Origin: a virus
Virus record (IMG/VR): IMGVR_UViG_3300030019_000034
Location: 1-62,743 of that record
Length of the DNA: 62,743 nucleotides
Reading direction: 5' to 3' (one strand)
Below are positions 1-62,743 of this stretch, piece after piece. The translations under genes and the position numbers were made by a program. Below the pieces are notes generated by a model. That model saw only the letters and a list, made by a program, of their open reading frames with translations, searched no databases and had not been told where the DNA came from. Every line of letters begins with the position of its first letter. Within the stretch, counting starts at the first letter, position 1.

Positions 1-4
1 AAGG

Positions 5-694
5 TTATATTTCTTCAATAAACTTTTCAAACGCCTTTGGACCAAACCCTCGTTTTAATTTTTCTATATTATCAGAAGTATCTCCCATAATAACCTTATA
101 TAATAAAACCTCAAAAGGTTTTACGGGTATTACTTCAATTTCATCAGTATCTAAATATTTGTTCCAATAATTTTCATTTTCTGGGATACAATAAAGTTTC
201 AAATTTTTTGAATTATTATTGAACAAAGAAACATTTTCGTTCATTATTTGTCTAATGTCCGAATCTCCCGTTATGATAACCAAATTTTCGTATTTTACAC
301 TACCGAAATAAAGTGACCAAACATATAATAAATCATCTCCTTCGGCTCCCATAACTCTACTTACAATAATTCCCTTCTTTCTTAACAAAGATTCAAACTC
401 ATTTAAAGCGATAAGGAAATATTTATAAAACGTCTCTTTCACTTTAGTCAAAGAGTATTTATAATTATCATATATACTATATCGCCAAGAAGATGAATCT
501 ATTACAAACGCTACTTTATCTACATCCTCAAATTTTCTTAATGTAAAACATAAATCAATTACGCATTTACGAATCAAAACTTGAAGTTTTTCCTTATCTT
601 GAAGAATATCGGACATATCTTGATCTTTATAATAAGTAGAAAATATAGAAAAATTGCGATGGAATAAATAGTTCCCGTCAAATAATATATTCAT
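5..694 (-). CDS. 5'-3' exonuclease / flap endonuclease (T4 RNase H-like)
   Basis: Likely removes RNA primers and 5' flaps during lagging-strand synthesis. The 229-residue protein shows the FEN/PIN metal-site pattern: an Asp at residue 6 (LFDGN), FVIDSS near 66, AEGDDLL near 117-123 and GDSDIRQ near 143, followed by the helix-hairpin motif GDTSDN near 204 and GFGPKAF. The frame is open 20 codons further upstream (to 754), but Met21 is preferred because it sits just before the conserved first strand and follows an A-rich leader. It is shorter than T4 RNase H (about 305 aa) and ends soon after the hairpin. It is the last gene read before the window edge. Confidence 0.85.
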   Translation of the reverse strand: MNILFDGNYLFHRNFSIFSTYYKDQDMSDILQDKEKLQVLIRKCVIDLCFTLRKFEDVDKVAFVIDSSSWRYSIYDNYKYSLTKVKETFYKYFLIALNEFESLLRKKGIIVSRVMGAEGDDLLYVWSLYFGSVKYENLVIITGDSDIRQIMNENVSLFNNNSKNLKLYCIPENENYWNKYLDTDEIEVIPVKPFEVLLYKVIMGDTSDNIEKLKRGFGPKAFEKFIEEI

Positions 695-775
695 TTTTTT
701 ATTTTTAAAATTGTTATTAAAATAACTATGGAAGCTAAAATAAATAACCTCCATAATAGAATTATATAAACAAAC

Positions 776-1537
776 TTATTTCAAAAGTTTAACCTTACCC
801 GCTTTTTCTTTATACGACGAACTTACTTGTTTATGCAATTCAGTATTCTTCCCATCATTGAAACCGTTAGAATATGAATTATTAATTTTAGTTGTAAAAC
901 TACGCCCGTTAACGGGATGATACTTATGAGAAATATATTCTTCTATCTCATATTTATTTCTTACAACTAAAGAAGTAATCTTTGAACTCAAAACTTCATC
1001 TTCTTTTTTGTCTTTATCACTTTCTTCTTGAAGCTTATAATCTAAGCCGTCAGCACATCCTACTAAGTAGCTTCTTTGGTATTTATCTTTTCCAATAGGT
1101 CTATTAATATATTCCTCCGTCTTTTGATATTCCTTAAATCTAATTTTAGAAAGATAAACAAATTTATCTGAAAGAAAGTCGCGAAGCCACTTGACGGTTT
1201 CCAAATTTTCCTTTTTACCAAAGATTAACAAATTTTTAGTAGATTTATTTAAAGTAAAACATTTACAAAAATTCCATTTACAAATAACTGTTAAAAGCCT
1301 AAATTCCCAAATTCCTCCTATACTTTTATAAGTATAGCCGCTTGTCGGCTCTTCTAGCACATTATCTACTTTTTCGGTTTTTCTTTCTACCTCTTCCATA
1401 GATATATTATATTGAACTAAAAGTCTTTGAATAGCGGCAGCGGCGGCGTTAGCTTCTTCCTCTGATTTAATTTCCTTAGCTCCTTCATAAAGAGCTTTCA
1501 ATTTCTTCAATTTTCCTAATACATTATCTAATTCCAT
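776..1537 (-). CDS. DUF2786-domain protein
   Basis: 253 aa. The N-terminal 45 residues (LKKLKALYEGAK, then an Ala run and IQRLLVQYNISMEEV) match the helical DUF2786 repeat, which is common in phage and plasmid proteins of unknown function. The rest is an alpha/beta region with basic patches and a Lys/Asp-rich segment near 175-185; it may be the partner domain often found after DUF2786. The DNA-metabolism neighbours (FEN, RNR) do not fix its role. The N-terminal domain is fairly clear; the function is unknown. Confidence 0.7.
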   Translation of the reverse strand: MELDNVLGKLKKLKALYEGAKEIKSEEEANAAAAAIQRLLVQYNISMEEVERKTEKVDNVLEEPTSGYTYKSIGGIWEFRLLTVICKWNFCKCFTLNKSTKNLLIFGKKENLETVKWLRDFLSDKFVYLSKIRFKEYQKTEEYINRPIGKDKYQRSYLVGCADGLDYKLQEESDKDKKEDEVLSSKITSLVVRNKYEIEEYISHKYHPVNGRSFTTKINNSYSNGFNDGKNTELHKQVSSSYKEKAGKVKLLK

Positions 1538-1557
1538 AATAAAATATTATTATATGT

Positions 1558-1746
1558 TTATATTTTACGTAAATTTGCAACAAAAACTTTCCTAGAAGAT
1601 TCTCTATTTCTTTTGCACCAATCAAAATGAACTAAATAAAAATTGCTATCTAAAATTTCTGTTACAATCCCTGAAACTTCATCTTTTTTATCACAATTTT
1701 TAAAACCTTGATAAATTACTCTTTCTCCGACTAAAAATTTTTCCAT
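1558..1746 (-). CDS. Small SH3/KOW-like protein
   Basis: 62 aa. The pattern VGERVIYQGF...SGIVTEILDSNFYLVHFDW looks like a small SH3-type beta-barrel that often binds nucleic acid or protein. It starts after the usual AATATTATG leader. Function unknown. Confidence 0.6.
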   Translation of the reverse strand: MEKFLVGERVIYQGFKNCDKKDEVSGIVTEILDSNFYLVHFDWCKRNRESSRKVFVANLRKI

Positions 1747-1860
1747 AATATTATTCCTTTACATTTTGTTCGTATATTGATCTTTTTTGTTTCGTAATTA
1801 ATAGAATATTTCTTCATTATATTTTGCCCGTCATGCCGATAGCGAAGCGTAAATTATTAT

Positions 1861-2172
1861 TTAATAATTTCTTTTAATTGGTTTCTTTGCTTGTAATTCA
1901 AAAATAATTCTTCTTGAAGATAATTCATCGCTTCCTTCCTTGATTTCATATCCTCCGTACCAAATATTTGGTACTCTGAAATCTGATCCTTCAGGAGTAC
2001 TGCATGAAATACAATCAATTCTTATCGAACAATTTTGATCTGAAATAATATCCCCTAATTCAAACTTATGAGAAGATTCAACATATTCTTGAAGAATTGT
2101 TTCTTTTGCTATTCTTAAAGCTTGCATTTTAGCTACAAGAATTTGTTCAGCAGATAATTTTTTAGTTTCCAT
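1861..2172 (-). CDS. Hypothetical protein
   Basis: 103 aa and not recognised. An N-terminal helix (EQILVAKMQALRIAKETI) is followed by a beta-rich half with three Cys residues (near 49, 55 and 57). It lies in a run of small genes served by the promoter-containing gap near 2.75 kb. Confidence 0.6.
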   Translation of the reverse strand: METKKLSAEQILVAKMQALRIAKETILQEYVESSHKFELGDIISDQNCSIRIDCISCSTPEGSDFRVPNIWYGGYEIKEGSDELSSRRIIFELQAKKPIKRNY

Positions 2173-2200
2173 GATGTTTTGTTTAATAATTTATAATCTT

Positions 2201-2485
2201 CTAATCTTTCCAAGTGTAATCAATTACATATTCATATCCCATAGAAAGTTTCTTTACTTCCTTGTCCTCTCCCTTACAAACTAATGACTTATCTTTCCAT
2301 GTTTTCTTTTTATCCTCAGGAGAAAAAGTCATAGAATAAACTATATCGGTTTTAGTTCTTTGTACAACCTTTAAATCCATCATATTTCTTTGATCACTAT
2401 CCATTGTTTCAATAAATCTACTAATTTCATCAAGTACTATTGAATTCATACTGATGACGCTTACTATTAATTCTTGTTTAATCAT
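2201..2485 (-). CDS. Hypothetical protein
   Basis: 94 aa, not recognised. Hydrophobic N-terminal strand, amphipathic helix (DEISRFIETMDSD), then charged C-terminal half. No signal peptide or metal motif. Confidence 0.6.
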   Translation of the reverse strand: MIKQELIVSVISMNSIVLDEISRFIETMDSDQRNMMDLKVVQRTKTDIVYSMTFSPEDKKKTWKDKSLVCKGEDKEVKKLSMGYEYVIDYTWKD

Positions 2486-2520
2486 GATGTTTATATTTAA
2501 ATGTTTATATTATTAGTTGA

Positions 2521-2712
2521 TTAACCTCGTACTCCACCGTTGTATATTCTCTTTAATTTTCCATTACCATACTTTCTATAGTTAGGCGTATCTTCTTCGA
2601 ATAAACGGTATGCCTCTGCGATATTAGATGCGCAATAATTAATCTTCGCACGCCTACCCATTGAATCTATTATTTCGTAATAGTTATCTTGTTTTGATTT
2701 TAAAGTTTTCAT
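2521..2712 (-). CDS. Small basic hypothetical protein
   Basis: 63 aa, basic and not recognised. It is the first gene downstream of a well-formed promoter (see 2740-2830) and so is probably strongly or early expressed. Confidence 0.6.
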   Translation of the reverse strand: MKTLKSKQDNYYEIIDSMGRRAKINYCASNIAEAYRLFEEDTPNYRKYGNGKLKRIYNGGVRG

Positions 2713-2739
2713 AATCTTTATTCTTTAATTGTTTATATA

Positions 2740-2830
2740 TCTTTTCAACAATACAAATATACGGACTTCTTGTTAAAGAAAAAAACTTTTTGTTAATTAT
2801 TTTTGATTTTACCCAAAGATTTAACTTCTA
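2740..2830 (-). promoter_or_regulatory. Promoter copy A: upstream AAATCTTTGGG box plus -7 TATATTTG
   Basis: On the minus strand, AAATCTTTGGG is followed after exactly 50 bases by TATATTTG, which fits the Bacteroidota -7 consensus TAnnTTTG. A T-run lies about 20 bases upstream of that box. About 90 bp is nearly identical to the region before the gene at 20076-20477, and the same spacing recurs before the gene at 51201-51845. It drives the gene starting at 2712. Confidence 0.7.
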
Positions 2831-2841
2831 TTTAATAAAAT

Positions 2842-2862
2842 AAGGAGCTCAATGAGCTCCTT
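2842..2862 (-). terminator. Rho-independent terminator
   Basis: Perfect inverted repeat AAGGAGCTCA/TGAGCTCCTT followed on the minus strand by ATTTTATT. It ends the transcript of the gene at 2890-3171, just before promoter copy A. Confidence 0.75.
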
Positions 2863-2889
2863 ATAATGAAACAAAAATTAAAAAATGAA

Positions 2890-3171
2890 TCAAATATTTA
2901 AAATCAAATTATTTTGTTCAGAAAGTTCAACTAATTTTTTTTCTGTAGGAATCCAACCGCAAACAAATACTATTTTGAACCCTAGAGCTAAAGAAGCTTT
3001 ATGCCAAGCGGTCGTTAAAATCTTAAAACGTTTATCTTTCATATACATATCAAAATCAGATACAGATATTTCATAATAACCATCTTTAGAAAAAGTAGAA
3101 TATGAAATTACACCTTCTTTAAGACTTTCTATTTTCTTCAAAATATTTAATACAAACGCGTCTTTATTCAT
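2890..3171 (-). CDS. Hypothetical protein
   Basis: 93 aa, not recognised. Its start overlaps the stop of the RNR gene by 4 bases, so translation is probably coupled. A terminator follows at once, making it the last gene of the RNR transcript. Confidence 0.65.
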   Translation of the reverse strand: MNKDAFVLNILKKIESLKEGVISYSTFSKDGYYEISVSDFDMYMKDKRFKILTTAWHKASLALGFKIVFVCGWIPTEKKLVELSEQNNLILNI

Positions 3172-5093
3172 CTTATCTCACAAGCTCCTCCAGAACATCC
3201 TACAGCTACCATATCTCCAGAAAATATATCTCCTCTATCACTCATTATAGAATGAAAGTCAACTCCATTTTTATCAATATACTCTTTGATAGAATTGAAT
3301 TCATTTTTGGTTTCCTTAGAAGAAAGTCTCTGGAATGGAGCGTTATCATAGATTTGATCACCGTGTTTAGGCAATAAAGAAACTCCCGTAAATAAATAGT
3401 CATTAGTAAATAAAACAGAAGCTACTTCATCCCATTCTTCATCTGAAACTTCAACTGTTGCCGAAACATTATTTGGTATAGTTTTATTTTCTAAACTTCC
3501 TTTGTTTATCCAATAATGTTTTACCATACTTATAAATTTCAAATGTTCAATAGCTGTTACATCATCTTTAACTACCAAATCTTTATTCATTGATTCGATA
3601 GGGAAACTAATAACCGCTTCATCCCCTCTTAATACTTTTACCAAAGGAGTATCTTTCAATGCTTTGAACTCTGGACTATAAGTTTTAATCCTAACTCTTC
3701 TAATATATTTATGAGCGTGAGCAGGATGTATCCCACTACAATATAATCCCAAAATGCTTGAAGCGTTCCCCGACGGCTTTATAGTAGTACAAGTTCGGCT
3801 TTTATTTATACCAAACTCTAAAGCATATTTAATATTGGTTTTCGCTACTATCTTAGCCCCCTCTCTTAATATCTCACCTCTTAAGATAGGATTGGCATAA
3901 ATGCCTGTAATGCTCACTCCAATAGCTCTATCTCGTTCAGCTATCTCCTGAGAAGATGAAGAAAGATATTTAAAATCAGTATAAAGTGATTGCATAGTTG
4001 CTACAAAAGAAGCTATTTCGCAAACTTCAAAAAAGTCTTCTTTGGTTTTAACTCTCTCGGCATTAATTTCTACCAAATTGCAAAATGCGAAACCCGTTTT
4101 TCCATTTATATTAGGTTTCATTACAATCTCGGCACAGGGATTAACCGTATACTCAAAATTCTTTACATTTACAAATCCAGGCTCCCCAAATTGTCTTATT
4201 ACAGATAACTTTTCCTTAAGCTCTTGATATTTCAACGGTTTATCTAAGGATGTAAGTATACTATTATTGGCCATAGCTCTTTGAGAATTTTCTTCCCACC
4301 AATTACCTGTTTTGGCTCTCATCATCAGTTCATCTTCTTTATCAAATAGAGCTATCATAGCTGAACGACGAACTCCCCCGCTAACTACACTATCGGCGAT
4401 ATAGCAAATTATATCATGTATTTCTATGCTCTTAAGCTTTCTTCCTTGAGCTAATAACATTACTTCTTTTATTTTATTATGAGCCTTTATTAATGGCTCT
4501 GGTCCAGGAGCAACAAATTTATTATCAATAAGTTCTCCCTCTTTTCTTATCTTGCCAAAATACATATCTGGTAATTCTCCTTCAAATAGAGAATTCATTA
4601 ACTCCTTTATAGAATCTCCCCAACCTTCTATCGAATCTTCAACTACAAATAAGTTCCTTCTTTCTCCGCTATTTTTCTTCACTTCGGGAAGTTTGTTTAT
4701 ATAATCCTTATGTAAAGAATATCCAACTCCGCAACCACACAATAACAAATACATTATTTCTCCAAAAACTTCAACTCTATCAATGTATGTGCTACAACAA
4801 TTATACATCTTAGTCTCATGTTTCAAAATTCCGCTATTTTTATTTGGAGAAGCAAATTGCCTACCTCGTTGAGAAGAAAGTATTTTCTTATCATACTCAA
4901 GTTCCTTCGCCTTAAGTATCATCCCCCCTACATCAGAAGTAAACAAGTTTAACTCAGAAAGTTTAATTTCGTGCATATTATATATCCTATCTATCGTTTC
5001 TCTCCAATCTTCCAAATTACCATCTGACTTTCTCTGAGAATACTTAGAAAGAAATACATAATCCGCTAATAAATCAATACCACTCTTTTCCAT
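3168..5093 (-). CDS. Adenosylcobalamin-dependent ribonucleotide reductase (class II)
   Basis: Reduces ribonucleotides to deoxyribonucleotides using adenosylcobalamin. The 641-aa protein fits the monomeric triphosphate reductase type. Visible motifs: MYNCCSTY (C99/C100), CGCGVGYSLH, SGGVRRSAM near 238, the active-site NPCAEI with C320 and E322, FCNLVEIN with C338, and TIKPSGNASS. The C-terminal CSGGAC (C633 and C638) matches the shuttle thiol pair that re-reduces the active site. No radical-generating small subunit or glycyl-radical activase is nearby, as expected for class II. It relies on cobalamin from the host or surroundings. The ferritin-like gene is immediately upstream. Confidence 0.92.
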   Translation of the reverse strand: MEKSGIDLLADYVFLSKYSQRKSDGNLEDWRETIDRIYNMHEIKLSELNLFTSDVGGMILKAKELEYDKKILSSQRGRQFASPNKNSGILKHETKMYNCCSTYIDRVEVFGEIMYLLLCGCGVGYSLHKDYINKLPEVKKNSGERRNLFVVEDSIEGWGDSIKELMNSLFEGELPDMYFGKIRKEGELIDNKFVAPGPEPLIKAHNKIKEVMLLAQGRKLKSIEIHDIICYIADSVVSGGVRRSAMIALFDKEDELMMRAKTGNWWEENSQRAMANNSILTSLDKPLKYQELKEKLSVIRQFGEPGFVNVKNFEYTVNPCAEIVMKPNINGKTGFAFCNLVEINAERVKTKEDFFEVCEIASFVATMQSLYTDFKYLSSSSQEIAERDRAIGVSITGIYANPILRGEILREGAKIVAKTNIKYALEFGINKSRTCTTIKPSGNASSILGLYCSGIHPAHAHKYIRRVRIKTYSPEFKALKDTPLVKVLRGDEAVISFPIESMNKDLVVKDDVTAIEHLKFISMVKHYWINKGSLENKTIPNNVSATVEVSDEEWDEVASVLFTNDYLFTGVSLLPKHGDQIYDNAPFQRLSSKETKNEFNSIKEYIDKNGVDFHSIMSDRGDIFSGDMVAVGCSGGACEIR

Positions 5094-5100
5094 ATATTTT

Positions 5101-5658
5101 TTATTTTTTTTGTTCTTTTAATAAATCAAGATGAACATTCTCATCAGCTACTATTTTTGAAATTAATTGAAGGGCTATTTTAACAGTATTCGTTTCCTCT
5201 ACCTTTTTTAACTTAACTTCTATTTTCCCATAAAATTCTATGGCCTTTTCTTCTGCCTTAATTGCTATTTGTACCGCTTCTTTAGAATCTTTCCCAATAG
5301 TTACGCTTGAATTATTAAATTTTTGGTCAATTCTTCCTCCTATTTTTTTTATAAAATCGCAAAGTTTGGAATAATGCTTCATTTCCGTTAAAGCTATTCC
5401 CAACATTAATTCTCCAATATCTTCAAAAGTAGATTCTTGAGAAGTGTACATATGTATAGAAGTTAATTCAGAAAAATCATTTTGTCCATTATTAGCCGAA
5501 TAAAACCATTCCGCTAAAACTCCGTCGTCAGATTTTGCTTTATTAAAACTAGGATATTCAATCTTAGAATCATTATACTTCATAACATTTACTAAAGCGT
5601 CGGTTAAATTATCAACGGCATTAGTTTTTTCGTTTTTCTTTAAAATAAATTCTTCCAT
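5101..5658 (-). CDS. Ferritin-like four-helix protein (diiron or dimanganese)
   Basis: 185 aa. The ligand pattern of a ferritin-like four-helix bundle is visible: a Glu in DFSELTSIH, an E-x-x-H in LTEMKHYS, a Glu in KAEEKAIEFY and an E-x-x-H in ADENVHLDLL. This suits a rubrerythrin or Mn-catalase-type di-metal site. It sits 7 bases upstream of the B12-dependent RNR and is probably co-transcribed. A peroxide-detoxifying or metal-storage role is possible. It is too short and lacks the sequence features of a class I RNR R2 subunit. The fold call is fairly sure; the substrate is unknown. Confidence 0.7.
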   Translation of the reverse strand: MEEFILKKNEKTNAVDNLTDALVNVMKYNDSKIEYPSFNKAKSDDGVLAEWFYSANNGQNDFSELTSIHMYTSQESTFEDIGELMLGIALTEMKHYSKLCDFIKKIGGRIDQKFNNSSVTIGKDSKEAVQIAIKAEEKAIEFYGKIEVKLKKVEETNTVKIALQLISKIVADENVHLDLLKEQKK

Positions 5659-5707
5659 ATTTTTTTACTTTTTATAGATGAATTATTCTTACTATTTAAT
5701 AAAATTA

Positions 5708-5737
5708 ATTGGGGCGGTCAATTAAGTCCGTCCCAAT
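5708..5737 (-). terminator. Terminator after the dUTPase gene
   Basis: Inverted repeat ATTGGGACGG/CCGCCCCAAT (one internal mismatch) followed by a T-rich tract on the minus strand, downstream of the dUTPase stop. Confidence 0.65.
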
Positions 5738-5763
5738 AACATAACATTATAAACATTTTAATA

Positions 5764-6204
5764 TCATATCCCTGTATGACCAAAACCTCCTGCGCCACGT
5801 TCAGTTTTTTCGGTAAAAAAAGATTCAAATTCAAATGTCGCTTGAACTACATTTTCTACAAAAACAAACTGAGCAATTCTTTCTCCTCTTATAAAAGAAA
5901 CTGATTCATCACCCTCGTTTATTAATAAAATATTGCATTCCCCCTGATAATCAGAATCAATTGTTCCAGGAGAATTAATGCAAGTCACCCCATATTTAAG
6001 AGCTAAACCGCTTCTTGGTCTAACTTGAACTTCAACGTCTTCGGGAAGTTGCATATAAATTCCTGTATGTATAAGTTTTCTTTCTCTGGGCTTAAGAATA
6101 AAATCTTCATTAGATTTAACATCTGCGCCAGAACTTCTGGGAGTTGAATAAAATGGAACCTGTCCGCCATCCTTCAAAATAATCTTAATAACTCTTTGTT
6201 TCAT
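5764..6204 (-). CDS. dut: dUTP diphosphatase
   Basis: Hydrolyses dUTP to dUMP and pyrophosphate, keeping uracil out of DNA and feeding thymidylate synthase. The 146-aa size is normal for the trimeric enzyme. Conserved motifs in order: SSGADVKS (24-31), RPRSGLALKYG (62-72), GTIDSDYQGE (80-89, with the catalytic Asp), RGERIAQF (106-113) and the C-terminal arm RGAGGFGHTG (136-145). It follows the terminase gene and is closed by its own terminator. Confidence 0.95.
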   Translation of the reverse strand: MKQRVIKIILKDGGQVPFYSTPRSSGADVKSNEDFILKPRERKLIHTGIYMQLPEDVEVQVRPRSGLALKYGVTCINSPGTIDSDYQGECNILLINEGDESVSFIRGERIAQFVFVENVVQATFEFESFFTEKTERGAGGFGHTGI

Positions 6205-6275
6205 TTTTTATTATTTTTTTTGTTTTTAATTCTTCCTAAAATATAACCTTGATATAGTTTTTATCTCTTCTATTA

Positions 6276-7970
6276 TTAACCAATAAACGTATATTTGAAA
6301 CCAGTTGTTATTAAATTTGCCGCTAATTTAGCCAACCAAAATGAAGAACTTATATCGTCATGATCTGAAACACTTTGTAACCCATGTTCTGTAAATGCTA
6401 CTGAACCTAAATCACTAAAAATCAAATCTTTGGCATTTTGAGAATATGCATCTCCAACAGGTATATGTATTTTGCCCCTTTCCATATCTATGGCCAACCC
6501 TGGCCAACCTGTTTTAAGATCATATTTATCTATTCCCGTAGTATGCCCGACTACCGGCAACCCCTGCTTATCTGATTCTTGAACAAATATTTGTTGAAAA
6601 GTATTTTGTTCCATCACAATAGTATTAGGTCTGAATCTAGCATTTAGCCCCTTTAAAATTTGCATTTGTTCATGAAATGTTTTGCCCTTATCTCGGTACA
6701 TATTTAATAACCATCTCTCTCCCGTATCTCCATCAACTCCCCAAGTTGTAAATACAGTATAATCTGCTCCAACATTCGCTGAAATAGCGAAGTCACATCC
6801 CATTACTACCTTATCGAATTTTATTGGAAAATCGTCTCTATTCCTAACTAACGTATAATTTTCCATTCTTAATAAAGAACGCTCAAGAATATTTAATGGA
6901 AATATAGAAGATTCATTTGTAATAGGTCTACATAAATTTTCTCTTGAAAATATTATATTTCCTTGACTTTGTTTTTTATCCATAAGGTCAGAAAAACTCC
7001 AACGTTGTGGCCATAAAATTCTTCCATCTGGAAATATTGCTGGGTATTCTATTACAAACCAACCTTTTTCGTCTTTTGTTGCCTTACTTTTTAAATCGCC
7101 GTATAAATCAGCCGCATGGAATGGAGTTCCTACTACAATTATTTGACCTCCCGGAACAAGCATATTCATAATAACAGAATGAAAATAATCAGTGCTCTTC
7201 TGACGTTGTAAAGAGCTATATATTACGTTATCTTTCAATCCGTCATCAACTACTATCCAATACGGGTGAGCACCACGTACGGATGACCCAAAACCCTTAC
7301 AGGTTAATCTCGCTCCGTTCTTACAAGATATATTAGTACTTGCCCACGCTCCATCATTTCTTGAGTTCGGATAGAGCCTATCTTTCAATATGTCATTCCC
7401 TTCGATAGTCCCCTTAAGAATTTCCATTAAATCTACAGACTGTTGCAAAGAATAACTAAATAAATATCCACGATTAGAATTTGACTTTGAAGGTCTTGCT
7501 GAAAATCTTCCGCTTTTAGGCTTAGAATATTTGTATAATTGCCAAGCGGGATAAGCATTGGAAAAATAAAAAGACTTTCCGTGATCTCTAGCTGCATTTA
7601 TACATAACTTTCTATGCCTATGAACAAGGTCTCCCCACTCTAAATGATGCCAAGATAACTGAAAATCAGGCATAACCGACGTTATAAAATAAGTCAAATT
7701 TCTTGACCTTAAAACCTCTTCTATAGAAAGTGAAAGTCTTTCTTCATATTTAGGAGAAAAATCAATATTGGGGTCTCCTGTGAACATTACTTGATAGGCG
7801 TCTTTCATTAAATTATCAATCACCCAATCAATATCTCCCTGAGAACCTTGCATTAATTCTAAAACGCCCTTATCATCCATTCCGTCGATTATTTCATCAA
7901 CGACGTCAAGGCATTCTAACCTATGCATAGGAGATTGAAGAAGAGTGACATTTGAACCTATATCTAACAT
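6276..7970 (-). CDS. Terminase large subunit (ATPase and nuclease)
   Basis: Motor that cuts concatemeric DNA and pumps it into proheads. The 564-aa protein has a Walker A-type loop NAARDHGKSF near 125-134, a Walker B-like YWIVVDDGLKD near 238-247 and a coupling motif GTPFHAAD near 281. The RNase H-fold nuclease domain begins with VVMGCDFAIS near 388-397 and has further Asp residues (GADYTVFTTW). It resembles T4 gp17 in length and order. No confident small subunit is adjacent; the next gene upstream (8058-8804) is a weak candidate. Confidence 0.9.
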   Translation of the reverse strand: MLDIGSNVTLLQSPMHRLECLDVVDEIIDGMDDKGVLELMQGSQGDIDWVIDNLMKDAYQVMFTGDPNIDFSPKYEERLSLSIEEVLRSRNLTYFITSVMPDFQLSWHHLEWGDLVHRHRKLCINAARDHGKSFYFSNAYPAWQLYKYSKPKSGRFSARPSKSNSNRGYLFSYSLQQSVDLMEILKGTIEGNDILKDRLYPNSRNDGAWASTNISCKNGARLTCKGFGSSVRGAHPYWIVVDDGLKDNVIYSSLQRQKSTDYFHSVIMNMLVPGGQIIVVGTPFHAADLYGDLKSKATKDEKGWFVIEYPAIFPDGRILWPQRWSFSDLMDKKQSQGNIIFSRENLCRPITNESSIFPLNILERSLLRMENYTLVRNRDDFPIKFDKVVMGCDFAISANVGADYTVFTTWGVDGDTGERWLLNMYRDKGKTFHEQMQILKGLNARFRPNTIVMEQNTFQQIFVQESDKQGLPVVGHTTGIDKYDLKTGWPGLAIDMERGKIHIPVGDAYSQNAKDLIFSDLGSVAFTEHGLQSVSDHDDISSSFWLAKLAANLITTGFKYTFIG

Positions 7971-8000
7971 AATTACGATTATTCTTTTTATACAACAAAA

Positions 8001-8033
8001 GCTAACGAGAGAAATATTATAAATCTCGTTAGC
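8001..8033 (-). terminator. Terminator hairpin between 8058-8804 and the terminase gene
   Basis: Perfect 10-bp inverted repeat GCTAACGAGA/TCTCGTTAGC followed on the minus strand by TTTTGTTG. It lies between two genes of the same strand, so it may be a partial terminator. Confidence 0.65.
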
Positions 8034-8057
8034 TCTATTATTTATACTTGAAAATAC

Positions 8058-8804
8058 TTACTTACCGTACTTAATTCTCTTATGTATAAGAATCTCTAAA
8101 TTTATACGAGCTTCGGATTGTTCTTTATAGGTTAAAGTGTTGTCCGAAGCTATCGACGAATTATATCTAAGAATGTCATTATTCAATACATCGCAAATGG
8201 ACATAATTTCCTTTTCGATAGATTTATGGCAACTCTTCTTATCGAAATTTAATTTGAACTCATAATTCCCCTTAGTAAATTCTACCAATCCAAATGCTCT
8301 CAATAATTCTAGTATCTTACTAGCATTACTGTGAGTAAGATTTGTTTTCTTTACCACTTCTACTCTCGTGAAAATTCGGTCTTCGGATGATTCGATAGCT
8401 CCGTTAACCGTTAGAATATTCCAAAGTTTCTGACACTGTTGTTCAGCGTGAATACGATTTGAAGTATCATCTAAAAATTCGCCTATACTTTTTGCTTTAG
8501 GCTCTTTAGTCTTAAGATAATCAAATATGATTCTATCTTCAAGAACTACCACTTCAACTCCATTTCGTTTCGAAGAATCTAAAACATCTTTTGAAACTCT
8601 AGGATTCAAACACGACAATAAAATAACAGACTGTTCGGGAGAAAGTTGTTGTTTAACTTCAGGTTGTACTTCCTTTTTACTTAAAAATGAAGATTTTTCA
8701 ACCTCTTTAATCTTTTCTTTTTCCATCTTAGCAGCTTCAATTTCAGCTTTTGTTCTCCTTTTTCTTTTCTTAGGAGTTTCTTGGTTATTCAATTCATTTG
8801 GCAT
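8058..8804 (-). CDS. Putative winged-helix DNA-binding protein
   Basis: 248 aa. A strongly basic N-terminus (PKKRKRRTKAEIEAAKMEK) leads into a middle domain of unknown fold. A winged-helix-like segment near 145-185 follows (FTRVEVVKKTNLTHSNASKI, then a hydrophobic wing). It could be a transcription regulator, or a small terminase subunit given that the large subunit comes next. A hairpin separates the two genes. No firm family was recognised. Confidence 0.6.
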   Translation of the reverse strand: MPNELNNQETPKKRKRRTKAEIEAAKMEKEKIKEVEKSSFLSKKEVQPEVKQQLSPEQSVILLSCLNPRVSKDVLDSSKRNGVEVVVLEDRIIFDYLKTKEPKAKSIGEFLDDTSNRIHAEQQCQKLWNILTVNGAIESSEDRIFTRVEVVKKTNLTHSNASKILELLRAFGLVEFTKGNYEFKLNFDKKSCHKSIEKEIMSICDVLNNDILRYNSSIASDNTLTYKEQSEARINLEILIHKRIKYGK

Positions 8805-8840
8805 AATAATTTTTATTTGTTATTCATTATAACTTTGTTA
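8805..8840 (-). promoter_or_regulatory. Recurrent leader motif AACAAAGTTATA
   Basis: On the minus strand AACAAAGTTATAATG lies about 30 bases before the ATG at 8804 and overlaps the stop of the upstream gene. The same motif (consensus AACAAAGTTATA) precedes starts at 9500, 11510, 14001, 17369, 19626, 23452 and 38179. It is a candidate phage-specific promoter, but its partly palindromic form also allows a processing or operator site. Confidence 0.4.
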
Positions 8841-9500
8841 TTTAGCTCCACATTTAAATTCAAAAAAGTCTTTTCCCCTAAGTCTAGTTTTATTTTCCAA
8901 AGAAACTGTATCTCCTTTCTTAGAACGAAGTTTCCTCATAAACCATCTTAATAAATCGGCAGTTGCTTCAACATCATTCATAGCTCCATGAGCATCCGTT
9001 ATTTTTATTTTAGCAGCTTCGCAAGAAGCCCCCAAATTCAATTTTTCTTGTCCTGTAATACCAAAAGCTAATTTTGCTAATACAAATGTATCTATAAAAT
9101 TAGGATACAACCAATAATCTACAGACAATTTTTTTTCATAGTCTAAAGCATAATTTAGCATTCTTATATCAAACGGAACATTATGTCCTACAGAAATTAA
9201 ACGTCCCATTTCTTTTTTCTTCGCTTTAGCTCTATAAACTTCCCAAAACTCTGTCGCCGTGGCTACAAAATCTTTTATCTTCATACCAGAATTTATATCG
9301 GACATACTTACCATAGTTCTGTCCAAGGCTCCTTGTTCTATCACTAAATCGGCGTAAGGTTTAACAAAAGTTTCCCATCTGTCTATCTCCTTTAAAGTCT
9401 TTCCATCTAGGATAACGGCAGCATATTGAGTTATTGGATTTTTCGTTTCGTCTAATCCTCCTGTCTCGCAATCAAAAACTATATAATTTGAACGTATCAT
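8838..9500 (-). CDS. DnaQ-like 3'-5' exonuclease (DEDDh)
   Basis: 220 aa. DEDDh exonuclease motifs: Exo I FDCETGG (Asp10 and Glu12), Exo II SVGHNVPFDIRML and Exo III DAHGAMNDVEATADLL, with the catalytic His and Asp. It is the size of RNase T or the proofreading epsilon subunit of DNA polymerase III. The phage polymerase in this window is a C-family alpha subunit whose PHP domain appears inactive, so this protein is a plausible proofreading partner, although the two genes are 36 kb apart. Confidence 0.85.
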   Translation of the reverse strand: MIRSNYIVFDCETGGLDETKNPITQYAAVILDGKTLKEIDRWETFVKPYADLVIEQGALDRTMVSMSDINSGMKIKDFVATATEFWEVYRAKAKKKEMGRLISVGHNVPFDIRMLNYALDYEKKLSVDYWLYPNFIDTFVLAKLAFGITGQEKLNLGASCEAAKIKITDAHGAMNDVEATADLLRWFMRKLRSKKGDTVSLENKTRLRGKDFFEFKCGAK

Positions 9501-9520
9501 AATATTATTTTATTTATAAG

Positions 9521-9556
9521 TAAACCCATGTACTCTATAACTTTGAATACACGGGT
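9521..9556 (-). terminator. Hairpin before the DnaQ-like gene
   Basis: Inverted repeat AAACCCGTGTA/TACATGGGTTT (one mismatch). The loop carries a CAAAGTTATA motif, so one site may combine termination for 9638-10024 and initiation for 8838-9500. A second, larger pairing of GCCCAT with ATGGGC spans about 9567-9638. Confidence 0.5.
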
Positions 9557-9637
9557 TTCTATTATTTTGCCCATCTGATAAATCTAATTAAATTTTAAGT
9601 TTAATTGATCCACAGATTTTTTCTTGGTCAAATGGGC

Positions 9638-10024
9638 TTATATAAAACGACGGGCTAAATTTTTACGAATAAAAAGGCGTTCACCTGTACTGTATAATAT
9701 TTTATTCTTCGTAAGATTTGCCGGAAATGGGGAATATTGTATTTTATTATAAATGTAAAAGTTTTGATAAACGGGATATCCAAGTTCATTTATAACTACA
9801 ATACTATTTTGTTGGGTTATATTTGAAACAAGACGTGCATCTGTCCTTTGGCAGAAATTAAAAGTTACGGGCGGCAATGATACCACAGCGGAATTAATTA
9901 CGAATATATTTTTACAAACTTCTGTTTTGAAAATCTTTCCGACATCTTTATCGGAAGGAAATGCTTTTGCAGATACGGTAAACAGAAGCATAACCGCAGC
10001 AAACAATAACAATAATCTTTTCAT
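9638..10024 (-). CDS. Secreted protein of unknown function
   Basis: 128 aa with a clear Sec signal peptide: KR, a hydrophobic core LLLLFAAVMLLFTVS, then AKA. The mature ~105 residues are beta-rich with two Cys residues (CKN and CQR) that could form a disulfide. It is exported to the periplasm or beyond. Family not recognised. Confidence 0.7.
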   Translation of the reverse strand: MKRLLLLFAAVMLLFTVSAKAFPSDKDVGKIFKTEVCKNIFVINSAVVSLPPVTFNFCQRTDARLVSNITQQNSIVVINELGYPVYQNFYIYNKIQYSPFPANLTKNKILYSTGERLFIRKNLARRFI

Positions 10025-10139
10025 TTTTCTTTTAAATGTTTTTATTTTACAATAATTTCTTATGCGAAGATGGAGTAAATCTTTCTCATTATTGTTAATT
10101 CTCCTTTTTATTAAAATTGTATTAGGCTCTTATATTTGA

Positions 10140-10622
10140 TTAAAGATTAATAAAGCCTAAAGCCTTAGCGGTATTAATAATCATATTTTTATATTCATCT
10201 GGTATACCGAACCTGTAAAAATTTACTTGAATATGTTCTTCAAAAACAGAATTTTCTTGTCTTTCTGAAGCCGCTTTCCAATCACATATCATTTCTATTA
10301 TGTCAAATAGATTCATATCTTTTATACCATTTTTAAAATGTTCTATATGGTGTCTATTGACCATATGGTGATGTTTAACCGCTTCTTGAAATCTAGGGTC
10401 ATTTACTTTTTTATAGTACTCTTCACTACCGTATTTGAATTTTCTGAAGTCATTCCCTAATGATTCAAAACCAAACGCTTCTGGCTCCGATAACTTTGAC
10501 TCATCGTGTTTGGAACCTCTATTAAGAATAATAACCGCCGATTCTTTCATTAGTTCATTTACCCTACGAATATGTTCTAATGTCGTTTCTCTTACGCTCT
10601 TATTCATAATATCAATTATCAT
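10140..10622 (-). CDS. DUF5662 family protein (HD-like)
   Basis: 160 aa. The N-terminal TTLEHIRRVNELM, then a SKHDESKLSEPE segment with conserved His/Asp/Ser and HHHMVNRHHIEHF in the middle, match the phage family DUF5662. Its His/Asp pattern recalls HD-type metal sites. It overlaps the end of the upstream gene by 11 bases. Activity unknown. Confidence 0.75.
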   Translation of the reverse strand: MIIDIMNKSVRETTLEHIRRVNELMKESAVIILNRGSKHDESKLSEPEAFGFESLGNDFRKFKYGSEEYYKKVNDPRFQEAVKHHHMVNRHHIEHFKNGIKDMNLFDIIEMICDWKAASERQENSVFEEHIQVNFYRFGIPDEYKNMIINTAKALGFINL

Positions 10623-11199
10623 TTTCAGGCGTTTTATTCGCCTTCAATTTAACTTCATCAATAGTTTTCTCCTTATCACCCTTCTCTTTAGTTTTTCCGT
10701 AATCCTTCTGATTCATAGCCTTTTTTAAAATATAACCATTATCAATTCCTTCGTCTTCATTGGCTTCCTCTTCAAAAATCATCTTCTTAGTAATGCAATC
10801 ATCTTTATTGGCACAATGATCACATTTACTTTTATCAAAGATAGTCCCTTTTTGAATAATAGAATGTAAAGGAGGTTTCAAAGTAGTGGTATACTTTGTT
10901 ATAACTTCGGCTAAATTCAAACCTTCTTTTACCCCCTTATCAAAAGATTCTTCTGACACACTATCTGCATAAGAAAATAAGTTTTTTATTATCTCATGCA
11001 CTTCTTCTTTAGAATATGTGTTCTTTTTTGAATCAGACGAATAGAACAAAGAATCTAAAACTCTTCTAACTATCTCTGAAGAATATGAAGCGCCATGTTT
11101 TTTATAGTTATTCATACAACTCCTCAAAGATGCGATTATAACTTCTCTTTCTTTTTTCTTTAGAAAAATCTTTAAAACAATTTTTTTTACAATTCTCAT
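10612..11199 (-). CDS. Hypothetical protein with CxxC...C motif
   Basis: 195 aa. The N-terminal 15 residues (MRIVKKIVLKIFLKK) are a basic amphipathic helix, closely like the start of the unrelated protein at 12757-13335, which suggests a shared targeting tag. A CDHCANKDDC segment near 126-135 could bind metal. The C-terminus is Lys/Glu-rich. Not recognised. Confidence 0.65.
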   Translation of the reverse strand: MRIVKKIVLKIFLKKKEREVIIASLRSCMNNYKKHGASYSSEIVRRVLDSLFYSSDSKKNTYSKEEVHEIIKNLFSYADSVSEESFDKGVKEGLNLAEVITKYTTTLKPPLHSIIQKGTIFDKSKCDHCANKDDCITKKMIFEEEANEDEGIDNGYILKKAMNQKDYGKTKEKGDKEKTIDEVKLKANKTPENDN

Positions 11200-11204
11200 T
11201 TCTT

Positions 11205-11510
11205 TTATTTTTTAATTAATAAATCTACATTTTCCCAACCTAATATATAAGGTAAAGTCCATTTACCTTTGTCATCTTTTCTTATGACTTTTACAAATTT
11301 TTCTTTAAACCTTTTTACAGTATACGGCTTAGCATACTTCAATGAACCATCATATTTGTTATCAGGTATTTGTTCTGAGTAAGGAGAAACTCTTACAATT
11401 TCTCCTTTCATTAAGGGTTTTAAAAGATGTTTATTCCACGAAGTCTTTTCAGATTCTCCATTTACAACAATAAACTTTGGTAATTTATCTTCTTTGATTA
11501 TTGATTTCAT
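11205..11510 (-). CDS. Hypothetical protein
   Basis: 101 aa from the chosen Met. The frame is open to 11576, but the Met at 11510 is preferred because it follows an AGTAATAATATG leader and the CAAAGTTTATAA motif lies where a promoter would be expected. A beta-rich SH3-like region (MKGEIVRVSPY...YTVKRFKEKFVKVIR) is visible. Function unknown. Confidence 0.65.
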   Translation of the reverse strand: MKSIIKEDKLPKFIVVNGESEKTSWNKHLLKPLMKGEIVRVSPYSEQIPDNKYDGSLKYAKPYTVKRFKEKFVKVIRKDDKGKWTLPYILGWENVDLLIKK

Positions 11511-11556
11511 ATTATTACTTATTTTTGTATTGTTATAAACTTTGCTAAATAAAAAA

Positions 11557-11595
11557 TAACGAAGAAAAGCAAACAATATTCACCAATCTTCGTTA
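11557..11595 (-). terminator. Terminator after the HU gene
   Basis: Perfect inverted repeat TAACGAAGA/TCTTCGTTA followed on the minus strand by TTTTTTATTT, just after the HU stop. Confidence 0.8.
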
Positions 11596-11619
11596 CTAAA
11601 ATCTATCTTCTCTTATTTC

Positions 11620-11925
11620 TTACTTTTTACCAGACTTTTTAACGGTCTTCGTCTCAATGACTTTCTTGATTGTCGAAGTTGGGGTAAATTTCAACGTATG
11701 GCTTTCTTTAACATCCATAGGTTTCTTAGTAAGTGGGTTAATACCTTGACGAGCGGGGTTTACCTTTTGACGAAATTTACCCAGAGTTGGTAAATTTACA
11801 TCGTCGCCGTCGGTTACACAAGCTTCTACAATAACTTCGCTAAGGGCATCAACTACTTTATTAACATCTGTCTGAGTAATACCAGACTTTTTAGCCACTG
11901 CGGCTACCAATTCAAACTTTTTCAT
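11620..11925 (-). CDS. HU/IHF-family DNA-binding protein
   Basis: 101 aa. Standard HU layout: helical dimerisation half (FELVAAVAKKSGITQTDVNK, ALSEVIVEAC), then GDDVNLPTLGKF and the DNA-binding arm RQKVNPARQGINPLTKKP, ending in a short Lys-rich tail. It bends and coats DNA and may compact phage DNA or help replication and packaging complexes. Single-gene unit closed by a strong terminator. Confidence 0.93.
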   Translation of the reverse strand: MKKFELVAAVAKKSGITQTDVNKVVDALSEVIVEACVTDGDDVNLPTLGKFRQKVNPARQGINPLTKKPMDVKESHTLKFTPTSTIKKVIETKTVKKSGKK

Positions 11926-11978
11926 TTTGTTTTTACAATTAAATTAAACATTTATAGCATTATATATAACTGAAATAC

Positions 11979-12404
11979 TTAAACTTCAATTATTTTAAAA
12001 CCTTCTTCCTCCAAACGTTTCAACATGGAACTCCATCTCTTATCTCTAATTTCTTCTTTTATAAACCAAACGCCTACATCTACTTTAGGAAAACGAATAC
12101 TTTGTTCCATCCCTTTGTTTATAACAATTCCATACTCCCAATGTGCCGTAGGTTTTTCTACAAATTTAACATCCTTTTCAAGACTTTCTATACCATACAA
12201 AGACATAAAAATACCAACATCTTCAAAATTAATTACTGAACTAATGTACCTGATCTCTTCAGATTTTTTAGCGTCTTCCGCTAATGATTCATCTTCTTCG
12301 TCATTAAAGTCTTCAGAATTATTGTAAGTTTTTTTCATCTTCTTTCTTTCGGGATATACAGTCTTTCCCGTTTCTTCAGAGATTTGACATAAATTTACTT
12401 TCAT
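11979..12404 (-). CDS. Hypothetical protein
   Basis: 141 aa with an acidic linker (EDFNDEEDESLAED) near 30-45. Not recognised. Overlaps the upstream gene by 4 bases, so the two are probably translationally coupled. Confidence 0.65.
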   Translation of the reverse strand: MKVNLCQISEETGKTVYPERKKMKKTYNNSEDFNDEEDESLAEDAKKSEEIRYISSVINFEDVGIFMSLYGIESLEKDVKFVEKPTAHWEYGIVINKGMEQSIRFPKVDVGVWFIKEEIRDKRWSSMLKRLEEEGFKIIEV

Positions 12405-12760
12405 AAGTCTTCTTTTATATCATTATAATTCATATAAACAATAAAAGGAGAAGCGTTGCATTCAGCGATAAACGGCTTCATATCGGCTCTTCCTTTCAAT
12501 ACTAATCCAATAGCAAACTCGTTCGTAGAATATTCATGGTAAAGAGTTCTTTCTACAACAATTGATTTATATCCTTTAAAAAATGAAGGAATCTTCCAAC
12601 CTTCTTCGTCTTCTTCGTCGTTAGGTTCAAGTAAAACTATATCTTCAATTTTACATTTAAGCCGAGAAGCTACTTCGTCATAATATCTTTTGAGACTAGG
12701 ATATTCATCTAGTTTTTCTTGTATGTAAGTTTTTCCTTCTTCACTTATTATAAATTTCAT
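12401..12760 (-). CDS. Hypothetical protein
   Basis: 119 aa, not recognised. Part of a tightly overlapped three-gene block (12757-13335, this gene, 11979-12404), with 4-base overlaps at both ends. Confidence 0.65.
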   Translation of the reverse strand: MKFIISEEGKTYIQEKLDEYPSLKRYYDEVASRLKCKIEDIVLLEPNDEEDEEGWKIPSFFKGYKSIVVERTLYHEYSTNEFAIGLVLKGRADMKPFIAECNASPFIVYMNYNDIKEDL

Positions 12761-13335
12761 AACAACCCTTCTTTCTTTAAATCGTTTAAAACATTTGTCT
12801 GTGCTACTCTAAACTCTGTAATAACTTTCCAAGCTTCGGTTGATATCATACGTATACCAGACTTATAAAAATCCCAGAAGAATGTATCAATTGTTGAATT
12901 CATACCAAAAATTACATAATTGATATTTTCTCTTCGAAGTGGAATATGAACATCAATATCATAATCTGATATTCGAATTGTAACTCCTCCGATTACGTTT
13001 CTATTCTCCGAAGGATCAAATCTAACAAATTTTAAAGAATGAGTTAAATATTCATTGTTAACTTTTTCTAAAAACGCAAAATCTTTATTAACAAAGTCGG
13101 CAGGATAAATTTCATTTCTTCCTATCGCATTAGCGTCAGGAAGAATTTCAACTATCGCTTTTAACATATCCTGAGAAATAAGAATCTTTTTATTTTCGTT
13201 GTATAATCTTATCCACTTTTTCTCAAGTTCTCTATAATTTTTGTCTCTGAGATTAATTTGATATTCTATTTCCTCTCTCTTCGTTTGCAATTCTTGTCGA
13301 AGTATTCGACGTGCAATTTTTTTTACTATTTTCAT
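12757..13335 (-). CDS. Hypothetical protein with basic amphipathic N-terminus
   Basis: 192 aa. It starts MKIVKKIARRILRQEL, similar to the gene at 10612-11199. A coiled-coil stretch (REEIEYQINLRDKNYRELEK) comes next, then a mixed alpha/beta region. It heads a three-gene block downstream of a regulatory gap at 13336-13487. Function unknown. Confidence 0.65.
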   Translation of the reverse strand: MKIVKKIARRILRQELQTKREEIEYQINLRDKNYRELEKKWIRLYNENKKILISQDMLKAIVEILPDANAIGRNEIYPADFVNKDFAFLEKVNNEYLTHSLKFVRFDPSENRNVIGGVTIRISDYDIDVHIPLRRENINYVIFGMNSTIDTFFWDFYKSGIRMISTEAWKVITEFRVAQTNVLNDLKKEGLL

Positions 13336-13342
13336 TTTATTG

Positions 13343-13420
13343 ATTTTTTTTATGTTTCCCTTTTATCGTAAAGATACAAAGAAAGTGCCCAAAGAAAAAT
13401 CTTTACTCAATTTACTTTAT
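13343..13420 (-). promoter_or_regulatory. Weak promoter-like region
   Basis: On the minus strand a TTTGGG element is followed by TATCTTTA, one base from TAnnTTTG, ahead of the gene at 12757-13335. It resembles the three 50-bp-spaced promoters in parts, but the spacing differs. Confidence 0.4.
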
Positions 13421-13487
13421 ATCTTCAAACTTAAAAACTTTGGTACATACGCACATGCATAATATCTCCCCTATAGTCCCCTCTTCT

Positions 13488-13670
13488 TCAGCCCAAAGAA
13501 TTGTCTTCCAAAGAAGAAAGTTCCTCTTGATATTTTGTTAAACAATCTCGTAATATCGGAAGGGGTTGTTTAGTATAATTATCAATCTTGCCTTCTAAAA
13601 TATCTTTGATCATTTTTATATTGCTTTTTAATATCAAAAGTCTTTTGACTCTGTAACTTATCTTATCCAT
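13488..13670 (-). CDS. Small coiled-coil protein
   Basis: 60 aa, mostly predicted helix (RVKRLLILKSNIKMIKDIL, CLTKYQEELSSL). Not recognised. Confidence 0.55.
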   Translation of the reverse strand: MDKISYRVKRLLILKSNIKMIKDILEGKIDNYTKQPLPILRDCLTKYQEELSSLEDNSLG

Positions 13671-13812
13671 AATTTGATTGTTATTAGCGTTAAAAAACTT
13701 AAGTAGGGGAATTTATCACCTGAAGTATATAAAGTTATTTACAATTTGTATTATAGCTTGTCTGAGCATTATTATATTATTTCAGATGACCGTTTAATCT
13801 TCTTTTTCTTAT

Positions 13813-14001
13813 TTAATTTCCCCAAACTAAGAAATTCAACAATCTAACTATAACGTCCCATATTTGTATAATTTGTATAGAAATATAAACAAATAAAAAA
13901 GAGATTATACCGTATGTAATTGTTTTCCAAATTCTACGATATTTAAGTTTCAGAACTTTATTTCCAAAACGACCGTTGATTGCATATAATATTTTGTCCA
14001 T
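13813..14001 (-). CDS. Small membrane protein
   Basis: 62 aa. A basic N-terminal half is followed by a long hydrophobic stretch (ITYGIISFLFVYISIQIIQI) and a second short one (VIVRLLNFLVW). It lies in the lysis/virion region, so a holin or envelope role is possible but not shown. A CAAAGTTTTTAAA motif precedes it. Confidence 0.55.
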   Translation of the reverse strand: MDKILYAINGRFGNKVLKLKYRRIWKTITYGIISFLFVYISIQIIQIWDVIVRLLNFLVWGN

Positions 14002-14073
14002 AACTAATAATATTTATTTGTTTAAAAACTTTGTTATGCTCCAAAATTAGTTATTTATTTATTATAAACAAAG

Positions 14074-14109
14074 AAAAGGAGAAGAAATATTTAAAAATCT
14101 TCTCCTTTT
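14074..14109 (-). terminator. Terminator after the beta-helix virion gene
   Basis: Perfect 11-bp inverted repeat AAAAGGAGAAG/CTTCTCCTTTT with flanking T-rich runs. The pairing would work on either strand. Confidence 0.85.
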
Positions 14110-14132
14110 TAACTTTAAATAAATATTTTGTA

Positions 14133-15155
14133 TCAAATTACAATATGTCTTGTACTTCCTATTGTAAAATAAAGATGGGAACCTTCATACTCTAACAGTC
14201 CGTCAGTGGGTACGGGTTTCAACGCCGCAGCTCTTATTTGCATAGAACTCAATGGCATTGGAGTTGCTCCCGCTCCTCCGTTTAGTGTTAAAGCTCCTCC
14301 AACTCCTGCTCCTCCATAACTTATGGCTGAATAAACAAAACCTCCTGCTCCTTGTATTGGAGTAACTGAAGTAGTTAAGGCACAAGCAAATAATATGCTT
14401 ATCCCAGATGAATTAGTGATCAAACAGGGTATTCCCGTAGCTGTTAATGCTACAAGTTGTCCTATATAATAACCCGTTCCTGTAACAACTATTTGACCTG
14501 AAACCATATCACTTGTATGGGTAAATTTAACAGCTCCGTTAATTGACAATGCTAACTTTGTAATATCGTTTATATAAAATGTAACTCTATTAGCAATGAC
14601 TGATCCAGCAGCAGTTGTAGTTGAATAAAAGGCTCTTGCAGTTGCGCTTGCCGTATATACATAACAAGTTCCGTCTTCTAAATATATTTTTGAAGAACTA
14701 TTTGTGTTACTATAATATATAGCATCTCCCGTAGTTGAATAAACAGAACCTCCTATAAATTGAAGGTTTTGCGCTCCCGCTCCACTAAATGTTAATGTAA
14801 CTCCTGTTGAACTTGTTAATAAGATATTCGTCACAACTACAGTACCCGTAAAGTTAGATGTATGATTACCAGATATTGTTATACCAAATTTTATAGAAGA
14901 GGTTAAATTTACATTCGCTTTGAAGGTCAAATTTTCATTGTAAGTCCCAGGATATACAAATATAGTAGTTCCTGAAACGGCGGCGTTAATAGCCGCTTGT
15001 ACCGTCAAATAAGGTTTATCTGCACTACCATTATTTGAATCATTTCCATTTTTAGCTACATACAAATAATTTTGAGGAGTTACTACGCCATTTTGTACTT
15101 TTGTAACAGCTCCATCAATATCGGCTCCTGTATGAGAACTTGTAAAATCTGCCAT
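14133..15155 (-). CDS. Tail or appendage protein with pectate-lyase-like beta-helix
   Basis: 340 aa. The N-terminus FTSSHTGADIDGAVTKVQNG is a type seen at the start of phage tail-fibre-like proteins. Next comes YVAKNGNDSNNGSADKPYLT and AINAAVSGTTIFVYPGTYNE, the DUF1565-type opening of a right-handed beta-helix, then Gly/Thr/Ser-rich coils. The short C-terminal beta region (LLEYEGSHLYFTIGSTRH) may aid trimer formation or sit at the tip. Probably a virion appendage or glycan-binding spike. Confidence 0.75.
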   Translation of the reverse strand: MADFTSSHTGADIDGAVTKVQNGVVTPQNYLYVAKNGNDSNNGSADKPYLTVQAAINAAVSGTTIFVYPGTYNENLTFKANVNLTSSIKFGITISGNHTSNFTGTVVVTNILLTSSTGVTLTFSGAGAQNLQFIGGSVYSTTGDAIYYSNTNSSSKIYLEDGTCYVYTASATARAFYSTTTAAGSVIANRVTFYINDITKLALSINGAVKFTHTSDMVSGQIVVTGTGYYIGQLVALTATGIPCLITNSSGISILFACALTTSVTPIQGAGGFVYSAISYGGAGVGGALTLNGGAGATPMPLSSMQIRAAALKPVPTDGLLEYEGSHLYFTIGSTRHIVI

Positions 15156-15160
15156 ATTGT

Positions 15161-15367
15161 TTAATTTTTAATTTTTAAATTAAGCCCATCAACGGTTTTG
15201 AAAAATTCAGAAGCCGAAGTTTTGAAGTTATAATAAACAGGTTGAGTTTTTAATTTCTTTCCATCTGATGTAACAAAAGAGAGATTATCAGATGTCTTAA
15301 AATATTGTATGTATTTCTTTTTGATTCTACAAAAAGGTTTACCTAATTTTCCTAATAACCCCAACAT
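15161..15367 (-). CDS. Small basic hypothetical protein
   Basis: 68 aa, basic, with repeated FKT patterns (YFKTSDN, NFKTSAS, FFKTVDG) that suggest short beta repeats. It lies between two likely virion genes. Confidence 0.55.
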   Translation of the reverse strand: MLGLLGKLGKPFCRIKKKYIQYFKTSDNLSFVTSDGKKLKTQPVYYNFKTSASEFFKTVDGLNLKIKN

Positions 15368-15370
15368 AAT

Positions 15371-15637
15371 CTAATACATTATATTAAGACTACCAGAAAT
15401 AATGTAAAGTTGATCTTCTTTAGGAACAAAGAAGTATTCAGTTTCCCCGTCATTGATTATTATAACCGACGAAGGTTGACTATTCAATCTAAATACAGTA
15501 TCTCCTATAGCCTTGAACCTTACTATATTTCCACTTATTTCCTGACTAACTAATCCAGGAGCAAATGTTTGACCAAACCCTACAGTTAACGAGGGGATAG
15601 GTCTTGAATTTGAATCAACAGGAAGTGATCTGCTCAT
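15371..15637 (-). CDS. Small beta-rich protein, possible virion component
   Basis: 88 aa, beta-rich (GNIVRFKAIGDTVFRLN, SVIIINDGETEYFFVP). Grouped with the beta-helix appendage gene, so perhaps a decoration or connector protein. No family recognised. Confidence 0.55.
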   Translation of the reverse strand: MSRSLPVDSNSRPIPSLTVGFGQTFAPGLVSQEISGNIVRFKAIGDTVFRLNSQPSSVIIINDGETEYFFVPKEDQLYIISGSLNIMY

Positions 15638-15685
15638 TTTATTTTATTTTTAAATAATTATTTTATGTTACTATAATAACTGAAA

Positions 15686-15711
15686 AACCGACAGACTGTT
15701 GTCCATCGGTT
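15686..15711 (-). terminator. Terminator after the lipoprotein gene
   Basis: Inverted repeat AACCGA/TCGGTT with further GGACA/TGTC pairing inside, followed by TTTTTC on the minus strand. Confidence 0.7.
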
Positions 15712-15738
15712 AACAAAAATATTAACAATAAAAAGAAC

Positions 15739-16041
15739 CTATTTCTTCACCCAATATCCTTTTTCATCATCATAATATATATGATTCTTTTCTAGTATCG
15801 AAGCTTCGTAGCTTCCCAAGTCTGTATAATTCCAATCCGTTGTAGGGTCAATGTACCCTAAATAATCGTTCAAATCTACTTTTTCAGCCTTAAGAGTTTT
15901 CTTTTTAACGCCCTTAGGAAGAGTTTTGTTCGTATCAACCTTTTCGGTAAAAACGGCAGGTTGTTTTACAACGTATTCTTTTTTGTTATTGCATCCTAAT
16001 AAGGAGAATAACATTATTAAAATGATAAATGTATTTTTCAT
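15739..16041 (-). CDS. Lipoprotein from an internal start
   Basis: 100-aa product beginning at the internal Met. The signal peptide MKNTFIILIMLFSLLGCNN has Lys, a hydrophobic core and lipobox LLGC; the mature part is charged and soluble. It probably sits in the host envelope, and phage lipoproteins of this kind sometimes block superinfection. Only the internal start gives a usable signal peptide. Confidence 0.6.
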   Translation of the reverse strand: MKNTFIILIMLFSLLGCNNKKEYVVKQPAVFTEKVDTNKTLPKGVKKKTLKAEKVDLNDYLGYIDPTTDWNYTDLGSYEASILEKNHIYYDDEKGYWVKK

Positions 16042-16209
16042 ATTATTAATATTGTGTATTTTCAATCCGTTAATAACTTCATATCCGTATGAATTTTTTA
16101 AAATAGATTCTACTTCTTCACTACTTTTGCATTCTACGTTCATCTTCACTTGTTTGATTTGTTTCTTTCGGTTTTTACTACCAAAAAATTTAATTCTGAA
16201 ATTTGCCAT
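15739..16209 (-). CDS. In-frame fusion: short basic protein plus lipoprotein
   Basis: 156 aa in one open frame but two unlike parts. Residues 1-56 form a basic cytosolic-looking protein ending GYEVINGLKI. Residues 57-156 start with a complete lipoprotein signal (IILIMLFSLLGC, lipobox LLGC). The join carries the same AATATTAATAATATG leader that precedes independent genes. The upstream frame seems to have lost its stop codon, and the lipoprotein is probably made separately from 16041. Confidence 0.6.
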   Translation of the reverse strand: MANFRIKFFGSKNRKKQIKQVKMNVECKSSEEVESILKNSYGYEVINGLKIHNINNMKNTFIILIMLFSLLGCNNKKEYVVKQPAVFTEKVDTNKTLPKGVKKKTLKAEKVDLNDYLGYIDPTTDWNYTDLGSYEASILEKNHIYYDDEKGYWVKK

Positions 16210-16213
16210 CGTT

Positions 16214-16756
16214 TTATTCGTTTACAACTAATTTAGATAAAGTAAAAGCCCCTCTTCCGCAAATAAATAATACTCTTATACCTTCTTTGTTCCACCAAAG
16301 ACTTGTTTCTACAGAAGTATTGACTTGAATGAACCCCTGTTCTATTAAATCTTTTATCTCGGCGCGAGAACGTGAAATACTTTCAGTTTTTATATTTAAT
16401 TTTTTCAATACATTTTCAGCAACAACATATTGCTCTTTATCCTTTGAAACTTGATATTCGTGAGCAAAGTCAGAAGCGTCTTTACAAAATGTTGAAAAAT
16501 TAAAACTTCCATTAAAAGATATGTTTTCTTTGTATTCCTCTAATGGGTCACTTATTAAAAGAAGTTTAGAAGGAAGATGACCAGGATTAACGATTTCTGT
16601 TATAACAACTTTTAATCCAATTTCTTCAAAAACATTTTTTACCAATCCCATTTCTTCAAAAACTTCCTTAGCATCGCAATCTTTTCCTCTCCAATATGGG
16701 ATAGGAATAACGATTGAATGGTTACAATACTTTTTTCTTAATTCTTCTTGATTCAT
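16214..16756 (-). CDS. Hypothetical protein
   Basis: 180 aa, not recognised. The N-terminus is basic. The second half has a helix-turn-helix-like stretch (SRSRAEIKDLIEQGFIQVN) and a final hydrophobic part with a Cys (VLFICGRGAF). Overlaps the lytic transglycosylase stop by 4 bases. Confidence 0.6.
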   Translation of the reverse strand: MNQEELRKKYCNHSIVIPIPYWRGKDCDAKEVFEEMGLVKNVFEEIGLKVVITEIVNPGHLPSKLLLISDPLEEYKENISFNGSFNFSTFCKDASDFAHEYQVSKDKEQYVVAENVLKKLNIKTESISRSRAEIKDLIEQGFIQVNTSVETSLWWNKEGIRVLFICGRGAFTLSKLVVNE

Positions 16757-17205
16757 GATAATATTTTTAATTGGTTCATTTTTTGAATTACTTTGTTTTT
16801 ATAACTTTGGGAAGCTCTGGGATTGTGTAGTTTTATAGCTTTATTTATATCCTTTTTAGGATTATAATGTTCTTGAATTATTTCAAACATTTCTAAACTC
16901 TTTTCAGGATTATTTCTGCAACTCATAGAATACTTATTTAAACCAATGATTCTATTAGCTTCTTTTACGTATATAGGAGTAATTTGTAATATTCCTACGT
17001 CGTTCTTAGTTCCTATCGCTCTAGGATTGCCTTCACTTTCTACTTGTATCAAAGCTTCAATAAATAAATTCCAATTATCTTTTGGTATTATTTTATTTGT
17101 CGTCGGTATGTATATTGTTAATAATTTTACATTTAAATCGCTATAGCTTTTTTCTCCAAAAGAACAAGCAAAAATTATAAACAATAGTAACGATATTCTT
17201 TTCAT
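16753..17205 (-). CDS. Exported SLT-type lytic transglycosylase
   Basis: 150 aa. A signal peptide (MKRISLLLFIIFACSFGEKS) is followed by an SLT/goose-lysozyme-like domain: ALIQVESEGNPRAIG with the probable catalytic Glu57, then DVGILQITPIYV and a C-terminal helical part with HNPRASQSYKNKV. It would cleave peptidoglycan glycan strands in the periplasm. The signal peptide means it may act as a secreted endolysin or during envelope remodelling. Upstream lies a 53-aa gene with a real Shine-Dalgarno. Confidence 0.8.
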   Translation of the reverse strand: MKRISLLLFIIFACSFGEKSYSDLNVKLLTIYIPTTNKIIPKDNWNLFIEALIQVESEGNPRAIGTKNDVGILQITPIYVKEANRIIGLNKYSMSCRNNPEKSLEMFEIIQEHYNPKKDINKAIKLHNPRASQSYKNKVIQKMNQLKILS

Positions 17206-17207
17206 TC

Positions 17208-17369
17208 TTATTTATTTTTGTTAAACTTCTTGAAAATACTCTCTCTTCTTTCTTCGGGGTGTCTTCTGAAATATTCAGAAATTACTTCTCTGTTATTCAA
17301 TTTCTTCTTCAGTTCTCTAGCGATTCTGCTGAGTTCTGGTATAATATCAAATATTGTTCTTTTTCTCAT
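17208..17369 (-). CDS. Small basic protein (53 aa)
   Basis: An open frame of 53 codons beginning MRKRTIFDIIPELSRIARELK and ending FKKFNKNK, strongly basic and helical. It has an AAAGGAGAT site 8-10 bases before the ATG, unusual here because most genes lack a Shine-Dalgarno. It lies between the tmRNA terminator and the transglycosylase gene and may be translationally linked to the latter. Function unknown. Confidence 0.6.
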   Translation of the reverse strand: MRKRTIFDIIPELSRIARELKKKLNNREVISEYFRRHPEERRESIFKKFNKNK

Positions 17370-17448
17370 TTTATTTTATCTCCTTTAAGCATATCATTAT
17401 TATTTTATATAGTTGTTTGGTATAAATAACTTTGTTAACAATAGGAAA

Positions 17449-17469
17449 GGGGCAACTTTCGCTTGCCCC
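17449..17469 (-). terminator. Hairpin at the 3' end of the tmRNA transcript
   Basis: GGGGCAA/TTGCCCC with loop GCGAAAG, followed by TTTCCTATTGTT on the minus strand, just after the tag stop. It may be the terminator or the closing hairpin of the coding piece. Confidence 0.65.
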
Positions 17470-17479
17470 AAATCTCGGT

Positions 17480-17530
17480 TTATGCTGCGGCTCTTAGCGG
17501 CTGCGTAAACATTTTAATCGAATTTTTGCC
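17480..17530 (-). other. tmRNA tag reading frame
   Basis: Within the coding piece a frame reads GKNSIKMFTQPLRAAA then TAA. Its small hydrophobic Ala-rich end fits a proteolysis tag, but it is longer and more basic than usual and lacks the common YALAA ending. A frame one base away contains VYAAAK, close to the usual end, so a past indel is possible. The resume codon is inferred. Confidence 0.5.
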
Positions 17531-17824
17531 ATTTAGTAGGCTCTGTAAATACTCCGCTAATCATACTCGTGCGTTGTCAAAACCATATATCCCCGTTTGA
17601 AGGTTTTTTAAAGAGAACCTACAAACTCTAAGGGTTGCCGATTATTCGACGCCACCACTCCTTTTTACGAAAGGAGAAACGGAAGGTACTTCGATATTTG
17701 CGGACTTAATTTATAAACTAACAATTAAACTTAGTCAGGCAATTCTTCTTTCCCTTGTGGAGATAGTGGGATTCGAACCCACGTCCAACGCATTTTACTA
17801 AAAGCATCTTCATACTTACGTTCT

Positions 17825-18406
17825 TTAATAACTTTGTAATTCTTTTCTTCGTTCATAGAATATTGAATCCCAATTTCGTATAACATCTAACTCTTTGAGG
17901 TAATCAGTTAAATTCATACCAACGGGTATTTCATCTTTATAGCATTCTTCTGGAACATCTACGTCTTCTATGTTTTGTATCTTTTTATCCCAAACTGATT
18001 TGTTTAAACCTATCCACTCTCTAGCATCTGGTCTGGTATCATATATATCAAAATATCTTTTCTTCTCTATAGGACTAGGATATATAAGAAGATAAGGTAA
18101 ATCCAAGTACTTAAAAACTTGTCTAGCCTGTACGGACATAGCCGTTAATACTATCTTATCTCTTTCGATTATTTTCGTAACGGTTTCTATATAATTTTCT
18201 GGGAAATTATCATTCTTTATGCCATTAGCTTTATCAGAATAAAAGTGTTCTGAAAACCAACCGTCCTCGAATCCAATACAATGCCCTTCTAAATAAGTCT
18301 TACCAATTCCAGGATAGTCGCATATGGCTTTTATTTTACCAGAAAGGAAGGCTTGTTTTATTTGTTGTCTATTTTTTATTAATTTCCATAATAAGAATAT
18401 TAGCAA
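17825..18406 (-). CDS. P-loop NTPase, phage nucleoside-kinase-like
   Basis: 193 aa. Walker A loop DYPGIGKTYLEG near 30-41, then FPENYIETV, LTAMSVQARQVFKYLDLPYLLIYPS and an arginine-bearing lid-like segment. It belongs to a widespread phage P-loop family resembling small-molecule kinases, with unknown substrate. A paralogue lies at 27792-28214. Its stop codon is immediately followed by the tmRNA. Confidence 0.7.
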   Translation of the reverse strand: MLIFLLWKLIKNRQQIKQAFLSGKIKAICDYPGIGKTYLEGHCIGFEDGWFSEHFYSDKANGIKNDNFPENYIETVTKIIERDKIVLTAMSVQARQVFKYLDLPYLLIYPSPIEKKRYFDIYDTRPDAREWIGLNKSVWDKKIQNIEDVDVPEECYKDEIPVGMNLTDYLKELDVIRNWDSIFYERRKELQSY

Positions 18407-18410
18407 GTTA

Positions 18411-18650
18411 TCATTCTCTGATTAACTTATTTGTAAGGAACTCCGTAGCTTCTATAATCTCTTCATCTGTCGTAAGAGAATCACTTGAAGGCTCAAAACC
18501 TGCTTCATAAGCAGCAAATAATATATCGTCATTGTCACTGATATAAGGTCTTACTCTTACTTCGTCATCAGGATTAATTGGCTCCTTGACTTCGTCTTCA
18601 TCTGAATTATATTCTAATGAGTTTGCCATAGCTAAATTTCCGTCGCACAT
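18411..18650 (-). CDS. Acidic hypothetical protein
   Basis: 79 aa, very acidic, not recognised. It ends 4 bases before the P-loop gene begins and so is likely co-expressed. Confidence 0.6.
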   Translation of the reverse strand: MCDGNLAMANSLEYNSDEDEVKEPINPDDEVRVRPYISDNDDILFAAYEAGFEPSSDSLTTDEEIIEATEFLTNKLIRE

Positions 18651-18654
18651 AATA

Positions 18655-19626
18655 TTACTTTATTAAATCGGTTGGTAATGTTTCATATCCGTATTTATGG
18701 AAAAGGGCGTTAATTACTTCCATACTACAACTTTCCTGTTTACCCTCTTCGTTTCTAAAGAAAAAAGTTTCGTCTATCTTTACAATAGAATATCCCTTTA
18801 AGATAAACTTTTGAGCTAATTGTTGAGCTTTAGAAAGCTCCTTTGTCTTTCTAGGAACGGATAGAAACTCAGCTACTGTAAAACCCTTAGAAGGTTTAGT
18901 TTTTACAGTTTTTTCTTTCTTAGCCTTAGGAACGGAAGGAGTTTTTGTTTCTTTTATATCCGTTCTTTGTCCTTGTTTTTTGTCGGCGGGATTAGTCCTC
19001 CAATCGAATCTTCCTGGTTTGTATTCCGTCCATATCCAAGTAGGATGTTTCACGTTTACATCTCCGACCTTTCGAGACGTCTTAACTTCTTTAATTATGG
19101 GAAGTTCTTCTTTCGGTTTGTTTGGGGCAACTTCTTTAGAGACTTTATTCTTTTGATCTTCCAATTTTTCTTTGGAAGTCTTTTCTTTTTGAACGTCGGT
19201 CGGTACAGGTTTTCCTGTTTTAACAGCTTTTTCTTTACGGACTGCCATGTCATTTACCTTTTTAACAAATTTAATATTAGATTCTATTTCTCCGATTCTG
19301 GAATTCATTATCTTCCAAATATCTTCGTTCTCAAAATCTTCTCCTTTTATATCAAGCAAAATATTTCTTAGTTCGTCATAATCTGCCCAACTTTCTAATA
19401 TTCTATTTGCAAATTTCTTAGCTTCTTTTGCATCAGGTCTTTTTTTACTAGAAATAGCAGACATTTTAACCGACTTAAGTTCATTAAGTCTAATTATTCG
19501 AGGGTCTTGATTTACAATATTAGAAATATCTTCTTTTAAGGGTTTTTCTTCGGTTTTTACGCCCATGGTAATACCAGCTGAAATAATCGCCTTCCCCTTA
19601 CCATATAAATTCTCTTTCTTTACCAT
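18655..19626 (-). CDS. Hypothetical Lys-rich protein
   Basis: 323 aa. An N-terminal helical domain (about 40-120) is followed by a long Lys/Pro/Thr-rich linker (about 125-245) with a Trp-rich insert (HPTWIWTEYKPGRFDW) and a small C-terminal domain (FILKGYSIVKIDETFFF). The layout suggests a nucleic-acid or protein scaffold. Not recognised. The leader carries an ACAGAGTTATAA motif. Confidence 0.6.
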   Translation of the reverse strand: MVKKENLYGKGKAIISAGITMGVKTEEKPLKEDISNIVNQDPRIIRLNELKSVKMSAISSKKRPDAKEAKKFANRILESWADYDELRNILLDIKGEDFENEDIWKIMNSRIGEIESNIKFVKKVNDMAVRKEKAVKTGKPVPTDVQKEKTSKEKLEDQKNKVSKEVAPNKPKEELPIIKEVKTSRKVGDVNVKHPTWIWTEYKPGRFDWRTNPADKKQGQRTDIKETKTPSVPKAKKEKTVKTKPSKGFTVAEFLSVPRKTKELSKAQQLAQKFILKGYSIVKIDETFFFRNEEGKQESCSMEVINALFHKYGYETLPTDLIK

Positions 19627-19674
19627 AATATTATATTTTTTACTTGTTGTTATAACTCTGTTAAAAACTTATTG

Positions 19675-19809
19675 TTAATTTTTCTCCTTAGCAAATTCTC
19701 TTATCCATAGAGGCATATTTTCTATTTCTTTTTTACTTGCGAAGGCAATCCAGATTACTATATAAATAATCTTTGGTACAAATAGTATGATATTTTTTAA
19801 TTGTTTCAT
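19675..19809 (-). CDS. Small single-span membrane protein (44 aa)
   Basis: A 44-codon frame with a hydrophobic segment (IILFVPKIIYIVIWIAFA) and a charged C-terminal tail ending FAKEKN. It fills an otherwise empty gap and starts after TTAATGTAATC. Probably a short membrane peptide. Confidence 0.5.
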   Translation of the reverse strand: MKQLKNIILFVPKIIYIVIWIAFASKKEIENMPLWIREFAKEKN

Positions 19810-19816
19810 GATTACA

Positions 19817-20089
19817 TTAATTTAGTGGTAAATTTATACTTACTTCTGTTGGTTCATTATCTTCCCATTTAGTTTTAGGAAACATTGTTTTAGGAAGTTC
19901 AATCTTTGGATCTTTATATAAATCAGCATAGGTTGTTTCTACAAACCAAAAACATTGACTCGTATAATAAGTTTCTTGTTTTTTAGGTTTTTTACCAACA
20001 AACAAATTTAATTCTCCGTCTTTGTCGCGAGCGACGTAAAATTTCTTTTTTATCATAATATTATTCTTTAAAGGTTCATTTCTTTTCAA
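19817..20089 (-). CDS. Hypothetical protein
   Basis: 90 aa. Beta-rich, with KKKFYVARDKDGELNLFVG near the start. Two nearby Mets (1 and 12) could both start translation. Not recognised. Confidence 0.6.
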   Translation of the reverse strand: MKRNEPLKNNIMIKKKFYVARDKDGELNLFVGKKPKKQETYYTSQCFWFVETTYADLYKDPKIELPKTMFPKTKWEDNEPTEVSINLPLN

Positions 20090-20477
20090 TCAATCCCTTA
20101 GGGCATAAGTCGGCTTGTCTAAGTTGGTCTCTTCTAGTCCATTTGTACTTATCGCAACTTTTAGCTATTTCTAAAGCTTCTGAATCCGATACGCGAGTTT
20201 CGTTTACATTTTCGAAATGAGATTGTATATAAGAGGCAATTTCTTTTATCTCTTTAGCCGCTTCAATTTCAGATTTTGTTATCCTACAAAAGCCGTAAGA
20301 AGAAACTACATAATTTGTTATAACTTTATTTCCTGAAAAGTTTCTATCTACGCAATTGTTAGCTATTTCGTTAGCCGTATTTACAGAAATGTCTTTTCCT
20401 TCCATTTCGAAGTTATTCAAAATATAAGAAGTTATTTTTGCGATTTTACCGTTAGATGTTGCGTTTATTGTTTTCAT
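20076..20477 (-). CDS. Hypothetical protein with internal duplication
   Basis: 133 aa with two related ~40-residue helical units (IAKITSYILNNFEMEGKD..., and IKEIASYIQSHFENVNET...), each ending in a Cys-containing segment (NNCVDRNF, KSCDKYKW). It follows promoter copy B directly and so is probably highly or early expressed. Function unknown. Confidence 0.6.
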   Translation of the reverse strand: MKTINATSNGKIAKITSYILNNFEMEGKDISVNTANEIANNCVDRNFSGNKVITNYVVSSYGFCRITKSEIEAAKEIKEIASYIQSHFENVNETRVSDSEALEIAKSCDKYKWTRRDQLRQADLCPKGLIEKK

Positions 20478-20499
20478 AATGTTTTGCTCTTTCGAGACT

Positions 20500-20612
20500 T
20501 ATTTAATTGTTTTACTCCTTGATAACAATACAAATATACGGACTTCTTGTTAAATAAAAAAACTTTTTCCCAAGTATTTTTGATTTTACCCAAAGATTTA
20601 ACTTCTATTTAT
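20500..20612 (-). promoter_or_regulatory. Promoter copy B
   Basis: Nearly identical to copy A (2740-2830): AAATCTTTGGG, exactly 50 bases, then TATATTTGTATTG. It drives the gene starting at 20477. Confidence 0.7.
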
Positions 20613-20638
20613 ACTTCTTGTTAGATTTATCAATAAAA

Positions 20639-20664
20639 AAGCTCCGAACTTCACAGCCCAGAGC
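20639..20664 (-). terminator. Terminator after the gene at 20708
   Basis: AGCTCTG/CGGAGCT stem followed by TTTTTTATTG on the minus strand, upstream of promoter copy B. Confidence 0.7.
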
Positions 20665-20707
20665 TAACCTTAAAATATAAACGAAACATCCTAAACTTTA
20701 AAAATCA

Positions 20708-20941
20708 TTACTTTACCATAATGCCGTATCGAAAATTTATTTTTAATTCTTTTGGTTTTTCGACGGGTCGCTCTTCATAAGTAAAATATACCTCTTTGAC
20801 TCCCTTCGTCTCTTTAACAAACTTTCTATGTCTTTCCAAGTCATCTACGAACTCTTTCTTATTATCGTTAAATATCTTGCCACCAATATCTTTCCTCATC
20901 GACGTTCTGAGTATCAGAAACTCTACATTTTTCTTTGTCAT
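20708..20941 (-). CDS. Hypothetical protein
   Basis: 77 aa, alpha/beta, not recognised. Its first 25 codons overlap the end of the preceding gene in another frame; a later start (Met15) would shorten the overlap. Confidence 0.55.
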   Translation of the reverse strand: MTKKNVEFLILRTSMRKDIGGKIFNDNKKEFVDDLERHRKFVKETKGVKEVYFTYEERPVEKPKELKINFRYGIMVK

Positions 20942-21203
20942 TTGGAACCTCCATATTTATTTTAACATTCTTCTTTCTTGCCCACGCTATCGTATTTATA
21001 GCTTTATTAATAGTAGCCCGCAAGGTTTGAACCTTGTAACTCTTTTCAGTTTCCTCTAATACCTTTATAGGGACTTGATAATTATCGAATAATCCATTAT
21101 TGTTCATAACAGAGTATCTATATATTCCATATTTAATCATTTCAGTCATACTTCCTATTTTTTTGATAAGGAAGAAGAAAAGAAAAGCTGAAACTAATTT
21201 CAT
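20868..21203 (-). CDS. Hypothetical protein
   Basis: 111 aa. The first 18 residues are hydrophobic (VSAFLFFFLIKKIG), so either it has a membrane anchor or the true start is Met19 (21149), which is preceded by AGGAAGT. The rest is soluble. A CAAAGTTAGTATA motif lies about 50 bases upstream. Not recognised. Confidence 0.5.
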   Translation of the reverse strand: MKLVSAFLFFFLIKKIGSMTEMIKYGIYRYSVMNNNGLFDNYQVPIKVLEETEKSYKVQTLRATINKAINTIAWARKKNVKINMEVPNDKEKCRVSDTQNVDEERYWWQDI

Positions 21204-21280
21204 TTATCCCTGATAATCTTACAGAGCACTTCTCAATCTTCTTCCTTGATATACTAACTTTGAGGAATTATGTTTCTTTG

Positions 21281-22225
21281 TTATTCGTCTTCTTTTCTTT
21301 TACCAAAATAATTACGTATCTCCAAAAGAAGATTAGGTTTGTTGGAGTTAAGTCTTATAACTCCATTCCAATCCTTACGAATATCCCGAAGAGGATTGAA
21401 TCTATTTCTTACGAGAATCTTCCAACGAGAATCATATTGACGATTCTTTTTGTCTCCATGAAAGAAATGAAGTATCGAACCTTCCATATATCCTATATTC
21501 TTTTTAAGTTCTAGTGCTCTTTCTTCCCAAGACTTAAGCATAGAAATATATTGAGGATGCAAATACTTAGGAGAGTTCTTAAGAACATTACCCATCAAGG
21601 CATCGCACATAAGTCTATCGGCACTTCCGATTATAGAATAATCTATTAATCCGCCAAGAGTTTCTATTGCGTGTCTGGTATAAGCCCAAGCGTACCCACA
21701 ATGATCATGTACTTCTCTTCCTACTTTAAAATATCCCTTACCCGAAAAATTGCCTTCGTTAAGATGTTCATAGATACTTCCATAATTCTTTTGATAGGGA
21801 TTGAAATTTCTATCTAGGTCAAGAGCTTCTGAGAACATCTGTATAACATCGTAATGTTGTAAAAGATTTATTGTTTCATCTACCCAATTGAAATTTACAA
21901 ACTGTATGTCATCGTCGATACAAGCTACATACTTCCAATCTTCAGGCAATTTAGAAATTCCTATATTCAATAAATTTTCTTTTAACCAAATCTCGCTATC
22001 GTTGTGAACTTTTATAGGTACAACGATATGATTTTCTCCTAGTGATACAATAACGGGTTGCCGATCTTCAAAGACTGCTTCAACGGTAATCATTACGGCT
22101 CCTGCGTCAATAATTCTCTTTACAAATTCCATATGATGCTTCCAACGAGTTTCATATCTTTGAGAATTAAAAATTGAGCTAACAACATATAACGTAGCTC
22201 TAACAGAATCTTTCTTTTCAAACAT
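21281..22225 (-). CDS. GT-A-like glycosyltransferase
   Basis: 314 aa. The N-terminal Rossmann-like half ends with an acidic metal/nucleotide-sugar motif, ACIDDDIQFVNF, near 100-112; later come GREVHDHCGYAWAYTRHAI and an ILHFFHGDKKNRQYDSRW segment, features of phage-encoded GT-A transferases. It could modify phage DNA, virion protein or a host envelope sugar. Acceptor unknown. Confidence 0.65.
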   Translation of the reverse strand: MFEKKDSVRATLYVVSSIFNSQRYETRWKHHMEFVKRIIDAGAVMITVEAVFEDRQPVIVSLGENHIVVPIKVHNDSEIWLKENLLNIGISKLPEDWKYVACIDDDIQFVNFNWVDETINLLQHYDVIQMFSEALDLDRNFNPYQKNYGSIYEHLNEGNFSGKGYFKVGREVHDHCGYAWAYTRHAIETLGGLIDYSIIGSADRLMCDALMGNVLKNSPKYLHPQYISMLKSWEERALELKKNIGYMEGSILHFFHGDKKNRQYDSRWKILVRNRFNPLRDIRKDWNGVIRLNSNKPNLLLEIRNYFGKRKEDE

Positions 22226-22247
22226 AATTTGTATTTATTTTGTGTCG

Positions 22248-22916
22248 TTACTTTTCTTCTCTATCTAAGAATTTATATCCAAATGGAAAATGCTTATCGT
22301 AATCCTTTCTCAATTGACTATTTGTATAGCCGATAGGAAAATAATGAGCTATCTTGTAATATCCAAGGCGATTGGTTTTTTCTAAGAAGCCTACTTTCTC
22401 TGACATATTACGAATACAATCAATCGTCGCCTTAGAATAATCTGTAAAACCCTTAGAACTTAATTCATTTATTATTCCTTGACGAGTTATGATAACTCCG
22501 ACTTCTTTAGAATTTACATAATCTCGGAAGGTTGACCAAATAGTTTTCGTTTTATCTTTAATTGTACCGCTTCCTCCTAATTCTTCTAATCTCCTAACTG
22601 CTTTTTTCAAAACGTCGATAACATTAGCGTTAATATAATCTCTGACGTTCTGTTGAGTTTGTGACTTTGTATCTCCTTTAATGTAACCGCTTTTTAGCAA
22701 TACTTCTCCGTCTACCTCTACATAAAGTCTTCTCAAAACTCCATCTTCGCAAACGCTCTGGTCAGAAGAAAAATTTTGTAGAAGACGAAATGTAACTTCT
22801 GCTTCGTTACTTGGCCAATATCTGGTATCGACGCTAATGATATCAAAATCCAAGTCCATCTTTCCTCCGCAGTCAGAAGAAAATGGTATATCCTTTGTAA
22901 CGTCTAATTTGTTCAT
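22248..22916 (-). CDS. Hypothetical protein, possible winged helix at C-terminus
   Basis: 222 aa. Residues near 120-205 have a helix-turn-helix-plus-wing pattern (VIITRQGIINELSSKG, ATIDCIRNMSEKVGFLEKT, NRLGYYKIA). N-terminal half unknown. Its start overlaps the upstream stop by 4 bases. Confidence 0.55.
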   Translation of the reverse strand: MNKLDVTKDIPFSSDCGGKMDLDFDIISVDTRYWPSNEAEVTFRLLQNFSSDQSVCEDGVLRRLYVEVDGEVLLKSGYIKGDTKSQTQQNVRDYINANVIDVLKKAVRRLEELGGSGTIKDKTKTIWSTFRDYVNSKEVGVIITRQGIINELSSKGFTDYSKATIDCIRNMSEKVGFLEKTNRLGYYKIAHYFPIGYTNSQLRKDYDKHFPFGYKFLDREEK

Positions 22917-23452
22917 ATCTTTTCTTTCTTAAGATTCTCACGTAAGTCTCTAACGTTCAAAGATAGTTCTTTCGATATCGCCATAGTTTTTTCAATTGAA
23001 TCGGAAGAGCCTACTAAAATAGTATAAGCTTCGGGAAACTCTTCTTTTATCCTTTTGTAAGTCTTAAGCCTACGAAGAACATTTTTAATTTGATTTCTCC
23101 GTTCATCTTGTTGATCGCATATATGATTGTATTCCTCTACATTTTCTTCAAGGATAGTCTTAAGAACAGGTTCATTGACAAGTTCTTCGGCTCTTTCAAA
23201 TATTGGAGTATTTGGATAAATATACCACCAACTTCCCAATAATTGAACTCCTATACAATCTTGTACTTTTAGTTTATCGCCATATTTAGAATGCCAAAAA
23301 TCAATTACTTCTTTCGGAAGATTTTCTACGCAAGCTTTGCCTACGATATTATTGACTTTCTCTTTAATCTCTTTTCTTTTATCGTCATAAGGTTTCAAAA
23401 GATTCAAACAAACCTTCTCAATTTTTACTTCTGAAATAACTTCTCTTCCCAT
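22913..23452 (-). CDS. Hypothetical protein
   Basis: 179 aa, mainly helical with charged coiled-coil stretches near both ends. A CAAAGTTTTAAAA motif lies about 35 bases upstream. It forms a coupled pair with 22248-22916. Not recognised. Confidence 0.6.
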   Translation of the reverse strand: MGREVISEVKIEKVCLNLLKPYDDKRKEIKEKVNNIVGKACVENLPKEVIDFWHSKYGDKLKVQDCIGVQLLGSWWYIYPNTPIFERAEELVNEPVLKTILEENVEEYNHICDQQDERRNQIKNVLRRLKTYKRIKEEFPEAYTILVGSSDSIEKTMAISKELSLNVRDLRENLKKEKI

Positions 23453-23491
23453 GATATTTATATGTTAAATAATTTTTATTTTAAAACTTTG

Positions 23492-23902
23492 TTAAAGAAT
23501 ATGTCTATAAATTAAAGTATTGAATATTCCTATCGGCGTCATTATCAATAATACCCAGAACGTATTCCAAAAGCCGAATGTCATCAACACATTTATATTG
23601 TCGGCTCCCATGACTTGTAATAAAGATAGTATTAGAAATACAGGAAATGCTACTGAAAATACAGCTCCCATTATTCCGAAGAATGTTATTATAAGTAAAG
23701 AAGGAAGAAAGAAAACTATATCTCCAGCGATAAAAATAATAGAAACAACAATAAATCTGACTATATTGTTTAATATTCCGCAAGTGTAAAAGTCTGGAGA
23801 AGTAGATATTATATATAAAAAAGATATAATGTGTATTAACACTATATAGGGAACGGTGAATCTTTCTGTCTTCCAATAAATCTTTCTTATAAGTCTTTTC
23901 AT
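23492..23902 (-). CDS. Integral membrane protein (about 4 spans)
   Basis: 136 aa with four hydrophobic segments (IVLIHIISFLYIIST, FIVVSIIFIAGDIVFFLP, IITFFGIMGAVFSVAF, FWNTFWVLLIMTPIGIF). The basic N-terminus (KRLIRKIYWK) predicts an N-in topology. Function unknown. Confidence 0.65.
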   Translation of the reverse strand: MKRLIRKIYWKTERFTVPYIVLIHIISFLYIISTSPDFYTCGILNNIVRFIVVSIIFIAGDIVFFLPSLLIITFFGIMGAVFSVAFPVFLILSLLQVMGADNINVLMTFGFWNTFWVLLIMTPIGIFNTLIYRHIL

Positions 23903-24192
23903 AATCCGTCTTTTTCGTAAATATCTCTATGAGTAACATATGCGCAGTTACAACTTCTTTCGATTACAAAATGTTTTGTTTTAGGGCATTCTAAAATAAG
24001 TCTATCTACCATTTGACAAATCTCATACCCTTTCATATCTCTTCTGTCCCAGCGACATACTACAATTTGCATATCGTAAGAATTTGTAATATTCATTCCA
24101 ATAGCTCCTTTCTCCTTGAAGAAATTAGCTATTAAGAGTTGTTCTCGGTTTCTCTCTGATATAAGTTCTAAAGACTTTTTTATATTTCCCAT
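23899..24192 (-). CDS. Hypothetical protein
   Basis: 97 aa, not recognised. Three Cys residues near the end (CPKTKHFVIERSCNCAY) could bind metal. Overlaps its neighbour by 4 bases. Confidence 0.6.
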   Translation of the reverse strand: MGNIKKSLELISERNREQLLIANFFKEKGAIGMNITNSYDMQIVVCRWDRRDMKGYEICQMVDRLILECPKTKHFVIERSCNCAYVTHRDIYEKDGL

Positions 24193-24193
24193 A

Positions 24194-24397
24194 TCATTTA
24201 ATCTTTACGAAATTAATGTGATTACCATCTTTTCTTCTAGGAGAACAACGTCCATCGTATTCTAAATTTTTATGGCATCTGTCCATAATATTGGGAATAT
24301 TGTAATGACATTGTTCGCAACCAAAACCTTCAGCTTTAGTTACTTTTAGTTTTGTACCGTCTTCGCTAGTAAATACTTCTCCAACCTTTCTATCCAT
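24194..24397 (-). CDS. Cys-rich small protein (tandem paralogue 1)
   Basis: 67 aa. Starts KVGEVFTSEDGTKLKV, then CEQCHYNIP...RCHKN...RCSP, a likely zinc site. The next gene upstream has the same plan, so this is a tandem duplication. Confidence 0.6.
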   Translation of the reverse strand: MDRKVGEVFTSEDGTKLKVTKAEGFGCEQCHYNIPNIMDRCHKNLEYDGRCSPRRKDGNHINFVKIK

Positions 24398-24409
24398 ATT
24401 ATTTAATTT

Positions 24410-24622
24410 TTACGAAATTAATGTTATTTCTTCTATTGAAGCTAAGGGGAAACAAACATCAATTTGATCTTTCCTCTCTTTTGCCATACATCTAAATGAA
24501 CTACATTCTTCTTCTATTAATATACAATCTGTACAATTACATAGCCCCGAACGCTCTACACACTTAGCTAATTTACCACTTGGGGTTTGAAAAACTTCTC
24601 CTATTTTTCTTTCTTTTTCCAT
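24410..24622 (-). CDS. Cys-rich small protein (tandem paralogue 2)
   Basis: 70 aa. Starts KIGEVFQTPSGKLAKC, then CNCTDCILIEEECSSFRC. Same plan as 24194-24397, but the spacing of the Cys residues has diverged. Confidence 0.6.
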   Translation of the reverse strand: MEKERKIGEVFQTPSGKLAKCVERSGLCNCTDCILIEEECSSFRCMAKERKDQIDVCFPLASIEEITLIS

Positions 24623-24623
24623 A

Positions 24624-24875
24624 TTATTTATCTTTCAAAGGAATTATACTTATTATCTCTATTGGAGCCGTTGTAGAAACAAACGCTTCTTGTTCAGGAA
24701 AACCTGTGGCGACTAAATAATTTGAACCTCTCTCACTTTCTACTGTAAATTTTCCACGAGCTGTTACGACGCAAGTATCGTTTCTATCTACATAATGAAT
24801 AACATACTTGCATATTGATCTTCCACCGCAACTTGTTAATATAAAAACGACTATTATTAAAGCTAATTCTTTCAT
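24624..24875 (-). CDS. Lipoprotein
   Basis: 83 aa. Signal KELALIIVVFILTSC with Cys in a lipobox-like LTSC, then a small beta-rich domain. Envelope-located; function unknown. Confidence 0.65.
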   Translation of the reverse strand: MKELALIIVVFILTSCGGRSICKYVIHYVDRNDTCVVTARGKFTVESERGSNYLVATGFPEQEAFVSTTAPIEIISIIPLKDK

Positions 24876-25081
24876 ACAATTACTCCTTCCTCTATATCAT
24901 CGTCAATGACAACTCCGTTCAATTTATAACCGTGCACACGAGGAGGTGAGTTTGATTTACAAGATTGACTATTATAAAACGCGTTCTTGTGCTCTCTTCC
25001 TTCTCTTTCAGCTTTAACAAGTCTCTTATATTCTTCAAGAGACATAGTTACGCTATTATTTTGTAAATCTATTTTAATCAT
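24872..25081 (-). CDS. Hypothetical protein
   Basis: 69 aa. The N-terminus IDLQNNSVTMSLEEYKRLV is of a kind common in short phage proteins, and the C-terminus is acidic. 4-base overlaps on both sides. Confidence 0.6.
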   Translation of the reverse strand: MIKIDLQNNSVTMSLEEYKRLVKAEREGREHKNAFYNSQSCKSNSPPRVHGYKLNGVVIDDDIEEGVIV

Positions 25082-25515
25082 CCTTCTTTCTTTTGATCAT
25101 TACTTAATTCTGACATAATAGCCTTAGCATAGCCAATACTTCGTTTAGCCGTACCTTTAAAATCAATATAGTTTTGAACATTCTTAGCAATCTCTTCTAT
25201 CATAGCGGTTTTAATTAAATCATAATAAAACTGTTTAGCGAAGTCGCAATCTTTTACACCCTCTACGAACTTTCTTTGTTTTTGCTCTTTGGTATCATAA
25301 TATTCGGGCATTATATTTTTATTAGCCTTAATATTATCCGCATAAAGTTCATCAAAATCTATACCGACTTCTGGTATAGTTAACTCGTATGAACTATAAC
25401 AAGTTTTCTCTCCATCTACAACTGAAGAATACGTAGTTTGATGTCTTTTGCCAGTTTCTTCATAGTCTAAGTTCACATTAACTATCTTCTTTGTTTTTAT
25501 AACTTCTGCTTCCAT
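25078..25515 (-). CDS. Hypothetical protein
   Basis: 145 aa, alpha/beta, not recognised. Coupled by a 4-base overlap to the next gene. Confidence 0.6.
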   Translation of the reverse strand: MEAEVIKTKKIVNVNLDYEETGKRHQTTYSSVVDGEKTCYSSYELTIPEVGIDFDELYADNIKANKNIMPEYYDTKEQKQRKFVEGVKDCDFAKQFYYDLIKTAMIEEIAKNVQNYIDFKGTAKRSIGYAKAIMSELSNDQKKEG

Positions 25516-25527
25516 TATTATTTTCTC

Positions 25528-25898
25528 CTATCCTCTAAATGTTTCTATTCTTTGTCCAAGTTTCAAAATAAATACGTCTTCATTAGGTGCTCCCCATTTA
25601 GGATTGCCCATACCGACCTTTATACTATCTAATCTGAACAACATATGTTTCTTTGTATATCCTCTGTACAATCTTACATATTGAAAAGGATAAGGCGGAC
25701 AACCATCTATTTCATCTGATCCTACACATTGTGTATACAATCTCCATCGCAAAGAGGTTGCTCACGTTTAACCTTGCTATTTTGAAAGTGATAACAAAAT
25801 CTCTTTATCCAAAATGGTTTTATTTCTCGATATTCTTCAGGTTTCTCTCCTGATTCTATCATATCGTACCATTTACCCTTCAATACAAGGGTTACCAT
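25528..25898 (-). pseudogene. ASCH-domain gene split by a frameshift
   Basis: The upstream frame (start 25898, stop 25722) encodes an ASCH N-terminus: VLKGKWYDMIESGEKPEEYR, then EIKPFWIKRF. The other frame (25528-25752) encodes the matching C-terminus: YVRLYRGYTKK, IKVGMGNPKWGAP and DVFILKLG. The two overlap by about 30 bases with a -1 offset, so neither product is a full domain. ASCH proteins bind RNA or act on modified nucleosides. Possible causes: mutation, sequence error or recoding; no classical slippery heptamer is evident in the overlap. Confidence 0.65.
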
Positions 25899-25908
25899 AA
25901 TAACTTTT

Positions 25909-26226
25909 TTAACACCCATATAATTCGTTTTGTAATAAATTTATTATCGTATCAGCGTATTTCACGGCGGTATCTGAAATATACTTCATATTCAAAGTAC
26001 TATTTAATGCATCCTTACAACTACCTACCATAGTATTTATAAGAGAAGACGTTAATTCATATCTTCTTTGTTCCCAATCAATATCGGAACTTTTTTCTTC
26101 TAAAAGCTCAATCTTGTCAAGTCCTACTTCTATGGGGTCTCCCGAACTATTACATTTATCAAGAGTAATCGTAGCATAAGAAGCAACATTGATTATTTCG
26201 TCAGTATCTTTTAATCTTACCTTCAT
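25909..26226 (-). CDS. Hypothetical protein
   Basis: 105 aa. A beta-strand opening (MKVRLKDTDEIINVASYATI) is followed by a helical half. Not recognised. Confidence 0.6.
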   Translation of the reverse strand: MKVRLKDTDEIINVASYATITLDKCNSSGDPIEVGLDKIELLEEKSSDIDWEQRRYELTSSLINTMVGSCKDALNSTLNMKYISDTAVKYADTIINLLQNELYGC

Positions 26227-26238
26227 AATATTTTATTT

Positions 26239-26709
26239 TCAATATCCGTAGCTCAAAGAAAATTTATCGTAACTTCCATTCATTCTAGTAATAGGAGTTT
26301 CATTAGATTGTACGCAAACCGTATGAGTGCACATATGTTCATAACTAAACTTAATATTCTTCGTTATTTGATATTTAACTCCGATGTTAAAACTTACCTG
26401 TTGAGGAGAAAAGTTTCCAGGAAGGGGCGACCCCTTAAGCCCACAATAAACTGTATTGTCGAAATATACGCTTGCCCTCTTATACTGATATTCTAATCCG
26501 TACTTGATTATGATTGGAGGTTGCTCATACTTTATCATGGCATCTCCGATAGTAGTAGCAACAACTCCAGGAGAAGTCGTTGTAATCTTTTGAGATTGCA
26601 CAAAGACATATGATGGTTGAAGTTCATAAGATATAGCAACTTTGGGCTTAAGTTGTCCAAATGCCGGTATAGCTACTAAAGCTAACAACAATAAAGTTTT
26701 CTTTTTCAT
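26239..26709 (-). CDS. Outer-membrane beta-barrel protein
   Basis: 156 aa. Signal peptide (MKKKTLLLLALVAIPAFGQ), then alternating amphipathic strands (IIIKYGLEYQYKRASVYF, QVSFNIGVKYQITKNIKFSYEH) and an aromatic end FSLSYGY, as in small barrels inserted by BAM. The HMCTHTV stretch after a strand is faintly like the active-site region of lipid A deacylase PagL, but this is not enough to claim activity. A surface change that blocks other phages is one plausible role. Confidence 0.65.
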   Translation of the reverse strand: MKKKTLLLLALVAIPAFGQLKPKVAISYELQPSYVFVQSQKITTTSPGVVATTIGDAMIKYEQPPIIIKYGLEYQYKRASVYFDNTVYCGLKGSPLPGNFSPQQVSFNIGVKYQITKNIKFSYEHMCTHTVCVQSNETPITRMNGSYDKFSLSYGY

Positions 26710-26785
26710 AACAATAATTTTTAGGATGTTTCTTCTTATCGGTCTTATCTTTTTTATTCTTTGATGTCATATCGTCCCTTCCTCT

Positions 26786-26971
26786 TTAATAACAACCGCA
26801 ATTGTTATTCATTTCTTTTAATAACGCTCTTATTTTGATTGTTTTCTTTTTGGGTAAAGTACTGACCTGATATTCTAAGGCGGCTATTAAGATTTTTGCC
26901 TCCTTTAAAGAAGCTATCATTATTAATTCTTTGGGTGTTCCTTTTTCTAATTGTTCGTCAAAATATCTCAT
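26786..26971 (-). CDS. Small helical protein
   Basis: 61 aa, helical (KELIMIASLKEAKILIAALE), ending with two Cys (NNCGCY). Not recognised. Confidence 0.5.
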   Translation of the reverse strand: MRYFDEQLEKGTPKELIMIASLKEAKILIAALEYQVSTLPKKKTIKIRALLKEMNNNCGCY

Positions 26972-26972
26972 A

Positions 26973-27425
26973 TCATTCCTCTCCTTCGTCTTTTACATTC
27001 CAATTAAAAGCTTTTATCTCTTTGATAAAGTTATTTGAATAATCTTGTATAGCGCATACAGATATTCTTCTTTCAAAGCCTAACTCCTCAGGTTTGATTA
27101 TATCCAATATGCAATCAGTTATTTCTTTCGGGGTGTCCTTACTTATCTTCCTTAGTCCTATCTCTTTATTTACCACGTCCTCCAATGTTTTAAATGGTAA
27201 GTAATGAGTTACTATATTCGTATATTGTAAAACCTTCCCCGTTTTTGTTATTAATACAGAAAACGCTCCGAAGTCTCCGTATTGTCCTTGCAATACCTTT
27301 CCGTCTTTAGTTCTAAACAAACAATGCTCCCCATCTTCTGGATGAGAAGTAAAAGGATTATATATTGTCCAATACTTTATTTCCTTTGTTGCTAAAGAAG
27401 ACTTAATAAGAATAGACTTTTTCAT
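26973..27425 (-). CDS. Hypothetical protein
   Basis: 150 aa. A middle beta region (GEHCLFRTKDGKVLQGQYG) suggests an SH3-like fold. Not recognised. Confidence 0.6.
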   Translation of the reverse strand: MKKSILIKSSLATKEIKYWTIYNPFTSHPEDGEHCLFRTKDGKVLQGQYGDFGAFSVLITKTGKVLQYTNIVTHYLPFKTLEDVVNKEIGLRKISKDTPKEITDCILDIIKPEELGFERRISVCAIQDYSNNFIKEIKAFNWNVKDEGEE

Positions 27426-27429
27426 AATA

Positions 27430-27795
27430 TTATTTCTTTACAATTTTGTAACCTAATTGATCTAACTCATCAAGAAGGACAGCTCCTAACTTCCAAACAG
27501 TTTTATAATAATCGCAAGACATTCTATAATTTAAAGCCGCTGAAGTAGCGACATCTATTTCTTCTAAGGTAAAACGATTCATTACTTCTTCCTTATGGAT
27601 ATTTTCAATGTCTGAGGCGGTTTGTTTATAGTACCAACCGTTTAACTCATATACGCGCTTCTTTGCAGCTTCGGGGCTTGTCTTTGTCTCGTGTATATTC
27701 TCATCTTGGATGACCCCAATATCTGAAGTTTTGCCTCTTCGAAAGATTGACCAACTCCCTCCGCTCTTTGTATAATAGTAATCTCCTTCTTTCAT
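27430..27795 (-). CDS. Hypothetical protein
   Basis: 121 aa. An N-terminal beta hairpin (GDYYYTKSGGSWSIFRRG) leads to a helical C-terminus. Overlaps the P-loop gene by 4 bases. Not recognised. Confidence 0.6.
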   Translation of the reverse strand: MKEGDYYYTKSGGSWSIFRRGKTSDIGVIQDENIHETKTSPEAAKKRVYELNGWYYKQTASDIENIHKEEVMNRFTLEEIDVATSAALNYRMSCDYYKTVWKLGAVLLDELDQLGYKIVKK

Positions 27796-28214
27796 GGTAT
27801 TTGTTCAATTACATCTGATAAATATTGTCCTTTGTTTAAAATTATATGATCGCAATAGCTTTGTTCCTTTAGTTCATTTATCCAGGTCTCCCAATATTTC
27901 ATGAAAACTCCTATGAAATTTGAAGAGTCATCTCTTTCGATATATCTATCAAGATACTCATTTCTTAATTCAATACTTGGGTAAACAAGAGTTATTTTAA
28001 AACCTTCCTTTTTTAAAAGTTTTAATCCTTCGGGGTCAGTTGCTATGAAAATATACTTTCTATTTCTAAAATATTTCCATACATCTTCAATATATTGTTT
28101 GTGCCTACCTTCTTTATACCTCCAATATTCAATCTCAACGCAATTTAAATTATCCTTCTCGGTCAAGTACGTTTTACCCGTTCCGCAAAACGCGGCTATT
28201 ATCTTTGTTTTCAT
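27792..28214 (-). CDS. P-loop NTPase, paralogue of 17825-18406
   Basis: 140 aa. Walker A AAFCGTGKTYL near residues 7-17, then a strand FIATDPEGLKLLKKEGFKITLVYPS and a basic segment RNEYLDRYIERDD. Same family as 17825-18406 but shorter, with no N-terminal extension. Kinase-like; substrate unknown. Confidence 0.7.
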   Translation of the reverse strand: MKTKIIAAFCGTGKTYLTEKDNLNCVEIEYWRYKEGRHKQYIEDVWKYFRNRKYIFIATDPEGLKLLKKEGFKITLVYPSIELRNEYLDRYIERDDSSNFIGVFMKYWETWINELKEQSYCDHIILNKGQYLSDVIEQIP

Positions 28215-28480
28215 AACGCTTTGAACCTTATTTTTAACGCCTCAAGAGTTTGTTTTATATCCTCTCTTATCATTTCATAAATTTTTAAATAATTTTCTGA
28301 ATGAATTAGGTTTATAGAAAGCTTAGCTTCTTCACTAGTAATAGTTACAATAGGCTCGGCTTCTCCTCTAATTCCAATGGTCAATTCTTCTGAAGTTAAT
28401 TGAAACTTTTCAAGAATCTTCTCGTATCTATTTATTTGTTCAGATAAATAGTTTGCTATATCTAATTTCTCTTTATTCAT
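28211..28480 (-). CDS. Hypothetical protein
   Basis: 89 aa, helix-beta-helix, not recognised. Overlaps the P-loop gene start by 4 bases. Confidence 0.6.
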   Translation of the reverse strand: MNKEKLDIANYLSEQINRYEKILEKFQLTSEELTIGIRGEAEPIVTITSEEAKLSINLIHSENYLKIYEMIREDIKQTLEALKIRFKAL

Positions 28481-28483
28481 ATT

Positions 28484-28780
28484 TTATTTCACAATTGATA
28501 ATTTATATCCTAAGTCTCCGTGAACGCCTAATGCGTTAAAAGTATAGTCAATGAGCTTTCCGTATATCTCATCCATTACAATATAGAATATAACCTTGGG
28601 TAAGGGCTTACCAATCAACTCTACGTACTGATTATAAAGTACGTGTTTAGGAGTAGCTTGCTCTACTTCCACAAAACAATCTTTCAATGGTTTCATATCG
28701 GTTAATCCGTGAGATTCTGGGTTTGTCATTAACTCCTTATAAGCCGCTACCGATTCTTCGCATAATATTAGTTCTTTCAT
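28484..28780 (-). CDS. Hypothetical protein
   Basis: 98 aa, not recognised. Overlaps the end of the 408-aa gene by 4 bases. Confidence 0.6.
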   Translation of the reverse strand: MKELILCEESVAAYKELMTNPESHGLTDMKPLKDCFVEVEQATPKHVLYNQYVELIGKPLPKVIFYIVMDEIYGKLIDYTFNALGVHGDLGYKLSIVK

Positions 28781-30003
28781 TTCTTTTTCTCTCCACTATA
28801 ATATTCTTTGTTCTTATTTCTATATTCTCCCTCTTTGGTCTTACTAGGAGGAACTTTGTCTTTGCCTCTTCCCTGGCCTCTCTCAATTACTTCTTCATCC
28901 TGAGCCAAGGGTCTTTTACTTTCCGCTTTAGAATCGAACCCCGCTTGACGAGCTTCCATCTCATCCTTTTGCTTTCTTATCTTCGAAAGGAATAAGGCTT
29001 TTGTACGTTCAGCGGAACTCTTTTCTACTTCTGTAACTTCTTCTGGGCGTACATCTACAATCTCTTTAGAAGCTATCTTCTCTATCTTTGTGAAATCATA
29101 AGCGGATGTAGAAGGATATTTCATTTCAGCGTCGGGGTCATATTCTCCTCCTATATCTACAAACTTTGAATAATAAGAGTTATGTAATCCAGCAATCAAC
29201 TTCATTGGAGCGATATTCATTCTTGCTGAAACTCTACCCAATATAATCTCTTTTAAATTAATAGTTTTAAATACCTCTTGCTGTATATGATTTTGTATAG
29301 ATACTTCTATGTTAACGTCCAAAGCTCCGTTAATTGTAAGCATATCTCCCTCAGATTCTTTTCTGATTTGCTCCAAGGTACGAAGCATAGAATTGTAAGC
29401 GTCTATACTATTCAAAGCAACGTACCGAGACTTCATTTTAGAATACATCCAAGCTAACTCCTCAAGCCTTGGGCGTTTATTATAAAGTCTTACATCGGCT
29501 AGGCGATTACGGAACTCTTCGCGCTTTCTCTCTATATCTACAATATGCTTTTTGAGAACGTCTTTTACTTCATCCTCTCTTACTATTATCCCATTATCTT
29601 CTCCCATTATCTTCACTACCTCTACTGTAGTAAACATTCTCCCCAAAAGCTCAATTATATCTTCCTCAAAAGGACTTAGTTTATATATAGCAACTTCCTC
29701 TTTTTTCTTTCCCCCATAACAGCCCGCTCTTCCAAACGCCAAAGCTGACGCGGTCGTTATCTTTGCTCTCATTACATTATATTGTCTCTTGAGTTCCATG
29801 ACATCGTCTTGTTCCTTGGGACTGAGATGTTCAATGAGTTTTCTCAACCTATGCGGAAGCATTGCTATATTGATTTCATCTCCTTCGGAACTTACGTACA
29901 TAGTATTGCGTATTACGGGATGCTTCTTTAACGCAATCATTTTCCGATATTCTTTGGGATTAATTACACCCTCTGGTATCGGAATTACTTTATTATTTTC
30001 CAT
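28777..30003 (-). CDS. Helical protein, possible small terminase or DNA-binding factor
   Basis: 408 aa. Residues about 110-150 look like an HTH (LSPFEEDIIELLGRMFTTVE, then IMGEDNGIIVREDEV), followed by helical stretches (IERKREEFRNRLADVRLYN) and a charged, disordered C-terminal tail. HTH plus helical oligomerisation region is the layout of small terminases, and none is otherwise evident, but it lies 20 kb from the large subunit. Low-confidence function. Confidence 0.55.
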   Translation of the reverse strand: MENNKVIPIPEGVINPKEYRKMIALKKHPVIRNTMYVSSEGDEINIAMLPHRLRKLIEHLSPKEQDDVMELKRQYNVMRAKITTASALAFGRAGCYGGKKKEEVAIYKLSPFEEDIIELLGRMFTTVEVVKIMGEDNGIIVREDEVKDVLKKHIVDIERKREEFRNRLADVRLYNKRPRLEELAWMYSKMKSRYVALNSIDAYNSMLRTLEQIRKESEGDMLTINGALDVNIEVSIQNHIQQEVFKTINLKEIILGRVSARMNIAPMKLIAGLHNSYYSKFVDIGGEYDPDAEMKYPSTSAYDFTKIEKIASKEIVDVRPEEVTEVEKSSAERTKALFLSKIRKQKDEMEARQAGFDSKAESKRPLAQDEEVIERGQGRGKDKVPPSKTKEGEYRNKNKEYYSGEKKK

Positions 30004-30026
30004 TACTCTTTTTGTTTTACAATTTT

Positions 30027-30335
30027 TTACTTTTCCCTTATATTTGTTTTTGTTAGAGTATCGGTTGCGCTTACGCTCCGTTTATTTGTTTTCTTCATTA
30101 TACGCAATCTCCGTACTCTTACAACGCAAACGGGATAATGGGAAGATTGTTTGGGGTAATCCGATATTTGAATAATCTCAAACTCTCTTCGTCTATCTAA
30201 AAAGGAAGTGATTGGAAACTTTTGCCTTTGCGAATATATAAAAACTCGAAAAGACGATAGAGAATCACGTTTGACCTCTACGTCCTTATCTTTTTTCTTA
30301 AGAACCGATAGTAATTCGGCTAATGTCATTGTCAT
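30027..30335 (-). CDS. Basic hypothetical protein
   Basis: 102 aa, strongly basic (RVRRLRIMKKTNKRS), not recognised. It uses more C and G than most neighbours. Confidence 0.55.
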   Translation of the reverse strand: MTMTLAELLSVLKKKDKDVEVKRDSLSSFRVFIYSQRQKFPITSFLDRRREFEIIQISDYPKQSSHYPVCVVRVRRLRIMKKTNKRSVSATDTLTKTNIREK

Positions 30336-30340
30336 ACTTT

Positions 30341-30853
30341 CTATCTCTTACATTGACAACCTTTTTTCTTACAAATCTCTGGGTTGGGGCAATATTGAAA
30401 TACACATTCGTCCTTAGAATATACTTCTACTTTGGGTCTAGTGAGAAACTTGGGCGTTGGTAATTTTTCGGAACTCTTTTGATGTCCTTGGTTGATCATT
30501 ATATTCGCGGTATTAATTTCCGCTTCTGAAAATATCTTCCCCTCCTTCATAATCTCTGCATTTCGAAGTACTATCTCGGGGAAGCCTTCATATTTTACTT
30601 TATTAGCAAAGGTTTTATCTTCTTCCGACATTACGCAATCTTTTTCTTGAATAGGAACATTAGTTACAAAACCTTCCTCTTCAAAAATTACAAAGCTCCC
30701 CTCTTCAAAACAAGAAAAAGAATGATAAACTTCATTAACTACCTTTCCAGACAAATCAATTATCGTTCCTCCTTCTCCAATTCGTATTCCAAGCTCCATT
30801 TTATCGTTTACATTTCTTTTGAAATGACAAACATGTATTATTTTCTCCATCAC
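30341..30853 (-). CDS. Protein with C-terminal Cys cluster
   Basis: 170 aa. A beta-rich first half is followed by helices and a C-terminal CVFQYCPNPEICKKKGCQCK cluster with five Cys that probably binds zinc. Not recognised. Confidence 0.6.
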   Translation of the reverse strand: MMEKIIHVCHFKRNVNDKMELGIRIGEGGTIIDLSGKVVNEVYHSFSCFEEGSFVIFEEEGFVTNVPIQEKDCVMSEEDKTFANKVKYEGFPEIVLRNAEIMKEGKIFSEAEINTANIMINQGHQKSSEKLPTPKFLTRPKVEVYSKDECVFQYCPNPEICKKKGCQCKR

Positions 30854-30857
30854 TTTA

Positions 30858-31133
30858 TTATTTTATTTCTCTTAATACAATCGTTGCGTTAGTTACATAA
30901 TACGTATTACCTAACGCTCCTTTTCGTACGTCTTCTTTAGATACTATGAGTTGTTCTAGCCCATTATATCCAACCATCAATTCTTTATCCGAATCAATTA
31001 CCCCTCCGTCTATATACCTACCTCCATTATAGACGTAATAATGATACTTGTACGTCGTTCCGTAGTTTTGTTCTATCTGTACGCGTTGGCAAGAACAAAG
31101 AACTATTAATAACAAAAATAAAATCTTTTTCAT
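30858..31133 (-). CDS. Lipoprotein
   Basis: 91 aa. Signal KKILFLLLIVLCSC with lipobox LCSC, then a beta-rich domain (YKYHYYVYNGGRYIDGG). One of at least three lipoproteins in the window. Confidence 0.65.
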   Translation of the reverse strand: MKKILFLLLIVLCSCQRVQIEQNYGTTYKYHYYVYNGGRYIDGGVIDSDKELMVGYNGLEQLIVSKEDVRKGALGNTYYVTNATIVLREIK

Positions 31134-31138
31134 ATTAT

Positions 31139-31411
31139 TTATCTTATAACAAAATTTCTTATCAAATTAAATAACCAAACTAAATACATTAGAAACGCTA
31201 TGAAAAATAGAACTCCGACTACTTCCAATACAAAGTTTTTTATTATTTGTTTCCTAGATAGTTTTTGTTTTCTTTCTACAAAAGAAAAATCAAATGACAA
31301 ATGTACATTCATCCAATAGATAGTATCTAAGCAATTTTTAAAATCGAATCTAATTAAGCACCATAATGCCCAACCTATTAACCAAAACAAATGTTTATAC
31401 CATTCAATCAT
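31139..31411 (-). CDS. Membrane protein with two hydrophobic segments
   Basis: Starts at the internal Met MIEWYKHLFWLIGW; the frame is open to 31462, but this start overlaps the previous stop by only 8 bases. 90 aa with an N-terminal span (HLFWLIGWALWCLI) and a C-terminal span (VVGVLFFIAFLMYLVWLF). Function unknown. Confidence 0.6.
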   Translation of the reverse strand: MIEWYKHLFWLIGWALWCLIRFDFKNCLDTIYWMNVHLSFDFSFVERKQKLSRKQIIKNFVLEVVGVLFFIAFLMYLVWLFNLIRNFVIR

Positions 31412-31664
31412 TTTCTTTCTCTGCTTTAAATATATAACACTCTTGATGAATTTCGTTTTCATACATTGGGTCTATTATTTCTTCATCTTTCTTTACCCAA
31501 AAGTGTTGTACCCCACTTCCTACTAATCCCGCTATTATTTTACCTCCAACGTACTTTTGTATTTCTTTTGCTATATCTTTACAACGACCAGCGGGGAAAC
31601 CTCCGCACATACCATTATATTTAAAATAAACCGATTGAGAGAAGCCCCTATCTCTTTCTGTCAT
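31404..31664 (-). CDS. Small protein with transglutaminase/papain-like motif
   Basis: 86 aa from the second Met (open to 31685). The order of a Cys (GRCKDIAKEIQKYV), a His (VQHFWVKKDEE) and an Asp (IIDPMYE) is like the Cys-His-Asp triad of transglutaminase/papain-fold thiol enzymes, where HxWV...DP is typical. Very short for that fold, so a stripped-down version or chance. Function inferred only. Confidence 0.5.
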   Translation of the reverse strand: MTERDRGFSQSVYFKYNGMCGGFPAGRCKDIAKEIQKYVGGKIIAGLVGSGVQHFWVKKDEEIIDPMYENEIHQECYIFKAEKEND

Positions 31665-32217
31665 CTTTATCTCCTCCGATATCAAAACCTATTTCAACCC
31701 AACCCTTTTCTTTAGAGTATATTGATTTAACATTTAATCGTCTCTCTGATACAACAGATGGATTTTTAGGGTCTGTTTCTGTTATAGAAACTTCTACTTC
31801 TTTCTTCGCTTCCATACGAACTGAAGCTACAACTGTTTTGTCGTTCTTTTTAAAGAAAGTTTCTTTATATTTTTTCAATTCTTCGGGACAAACTACGTCT
31901 CCATAAATCAAGTCTTCTTCTTTTTCAACGTCGGGATATATGGCATTATCAAAATCCATATAGAAGCTTCCATCGGTCATATTATTTAAAGCGTGTCCAA
32001 GAACAATATCATCTCCACGTCTCGGCTTGAGATTCAAACTTTCCGAACCTAGAGACATAGGTATGATTACACTCCCCAATTTGTCTTTATCTAAATAACA
32101 AAACCCCGCTGATACCGCCGTCCAATTTGAAGTAGCTCTTATATCAGAATGATTTATTTGTTCTGAAAAAATAACAGGTTGAACCATTAGTTTTCTCTTA
32201 AAAATAATGTATTTCAT
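31648..32217 (-). CDS. Hypothetical protein
   Basis: 189 aa, beta-rich, not recognised. Contains PRRGDDIVLGHALNNMTDG in the middle and a charged C-terminal strand region. Confidence 0.6.
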   Translation of the reverse strand: MKYIIFKRKLMVQPVIFSEQINHSDIRATSNWTAVSAGFCYLDKDKLGSVIIPMSLGSESLNLKPRRGDDIVLGHALNNMTDGSFYMDFDNAIYPDVEKEEDLIYGDVVCPEELKKYKETFFKKNDKTVVASVRMEAKKEVEVSITETDPKNPSVVSERRLNVKSIYSKEKGWVEIGFDIGGDKDDRKR

Positions 32218-32219
32218 AA

Positions 32220-32552
32220 TTATTTGTTTTCTTTTATAACTTTGATAAAAGCTCCATTTTTGTTTATAAGAACTTTTTTATCTTCTATTATATCTATTAT
32301 AGATTGACAAACAGGTATGTACATACCGTGCTCAAATGTTTTGTGGTATTTTTCTTGACATTTATCGCAAATATTTTTAAGGTCGCAATCCGAACATTTC
32401 TTGAAATCTGTATACCTGTAACTATCTTCTCCGATTGTTAATAAAATTTGAGATTTTATTGTTTTATCTCTATCTGCTTTCATCTTATCTTTGATATGTT
32501 CAGGAAGAGAATCAATTGCAGTTTTATCAAAAGTTATACATTTCTTACTCAT
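32220..32552 (-). CDS. Cys-rich hypothetical protein
   Basis: 110 aa. CSDCDLKNICDKCQEKYH near 58-75 has four Cys and a nearby His, a probable zinc or cluster site. Overlaps the nucleotidyltransferase-like gene by 4 bases. Confidence 0.6.
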   Translation of the reverse strand: MSKKCITFDKTAIDSLPEHIKDKMKADRDKTIKSQILLTIGEDSYRYTDFKKCSDCDLKNICDKCQEKYHKTFEHGMYIPVCQSIIDIIEDKKVLINKNGAFIKVIKENK

Positions 32553-33001
32553 GATTTATCATATATATTTAGGATATTTTTAAATAGATTCAAAACAAAA
32601 TTAACATCTTTATATCTTTTATACGATATTTTTTTTCTAAGAACATCCATTACGCCGGCATATTTAATATAATCTTTATAAACAAAAGTTTTATGAGTGA
32701 ATTCTTCATAAACCCAAACATTGATAATAGATTTACCAAATCTAAAAATATAAGGTTTTCTGTCAAAGGAATCATACTCATTTTTTAATTTATAAAAATC
32801 GTTCTTTTGACTATCTGAAAGAATCTTGAATACTTCTTCGTCTTTAGAATTTTTACAAACTATTTCCATATCTATATCGTGCACTTCAACTTCTAATCCG
32901 CAAATTAATAAAGCTAAAGAACCAACAACCATAAAATCTAAATTTCTTTGATCTAAAAAACTTTTAAAGTCATTTAGGTCTTTTTGTATTATTTCATTCA
33001 T
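32549..33001 (-). CDS. Nucleotidyltransferase-fold protein
   Basis: 150 aa. MVVGSLALLICGLEV then HDIDMEIVC matches the minimal nucleotidyltransferase motif (GS...DxD) seen in DUF6036/AbiEii-like and MNT-type proteins. It might be an NTase-type toxin or defence-related enzyme; no antitoxin partner is obvious. Confidence 0.65.
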   Translation of the reverse strand: MNEIIQKDLNDFKSFLDQRNLDFMVVGSLALLICGLEVEVHDIDMEIVCKNSKDEEVFKILSDSQKNDFYKLKNEYDSFDRKPYIFRFGKSIINVWVYEEFTHKTFVYKDYIKYAGVMDVLRKKISYKRYKDVNFVLNLFKNILNIYDKS

Positions 33002-33006
33002 TTTTT

Positions 33007-33360
33007 TTAAAATCTAAAATATTCGTTTTTATCTCTCAAATAAATTCCTTCTCCTTCTTTAAACTTATGATCTAATTTATATATTTTACTCCACTTCTGA
33101 CATAAATCACTTCTACAAGAATAGGCAGAACCTTCCCAACAACAAGGATAACAACTTGGATTTTTACCTCCAACGTAAATCATATATTTTTCGTCTTCTC
33201 CTATTTTTGAAGAATTAGGAGAAAAAAAGTTTTTTATATCATTTCTCTTTTTTAAACAATCATCGCAAATAACTTCATTTAATCCAAATAAAGCTAGACA
33301 ATTTTTTTCTTTACGACAAAAACTACACGTAAAATTTGTTTTTAAAATCGGCTTACTCAT
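33007..33360 (-). CDS. ClpX-type zinc-finger protein
   Basis: 117 aa. Residues 11-38 (TCSFCRKEKNCLALFGLNEV, then ICDDC) match the C4 zinc-binding domain at the N-terminus of ClpX, but no ATPase follows. A second Cys cluster (CYPCCWEGSAYSCRSDLC) may bind another metal. A free ClpX-like finger could dimerise with host ClpX or its adaptors, which is notable beside a phage tmRNA; this is inference. Confidence 0.65.
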   Translation of the reverse strand: MSKPILKTNFTCSFCRKEKNCLALFGLNEVICDDCLKKRNDIKNFFSPNSSKIGEDEKYMIYVGGKNPSCYPCCWEGSAYSCRSDLCQKWSKIYKLDHKFKEGEGIYLRDKNEYFRF

Positions 33361-33572
33361 GATTGATTATTTCTAAATTTTTCGATAACAGTTAATACAC
33401 TCTCTCCTCCCGTCAGCGATCCAAACAAATATACAAAACTAGAATCAACCGTATGACCAAAGGCTGATAATCCTGCGAATACTAATAATGCAACGAAAGA
33501 AAGGACTGCTATAATCCTTTTATGAGATACATCATCCGTCGGGGAAATTAAACTATTCCAAAATTTTTTCAT
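33357..33572 (-). CDS. Small membrane protein, holin-like
   Basis: 71 aa, two spans (IIAVLSFVALLVFAGLSAF and VYLFGSLTGGESVLTVI) with a charged C-terminus. Its size and two-span layout resemble small phage holins. Lysis function not shown. Confidence 0.55.
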   Translation of the reverse strand: MKKFWNSLISPTDDVSHKRIIAVLSFVALLVFAGLSAFGHTVDSSFVYLFGSLTGGESVLTVIEKFRNNQS

Positions 33573-33577
33573 AACTT

Positions 33578-33865
33578 TTAAAATTTCATTTTACCGTGAC
33601 AATTCTTTTTTATAGAAGTAAGATGATATTGTCCGCAAAATTCGCATTTATACCAATTAACTCCTTTATGTTTATTTTTTAATAGAACTCTTGCTCTTTC
33701 AGCGTCTTGTATACTCGGATAACTAATCTTACCCGTACGACAAGCTACATTAGATTGAGTTATTCTTACCTTTCGTTTTTTATGTATTATAACATGTTCA
33801 ACTAGATCATCAGAAGAATTAAGTATTTTATCTACTTCATTTTTACTTAGACGCTTCATTATCAA
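33578..33865 (-). CDS. Zinc-finger phage protein
   Basis: 95 aa. CEFCGQYHLT near 78-87, with an upstream Cys, is a short zinc finger found in many small phage proteins. The IQDAERARVLLKNKH helix precedes it. Function unknown. Confidence 0.65.
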   Translation of the reverse strand: MIMKRLSKNEVDKILNSSDDLVEHVIIHKKRKVRITQSNVACRTGKISYPSIQDAERARVLLKNKHKGVNWYKCEFCGQYHLTSIKKNCHGKMKF

Positions 33866-34334
33866 TATTTTTTTTAGAATATTTTCCCCTAAACCTATTT
33901 AAAAATAAATGAGGTAAACTCCCAATACAAACAACATTAGGAGTTTTTAACAAAGATTGTTTATCAATAAAATTCATTTCAATAGGAGCAGGACTTCCTA
34001 ACATTGTTTTAAGTACTTCTCTTTCATTGCGACAATTCACAACTCCAAACTCTGGACAACAACCATTATTAAAATCTTTTTCAAAATCTTCAGGAGATTG
34101 TTTAAGGAAAAACATATTCATCTTATCTAATAATCTTTCAGAAACTTTTTCACTTATTTGTTCTTTCCTTCTTAAAAAATTAATAAGTTTTTTTGTATAT
34201 TTATTATAACTTATATCATGTTCAAATTTTACATCAAATATAGAAATAGAAGAACCAAAAGAAGTTCTTTGAAAATATTCTATTTTCTTTAACTCCTTCT
34301 TAATTTTTCTAGGCATTTTTGTTTTCATGGTCAA
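33843..34334 (-). CDS. Hypothetical protein
   Basis: 163 aa, basic and helical at the start (KMPRKIKKELKKIEYFQR). Not recognised. Short overlaps at both ends. Confidence 0.55.
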   Translation of the reverse strand: MTMKTKMPRKIKKELKKIEYFQRTSFGSSISIFDVKFEHDISYNKYTKKLINFLRRKEQISEKVSERLLDKMNMFFLKQSPEDFEKDFNNGCCPEFGVVNCRNEREVLKTMLGSPAPIEMNFIDKQSLLKTPNVVCIGSLPHLFLNRFRGKYSKKNIDNEASK

Positions 34335-34735
34335 TATTTTTTATACTGAACTCCTAGCAAATTACAAACCGCTTCATTGTAATAAAAGATATCACAAACT
34401 CTTTCAGTTTTTATAAACCCATTCTTTTTTACTTCTTTGCAAATTTCTTTTTTCTCTTTCTTATCAATGTAAAACAAAGTTCCGTTTTCAACGTGTAATT
34501 CGGCAACTCCGACTATTACATTACCGTACAAAAACATTATTTTGTCCCCTTCCGCTAATTCATCTGGAATTACTGATTGCTTAAAATCTTCTGCTAACAT
34601 CACGAATCTACCTACTTCAGGGTGAAGAGGAACAGAAAAAAGTATAGCAAGACTAAAATCTTTAGTCTCCTTTGAAAAAACTCTCACACGTTCATTTATA
34701 ACAGATTTTTCACCGTTAAAAAAGTATTGTCTCAT
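34331..34735 (-). CDS. Hypothetical protein
   Basis: 134 aa, beta-rich. The core DKIMFLYGNVIVGVAELHVE resembles an ASCH/PUA-like barrel, but this is uncertain. Not recognised otherwise. Confidence 0.55.
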   Translation of the reverse strand: MRQYFFNGEKSVINERVRVFSKETKDFSLAILFSVPLHPEVGRFVMLAEDFKQSVIPDELAEGDKIMFLYGNVIVGVAELHVENGTLFYIDKKEKKEICKEVKKNGFIKTERVCDIFYYNEAVCNLLGVQYKKY

Positions 34736-34743
34736 ATTATAAT

Positions 34744-34884
34744 TTATTTTTTGTTAGACTTATTTTTATCTTTCTTTACCTTCCTCATTTTAGGAACAGG
34801 TATGAACTTTCTTGGAGAATCTCCAAATTCTTCCTTCGCTTTGTTTAACTCATCGAAATGAGCCTTTTTCTTTATTTCTTCCAT
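34744..34884 (-). CDS. Small basic protein (46 aa)
   Basis: Open frame starting MEEIKKKAHFDELNKAKEEF and ending KDKNKSNKK, with the usual ATAATTTATT-type spacing around it. Lys-rich and probably disordered. It fills the gap between the helicase gene and 34331-34735. Confidence 0.5.
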   Translation of the reverse strand: MEEIKKKAHFDELNKAKEEFGDSPRKFIPVPKMRKVKKDKNKSNKK

Positions 34885-34897
34885 AATAATTTATTTT

Positions 34898-36376
34898 TTA
34901 TAAAATAACCTTGCCCTTTAAATCTTCTGAAAATACTGTTCCTGCTACATATATAAGTTTCTTTTTAGCCCTTGTTATAGCAACATATCTTAAATTATTT
35001 TCTTGAACATATTGCCAAGGTTGAGTAGTATATTTACTCGGTATAAGTTCGGGGCATAAAAAGAATACGCAATCATTTTCTAACCCTTTTGATTTATGTA
35101 TTGTACTTAGTATTATTCCCCTTACTTCATCTGAAAATATATTGTTTATTAAGTTCTTAAGCTCTTTAACACTTTCTACTTCTTCGCATAAGCAGTCAAT
35201 AACTTCTATCTTTTGTTGAAGCACTTCCATCTTAGGATGTAAACTTGGTTTTTTGAATCCCTTTTTCTCTAGCTTCTTTAAAAGTTTGTTTTGTTCAAGT
35301 TCTAACATTCTATGAAGTCCGCTTATTGTCTTCGCTCCCGTCTTACTGATCAAACCTAAAATTCCTTCTCCAATTTCTTTTCCACGAATCTTTGACTTTA
35401 TTTTATTCTTCATTAACCATAGATATGTTTGTATCAAAGGTTTCAAATTTCTACAAAGTATCCAATCTCCTTGTTCAATTTCTGTTAAACTTCCTTCTTT
35501 TACTATCCCATCGATTGCGTTAGAAGAATATGATATTTCGGGAACTATTTTTTGAGCTTCTTTAACTATATTCTTAGCGCAACGGTAAGACACACTAAGA
35601 GGCAATTTAATAGCCCTTCCATTAATAGAAGCTAGCTTTTCATAACTTTCTACGTCAGCCCCCGCGAAGCCATAAATTGCCTGTCTTTTATCTCCTACCG
35701 TTACCAACCTTCCACGACGGGATAAACACTTTTTAATAAATTCTTGTTGAAGAACAGAAAAGTCTTGACTTTCGTCACAAAATACATAATCAAATTTTCT
35801 GAAACGAATAGAACCGTCAGCAACAGGGACATATATCATATCCATGAAATCAAATTGCGTTTTATCTTTTACAATATATTCAAAGGCTTTAATTACCATA
35901 TCAATATCATTTTCTTCGATATTAACATCATAATGGTTTGTAAGTTCAATAATGTCTTCTTTAGTATTTTCACATAAATTACAACGCATTAAATCTAAAA
36001 TCTTAGGAATGGCGAAAAAGAAATATCCCCTTTTATTTTCGGGAACCTGAAAATCTTTCATGATTTTTTCAGTCTTTGCTATTCCTTTATTAGGATTCAT
36101 TCTTATATGTCCTCCGTATCTTTGTAAAACAGAATGCCAACCGCAAGAATGTATTGTCATTATTTCAACATCTCTCCTCTCATTTCTCTCTTTTAATTCA
36201 TCTACAATAGAATTATTAAAAGCCAAGAATAAAGATTTTGAGTTCTTCGGTATATATTTCAACAACTCCAATAATACAGTTGTCTTTCCCGACCCCGCAA
36301 CTGCTGATATATTTATATCTTTTTTTGTAAGTTGAAATGTTTTGTATATAGCTCTCTGATATTTAGAAGGCGTCAT
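34898..36376 (-). CDS. UvrD/Rep-like SF1A DNA helicase
   Basis: 492 aa. Helicase motifs in order: I SAVAGSGKTT (24-33), Ia LAFNNSIVDEL, II FCDESQDF, III GDKRQAIYGFAGAD, IV SYRCAKNI, V LSTIHKSKGLEND and VI RYVAITRAKKKL. A 3'-5' translocase that could act in replication restart or in clearing proteins from DNA. It lies downstream of the sigma-like and recombination genes in one long transcription block. Confidence 0.92.
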   Translation of the reverse strand: MTPSKYQRAIYKTFQLTKKDINISAVAGSGKTTVLLELLKYIPKNSKSLFLAFNNSIVDELKERNERRDVEIMTIHSCGWHSVLQRYGGHIRMNPNKGIAKTEKIMKDFQVPENKRGYFFFAIPKILDLMRCNLCENTKEDIIELTNHYDVNIEENDIDMVIKAFEYIVKDKTQFDFMDMIYVPVADGSIRFRKFDYVFCDESQDFSVLQQEFIKKCLSRRGRLVTVGDKRQAIYGFAGADVESYEKLASINGRAIKLPLSVSYRCAKNIVKEAQKIVPEISYSSNAIDGIVKEGSLTEIEQGDWILCRNLKPLIQTYLWLMKNKIKSKIRGKEIGEGILGLISKTGAKTISGLHRMLELEQNKLLKKLEKKGFKKPSLHPKMEVLQQKIEVIDCLCEEVESVKELKNLINNIFSDEVRGIILSTIHKSKGLENDCVFFLCPELIPSKYTTQPWQYVQENNLRYVAITRAKKKLIYVAGTVFSEDLKGKVIL

Positions 36377-36378
36377 TA

Positions 36379-36723
36379 TTAAAATTTTTTTGTATTATTA
36401 GCAGATGCGCTCCACTTATACCAAATAGACGTTTTGGTAAATTCACAATGAATTACAACTCCTTCTTCCATAACTCTTTCAAACATAGCTTTGAAATTAA
36501 CAGTATTAATACATTGCGCCGAGTTCTTTGTAAGAAACTCTGTTATATTAATACCTTCAACTGTATTAAAATCAATAGATTCAGCACTATTAAAATATCC
36601 TTGTTGCCATTTGTAAACTGAAAAGAATAAATTTTCTCCATCTGGAGTTACTACTTGTAGAATGCTATAACCGTCTAATACTAATTGCTCAATAGCTTTT
36701 TGATAAACATTAATTTCTCCCAT
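36379..36723 (-). CDS. Hypothetical protein
   Basis: 114 aa, alpha/beta (EQLVLDGYSILQVVTPDGE...). Sits 2 bases upstream of the helicase gene. Not recognised. Confidence 0.6.
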   Translation of the reverse strand: MGEINVYQKAIEQLVLDGYSILQVVTPDGENLFFSVYKWQQGYFNSAESIDFNTVEGINITEFLTKNSAQCINTVNFKAMFERVMEEGVVIHCEFTKTSIWYKWSASANNTKKF

Positions 36724-36725
36724 TT

Positions 36726-37352
36726 TTATATCTCCCCGTTTTGTTGAAATGTTATTAAAATTTCTTTTATTCTCTTTAGACTTTTAGAATATTGTCCATT
36801 TGTAACTTCTTCATTTTCTTCTAAAAATTCAGAAGTTTTTTGACCAAGCATTCTTGACCTGCATATTTTAACTTCTATTTCATTAAGTCCTAGATTCTCC
36901 ATCAATAATTCAGTTGTATCAGGTTCACTCGTGTCATGAAACCCCGCGTTAATTGTAGATAAAGATTCTGTTATTTCTACGCCATTACTTCTTTTCAATT
37001 CTTTTTGATAATATCTAAAGAAATTTCGAGAAAGAGATTTGTTGAAATAAAAATAAAAATTATACTTTTTACTGATAATATACTTATCTAAACACTTATC
37101 AAATATTACGTAGCAATCTGCTACTAATTCGTCTCTGTCGGGCAATGTATCTTTTCTGTACGTTCCCTTTAATAGATTCAAATAATTAGAGATATTTTTT
37201 TTAACAATATCTTTCATCATTTTGAAAATCAAATTCTTATAAGACTTGATTCGTTTTTCACTCTTAGAAAACCTTGTTATGGCGATATATTTGTTAATAT
37301 ATTTTGCCTTATAAAGGTAATCCTTTTTGAAATATGCATTTTCTAAACTCAT
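36726..37352 (-). CDS. Sigma-70-like RNA polymerase factor (1)
   Basis: 208 aa. A region-2-like helix set (RDELVADCYVIFDKCLDKYI, YFYFNKSLSRNFFRYYQKE) and a C-terminal region-4-like HTH (LNEIEVKICRSRMLGQKTSE, then FLEENEEVTNGQYS) place it among divergent phage sigma-like factors. It could direct host RNA polymerase to phage promoters. A second candidate is at 51201-51845. Confidence 0.6.
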   Translation of the reverse strand: MSLENAYFKKDYLYKAKYINKYIAITRFSKSEKRIKSYKNLIFKMMKDIVKKNISNYLNLLKGTYRKDTLPDRDELVADCYVIFDKCLDKYIISKKYNFYFYFNKSLSRNFFRYYQKELKRSNGVEITESLSTINAGFHDTSEPDTTELLMENLGLNEIEVKICRSRMLGQKTSEFLEENEEVTNGQYSKSLKRIKEILITFQQNGEI

Positions 37353-37356
37353 AATA

Positions 37357-37686
37357 TTACAAGTTTTTGAATTTTTTCACGGTCTCCTGAACTTTATATT
37401 CTTTGAGAGGTTTTATTTCTCTCTCATAATGATCATGTGAACGTTTCTTAAGTATATCCCGCTTTTGATCTGGAGAAGCAGATGAGTACTTACCTATCTC
37501 AACATTCTTTTCAGATAAAGGAACATTAACATTTAAATCTTCTTCCTCTCTTATTTCTCCGCATTCGGGACAAGGGGCGTTATCACTTTGAAACTCACCG
37601 TCTTTAAACTTGTAATTATTAGTTAAATGTTCTTCTTTTAAACCAAATCTAGGACAATCTGGATTTTGACATATGAATTTGCTCAT
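37357..37686 (-). CDS. Zinc-ribbon protein
   Basis: 109 aa. CQNPDCPRFG and CPECGE supply four Cys of a zinc ribbon. A basic segment SASPDQKRDILKKRSHDHYE follows, a pattern seen in small phage proteins annotated as FmdB-like. Probably nucleic-acid binding. Confidence 0.65.
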   Translation of the reverse strand: MSKFICQNPDCPRFGLKEEHLTNNYKFKDGEFQSDNAPCPECGEIREEEDLNVNVPLSEKNVEIGKYSSASPDQKRDILKKRSHDHYEREIKPLKEYKVQETVKKFKNL

Positions 37687-37687
37687 T

Positions 37688-38179
37688 TTATTTTTGTTTT
37701 TCGGTTATTCTTGCATATTCTAAGATTAACAATGCATCTGAAGTTGCTAAAGTTATTTTTGCGACAGAAGGATAAAGTTGTTGCGCTTTAAATTTCAATT
37801 TATTCTTCCAATCAGTTGAAGATTTTTTCCCTTTCGTTCCTAGTTGAAGGACTTTTTGCCATTTTTGAGGAGTAACTTCAACAGTAGGTATTTTTCTACA
37901 TAATAAAACCATTTCTAAATGTCCAAAGCCCTTACCGAAGTTGAACATACTTGACCCTCCCATTCCAGGAAGTCCGCCGACTTTCTCTAAATAACAAATA
38001 GAATTTCTTTGATAAACAGTCAAAAAATACAATAAATCTTGAGCAGTGTCGGGCATTTTTATTACCTCTATAAGTTTGTTGTTTTCTAAAGAAAAAATAG
38101 CTATTCCGCCATTCTTTCCTGGATCAATCGCTATTATTTTTTTATCATTAAAATATTTCGCCCTATCTTTATTATCCAT
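37688..38179 (-). CDS. RuvC-like RNase H-fold nuclease
   Basis: 163 aa. IIAIDPGKNGGIAIF near 15-29 is the first-strand Asp motif, ICYLEKVG near 60 gives the Glu, and a terminal LATSDALLILEYA helix gives the last Asp. Likely a Holliday-junction resolvase for recombination intermediates, next to the Mre11/Rad50 and RecA genes. An ACAGAGTTATATT motif lies in the leader. Confidence 0.8.
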   Translation of the reverse strand: MDNKDRAKYFNDKKIIAIDPGKNGGIAIFSLENNKLIEVIKMPDTAQDLLYFLTVYQRNSICYLEKVGGLPGMGGSSMFNFGKGFGHLEMVLLCRKIPTVEVTPQKWQKVLQLGTKGKKSSTDWKNKLKFKAQQLYPSVAKITLATSDALLILEYARITEKQK

Positions 38180-38214
38180 ATAATTTGTTTTTGGTTTAAT
38201 ATAATATAACTCTG

Positions 38215-40077
38215 TTAAACATCTACATATTTACTTATACCTTTTTCTTTTACAACATATAATGTATTTTCATTATTAAATGATTCACTTACATTCTGAG
38301 TAATAACCATTATCGTTTGGTTCATTTTTTCGAATATTTTTATTATGCTCTCTTGTCCCCTACCATCCATTCCGTGAAAACATTCATCGAATAACAATAA
38401 ATTAAGTCCTCTTCCTCCCAACGACATATTTATAAGATGTTGTATACCTAAAACTCCAGCTAGAGCAACTCTCCCTCTTTCTCCTCCTGACTTAGACATA
38501 AACGTTTCGGCGGTTACTCCATCGTTCAAAACAAAGATATCAATCTTCTCTCTTACCTCTCCAGATTTTAAAATAGTAAACCCGTTTATCAATATTGATA
38601 TATCAACTCCGAACTTTCGAAGATAGCTGTTTGTCATCCCCTCTATTATCTTTACGCTCTTGTTTGCTAAATAAGTTTGAAACCCAGACTTTCCCATATT
38701 GAATTGCCAATATTTTATAGTTTCAATTTCTTCCGTAAGAGGAATCAATTTTTGAGTCATTTCTTTTATAGATTTGTCGCATTCTTCGATTTTGTTATTT
38801 AAACTATTTAACAACTTGTTATCTTTCTTTCTTTTCTTAAGAAATTCTCTTTCTTCTTTTAATCTAGCAATTTTCTCCGTTATTTCATTTTTTTCTTCCT
38901 TCTTTCTATTTATTTTTCTTTCTAAAGATACTTTATCTTCAATAAAAGAATCATAAATTTCTTTTTTTTGCTCCGACTTTGAAATCGTATCTTTTAAAAT
39001 TTTTATACTTTTGTTTATTTCTTCAAGTTTCCTTTGTTGTTTCTTTATATCTTCTTCATTTTCCTTGAGAAGTTTTTTAGCTTCGGGAACAGATAAATCT
39101 AATTCTGATTCACGAATAAATTCGTGTTTGCATTTTGGACAAGTTACAGTATCATCTAACAAAGATTTCAACTCTTTCCCAACTCTTTTGTTTTCCAATA
39201 TTTCAGTTTCTAACTCATCAAATTTTAATTGGATGTTCTTTTTTTTCTTTTTTAATTCAGAAACGTCTTCAAAAGTTATTGATGAAATTGATTCTTTGAT
39301 TACTTTTAAAGTTTCTTTATATTTCTTCAAACAAATATCTATTTCTTCAGATTCTTCTTTTAAGATAGATTCTTTATTGTTTATATCTTTAATCTCTTCT
39401 TCGGTATTATCAATTCCAAGCATCTCCTGCCTTTGCTCGTCAAATAACTCTCGCTTACTGTATAACTTACTTACTTCATCATTTATATCATTGTATTTTA
39501 AGTTTTCTTCTTTATATTTCAAATCAAGTTCTTCAACTACGGGGTTCACCATATCAGCAGAAGTTATTCTATTCATAATTTCCTTTTTCTCTGAATCTGA
39601 AGCTGTAAAGAAAGTATAACGGCTGTCTTGACTTATTATGAAATATCTCAATAAATCTTCTCGGCTTATTCCTATAAGTTCCAAGATTCTTCTATTTGCC
39701 TCATTTACAGAAACAACTTGTTTATTAAGTTTATCGTTTTCCCATATTTCTATTTTAACAGGTTTATTTCCTCTATAAAATTGTCTTTCTATCTTCAACG
39801 TCATATTCAAAACGGGATTAGAAAGAAAGAATACGATTCTACAATCTTCTTCCTCCCTGTTTATAAAGCTTTCTTTTTTCAAACCTCTTAAACTTTCATT
39901 TGTCAAAGCTATACTTATACCTTCAAATAAAGTAGTTTTTCCCGCTCCGTTATTTTCCAATCCTCTGTCAGTTTCATTCTTGCCGAATATTACAGTACAA
40001 GAATTATTTTTAAATTCATAAATAGATTCTTTATGAGCAAACAAATTATATATCTCTATTTTATTTGGATTCCACAT
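38215..40077 (-). CDS. Rad50/SbcC-like ATPase (T4 gp46-like)
   Basis: 620 aa. N-terminal ATPase half with IFGKNETDRGLENNGAGKTT (Walker A), long coiled coils, a zinc hook CPKCKHEF near 313, and a C-terminal half with ABC signature SKSGGERGRVALAG near 530 and Walker B LLLFDECFHGMD near 560. Works with the Mre11-like nuclease whose gene overlaps it by 17 bases. Resects DNA ends for UvsX. Confidence 0.93.
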   Translation of the reverse strand: MWNPNKIEIYNLFAHKESIYEFKNNSCTVIFGKNETDRGLENNGAGKTTLFEGISIALTNESLRGLKKESFINREEEDCRIVFFLSNPVLNMTLKIERQFYRGNKPVKIEIWENDKLNKQVVSVNEANRRILELIGISREDLLRYFIISQDSRYTFFTASDSEKKEIMNRITSADMVNPVVEELDLKYKEENLKYNDINDEVSKLYSKRELFDEQRQEMLGIDNTEEEIKDINNKESILKEESEEIDICLKKYKETLKVIKESISSITFEDVSELKKKKKNIQLKFDELETEILENKRVGKELKSLLDDTVTCPKCKHEFIRESELDLSVPEAKKLLKENEEDIKKQQRKLEEINKSIKILKDTISKSEQKKEIYDSFIEDKVSLERKINRKKEEKNEITEKIARLKEEREFLKKRKKDNKLLNSLNNKIEECDKSIKEMTQKLIPLTEEIETIKYWQFNMGKSGFQTYLANKSVKIIEGMTNSYLRKFGVDISILINGFTILKSGEVREKIDIFVLNDGVTAETFMSKSGGERGRVALAGVLGIQHLINMSLGGRGLNLLLFDECFHGMDGRGQESIIKIFEKMNQTIMVITQNVSESFNNENTLYVVKEKGISKYVDV

Positions 40078-41149
40078 ACTTCATTTTCTTAATTAAATCA
40101 AAACCAAATTTAAATTTACTCCCCTTTATAGAATTTTCTGAACAAAACTTCAAAAAATCTTTCGTTACAGTTTTTTTATCATATGATAAAACGCTATCCG
40201 ATTCACTTATTTCTATAGCTTCTTTCTCTTCATCGCATTCAAACTTTACGTCAATCCCATATTTACTTTGTATGTCAGAAATATTTATTTTTTGACAATC
40301 TGTTTTCTTACCTATAAATACAAATCTTATATGGTCATAAGTCTCTCCCTCGTATTTTTCTAACAAATTTCTTAAGCTTTCTTTGTCCGAAGCTTCAATT
40401 ACTTCTTTGATATATTTAGGAAATTTAGAGGGTAAAAATTTAGTTGATCCGTCTTTAAAAAGAACCGTGAACCCCTTATCAATTATATTTTCTCCGTAAT
40501 TATTTTGATAAGCCGAGCCTGTATAAATAACATTATCTGCTAATTTAGAAGCGTTATGATAATGACCAATTAGAACTTTCGTATAATCTTTGAACATAGA
40601 AGGTTTTATTATAGAAGAAACTTTTGAACCGTCATTATTCATAACTCCATCAAACCCAGAATGAGTTATCATAAAAATAGACATATCTGAACTTATATCC
40701 CCTTCTTGAAAATTATCTTCAATTTCTGAATTGACTCTTTCGAACTCTTCTACCCATTTTTCATCTTTAAAATAAGGTATGAATACAATTACCGCTCCGT
40801 TTATAAACCTTCTCGTAGCTGACCTATATAAGCTTATACAAGGCTCTGAATAAACATCTAGGTATGACCTTTCATCATCGCTATCGGTTTTATCGTGGTT
40901 TCCTGGAATTACATGAATATTTAATTTATTCTTTGTTAATAATTCCAATATCTCCTTCCAATCAGTTAAGCACTGAAGAGGTTGCCCCGAACGGTTTGTA
41001 AAAACATCTCCTCCGCAAAATATACATTTTGTATCATATTCTTTACAAACTTTTATAAGTTGTTTAAAGACATCTTTAACCAATTCTCCGTTATCTTTAT
41101 CTAAATGAATATCATTAACTAAAATTCCTACTACTTCTTTTTTTATCAT
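40061..41149 (-). CDS. Mre11/SbcD-like nuclease (T4 gp47-like)
   Basis: Metallophosphoesterase motifs: NDIHLDKDNG, FCGGDVFTNRSG, VIPGNHDKTDSDD, THSGFDG and IGHYHNAS. The Met at 41149 is preferred (362 aa) because the longer frame to 41182 would overlap the RecA gene; the leader before it is A-rich. Partner of the Rad50-like protein in end processing. Confidence 0.92.
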   Translation of the reverse strand: MIKKEVVGILVNDIHLDKDNGELVKDVFKQLIKVCKEYDTKCIFCGGDVFTNRSGQPLQCLTDWKEILELLTKNKLNIHVIPGNHDKTDSDDERSYLDVYSEPCISLYRSATRRFINGAVIVFIPYFKDEKWVEEFERVNSEIEDNFQEGDISSDMSIFMITHSGFDGVMNNDGSKVSSIIKPSMFKDYTKVLIGHYHNASKLADNVIYTGSAYQNNYGENIIDKGFTVLFKDGSTKFLPSKFPKYIKEVIEASDKESLRNLLEKYEGETYDHIRFVFIGKKTDCQKINISDIQSKYGIDVKFECDEEKEAIEISESDSVLSYDKKTVTKDFLKFCSENSIKGSKFKFGFDLIKKMKYVESK

Positions 41150-41162
41150 AACATGATTTTTT

Positions 41163-42293
41163 TTAATCTTCTTCGACTTCAATATTTTTTAAAAGTGATT
41201 CCTTTAAAGCTACCAAGTCATCTTGCATAGATTTTTTTATTTTACTATGAAGTATTTTAAGAAATTTGTCATGTTGTTGATATAGCTTAAAAAATTCTCT
41301 AGGAGAACTCCATGACAATCTGCCATTCATAAAAATATACTTCTTCGCTCCTTCCTTCTTTAATAACCCTGTTTCAACGGCATAGTCTATATCTTCTTGA
41401 GAAAGAATTATACCATAACCTAATAATATACGTATGTCTGTTTTCTTTCTGCTACCAAAGTCATTTTTTACAACTTTTACTTCTGTTATTTGAGCTACTT
41501 CAACATCATCTATCTTTTCGTTGCCCTTCAATTTCAAAGAAAGCCTCAAACATGGTAGCAATTCCACCCATTCGCCGCCAGTCGATTTTCTGGTTGTGAT
41601 AAAACTTCCAGGAGCCGTATTATCATATTGATGATTTAACATAACAAAATGTACTACATGATCATACATCTCCGACATAATAGACTTGGCAAATTTTTTA
41701 GATTCTTTAGCGAAAGACATCATCTTTTCATTTTTGAATTCTATATCTTCTACTCCTCCGTCAGATTGTAATTTCTTTTCCATCCGCTTCGTATTCTCTT
41801 CCATCGTTTCAAGTTCTGACCTTGACAAAGTGGCTCCCAAACTATCCCAAAGAAAGAAAAATTTGGGAGTTCTTTTTTCTTGTTTCATTATTTCATCGGC
41901 GTCCATTATAAGTTTTTTAACTTGCATGAACATTGCTTCTACATATTTTATTTTAATTATTATTATGTCCTTTATTGGCAATCCTAATTGAAGTGCATAA
42001 TCTTTATTGTCTCGGTTTTCACTAGAAAGTATAACGGCTATCCCGTCTTCAGGATTCTCCTTCAAAAAATACTTCATTGCCATAAGCCCTAGAGTAGTCT
42101 TACCGCTTCTACTTTTACCAGCGATTTCAATTATTCCTGTAGGCAAACCAAAAGTTCGTAGATTATAATCTAAAGAAGGACTGCCTGTATGAGACCAACT
42201 TTTTACATCCTTAAAACCATCTTTTTCAGAAAATTTAATAACATCCTCGCTATTGAATTTTTTTACTATTTTGTCTATAATACTATTGCTCAT
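41163..42293 (-). CDS. RecA/UvsX-like recombinase
   Basis: 376 aa. IIEIAGKSRSGKTTLGLMAM near 55-74 is the Walker A region; PKFFFLWDSLGAT is Walker B, followed by loop regions (FVMLNHQYDNTAPGS, TTRKSTGGEW). The layout is closer to phage UvsX than bacterial RecA, with an acidic C-terminus. It drives strand invasion for recombination-dependent replication. Confidence 0.92.
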   Translation of the reverse strand: MSNSIIDKIVKKFNSEDVIKFSEKDGFKDVKSWSHTGSPSLDYNLRTFGLPTGIIEIAGKSRSGKTTLGLMAMKYFLKENPEDGIAVILSSENRDNKDYALQLGLPIKDIIIIKIKYVEAMFMQVKKLIMDADEIMKQEKRTPKFFFLWDSLGATLSRSELETMEENTKRMEKKLQSDGGVEDIEFKNEKMMSFAKESKKFAKSIMSEMYDHVVHFVMLNHQYDNTAPGSFITTRKSTGGEWVELLPCLRLSLKLKGNEKIDDVEVAQITEVKVVKNDFGSRKKTDIRILLGYGIILSQEDIDYAVETGLLKKEGAKKYIFMNGRLSWSSPREFFKLYQQHDKFLKILHSKIKKSMQDDLVALKESLLKNIEVEED

Positions 42294-42313
42294 ATTTTCT
42301 TTTATTTATAAAA

Positions 42314-42345
42314 TAAGCCAATGATATATTACAACCACTGGCTTA
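42314..42345 (-). terminator. Terminator after the ssDNA-binding protein gene
   Basis: TAAGCCA(G)TGG / (C)ATTGGCTTA stem followed by TTTTATAAAT on the minus strand. It lies between the SSB gene and the RecA gene, so it may attenuate. Confidence 0.65.
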
Positions 42346-42386
42346 CAATTCTTTTTTGTTAAAATAATATTTAAGAATAAGAAAGA

Positions 42387-43625
42387 TTATTTCTTTTTAG
42401 CAAGTTTCTTTTTAATATCACTCAACGATACTTTTGCCCTTGGTTTTTCATCCTCCTCTTCGTCTTCCTCTTCTTCTTCGTCTTCCTCCTCTTCGTCTTT
42501 GTCAGAAGCGGCGCGGATAGCTTCACGAATATCGTCATCGGTCATGGACTTCTTAACGATTACGTCAAGAGAATTTTCTTTGATATGTTTCTTCAAAGCG
42601 TCTCTGTCCAAATCATCAAGTCCATCGTCTTCATCGCCAACTTCTTCCTCTTCTTCCTCTTCTTCCTCTTCTTCGTCATCAGAAGTTTCTTCTTTTTTCA
42701 CAGTTTTTTTTACCGATTTTTTAGAAGGTTTTTCTTCTGATTCGACATCATCATATTGAGCTTTAATTTCTTCAACACGTTCAAGCCAATCTTCATCGTC
42801 AAATAAACCAATCTCATGTTCATCGTCAAAATTTTGTAAACCTTCTAACGCTCTTTCGAAATCTTTCATACCGTACTTTGGTATAGACTCAGAAAGAGGT
42901 TTCAATGACATAAAGAAAGAAATTTCATCATCTGTAAGAGGTCTAGCGGAAACCTTTTTGGGAAATGATACATCATAATAATTTTCTCCCTTCTTTTTGT
43001 TAGGAGTTTTCAGATATTTCGCTAAAATTGGAAGACCCTCGTCAACATCTGTAAACGGGTCTACTTCGATTACGTCATCTTCATCTTCAGAGAAAGCTAA
43101 TTTATTTAGCAAATCACGAACCATTTTCTTGAACTCCCAAATTTTAGCGCGAAGGGGGTCATTTTCGACTACTTTATCGGCGTAACAAATCCAAGAATAT
43201 TGAGGATTCAAGCTATTTGAATTCATTCCGTTTCCAGAAATAGCTTCTAATTTAACGGAATCTTTAGAACATTTCTTTTTAGCACATTTGGCATACTCTT
43301 CAACCAAATCCCATTTTGTACCTCCGTGAACTTTTGAATCAAGTACTGTACCACGGTGCATATCTCCGTCATTTCCGGAAAATGCTAGCCAATAACATTT
43401 TTTAGGTATGTAAAAGTCTTCTCCTCCTGGATGTGCTGGAAAGATTCTTATTTTTAAAGTTCTTCCGTCTTCCAAATTCAGATATTCATTAGTACCCGCG
43501 CCTATGATTTCATTATCTTCATCAACACGCTTTTTCAATTTTTTTATAGGAGTTGCTCTCAACTGTGAACGCAAATCCACCGATTTTTCTTTTTTTGCCA
43601 TAATAGCTTTTTTAAAATCTACCAT
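42387..43625 (-). CDS. Single-stranded DNA-binding protein (T4 gp32-like) with HeH module
   Basis: 412 aa. Core of about 290 residues with a Cys-containing segment (YAKCAKKKCSKD) and aromatic strands, in the place of gp32 next to uvsX. It is followed by a Lys-rich then Glu-rich acidic linker, an HeH/LEM-like module (DRDALKKHIKENSLDV, MTDDDIREAIR near 340-372) and another acidic stretch with a basic end. The acidic tail probably recruits replication proteins. 48 bp of the HeH module are identical in DNA to the gene at 50096-51166. Confidence 0.75.
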   Translation of the reverse strand: MVDFKKAIMAKKEKSVDLRSQLRATPIKKLKKRVDEDNEIIGAGTNEYLNLEDGRTLKIRIFPAHPGGEDFYIPKKCYWLAFSGNDGDMHRGTVLDSKVHGGTKWDLVEEYAKCAKKKCSKDSVKLEAISGNGMNSNSLNPQYSWICYADKVVENDPLRAKIWEFKKMVRDLLNKLAFSEDEDDVIEVDPFTDVDEGLPILAKYLKTPNKKKGENYYDVSFPKKVSARPLTDDEISFFMSLKPLSESIPKYGMKDFERALEGLQNFDDEHEIGLFDDEDWLERVEEIKAQYDDVESEEKPSKKSVKKTVKKEETSDDEEEEEEEEEEEVGDEDDGLDDLDRDALKKHIKENSLDVIVKKSMTDDDIREAIRAASDKDEEEEDEEEEEDEEEDEKPRAKVSLSDIKKKLAKKK

Positions 43626-43630
43626 TTTTA

Positions 43631-44152
43631 TTAATCAATTATTTTCTTCGTTTGTTTTATCAAAACGTTATTTACTCTTCCTTCTATAACGCTGTCTGGA
43701 ATGTCACCTCTTTGTATTGTCAAAGAAAGTTTATTCAATTTTTCAGACTTATCCTTAGCTGACCAAAATATTGAATTTATATAGTCTCTCATCTTTTGTA
43801 CTTCAATGAACTTTCTCTTCATTATCTGATACGCCTTATTGCTAATTACCGCACTATTTAGTGCTTCAACGGTTGGATTTTTACCTCCATTTTGTACGGC
43901 AAGTTCTACTCTAAGTTTTTCCTTTGTCTTAGATTCAAATATTTCCAAATTAAGTTTAGCTTCAGATACTTGAGATTCTGCTTCAGCAAGAAGATTACCA
44001 AATCTATTTACGATAACGGGGAAAGTTATCAATTCCCCTATAAGATTTGAAAAATCAATCTTTAACAAAGAATCAACATCCATCTCTTCATCGAAATTGT
44101 CAAACAATAATTTGTACGTCTTATCCTTTACTTGGATCAACCTTTTTTCCAT
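43631..44152 (-). CDS. Hypothetical coiled-coil protein
   Basis: 173 aa. Helical middle (NLLAEAESQVSEAKLNLEIF, QIMKRKFIEVQKMRDYI). Set between the SSB and nucleotide genes, so maybe a replication accessory factor. Not recognised. Confidence 0.6.
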   Translation of the reverse strand: MEKRLIQVKDKTYKLLFDNFDEEMDVDSLLKIDFSNLIGELITFPVIVNRFGNLLAEAESQVSEAKLNLEIFESKTKEKLRVELAVQNGGKNPTVEALNSAVISNKAYQIMKRKFIEVQKMRDYINSIFWSAKDKSEKLNKLSLTIQRGDIPDSVIEGRVNNVLIKQTKKIID

Positions 44153-44438
44153 TTTCTTTTTCAGATTTTAAAATATGTAATCCAATAACCGCATAGCCAA
44201 TCAAATCTTTCAATGTATCTTCGATACTTTCGAAATAAGGCTCTTCTTTTCTCTTTTCAACAAGACTTCTATATCTATGAGCCTTATCCCAAATGTGAAC
44301 CATATTGCCATTTAATCCTAGATCAAATGACGCCCCGCCATAATCAGCGTTCTTTTTTTTTAAAATTTCTCCAACATTTTTGAATATCTCATCAATACTC
44401 TCCTTTGTCATTTCTTGTTTTTCCATATCTTTATTCAA
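44121..44438 (-). CDS. Nmad1/DUF1599-family protein
   Basis: 105 aa. KKKNADYGGASFDLGLNGNM, IWDKAHRYRSLVEK and ESIEDTLKDLIGYAVIGLHI fit DUF1599, also named nucleotide modification associated domain 1. The all-helical fold and acidic motifs resemble MazG-like NTP pyrophosphatases. Genomic links of this family to modified bases make a nucleotide-pool or modification role likely. Confidence 0.75.
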   Translation of the reverse strand: MNKDMEKQEMTKESIDEIFKNVGEILKKKNADYGGASFDLGLNGNMVHIWDKAHRYRSLVEKRKEEPYFESIEDTLKDLIGYAVIGLHILKSEKENGKKVDPSKG

Positions 44439-45063
44439 TTAAATAAGTATCTAATTCTTTAAAGTTCAAAGTAAATTCTTCAAACTTTAATTTTAACATA
44501 GATTTTACTTCTCGGGCAACTTTATAAAAGTTTTCAGCAGTCCTTTTATATTGTTCTTCTAAATTTTTGTTGCCCAAATCTTGTTCTCTTACAATATAAA
44601 ACCATAACGCTATCCAATCACATAGTTTTACAAACTTTTTAACATCTTCATCGGGTCGACATATATTTAATATTAAAAGATTTGAAGACGCAGTAGGAAC
44701 ATTATATTGATTGTCCCATTCTTTGAATTCAGATGAAGCTTTATGGCTAGAAAGTTCATCTAAAACTTCTCTTATTTTTTCTCCGTTAAAAGTATTATAC
44801 TTAACTTCATGAGACATGTCTCTAAGTATCAACGCTTCATCCCAATCATGTAAAAGTGCTCTGTCCATACAACCGAGTTTGAATTTCAAAACTTTTACAT
44901 TTTCGTTTTCTCCAAAAATATCTTCTAATAAAATGCGACAAAATATGCCCACTTTATAAGAATGTTGAGACACGCTTTCTTCTTTGAAAACGTCCATCTC
45001 CTGCCACTGCTTGATATTATCAAGCCGTTTCAAATAAGCTCCTCTAAAAATTTTGTTTAACAT
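44431..45063 (-). CDS. HD-domain 5'-deoxyribonucleotidase (YfbR-like)
   Basis: 210 aa. ESVSQHSYKVGIF (metal His), RALLHDWDEALILRDMSHEV (His-Asp pair) and a later LCDWIALWFY give the HD motif set of YfbR, which removes phosphate from dNMPs. It overlaps the Nmad1 gene by 8 bases and follows the polymerase gene, so it probably shapes the dNTP pool. Confidence 0.8.
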   Translation of the reverse strand: MLNKIFRGAYLKRLDNIKQWQEMDVFKEESVSQHSYKVGIFCRILLEDIFGENENVKVLKFKLGCMDRALLHDWDEALILRDMSHEVKYNTFNGEKIREVLDELSSHKASSEFKEWDNQYNVPTASSNLLILNICRPDEDVKKFVKLCDWIALWFYIVREQDLGNKNLEEQYKRTAENFYKVAREVKSMLKLKFEEFTLNFKELDTYLIE

Positions 45064-45093
45064 ACCAATTTAATTTACAATTTTATTAATTTA

Positions 45094-48000
45094 TTATTTT
45101 TGTTCTGATATAACATATAACTTTGATTTGTTGTTACTCATAAGCTTCCTTTCGTTCCTCCATTTATCAATTTCGATTACTCCGCTTATCGCAACAATAG
45201 AACCTTTCAAACTAGCAATATCTTCTACAATTTTTTCAAAAGCGTCTGGCCAAAGAAGAATAGGAATAATCGTATTATTACAATCTATATTAAGAGTACA
45301 CATTGTTCCATTCTTAATCGCTTTTTCTTTATAATAAATTAGTTTACCGGCAACGCAAACTTCAGATTTAACTTTAACAGATAAAAATTCAGAATCATTT
45401 ACATATATCTTTGATATCCTTTTATTAGGAATCGCTTCTTGTATCATATTTTGAAAATCTACTTCTCCGAAGCCCGTCAAACGTTTTTGTTCTAATATCC
45501 AAAAGGCATTTGTATTTGAATCTTCTGAATTATAAGATTCAATCATATTATCCTTTTTTATTTCAAGATACTTAGATAATAATTTCTTTCTGTCTCTGGG
45601 GTTTTCTATTCCTTCTAATAGATCAAATGCTCCAGCAATTATAAGACACTTTACAACTGTTTTATTAACTTTTGAAGGAACTCTAGCTAAGAACTCTTCC
45701 ATATTAAAAAAAGCCCCTCCTTCGTCTCTAGTAGACATTATATTTTTAACCGCCACTTCTCCTATTCCTTTTATTTTAGTAAGACTAAAGAATATACGTT
45801 GTTCTTTTGAATCGCAAGTGAAATTTATATCAGAGAAATTAACATCTGGAGGTCGAATTTCAATTTCAACACCCGTCTTTTTTAATTCCGCCAAACGATA
45901 TGGCACTTCTCCTTCTTTAGAAAATTGTAACGCGGTTGTCCAAAATTCTAACGGGTAATTTACTTTGAACCATTGACTCCAATAAGATATTATAGAATAA
46001 GCCGCGGCATGAGATTTATTGAAACCATATCCTGAAAATGCTAAAAGCTTCTTCCAAACTTTTTCAGCGTATTCTTTAGGTTTTTCAATTTTATTTTTTT
46101 CAAGTAATTTAGAATACCCTTCTTTGAACTTGTCTCCGTAAGAACTCAATGTCTTGACATCTTTCTTCTTAATAGTAGTTCTTAGAATATCAGATTCAAC
46201 TTCCGTTAATCCACCTACTACTACCGCTTTCATAATTTGTTCTTGATAAACGTATAATCCGAAGGTCTCGGCAGTTATTTTCTCCATTCCGAAATCATAT
46301 ATAGGCTTCTTTTTACCATTTTTTATATCGGCAAAATCTGAATGAGCGTTTATCTCCATTGGCCCAGGTCGAAACAAGGCGGTCATTGCTATTAAGTTTT
46401 CCAAAGTATCAGGTTTAACTTGTCTGCAATAATTCATTAGTCCTGTTGTACCGAACTGAAATACATCTTCATTCCATCCTCTTTTGAAATATTTGAAAGT
46501 CTCATCATCATCAAGAGGTATATCATTTACTTCAATCTTCTTTCCGCAATTTCTTTCTATAAGTTTTAAAGTACTTTTGAATTTATCTAATTGAGACAAT
46601 CCCAAAATATCTTCTTTTAAAAAACCAGACTTATCAATATATTTTCCCTCCCACTCAGAAACTAATACTCCGTCGATTTTCTTAACGGGCATCCATTCCC
46701 ATAAGTCTATCTTTCTACCGTCAGACAACGCGAATTTAGGAACTATTACAACAGCAGAAGGATGAACAGATTCTGCTTTAGGCTGTAATAAAGCATATTT
46801 GCAAAGATGCACAATTTCGGGGTAATCTTGACAAAATTTGAAAAGAGCTTTAGATTTTGTAGCATATGAGATTAAATCTCCCCATGTGTAAACTATTTGA
46901 TCATCTATATCAGCGGTTAATTTATTTGTATAATCAAAAGGAAGTCCCTTCTCCTTACCAAAATCTTTTATACAAGTTTTAAGCTTCATTCTTGTATAAG
47001 TTCCTATACTGCAAGTATAGTCATATCCATATTTATCTTTTATATATCCTTTTACAGAATCTCTGTATTTAGTAGGAAAATCAACATCTATATCAGGCAT
47101 AGAATCGGCTGACTTAGCTCTTTCTCCTCCAACACGAGTTTCATTAAGAAAACGTTCAAACATTAATCCATATTTTATTGGATCAACATCCGTTATATGC
47201 AAACAATAAGCTACCAAACTACCACAAACTGATCCGCGCCCCGTACCTATATTTATATCATTATTTTTACACCAATTTATAATATCCCAAAGAATCATAA
47301 AATAATCACATAAACCGTTAGGAACGATTACATTGCATTCTACTTCTATTTGCTTAAGATAAACATCTAATTTCTTTTTATCAAAATTTCCTAATCGTTC
47401 GTTTACTCCCTTTTCAAGTTGTTCAAAAAATAATCCTTCTACGTCTTTTACTTCAAATTGAGGAAGTTTTCTTTCTCCCGTATTAATACGAAAGTCTATC
47501 AAATCAACTAGTTTGGAAGCATTTTCTATACCTTCCATTATTGATTCGAATAAAGGCTCTACCGAATCAATCCATTCCGAATATGAATTTATTGTATCTC
47601 CGACACTTTTGAAATATTGTTCTGTCGATTCAGGATAAACCTTATTATTTATTTTGTTTAATAAAGATTTCAATCCGCTTTCTTCTTTATCAAGATAATA
47701 AGAATCATTGATAAGAATAGGCTTAAGAATTTTTTTGTAATTCAAAATATAAAAATCTATGTTTTTCAAATGTTCTTTGAACAATTGATCAGAAGTGAAT
47801 TCAACTGTATCTAATTGATAAAAAACTTTATCAAAACTTTTCTTATATTTTGATATCAATCTTATTATTTCTTTTTTGTTTTCTATGATATAATTGAATT
47901 CGCTTTCTTTAGGAACTACACAACAAAGCCCCGTACCTAAACTATAAAGCAATTCTTCAGGAATAAAATTATTGTAATCTACATTTATAGCTTTGTTTAT

Positions 48001-48633
48001 CAATAAAATATTTTTCCATCCTTCATAATTTAAAACAAATAATTTTAGTTCAAATATTTCTTGATTTTGTTTATCTTCAGAATAATTCCTTGCTACAACT
48101 ACAGTTTCACCTATTACGCATTTTAAACCTTTTTTTTCACAAAAAGTTTGCAAAGAAAGAGTTCCAGCCATAGTATTTTTATCGCATATTCCTAACGCCT
48201 TGCAACCTAAAAAAGAAGCTTTCTTAGCCCAAACCTCGCAAGAACCTGAACCGTTCATCATTTCGTATTCTGAATGTACTCCGAGATGAGAAAACTCCGT
48301 TATGAAAGGTTCACTTGTTTTACCTAGATATTTGAAATCAAGAAATTCAGGTTCAAAAATAATTTCATTGTATTTATTTTTAGAAGTTTTTATTCCAGAA
48401 TAATAAAATTTTTCTCCGAACTCAAATAAAATAAAATTTACCTTTTTTTCATCTAACAAATCGAACTCTTCATCTGAAATAATGAATGAAAAGTCTTCGT
48501 CTATTATTTTACCATCAAAGGGATGAATATAAAGAAATGTTCCAACTTCTTCGATAGTAATAATATCGGAATCTCCCATTTTAGATTCCGATATTGACAT
48601 CTTATTTTCTTCAATCCACTCTTGTAATGACAT
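45094..48633 (-). CDS. DNA polymerase III alpha subunit (C family)
   Basis: 1179 aa replicative polymerase. An N-terminal extension of about 110 residues precedes a PHP domain (HLGVHSEYEMMNGSG at 116-130, LGICDKNTMAG). Then polymerase motifs RGSVCGSLVAY near 467 and SMPDIDVDFP with catalytic Asps near 514, fingers (LFRPGPMEINAH, GYGFNKSHAAAYS), tandem HhH (TKIKGIGEVAV) and a C-terminal OB domain. The PHP motif is HLG rather than HLH, so PHP exonuclease activity is doubtful. Confidence 0.95.
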   Translation of the reverse strand: MSLQEWIEENKMSISESKMGDSDIITIEEVGTFLYIHPFDGKIIDEDFSFIISDEEFDLLDEKKVNFILFEFGEKFYYSGIKTSKNKYNEIIFEPEFLDFKYLGKTSEPFITEFSHLGVHSEYEMMNGSGSCEVWAKKASFLGCKALGICDKNTMAGTLSLQTFCEKKGLKCVIGETVVVARNYSEDKQNQEIFELKLFVLNYEGWKNILLINKAINVDYNNFIPEELLYSLGTGLCCVVPKESEFNYIIENKKEIIRLISKYKKSFDKVFYQLDTVEFTSDQLFKEHLKNIDFYILNYKKILKPILINDSYYLDKEESGLKSLLNKINNKVYPESTEQYFKSVGDTINSYSEWIDSVEPLFESIMEGIENASKLVDLIDFRINTGERKLPQFEVKDVEGLFFEQLEKGVNERLGNFDKKKLDVYLKQIEVECNVIVPNGLCDYFMILWDIINWCKNNDINIGTGRGSVCGSLVAYCLHITDVDPIKYGLMFERFLNETRVGGERAKSADSMPDIDVDFPTKYRDSVKGYIKDKYGYDYTCSIGTYTRMKLKTCIKDFGKEKGLPFDYTNKLTADIDDQIVYTWGDLISYATKSKALFKFCQDYPEIVHLCKYALLQPKAESVHPSAVVIVPKFALSDGRKIDLWEWMPVKKIDGVLVSEWEGKYIDKSGFLKEDILGLSQLDKFKSTLKLIERNCGKKIEVNDIPLDDDETFKYFKRGWNEDVFQFGTTGLMNYCRQVKPDTLENLIAMTALFRPGPMEINAHSDFADIKNGKKKPIYDFGMEKITAETFGLYVYQEQIMKAVVVGGLTEVESDILRTTIKKKDVKTLSSYGDKFKEGYSKLLEKNKIEKPKEYAEKVWKKLLAFSGYGFNKSHAAAYSIISYWSQWFKVNYPLEFWTTALQFSKEGEVPYRLAELKKTGVEIEIRPPDVNFSDINFTCDSKEQRIFFSLTKIKGIGEVAVKNIMSTRDEGGAFFNMEEFLARVPSKVNKTVVKCLIIAGAFDLLEGIENPRDRKKLLSKYLEIKKDNMIESYNSEDSNTNAFWILEQKRLTGFGEVDFQNMIQEAIPNKRISKIYVNDSEFLSVKVKSEVCVAGKLIYYKEKAIKNGTMCTLNIDCNNTIIPILLWPDAFEKIVEDIASLKGSIVAISGVIEIDKWRNERKLMSNNKSKLYVISEQK

Positions 48634-48635
48634 AA

Positions 48636-49862
48636 TTAAAGTTTTCCTAAAAATTTATGGTTTTCTTTAGTTGATAACCTTGACGCAAAGAAATTTTTAG
48701 CTAGCATAGAAATATCCCAATTTTCGTACGTCTTAGTTTCAGATTCTAAAACCTCGATATCTGAAATAGAAATATGTCTTAAAACGTCTTTTTGCAAATC
48801 TGTTTTAGCTTCATGTATTTTTTCTTTGTAATTCAAATATATTTTCAATATCTGATAAGAAGTATAAAGATAAGAAGAAAAGCTCTTTAATTGTTGTATT
48901 TCATCCTTAGCTTCTTCTTTCCCGTTATGTATATATTGAAGATTATCAATTATAATATTCAATATGTATTCAATTTCTCGGAATCGGTTAGAAGGTATTT
49001 CATGACTAAAATTAAAATCTATCTTCTTTTCTGAGGCGGAACAATCCTCATACATATTACCAATTACATCTTTCCCCTCATTTTTAGCTACCCAAAGTTC
49101 ACTCATATTCTTTGCAGTTTTATTCCATTCATAAATATGAAGACTTTGAGAATTATGAGTTTGAGTTCCAAGCTCAATTCCTAATGAAGCGGCGATAAGT
49201 TCTGTTAAAAAACTAAATTGAAAAATATTTGTAGGAAGTCCCCAATGTAAATCGTTACTCCGATTTTGAATAGTAGTTATTAATTTCCCCTCTCGTATCT
49301 TTAGCATTACCAAATCATTACATGGTATATCTTTAGTTTTGTATCCTAAATCAAAGCTAGGATTCCAAATTGACATTACCACTTGTCTAGTATTTGGGTT
49401 TTCTGAAAACAATTTTATCGCGTCTACGACTTGATCATAACCTTTTGAAGCATTTAGATTTTCATCTACAAATGAATCTTCAGTTCTTATTCCCCAATGT
49501 CTAAGTCTATAGCCATATGGAGCGTGGAAAGATTTTCCATCATCAGAAAAATCTACCATCTTTTTATTAAAGATAGACAAAAATGAAACATCTTTCTTTC
49601 CCGTAGCTATCCACATTGCTTCTGCTAATAAAAAGAAAACGTTTATATCTCTTTCAAAACCTCCTACACATCTACGGTATGGATTCAACAATTGAGTTTT
49701 AAAATCAAGTACTTCTTTGACATCTCCGTCGCGACTAGGTTTATAAGGTTTCTGTGTATAAATATAATAATTTATAACAGGATATAAAGCCGAAAAATCA
49801 GAAGACTTAGCAACTCCTAATTCGGGCAAAAAAACATTTTTAATTTCATTCGTTGAACTCAT
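48636..49862 (-). CDS. Thymidylate synthase (ThyA-like, extended)
   Basis: 408 aa, longer than the usual 264-320. Catalytic Cys in KDIPCNDLVML near 179, phosphate-binding QNRSNDLHWGLP near 212-223 and the dUMP-reading Asn in GLPTNIFQF; the Asn, rather than the Asp of dCMP hydroxymethylase, points to dUMP as substrate. C-terminal ~130 residues are an unfamiliar helical extension. Takes dUMP made by the dUTPase. Confidence 0.85.
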   Translation of the reverse strand: MSSTNEIKNVFLPELGVAKSSDFSALYPVINYYIYTQKPYKPSRDGDVKEVLDFKTQLLNPYRRCVGGFERDINVFFLLAEAMWIATGKKDVSFLSIFNKKMVDFSDDGKSFHAPYGYRLRHWGIRTEDSFVDENLNASKGYDQVVDAIKLFSENPNTRQVVMSIWNPSFDLGYKTKDIPCNDLVMLKIREGKLITTIQNRSNDLHWGLPTNIFQFSFLTELIAASLGIELGTQTHNSQSLHIYEWNKTAKNMSELWVAKNEGKDVIGNMYEDCSASEKKIDFNFSHEIPSNRFREIEYILNIIIDNLQYIHNGKEEAKDEIQQLKSFSSYLYTSYQILKIYLNYKEKIHEAKTDLQKDVLRHISISDIEVLESETKTYENWDISMLAKNFFASRLSTKENHKFLGKL

Positions 49863-49904
49863 AATTTATCTCTTATTATTTTCTTTATATAACTATGTAT
49901 AAAA

Positions 49905-49936
49905 GAAAAAAGGAGAACTCATACATTCTCCTTTTT
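49905..49936 (-). terminator. Strong terminator before the thymidylate synthase gene
   Basis: Perfect AAAAAGGAGAA/TTCTCCTTTTT stem, loop TGTATGAG, followed by TCTTTT. Ends the transcript of the HeH protein gene; the symmetrical T-runs would let it work in both directions. Confidence 0.85.
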
Positions 49937-49956
49937 ACACTTTACTTACGGAATAA

Positions 49957-50109
49957 TTATTTTTTCTTTGAGGTTTTCTTTTTAGGTTTTTCTTCCTCTT
50001 CTTCATCGTCTTCTTCCTCTTCTACAACTTTTTTAGAAACCTTTTTTAAAGTTTTTTTAGCAGGTTTTTCATCCTCCTCTTCGTCTTCCTCTTCGTCAGT
50101 TTCCTCTAC
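49957..50109 (-). other. Out-of-frame charged C-terminal extension of 50096-51166
   Basis: After an A7 run at 50110-50116 (minus strand) the +1 frame stays open for 50 codons with the same Glu-rich and KPAKKT-type repeats that fill the main protein, ending KKKTSKKK-stop at 49957. Loss of one A joins the two frames. Confidence 0.6.
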
Positions 50110-51166
50110 TTTTTTTAGCCTTTTTAGTCTTTGGAGCTTTTTTGTTCAAATTCTCCTCCATCTTTTTTCGGTTTTCTCCCAGCTTCTTATCAATCTTTTG
50201 AACAGTAGCTGTAATTGCATCAAGCACGCTTTTTACAATTTCTAACGCTTCATCAATCGTTATCCCTTTTACAAAAGGTGCGCCGTTCCAACATGGTTTG
50301 TATTCAATACCTGCCTCGTCAAGAATATCGGTTGACTTAGTAAAGGTCAAAAGATACAAATTGCATTTGACAGAGCCGTCTGATTGAGTAGCGCAATTTT
50401 CGATAAGAATTACTGAACGTTGAGAATTTTTACCCTTATGTTTGATAGTAACACCGGCAGAAGCGACATAAGCATAAGCAAATTCGTCTTCGGGAAAAAT
50501 CTTTTTGAATGGAGCAAATATCTTTCTGTCTTCTTCGTTATTCTTCGGGTCAAGTTTTGTGGCGTGTTTTGTAGTAGATACAGCAACTTTTTTAACAGGT
50601 TTTTTCTCTTCCTTTACTTTTTTGTCCGTTTTTTCTTCCTTAGAAGTTCTATGATCCACCTTACCTGTCATCTCCATCTCGGCAGCGTCATCTCCGTCGG
50701 CAAGTCGGATAGCTTCACGAATATCGTCATCGGTCATGGACTTCTTAACGATTACAGAGTACTCATTCTTTTTAATATATTTCTTCAAATCGCTTCTGTC
50801 CATAGCGTCGTATTCATCTTTTGACTCCTCTTCGCTTTCTTCTTCCTCTTCAGAATCTTCTTCCTCCTCCTCTTCTACAACTTTTTTAGAGGTTTTTTTA
50901 GCAGGTTTCTTAGCGTCTTCCTCTTCTACTTCAGAAGCAAGATCATCATTTTCTTCTTCCTCTGTTTTAGAGCCTTCAGTTTCTCCTCCTTCAACAAAAG
51001 ATTCCGCAATTTCGATAAGAGTGTCCATATCTTCCTCTTCCATGCCGTCGATACCATTTTTAACTAGAATTTTGATGAGCTCCTTACGAGCTTCTTCTTC
51101 TGTTTTAACGTTAATTCCTAAAGATTTAACGCGTTTTGTTACACTTGAACTCAATTTTGTTCCCAT
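50096..51166 (-). CDS. Acidic HeH-module protein
   Basis: 356 aa. An N-terminal helical part (about 1-55), Glu/Lys-rich linkers with KKPAKKTSKK motifs, an HeH/LEM-like module (DRSDLKKYIKKNEYSV, MTDDDIREAIR), another linker, then a unique folded domain of about 130 residues (FAYAYVASAGVTIKHKGK..., VKCNLYLLTF). Shares the HeH module with the ssDNA-binding protein. Its reading frame may be meant to continue through the A7 run at 50110. Probably a DNA-associated scaffold. Confidence 0.65.
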   Translation of the reverse strand: MGTKLSSSVTKRVKSLGINVKTEEEARKELIKILVKNGIDGMEEEDMDTLIEIAESFVEGGETEGSKTEEEENDDLASEVEEEDAKKPAKKTSKKVVEEEEEEDSEEEEESEEESKDEYDAMDRSDLKKYIKKNEYSVIVKKSMTDDDIREAIRLADGDDAAEMEMTGKVDHRTSKEEKTDKKVKEEKKPVKKVAVSTTKHATKLDPKNNEEDRKIFAPFKKIFPEDEFAYAYVASAGVTIKHKGKNSQRSVILIENCATQSDGSVKCNLYLLTFTKSTDILDEAGIEYKPCWNGAPFVKGITIDEALEIVKSVLDAITATVQKIDKKLGENRKKMEENLNKKAPKTKKAKKSRGN

Positions 51167-51200
51167 TTTTTTTACAATTTTTAATTATTAACTATTTTTT

Positions 51201-51845
51201 CTATTCTTCATTATCTAAACTATAGCTTGAATATACTTTTCTTTGTTGTAATAATTCATTGCCATATTTTTTGATTAAAAAAGATTTTTGCATTTCTATT
51301 ATATCTGAAACCTCTAGTGGTTCATCACCGCTATCAATTACTTGTTTTCTTATTTTTTTATCCTTATTGTTAAAATAAACTTTGCTAAGAAGTTTTGCGC
51401 TGTGACCTCTTAAAAATAAACTGAATATGGCTCTTTCTTTTCCATCTAAACCTTCCAAAAGGTCTATCCCATTTACAAAAAATTTATTTTCTTCAGGAGA
51501 AATATTTGTATCATCTTCAACTCCAAAATCATAATTTATATCATCAATCCGAGTTTTATAATTTTCTCGGCTAATGTACTTCATAAAATCTCTAGTTTTA
51601 TTTGAGCAGGCGGCTTCTAAATAAAAACGAATTGGAACAGGTTTTGAAGCTTCATTTCTACGATATTTTCCCCATCGCCTTCCATAAGATTTTATAGAAG
51701 TAAATATTTTTATCCGAAACTCTTGAACCAAATCTTCAAATTCAAATGATAGTTCTTCATATGAAAATATTTTACTTGCGTATTTCTTAGCAAGATACTC
51801 ATATCTATTGTAGAGCAATTCTGACATTTTAGTATCTTTTACCAT
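51201..51845 (-). CDS. Sigma-70-like RNA polymerase factor (2), T4 gp55-like
   Basis: 214 aa. Region-2-like pattern LSFEFEDLVQEFRIKIFTSI then a helix rich in aromatics, followed by LLEGLDGKERAIFSLFLRGH, a region-4-like start. Size and layout fit phage late sigma factors such as gp55. It lies behind the third copy of the 50-bp-spaced promoter, so it may be part of the temporal cascade. Confidence 0.65.
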   Translation of the reverse strand: MVKDTKMSELLYNRYEYLAKKYASKIFSYEELSFEFEDLVQEFRIKIFTSIKSYGRRWGKYRRNEASKPVPIRFYLEAACSNKTRDFMKYISRENYKTRIDDINYDFGVEDDTNISPEENKFFVNGIDLLEGLDGKERAIFSLFLRGHSAKLLSKVYFNNKDKKIRKQVIDSGDEPLEVSDIIEMQKSFLIKKYGNELLQQRKVYSSYSLDNEE

Positions 51846-51861
51846 TTTGATTTACAATTTT

Positions 51862-51960
51862 GATTTACGATTCTGAGGTAAAAGTAATGTCTTGCTATAA
51901 ATAAAAAAAATATTTTGATTAAAATTTTTGGATTTACCCAAAGATTTAACTCTTGTTAAG
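51862..51960 (-). promoter_or_regulatory. Promoter copy D for the sigma-like gene
   Basis: Minus strand: AAATCTTTGGG, then exactly 50 bases, then TACTTTTA (TAnnTTTx), at the same spacing as copies A and B although the sequence between has diverged. Precedes the gene starting at 51845. Confidence 0.6.
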
Positions 51961-51995
51961 AAAAAACTTTGAATAAACCCAACAAAATATATATT

Positions 51996-52430
51996 TCATA
52001 AGATTCTACAAACTTCATTTTTAGAAGCAACTTCATATTCTTGTCGTTGTTCAGAGTATAAAGTTAAAGTTTCATCTTCATTTATTTGATCTAATATCCA
52101 AATATCTCCTCTAAAAGAAAAATCATTCCCAATAGAATAATAATTCTTTAAATCTGATTCGCTCAATTCAAATTTAGGTTTTCCTAATTTATCAAATAAT
52201 TCTCTTTTTATTTCTTGCATCTTCGAAGAATTATTCAATATGCTGTCCAAACAATTTCTCTTTGCTATATCATTTATCTTTTCGGACTTATAATTTAAAA
52301 CTCTCTGATAATAAGATTTATCAGATGGGCTAAAATAGATTTTCTTTCTAAAGTCGGCAATCAAATACTCTCTTTGTACAGCAAGAAAATATTCTGCCAC
52401 TGAAAGGTTTCTTGTTTTATTTATTGTCAT
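51996..52430 (-). CDS. Hypothetical protein
   Basis: 144 aa. Helical N-terminal two-thirds; beta-rich end (FRGDIWILDQINEDETLTLY). Follows the primase gene in the transcript. Not recognised. Confidence 0.6.
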   Translation of the reverse strand: MTINKTRNLSVAEYFLAVQREYLIADFRKKIYFSPSDKSYYQRVLNYKSEKINDIAKRNCLDSILNNSSKMQEIKRELFDKLGKPKFELSESDLKNYYSIGNDFSFRGDIWILDQINEDETLTLYSEQRQEYEVASKNEVCRIL

Positions 52431-52438
52431 ATTATTAA

Positions 52439-53407
52439 TTATTTTAATTTACCTATAACATCTGTTACAAAGTCTCTAGGCTTTTGTATATGATTGAAAA
52501 CTTCTAATGCTTCGTCTTCATTACATTCGTCTATATCCTTTTTCATTGTATAAGTAATACCTGTGACAAAATAATTTTCAAGCTCTAATCCATACCTCTT
52601 TATATCCTTAATGGCATCAAAATCGTATAACAAAATTACATTTGTTACTCCCTTTATTCTTAACTTTTTAGATTGTTCAGGAGATATTTTTTTACCGAAC
52701 GTACAAACACATTTTATCTCATCTCCTTCCCAAAGTTTCAAAACTTTATCAACAGATATTTTATCAAATATCCCTTCGACCAAAATAACGGATAAAGTAT
52801 TTTTTGTTATTTCATCATATCCAAATAATAATTCGGCGAATTTTGTACCAACACTATTATTGTACCTCCTTTTATCTATAGGTACTTTTTTATCTCCATA
52901 TCTTCCAACAAAACCCTTTATTTTTTCTTGATCAAAGACAGGTATCAAAACATAATTTTCATATTTTCTAAATAAATTTGTAGCTCCTATATTATATCTT
53001 TCACAATCTTCTGAAGTGACACCTCTATTTTTCAAATAAACGGTACTATTTTTAGAGACTTTCCAACCAACGGGCATCTTTATAACGGGCAAGTCAGTTA
53101 ACGCTATATCGTCTTGCTTTAACTCTTCCTCTAACATCCCTCGAAGACTTTGAATAGTTTCTCTATTTTCAACGGTCGCCCCCTCTAACAAATAAGTCTT
53201 TCCGAGTTGTTTGAGCAATTTGTATATGCTTCCAAATTCTCCGCATTTTTTACAATCAAATAATTGAGTTTCTTTTGATATATAAAAATGAGAAGATTTT
53301 CCACAAAAAGGACAATCGCATATGTATTGTCCTCTACTATTCAACTTTGGATTTATCAATAAATCTCTAAGGTCTGAATCATCTATCGTCTTTGTCTTTC
53401 TTTTCAT
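52439..53407 (-). CDS. DnaG-like DNA primase
   Basis: 322 aa. N-terminal zinc site CDCPFCGK...FDCKKCGEFG (C32, C35, C52, C55), catalytic core with FVGRYGDKK, and a Toprim domain with LVEGIFDKI near 205 and LLYDFDAIKD near 257. Lacks a long C-terminal helicase-binding domain. It overlaps the DnaB-like helicase gene by 29 bases; together they form the primosome. Confidence 0.9.
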   Translation of the reverse strand: MKRKTKTIDDSDLRDLLINPKLNSRGQYICDCPFCGKSSHFYISKETQLFDCKKCGEFGSIYKLLKQLGKTYLLEGATVENRETIQSLRGMLEEELKQDDIALTDLPVIKMPVGWKVSKNSTVYLKNRGVTSEDCERYNIGATNLFRKYENYVLIPVFDQEKIKGFVGRYGDKKVPIDKRRYNNSVGTKFAELLFGYDEITKNTLSVILVEGIFDKISVDKVLKLWEGDEIKCVCTFGKKISPEQSKKLRIKGVTNVILLYDFDAIKDIKRYGLELENYFVTGITYTMKKDIDECNEDEALEVFNHIQKPRDFVTDVIGKLK

Positions 53408-54770
53408 TTTTACAATCGTATTCGTCCCAATCAGTTGCCATTGTTCTTTTTCTATCGTAGAATCTAGCGTATGAAAAATTAGTACATATATGTATAGGGT
53501 CTCCGTTTTTGTAATCTCGAAGCTTATCAGTATTTAGACGTATCATCTCTTCTTTCGATTCATCCCTTGTAGCATTTAAAGTAACAAAAATATCGAATGG
53601 TCTAAGTTTTCCCTTATCCTCACTTAATTGAGCGCGGGTAATTACAAATTCTGGGTCGTTTTTGCTTTCTTCTGGAATATTACTACTTTGAGTTGCCGCA
53701 TGAACCACCGCATTGAATTCCATAGCTAACATCTTCATACCTTTTGCTAATTTAGCTTGTCGAAAACGTTCTTCGCCAGGAGTATAATTATGTCCGTCTC
53801 CTACTTCTAATAATTCTAAATAATCTACTATAATAACATCTATTTTGCCATATTTTTTCTCCATCTCTTTCACTTCTCTTCGAATATCAGGTAAAGTTTT
53901 GGCATTAAAAGTTTCTTCAGAAGAGATAAATATATCAGATTTTTTTAGTTTTTTAATTATACGTCTAGTTACTTCCATTTTTTTGCTAGATATATTACCA
54001 AGTTTAACCTCTTGATAAAGCGTTCCCGTCCAAGCTGCGTCATATCTATCAGCACATTGTTTAGCCGTTCCCTCTAATTGAAAATGGGCTACCCGAAAAC
54101 CCTGTCTAGCGGCAGCTACTCCTAGAAAAACCAAAAGTTGGCTCTTACCTGTTCCACTATCTCCCAACCAAAGAACACACTCTCCCGTTTCTGGTCCACC
54201 GCAATCACCTCCTAGACGGTAATCAATTTCATCAATAGTAGTTGGTATTTTGTAATATCTCTGATAATCTTCGCTGTTACGACGCGCTTGACGAACTTCA
54301 AAATCTGCAAATACTCGTTCAAATTTGGCGTCTTGAATAGAAAACTTACTAAATTCTTCAGCATACTTTACAAAAATATCATAAGCTTTATCTTTTTCTC
54401 CGCGATTATAAACATCAGTTATCGAATCGTTTGCCTCTAAAAACTTCATTTTCTTTATGAACTTTTCAAAGGTATCTACTATCGTTTCGTGACCTCCATT
54501 TTCATCTATTTCAATATCCGAAATTTCTTCTACCTTATCAAGAACTTTTTCATCATCCGAAAAGTTTTGTTGAAGTTGACCTATCGTCGGAATCTTCCCC
54601 GTCTTATCATAACGTTTTGTTAACCATTGCCATAACTTCTTTTCAGATTCATTTTGTAAATACGAAAATTTTAAATATTGTCTAGCTATATCAAATACAG
54701 TCCTCTTACTTAAGGCTGCAGCGAATAGCTCAACGGTAAAATTATTAGTTAAAATATTATCTTTCGCCAT
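53379..54770 (-). CDS. DnaB-like replicative helicase
   Basis: 463 aa. An N-terminal helical domain (about 1-160), then a RecA-type ATPase domain: ECVLWLGDSGTGKSQLLVFL (Walker A), AHFQLEGTAKQCADRYDAAW, IDVIIVDYLELL (Walker B) and a later sensor region HAATQSSNIPEES. Hexameric 5'-3' helicase at the fork. Confidence 0.9.
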   Translation of the reverse strand: MAKDNILTNNFTVELFAAALSKRTVFDIARQYLKFSYLQNESEKKLWQWLTKRYDKTGKIPTIGQLQQNFSDDEKVLDKVEEISDIEIDENGGHETIVDTFEKFIKKMKFLEANDSITDVYNRGEKDKAYDIFVKYAEEFSKFSIQDAKFERVFADFEVRQARRNSEDYQRYYKIPTTIDEIDYRLGGDCGGPETGECVLWLGDSGTGKSQLLVFLGVAAARQGFRVAHFQLEGTAKQCADRYDAAWTGTLYQEVKLGNISSKKMEVTRRIIKKLKKSDIFISSEETFNAKTLPDIRREVKEMEKKYGKIDVIIVDYLELLEVGDGHNYTPGEERFRQAKLAKGMKMLAMEFNAVVHAATQSSNIPEESKNDPEFVITRAQLSEDKGKLRPFDIFVTLNATRDESKEEMIRLNTDKLRDYKNGDPIHICTNFSYARFYDRKRTMATDWDEYDCKNEKKDKDDR

Positions 54771-55344
54771 ATCCTCTTTTGAAATATATTTTTACATACT
54801 CTTGTTTAAGGAGTTCTTTACATTCTTTTTTGAAAACACAAGTCGCGCATTTACTACTCTTATGAAAATATAGAGTAGTATTAGCTATGCACCATAAAAA
54901 CCCACGCTTTGTATTATGATAATCAGATTTGAATTTTTCTTCCACTGATCTTACAGACGTTATTATTTCGCTTATATTAGTTTGTTTCTTTGTTACATTT
55001 ATATTATATTTTTTCTTTAAACAAGCTCTAGTAATATATACGTTGGTAGATATACTACACTTATTCCACCGATTTATAGCCGACTTTCCAAAAACCCAAC
55101 TAAAACGTACCTGACGGGAATAATCCTTTTCAGAACCATCATTGAACCAACTTTGAATACCATATTCTACAAACTTTCTTACAAAGTCTTCTCCGACACT
55201 AGGATAAACGCTCATAAAATACTTCCAACACTCGGTATCAGAATTATTACATTTATAATTGACCTTTCTTTTTGTTACTTGTCCCAACAATTCTATGAAT
55301 GTGTCTACAGCATATCTGAAAAGTCTCTGTCTTTTGAAAACCAT
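54757..55344 (-). CDS. Hypothetical protein between helicase genes
   Basis: 195 aa. Overlaps both neighbouring helicase genes (14 and 40 bases). Ends with a Cys trio (KCATCVFKKEC) that may bind metal with another ligand. Helicase loader (T4 gp59 position) is one guess from context; no sequence support. Confidence 0.6.
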   Translation of the reverse strand: MVFKRQRLFRYAVDTFIELLGQVTKRKVNYKCNNSDTECWKYFMSVYPSVGEDFVRKFVEYGIQSWFNDGSEKDYSRQVRFSWVFGKSAINRWNKCSISTNVYITRACLKKKYNINVTKKQTNISEIITSVRSVEEKFKSDYHNTKRGFLWCIANTTLYFHKSSKCATCVFKKECKELLKQEYVKIYFKRGYGER

Positions 55345-56810
55345 TTTTTAGTCCACCTTTCTATTGTTTCTTTCCAATCGTCTATCGAAGTATCAAGTAT
55401 TCCAACTCTTTTCTCTCCGATAGCTCCGATATATGTATTTAACCTTGTTTCCGAGTGTTCAGAAAAATAAGCGTCATATAAATCAAAAAAATCTATTATC
55501 AAGCTTCTACTCTTAGTTTTTGTCGCTCCAAGTACACGACCCTTCTTTTGAATCGTATTTGCGTCTTCTAACCCGCCATCAACATTTATCAATACTTCGA
55601 CTTCTGGCAAGGTAACGCCCTTCTTAAAGATATTCGAAGCTAAGAGAAACCCTCCCTTTCCTTTTAAAAATTTATTCTTTGATCGTTCGCGTTCTTCTGC
55701 CTCCGTCACTCCGCTGATAAAAGGTATTCCCGAAAGCTTTTCCATATTGCTACCATGCTCTACGCTTTGGAAAAGTACTAAAGTTTTTAAATTAAGCTTA
55801 CGTAATATTTCAATCGTAGAAAGAAGTATTTTATTTCTAATTTTATTTTCAAATATTACTTTTTTTCTATAACCATTATAGTCCTCCACTTCAACGTCGT
55901 AATCAATATCATTATGATCAATAAGTAACATAAAAACTTTGTAATCTGACAATACCTTTCTATCTCTTAGACTTTTTTCAGATATTGTATAAACTACATC
56001 TCCGCTCCATTCTTTGAGCTTAAGATTTTGAACAAATGTTCCTGTGCGATATGGCGTAGCCGAAAGGCACAGCTGATATTCTAACTTCTTCGCTTTTTTG
56101 TAAGTCTTAAGTTTAGCGTCTGAACAATTATCGTGTATTTCATCTATGCAAAGAAACTTCAAATCTTTTATATATTTTTCTAACTCTCCCTTTTTCTTTG
56201 AATCTTTGCAACGCTTCGAATAAGTACTTTGAATAGTTTGTATCATACCAACTGTAACTCTCTTAGAAGTATCTACACTTCCCGCTCTTATTTCTCCAAC
56301 CTCTATTCCTCCATACTTTTCAAAATATTCTTTTATGTCCGAAACTACTTGAGTAAACAAAGTTGTATTATCAGTGCAAAACAAAAAATTTCCTTCATCT
56401 GAAGTAAGAAATATTCTTAAAATCTCCGACGCTATGAAAGTCTTACCTCCACGTGTTGGAACAACTATTATTCCAAATCTTCGTTTATAAAATGCTTCCA
56501 CGGCGCGTCTTTGATGGATATATTTTCCTGACATTCTATCATCAATCTTTACGTTTTGTGGTATTTCAAGAACATAATCGTTCTTTTGGTATGGTATTCC
56601 ATTTATTCTGATATACTTCTCCAAAGTATTTATCATACCTATTTTAAAAGTCATTTTTCGTTTGTCAAATTTTTCTATCTTACTAGAATAAGCAAATGGG
56701 TCTGGATTTTTAAAAGTCAAAGCCTTTGCTACATGCCTTATTCCGTCTCGGCTTGATAGCTTGAACGAATATTCAAAATTGTTTGTCCTTTCTATGATTA
56801 CACTTGACAT
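55305..56810 (-). CDS. UvsW-like SF2 DNA helicase
   Basis: 501 aa. N-terminal domain of about 90 residues, then motif I VVPTRGGKTFIASE, motif II LCIDEIHDNC, motif III LSATPYRTGT and C-terminal motifs (NIFKKGVTLPEVEVLINVDG, QKKGRVLGA). T4 UvsW unwinds R-loops and branched DNA, shifting replication to the recombination-dependent mode; the same role fits here. Confidence 0.9.
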   Translation of the reverse strand: MSSVIIERTNNFEYSFKLSSRDGIRHVAKALTFKNPDPFAYSSKIEKFDKRKMTFKIGMINTLEKYIRINGIPYQKNDYVLEIPQNVKIDDRMSGKYIHQRRAVEAFYKRRFGIIVVPTRGGKTFIASEILRIFLTSDEGNFLFCTDNTTLFTQVVSDIKEYFEKYGGIEVGEIRAGSVDTSKRVTVGMIQTIQSTYSKRCKDSKKKGELEKYIKDLKFLCIDEIHDNCSDAKLKTYKKAKKLEYQLCLSATPYRTGTFVQNLKLKEWSGDVVYTISEKSLRDRKVLSDYKVFMLLIDHNDIDYDVEVEDYNGYRKKVIFENKIRNKILLSTIEILRKLNLKTLVLFQSVEHGSNMEKLSGIPFISGVTEAEERERSKNKFLKGKGGFLLASNIFKKGVTLPEVEVLINVDGGLEDANTIQKKGRVLGATKTKSRSLIIDFFDLYDAYFSEHSETRLNTYIGAIGEKRVGILDTSIDDWKETIERWTKKWFSKDRDFSDML

Positions 56811-56816
56811 TATTGT

Positions 56817-57127
56817 ACTTTTAATCTATATTATTTTTAGGAGATAGGGGAACAAAGAAGTTTCCCCCTTAATCCCCCTATAACAAAACTATACGTTATC
56901 TTTAGTATGATGGGTGAGAGTTGTTAGAAGTTACCCCTTTATTATCTTAGAACATTGCTCTCAATTGAGTTACTGGCGTTTTTGCGTTTACTCAAATTAT
57001 AATAACGTTGAAACGTTAAATTATTATTTTCAATCTAACTATCCGAACTTTCATGTATTGTTGTGCGGATAGTTAGATTGAATTTGTATACTGTTATCAC
57101 GCCAATTTAATTTTTTAATTTAACTCA
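56817..57127 (-). other. 311-bp non-coding region between fibre and helicase genes
   Basis: No gene seen. It holds the long hairpin at 57029-57082, a small palindrome AACGTTGAAACGTT (57004-57017), and on the minus strand a TAGTTTTG box (TAnnTTTG type) about 80 bases before the UvsW-like start, followed by G-rich runs (GGGGGATTAAGGGGG). Probably terminator plus promoter; it may separate the virion and replication transcripts. Confidence 0.55.
57029..57082 (-). terminator. 17-bp perfect hairpin after the fibre gene
   Basis: TTCAATCTAACTATCCG pairs perfectly with CGGATAGTTAGATTGAA around a 20-base loop; the minus strand continues AAATAATAAT. It ends the fibre transcript; the unusual stem length hints at extra function such as 3'-end protection. 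Confidence 0.75.
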
Positions 57128-60100
57128 TTATGCAGTATATAAATGAAATGTTGTTGATTGGTCCGTATACAATTTGGGGATTGTCCGTATTTCCGATGTG
57201 TATCCAGACTTTGAAACTGTTACTTTAGCAACGCATTCAGATATAATATCTTTTATTTTAAATAATCCATTAGCATCTGTTATGGTGGAATACCCACTTA
57301 TTCCTGACACATTAGTATTATTCCCTAAAACTATATTAACTGAAGCTCCTTGAATCGGAGTAGAATTAGAATCCATTACTGTCCCTGAATATGTGTATGG
57401 TACGACTATATTTCCTGTAATGAATCTGTATAGAATATCTGCATATCTTTGGTGTCCGGCATCATTCGGGTGAATACCTTCATAAAATAATTTAGAATAT
57501 ACATCTGAGAGATACGGATTCATATCTCCTAAGGTAAACATATCACATATTGGCAATCCCCAAAATTTAGCAAATTCCTTAATTCCATCTACATAATCTT
57601 TTAAATATAATCCGCAACTGTTTTTCTTTCGAGAGCCATCAAAAGAATTTTCAACTGATGAAGTATAATAGTTTTTATGTATAGGAGTAATAACTATAAT
57701 ATTAACATGCCCTATTGTATCATATATGTTTTTTAATGCCTGATTCATTCCACCCAAAGTTGTTGTTACGTCATAGTTAGGTACCATAACCCCGCTAACA
57801 TCTGTATATACACTCCCTAACGGAACAGACATCCCGTGATCATTAGTGCCAGCTTCAAATAATACTATTTTTTCATTACCTGTTAGGTTTGCAATAGTTC
57901 GAGAGTATAATCCTTTTTGGGTACCATAATTTGTAACCATCCACGCGTTTGATGAATTGGAGACATCCCCATAACACCATCCCCCTTTGGCTGTAGCTCT
58001 ATTAGGGGTCATCCCTAATCTAATGGATAATAGATTCATGAAACAATGAGAAACATCCGATGCCATAGCACCCTCTCCGATAGAATCTCCAATTATAGCA
58101 AGAACATTTTCATTCAATTCGGATTGTGGGTCTAAAACTTCTTTAGTATAATCAGTAGCAAAAACTTTTGAAAAATTGCTATCCACTGATACATTCTCTA
58201 AAACAATTCCAAGGTTAACTACGCTATAAGTTGGCATTAATGAAAATAAATATACTGATTTTGTCAATGCAGGAATAGTTACTCTTTTATTAGTCCAATT
58301 TATTTCATCGATTTGAGATAAAACATTAAAAGATGAATCATAAAATATTGCTGTATAGAATCTATAAGTATCATCATTAGCAATAGTAAAATAAACGTCT
58401 ACTCCTAATACAATAGGACTAGAAAACGATAATATTGCTCTATTTTTATTTGATCCTCCCATCGAAATACTCCCACTATAATATATTGATCCGTTCACTT
58501 GTTTGTCTAGTGAATTAAAATTTTCAATCGAAGCATCTATCATTGAAGATATACTTACAACTTTAATTGATAATTCAAAGGTAGTAGCAATGGTTACATT
58601 ATTTGTTGTAAATATATAAATAGACTTAGTTAACGCTGGAATAGTAACCTTTTTATCCGTCCACCCTGTTGCATTTATCTGTCCTACTACATTTGTAGAG
58701 GAATCATAGAAAAGTAATGTTTTTACCTTTAATACATCATCATTTGGTATATAAATATGAGATTCAGTATCTTCCGATATAGCATTAGATAAAGCAACTA
58801 TTGCTCTATTTGTATTTATTGGAATGGTATATGAACTACCTATGATAGTTGAATCATAGTTCACTTGTTTGTCTAGTGAATTAAAATTTGACTTAATAGT
58901 ACTTAATTGAGTAGGAAGACTAACTGTCTTAACAGAAATAGAAACGTTCGTCTCTACAGTCATATTATTTGTTGTAAATATATAAATAGACTTAGTTAAC
59001 GCTGGAATAGTAACCTTTTTATCCGTCCACCCTGTTGCATCTATCTGTCCTACTACATTTGTAGAGGAATCATAGAAAAGTAATGTTTTTACCTTTAATA
59101 CATCATCATTTGGTATATAAATTTGTGCAACGATATCTCTTATATATATATTAGGGAGTGTAACAATTCCCCTATTTGTATTTATTGGAATAATAGAAGT
59201 TCCATCAAAAAAGGTTGAATCCGTATTATCTATTGAGTTTTTATACTCCTCGTAGGGAGTAATAGCATTTCCAAGTCTTATATCTAAACCCGTATATGTA
59301 TTATTAGAGTTAAGAAAGTTTACGGCAATATGTGAACAGTTAATAACATTGCAGTCAATTTCATACACGCCATCTGAAAATAATCCTATTTTCCCATTTG
59401 TGATTGTCCCATTAGATATAAATGTTTCTCCATTAAAATAATTAACATTATTGGGTATTCCCCCTGTCACGTAAATTTTATTAGAAATTATAGGGAGAAA
59501 TGTTGTTTTAAACAAATTATTTAATAAGAGAACCCCGTCATTAAATAAGAGACCGTTAATTAATTTATATTTACCAAAATAAGAATCCTCGTAAGATCTG
59601 TAAGAATTAAATACTACTGTACTTATCAATACTGTATTTGTTTTTTGTACCGGTCTAAAATATTTTATATTAGAATCCAGGGATATAATTTGTGACTTTG
59701 AATATAGCAATACGTCGTTTACTACTTCTACATAATTCAAATCAGTGTCATAAAAATATATTATCATATTTTCCTCTGAAAGTATAAAAATTAAATCATC
59801 TATTGATATAAATTCCTTAGTTCTTAATCTACTTGTTGAATCTTCATTTATCCCAGAACTATTTATACCTCCAATTTCCCAATTATCAGAATTAATTCCA
59901 TTTATAGAATCTACATTACCTTTTATTTCTCGTACAGAATTGGAAGAAGCATTATCTAATTTATCGGTAATCCATTCCGTCCCGTTCCATTTAATGGAAT
60001 AAATAGAATCTTCTGTTTCAGTAAAAGATATACTGAAATTTGTAAGTACATTACTACCTACAACAGCATTATATAAATAATACTTTCTATCGTTGATACC

Positions 60101-60835
60101 ATAAGTTAAGGGAACTGTAGAAGTTGTTGCGATGCCTAAATAGAGATAGCCTGATGATGATAATGAATTAATTGTATCGTCTAATAATTTGCTACTTGGA
60201 GAAGTATTTACGTTTTGACTTCTAACTTGTTCTACTTGAAAATTAAAAGAGCTTTGAAATTTCCAACCTCCTGATATTCTGCTGTAAATCGCATTTTCAG
60301 AAGGAGTTGTTGAATTTACTACAGTTATTATCTCTCCTTCTTTTATAGATTTTCCATCTGTACCAATAGGATTTACAGAATCTGCATTCATAGAAGCTAC
60401 AGAATCATAAGTTTTTTTTATATTATAATTATAATAAAAAGTACCGTTAGCGACATTTACTATTATATTAGTTTCAAATGTATAAGCAGACCAATGTTCT
60501 GTATCCCAAACAAATATTACAAACATACCTTCTAAATCTCCTGTTGTAATAGATATTGGATTCCCCGTACTATCTATAAAATTTGTAAACACTTTAGTCA
60601 TATTTTGGGATATTCCCGCTATATAACAAACTTTACCAGAATTAGGTTGTACTGGCATAGTTGTAGTATCTGCTATGCCTATTAAAGTACTTGTTCCGAT
60701 TAATTCTACACTACGTATATAATCAAGCATATTTAACTCATACGCTTGTTGAACATCTGGTTCAATTTCAGTTCCCGCAGCTCTTCCTGTCAAGGCACTG
60801 ATTATCATCTCTTTGGTATCATTGTATCCTGCCAT
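57128..60835 (-). CDS. Tail fibre with repeated modules, SGNH hydrolase and Ig-like end
   Basis: 1235 aa. The N-terminal anchor (DTKEMIISALTGRAAGTEIE, then LNMLDYIRSVEL) is of a type seen in Bacteroidota-phage tail proteins. Three ~120-residue repeats (VKTLLFYDSSTNVVGQI, KKVTIPALTKSIYIF) span about 550-900. An SGNH/GDSL hydrolase domain follows: IIGDSIGEGA near 915 (catalytic Ser), FEAGTNDHG near 997 and EGIHPNDAGH near 1120 (Asp and His). The last ~90 residues are a carboxypeptidase-regulatory/Ig-like domain. Likely a receptor-binding fibre that deacetylates surface glycans. Confidence 0.85.
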   Translation of the reverse strand: MAGYNDTKEMIISALTGRAAGTEIEPDVQQAYELNMLDYIRSVELIGTSTLIGIADTTTMPVQPNSGKVCYIAGISQNMTKVFTNFIDSTGNPISITTGDLEGMFVIFVWDTEHWSAYTFETNIIVNVANGTFYYNYNIKKTYDSVASMNADSVNPIGTDGKSIKEGEIITVVNSTTPSENAIYSRISGGWKFQSSFNFQVEQVRSQNVNTSPSSKLLDDTINSLSSSGYLYLGIATTSTVPLTYGINDRKYYLYNAVVGSNVLTNFSISFTETEDSIYSIKWNGTEWITDKLDNASSNSVREIKGNVDSINGINSDNWEIGGINSSGINEDSTSRLRTKEFISIDDLIFILSEENMIIYFYDTDLNYVEVVNDVLLYSKSQIISLDSNIKYFRPVQKTNTVLISTVVFNSYRSYEDSYFGKYKLINGLLFNDGVLLLNNLFKTTFLPIISNKIYVTGGIPNNVNYFNGETFISNGTITNGKIGLFSDGVYEIDCNVINCSHIAVNFLNSNNTYTGLDIRLGNAITPYEEYKNSIDNTDSTFFDGTSIIPINTNRGIVTLPNIYIRDIVAQIYIPNDDVLKVKTLLFYDSSTNVVGQIDATGWTDKKVTIPALTKSIYIFTTNNMTVETNVSISVKTVSLPTQLSTIKSNFNSLDKQVNYDSTIIGSSYTIPINTNRAIVALSNAISEDTESHIYIPNDDVLKVKTLLFYDSSTNVVGQINATGWTDKKVTIPALTKSIYIFTTNNVTIATTFELSIKVVSISSMIDASIENFNSLDKQVNGSIYYSGSISMGGSNKNRAILSFSSPIVLGVDVYFTIANDDTYRFYTAIFYDSSFNVLSQIDEINWTNKRVTIPALTKSVYLFSLMPTYSVVNLGIVLENVSVDSNFSKVFATDYTKEVLDPQSELNENVLAIIGDSIGEGAMASDVSHCFMNLLSIRLGMTPNRATAKGGWCYGDVSNSSNAWMVTNYGTQKGLYSRTIANLTGNEKIVLFEAGTNDHGMSVPLGSVYTDVSGVMVPNYDVTTTLGGMNQALKNIYDTIGHVNIIVITPIHKNYYTSSVENSFDGSRKKNSCGLYLKDYVDGIKEFAKFWGLPICDMFTLGDMNPYLSDVYSKLFYEGIHPNDAGHQRYADILYRFITGNIVVPYTYSGTVMDSNSTPIQGASVNIVLGNNTNVSGISGYSTITDANGLFKIKDIISECVAKVTVSKSGYTSEIRTIPKLYTDQSTTFHLYTA
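58598..58756. repeat. Direct repeat in the fibre gene, copy 1
   Basis: About 159 bp, nearly identical (one mismatch seen) to 58964-59122, offset 366 bp (122 codons). Encodes the FYDSS...IPALTK module. Confidence 0.85.
58964..59122. repeat. Direct repeat in the fibre gene, copy 2
   Basis: Second copy of the 159-bp repeat. A shorter repeat (GTTCACTTGTTTGTCTAGTG and following bases) at 58495 and 58860 has the same period. Confidence 0.85.
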
Positions 60836-60847
60836 TTTATTTTAAAT

Positions 60848-61744
60848 TTATGAGTAATCTTCTTGTTTATATTCTGTATTATAATTGCTTACGTCTTCTA
60901 CTAAATTATAACTGATCACCATCTCTACCTCTTCAGAATCATTTCTAACATATTTTTCTAAATATTCGTTTATTAATTCTTCATTAGTAGGATATTTATT
61001 CTTTTTTATTATTCTTTGTATCCATATACCAATCGCTTCTCCAGGTTGTATAACATCTTTTATCAATACCGAATTATCAGTTTTATTCTCAAATTTTCCT
61101 AAAAAATTAGCTGAAAAAGATTCGCTTGTCAAAAAAGAACAATTCAATGGAATTGTTAAAACAGTTTCATCTCTTCTTTCTATTCTGAATCTTTTTTCAT
61201 TTACTCTCTTGGCAAAATAAGTTTCATTATTACAAAATGCTTCTTCAATCGCGTCCCAAGTTCCTTCCATACCAGATTCTGAAACATCAACTACTACATT
61301 AAAAGGAGAAAATACAATCTCTTCTCCCGAAATTGCTGGATTATTTATTTCAAATTCTACCGCCGCTCTATAAAATGAAGCATCGTGAAATTCTGCATTC
61401 ATAGGCTCTTGATAACGACTAGATATATGTTCCATCATATAGCTACTCTTATCTATTCCAACTGCCGCAACCTTAAAAATAGCTTCATGATTATCATCTG
61501 TAACTAATTTTAATTCAACATCTTTTACGGCATAATCAAATTTATTTATTAATGCTACCGCTATTGTTTCTTTTTGCTTTTTTTCAAGAGTGTAAGAAGA
61601 CAATAAATCAAATAATGAATTTAATGCGTCGTTCGGAACAGGCGTTGAAGATACATATCCGCCTAAGCTTTGCACAGGATCACTTTGAGGATTACTAGTA
61701 GTTCTTGCTAAAGAAGCTCCTGCTCCTGTTAAGTATATCATCAT
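60848..61744 (-). CDS. Virion structural protein, probably tail or baseplate
   Basis: 298 aa. The N-terminus IYLTGAGASLARTTSNPQSD then SLGGYVSSTPVPND is of a type seen in structural genes of Bacteroidota phages. The middle is beta-rich. Ends 13 bases before the fibre gene and so is probably an adaptor for it. Confidence 0.65.
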   Translation of the reverse strand: MMIYLTGAGASLARTTSNPQSDPVQSLGGYVSSTPVPNDALNSLFDLLSSYTLEKKQKETIAVALINKFDYAVKDVELKLVTDDNHEAIFKVAAVGIDKSSYMMEHISSRYQEPMNAEFHDASFYRAAVEFEINNPAISGEEIVFSPFNVVVDVSESGMEGTWDAIEEAFCNNETYFAKRVNEKRFRIERRDETVLTIPLNCSFLTSESFSANFLGKFENKTDNSVLIKDVIQPGEAIGIWIQRIIKKNKYPTNEELINEYLEKYVRNDSEEVEMVISYNLVEDVSNYNTEYKQEDYS

Positions 61745-61756
61745 AATTTAAAGTTT

Positions 61757-62512
61757 TTAAGAATAATTTCTTTGTTTTTCTTGCGGTTCAATATCTGCTA
61801 AATTTATAGAAAACGAACTATTGGAAAGAGTTTCCATGTTCCCTTTTATATTAGTAAACTGAGCAATCGCTAAATTAGAAAAAGGATATTGTTTACCACT
61901 ATCATCTAACATTCTATATTTAACAGTTACCGAAACAGAATCTAAAAAAGAAGTAGAAACCGAAGGCATATACGCATATATTTTAAGCCTAGAATTTATA
62001 TTCCAAATAGATTTTTTGAAATAAAAGGGGATAGAAGGTTTATCTACATTAGATGAAACAGAAACCTCATATTCAATTTCAGTAGCGTTAGGAATAACAA
62101 CAAAATCGTTATCATTATCTTCTATTATGGAAGTGTCTAAATTTGAAATATAAAGAGCCTTATTTATATTGCTATCAATTGTAGCATATTTCATATTTTT
62201 TCTATTTAACAAAAACCAACCGTTAAAAACTCCATCTGGTATATCTCCGCTCCCTAAGAAATTACTGAAACCTTCTACGATATTAAAAATATTAGTTGAA
62301 GATGAAACTACTAAAGAATTTTTGGTAATGCTATATCCATGTTCTACAATCAATTCAAACTGCGCGGATATAGTATTTACTGAATTGATTCCTCCGACAG
62401 TGTTTACAGTCAATAAACTCGCTATAGGATTGATATTTGAATCTATCGTTAAATCGGATTGAGAATAAGTATTATTAAACATATAACTTATTCTTTTATC
62501 AGAAACTGACAT
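61757..62512 (-). CDS. Virion protein, interrupted upstream by an in-frame TAA
   Basis: 251 aa if started at the Met at 62512, but the same frame stays open upstream to an in-frame TAA at 62613-62615 and beyond it to the window edge (62743) with coding-like sequence. Beta-rich, Ser/Asn-rich, tail-like. Probably the C-terminal part of a larger structural gene. Confidence 0.6.
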   Translation of the reverse strand: MSVSDKRISYMFNNTYSQSDLTIDSNINPIASLLTVNTVGGINSVNTISAQFELIVEHGYSITKNSLVVSSSTNIFNIVEGFSNFLGSGDIPDGVFNGWFLLNRKNMKYATIDSNINKALYISNLDTSIIEDNDNDFVVIPNATEIEYEVSVSSNVDKPSIPFYFKKSIWNINSRLKIYAYMPSVSTSFLDSVSVTVKYRMLDDSGKQYPFSNLAIAQFTNIKGNMETLSNSSFSINLADIEPQEKQRNYS

Positions 62513-62743
62513 AACTCCTCCGTTGTCAAATTCGATAGAAGCTAAAATAAATTGGTCTTCTGTTATTGTTGGTTTATCTTCTGAATCTACAAGAGATAAA
62601 GAATAGGAATCATATTAATATATTTGTTTATTTTCAGATAATGTCTGAAAACCAGGAGTAAATGTTCCTATTACACTATATTTCAAGGAAGCTTCAGCGG
62701 TAAAATCGCCTGATAAAATAGCAGAGTTATCAGATAATACAGT
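62513..62743 (-). pseudogene. Upstream part of the virion gene with in-frame stop (partial)
   Basis: In the same frame as 61757-62512: residues TVLSDNSAILSGDFTAEASL..., LSENKQIY, then TAA, then YDSYSLSLVDSEDKPTITED, leading to the Met at 62512. Both sides of the stop look coding. A TAT-to-TAA change or a sequence error would explain it. Cut by the window edge. Confidence 0.5.

Follow-up and report, generated by a model that had tools for sequence, protein, structure and literature searches.

Does a phage of the Bacteroidota, a phylum whose own tmRNA is made in one piece, carry a tmRNA gene in permuted form, and if so, from where did that form arise? This question is raised by a locus on the minus strand of the window (the whole stretch of 62,743 nt that was analysed), for which a sequence-only reading had proposed a two-piece tmRNA and an independent permutation. 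The evidence from gene models, pairing and gene relationships indicates that the locus is very probably a tmRNA gene in permuted (two-piece) form, carried by a tailed phage of a Bacteroidota host. Its origin is a separate matter, on which the evidence is divided.

The window locus and the pairing of its halves

ARAGORN called the locus (17389-17847, minus strand) as 'tmRNA*', i.e. permuted, with the tag GKNSIKMFTQPLRAAA*. The covariance model RF04321 (tmRNA_permuted), which merges the alpha, beta and cyano forms (PMC11915505), aligned to the window over its full length with 48.3 bits (E 1.8e-6). The proposed permuted gene order was recovered by both. The window copy exceeds the RF04321 cut-off of 47 by a narrow margin, which is a point against the two-piece reading. 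A conventional one-piece gene, named beforehand as the result that would speak against permutation, was rejected, as RF00023 gave only 24 bits (cut-off 47) and covered one end of the locus (17755-17838). The alpha, beta and cyano clade models (RF01849-RF01851) were not among the window matches above cut-off, where RF04321 stood alone.

The layout is given in Table 1. All named pairing elements occur once each on the minus strand within 17380-17900, and every helix that had been proposed to join the halves was found there: the acceptor stem GGGGATA/TATCTCC (7 bp), of which the third pair is G-U (G3-U70, the alanine identity pair), the inner helix 2 AACGCA/TGCGTT (6 bp) and the outer helix 2 GTATTTAC/GTAAGTAT (8 bp, two of them G-U). 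The segment of 163 bases between the halves likewise matches the interval from A17758 to G17594. The T-arm is standard and the D region is unusual (TATGG). The acceptor end does not encode CCA, which would need to be added, and the tag has 16 residues with AAA at its C-terminus. Like RF04321 tmRNAs in general, the window gene combines the permuted order with acceptor and T-arm pairing across the spacer, G3-U70 and a tag frame; it differs in the unencoded CCA and in a D region of 12 nt instead of the 13 of the RF04321 and RF01850 consensus.

Table 1. Features of the window tmRNA locus, in order of transcription, and RAGATH RNAs upstream of crAss-like phage tmRNAs
Feature	Position	Strand	Basis
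Upstream ORF, 193 aa, phrog_4182, function unassigned	17825..18406	minus	
3' (acceptor) half, transcribed first	17759..17819	minus	RF04321, co-fold
Outer helix-2 strand of acceptor half, GTAAGTAT	17819-17812	minus	
Inner helix-2 strand of acceptor half, TGCGTT	17792-17787	minus	
GGAC, then T-arm GTGGG-TTCGAAT-CCCAC (after inner helix-2 strand)		minus	
3' acceptor strand, TATCTCC	17765-17759	minus	
Discriminator A17758, then CAA	17755..17758	minus	
Spacer between halves, 163 nt (discriminator A17758 to G17594), predicted to be removed	17595..17757	minus	
5' (coding) half including tag frame	17480..17594	minus	ARAGORN, RF04321, co-fold
5' acceptor strand, GGGGATA	17594-17588	minus	
D region of coding half, 12 nt, TATGGTTTTGAC		minus	
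Inner helix-2 strand of coding half, AACGCA	17575-17570	minus	
Outer helix-2 strand of coding half, GTATTTAC	17552-17545	minus	
Tag frame GKNSIKMFTQPLRAAA and stop TAA; resume codon GGC at 17530	17480..17530	minus	ARAGORN
Terminator-like hairpin GGGGCAA-GCGAAAG-TTGCCCC, then TTTCC	17449..17469	minus	1 found; shuffles 0.6
RAGATH RNAs	L257 1163-1264; L258 516-613; L259 500-600; L262 951-1052		
RAGATH RNAs	L260 856-1022		
RAGATH RNAs	L257 71-228; L261 125-303		

When the two halves were folded together, the minimum-energy structure contained the acceptor stem, the T-stem and helix 2 as predicted, and the interaction energy between the halves was -16.4 kcal/mol, compared with -5.8 +/- 3.1 for shuffled halves. 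The acceptor stem was absent from the minimum-energy fold of the uncut precursor, calculated with a fold model without pseudoknots. Two-piece tmRNAs typically keep PK1 and PK2 flanking the tag (PMC3985003).

The upstream ORF ends 5 nt ahead of the outer helix-2 strand, where space for a separate promoter is not obvious; the tmRNA precursor is therefore probably co-transcribed with this ORF. A scan for the Bacteroidota promoter motif (TTTG ... TAnnTTTG) revealed no site near the tmRNA gene. Two ORFs downstream of the tmRNA lies a gene for a transglycosylase SLT-domain protein (16753-17205), a candidate for lysis. Elsewhere in the window, 51201-51845 weakly matched a family of RNA polymerase sigma factors (phrog_1740, E 8e-5) and possibly encodes a phage transcription factor.

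The phage, its relatives and the TTTTGAC class

The window record is a linear IMG/VR virus fragment of a tailed phage, with the terminase large subunit at 6276-7970 and replication genes of its own. Its DNA polymerase is nearest to that of Chryseobacterium phage MA9V-3 (34.8% over 99%), followed by Tenacibaculum and Cellulophaga phages, and the best matches of its DnaB and UvrD are in Bacteroides and Chryseobacterium phages. Bacteroidota are expected to lack Shine-Dalgarno usage. A Shine-Dalgarno-like motif of at least 4 bases preceded only 4 of the 68-70 window genes, which is at or near background. These core proteins and the absent Shine-Dalgarno usage support the assignment to a phage of Bacteroidota type, as had been proposed. 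SmpB was not found in the window, in MA9V-3 or in two IMG/VR relatives by polymerase, G019 and G015. A blastn search of phage records with the window tmRNA gave no match, and a neighbour-gene search with the upstream ORF gave no relatives.

The cultured phage MA9V-3 itself contains a permuted tmRNA at 22857-23081 (RF04321, 64.7 bits; RF01850, 40.7, below its cut-off of 84). Its record (PV245944.1) annotates ssrA at 22766-23124 with the label 'transfer-messenger RNA SsrA' only, and the available passages of PMC13120357 do not mention permutation for this SsrA. It resembles the window gene in its order, its 12-nt D region, its G-initial tag and the related replication proteins of the phage; it differs in the tag itself and in a spacer of 60 nt (163 nt in the window). 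A ClpX-like ATPase encoded a few kb from this tmRNA (26938-27777), to which passages of PMC13120357 refer, could act on the phage tag. G019 and G015 both have a permuted tmRNA, and none above cut-off was found in 45 further IMG/VR relatives by polymerase, many of them short fragments. The presence of the gene among relatives is sporadic. Two other searches were set aside: the polymerase search of genome contigs returned distant bacterial sequences of about 30% identity that are not relatives of the window phage, and in IMG/VR the called matches of a 23-nt T-arm/acceptor pattern were one-piece tmRNAs and tRNAs only.

As to the hosts, RF00023 exceeded its cut-off in 60 of 61 Bacteroidota genomes, in agreement with the earlier statement that the tmRNA of this phylum is one-piece. 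RF04321 did so in a single one (G301, 63.1 bits) of 395 genomes drawn from the phylum; a second draw, of 396 genomes from the order of G301, yielded no other permuted tmRNA above cut-off (about 790 genome draws altogether). The gene in G301 lies in a prophage within a 1.6-Mb contig, where its neighbours encode a DNA polymerase, a helicase and an exonuclease of phage type, and the genome has a one-piece tmRNA as well (160 bits, tag GEDNYALAA). In this prophage (L249) genes for tRNA-Met and tRNA-Ile (7945-8602) stand directly ahead of the permuted tmRNA. Ten weaker RF04321 matches in Bacteroidota genomes (33-39 bits) proved to be ordinary one-piece tmRNAs.

A blastn search with the G301 prophage gene led to crAss-like phages. 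ARAGORN called 'tmRNA*' in cr60_1, cr50_1 and cr10_1; the RF04321 cut-off was passed by cr50_1 (60.3), cr53_1 and cr10_1 and failed by cr60_1 (40.3 bits). In cr56_1 (NC_055890.1, L258) and cr113_1 (NC_055896.1, L259) an HNH-like endonuclease ORF occupies the tmRNA spacer on the opposite strand (840-1501 in both) and overlaps the acceptor half, and cr109_1 (NC_055892.1, L262) seems to retain a short remnant of it at 1292-1502. The T-arm at these loci is unusual as well, GGGGC-TATCGTAT-GCCCC. RNAs of the RAGATH-20, RAGATH-22 and RAGATH-9 families lie upstream of crAss-like tmRNAs, at distances ranging from some hundreds of bases to about 1.4 kb. Flavobacterium phage Fpv1 contains a one-piece tmRNA (84381-84795; L055 1501-1915; 58.2 bits); therefore, Bacteroidota phages hold both gene forms.

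Permuted loci in IMG/VR were collected with patterns in which GGGG and CTCC were fixed and acceptor pairs 5-7 were left free, to avoid selection bias. All three free pairs formed in 98.4% of 126 unique loci, compared with 42% (maximum 52%) when halves were re-paired. By form, the permuted IMG/VR loci comprised 82 with a 13-nt D region, 59 with 12 nt and TTTCGAC and 57 with 12 nt and TTTTGAC, counts that do not stand for natural frequencies, the patterns favouring a 12-nt D region. The length of its D region and TTTTGAC place the window copy in the last class. Within this class the three free acceptor pairs all formed in 90% of loci versus 24% after re-pairing, and helix 2 (at least 5 of 6 pairs) in 94% versus 53%. 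The class rarely encodes CCA (5/57 versus 103/141 in the other permuted forms) and usually has TTT ahead of GGAC (47/57 versus 13/141). Many of its tags begin with G and most keep an Ala-rich C-terminus.

A comparison independent of the RNA itself was provided by Shine-Dalgarno motifs, which preceded 2.1% of 473 genes on contigs of the TTTTGAC class and 39% in both other classes. The portal protein of one class contig had 87 phage matches, almost all of them named as phages of Flavobacterium, Cellulophaga, Tenacibaculum or Maribacter; for two other class contigs tested the host signal was uninformative. The same high confidence that is given to the two-piece reading extends to the window gene being a member of a class of permuted tmRNAs that is widespread among Bacteroidota phages. 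It is not an isolated case: the same form occurs in MA9V-3, in crAss-like phages and in many IMG/VR contigs.

Two-piece tmRNAs of phages have in fact been reported before. A 2014 survey listed mycobacteriophages and Bacillus phage G only (PMC4131195), and 53 of 133 unique phage tmRNA structures were found to be two-piece, mostly from marine or aquatic sources (PMC9004378). Those of Melnitz and other marine phages are phage-borne and permuted like that of the window, and those included in the tree of that study belong to alphaproteobacterial, gammaproteobacterial or cyanobacterial types (PMC9004378). Unlike the Melnitz type, the window class is found with hosts that have a one-piece tmRNA and no Shine-Dalgarno usage. 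In the open-access literature no paper was found that describes permuted tmRNA for phages of Bacteroidota or for crAss-like phages, and database tables may already list some of the sequences. Apparently unreported is the large Bacteroidota-phage group, which includes crAss-like gut phages.

Origin of the permutation

The 5' signature of the window gene had been read as Bacteroidota-like. The TTTTGAC class as a whole does show Bacteroidota-like signatures in the tRNA domain; in the window copy the tRNA-like domain has diverged too far to be placed, and nearest-class tests on it were tied. One-piece tmRNAs of Bacteroidota hosts, for example that of G301, differ from the window gene in conventional gene order, a single RNA and a different tag; one subset of them resembles the phage class in having ACTGGTTTTGAC-AGC and TTT-GGAC in the tRNA-like domain. 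In 17 of 56 sampled Bacteroidota one-piece tmRNAs (those with GAC then A) the TTTTGAC and TTT-GGAC of the phage class tend to recur; TTT stood ahead of GGAC in 12/17 of one set. Over 40 positions of the tRNA domain, some of which also defined the class, 44 of the 57 class members were nearest to this one-piece subset.

Trees in which all permuted forms make up one clade are rejected, with p-AU 0.0076 on 58 columns and 0.0035 on 39 columns, the latter set lacking the acceptor, one strand of the T-stem and the window sequence with its long branch. So is a clade made up of the phage class by itself (p 0.037); one that joins the phage class to the Bacteroidota one-piece subset is not rejected (p 0.19). 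On these 39-58 columns a separate permutation is favoured and plausible, perhaps more than one. With so few sites the independent event that had been proposed is not proven, and convergence on host factors (SmpB, AlaRS and EF-Tu) could have given the same pattern.

Two histories have to be weighed against this background. According to one, tmRNA was permuted at least once more in Bacteroidota phages, from a one-piece tmRNA of Bacteroidota type, and the gene then spread through unrelated phages of the phylum (MA9V-3-like, crAss-like, elemo-like and temperate), the hosts retaining their one-piece tmRNA; we hold this tentatively, at slightly less than an even chance. The other, which we rate somewhat below even, is that the gene goes back by acquisition to a permuted tmRNA of proteobacteria or cyanobacteria, or to a phage carrying one, and was adapted to Bacteroidota hosts without any independent permutation. 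Such an acquisition fits the 21 positions of the 3' half that were not used in defining the class, over which the 57 members divide evenly, 23 being nearer to Bacteroidota one-piece tmRNAs and 24 to the other permuted ones, with the window copy leaning slightly towards the permuted side. It also fits the exchange of tmRNAs by phages across hosts, Melnitz having an alphaproteobacterial type (PMC9004378). Against it stand the 12-nt D region with TTTTGAC, the TTT ahead of GGAC, the scarcity of encoded CCA and the rejection by the trees of one clade of all permuted forms, but not of the class joined to the Bacteroidota one-piece tmRNAs. Acquisition concerns the origin only and is compatible with a working two-piece tmRNA.

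Proposed function and its meaning

The gene would be transcribed as a single precursor, probably by read-through from the upstream ORF. Host RNase P would cut before G17594, host 3' tRNA processing would trim after A17758 and the host CCA-adding enzyme would complete the end; the spacer would be discarded and the acceptor stem and helix 2 would hold the two RNAs together. The two-piece tmRNA could then be charged by host AlaRS via G3-U70 and brought to stalled ribosomes by host SmpB, so that stalled proteins would receive the phage's own tag and be degraded by a host protease. The likely benefit would be that ribosomes are kept free while phage and host mRNAs break during infection. For all steps after transcription (cleavage, CCA addition, charging and tagging) we infer the course by analogy; processing by RNase P and tRNase Z has been proposed in reviews, with the Caulobacter two-piece tmRNA as a model (PMC3985003).

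The gene could instead be a decoy that occupies host SmpB or AlaRS and so blocks trans-translation. A tmRNA-like RNA of phage DS6A that consists of the TLD only was reported to inhibit tmRNA (PMC4131195; PMC11915505), and the phage tag is unlike host tags such as GEDNYALAA. The DS6A RNA, however, has no tag, whereas a tag frame with its stop is kept in the window, in MA9V-3, in the crAss-like phages and in most class members, and most tags keep the Ala-rich C-terminus; a decoy is for these reasons considered unlikely. Less probable still, indeed very improbable, is that the gene is a passenger or a decaying copy without function. The low score and the TATGG D region of the window copy, the sporadic presence among relatives and the invasion of spacers by endonuclease genes in two crAss-like phages would agree with decay, but the acceptor and helix-2 pairing is perfect including G3-U70, T-arm and tag are intact, and the variation across the class is compensatory.

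Read as a working two-piece tmRNA, the gene bears on a classic rearrangement, one that is survived by an RNA working in two pieces and that until now has been linked to three main clades of bacteria. In a one-piece phylum, a large class confined to phages would offer a new origin for study. The class shows that Bacteroidota phages commonly supply a ribosome-rescue RNA of their own, with separate tags, for which the cultured pair of MA9V-3 and Chryseobacterium is a testable system. It also shows that genes to which crAss-like phage records give the plain label 'tmRNA' belong to the two-piece type.
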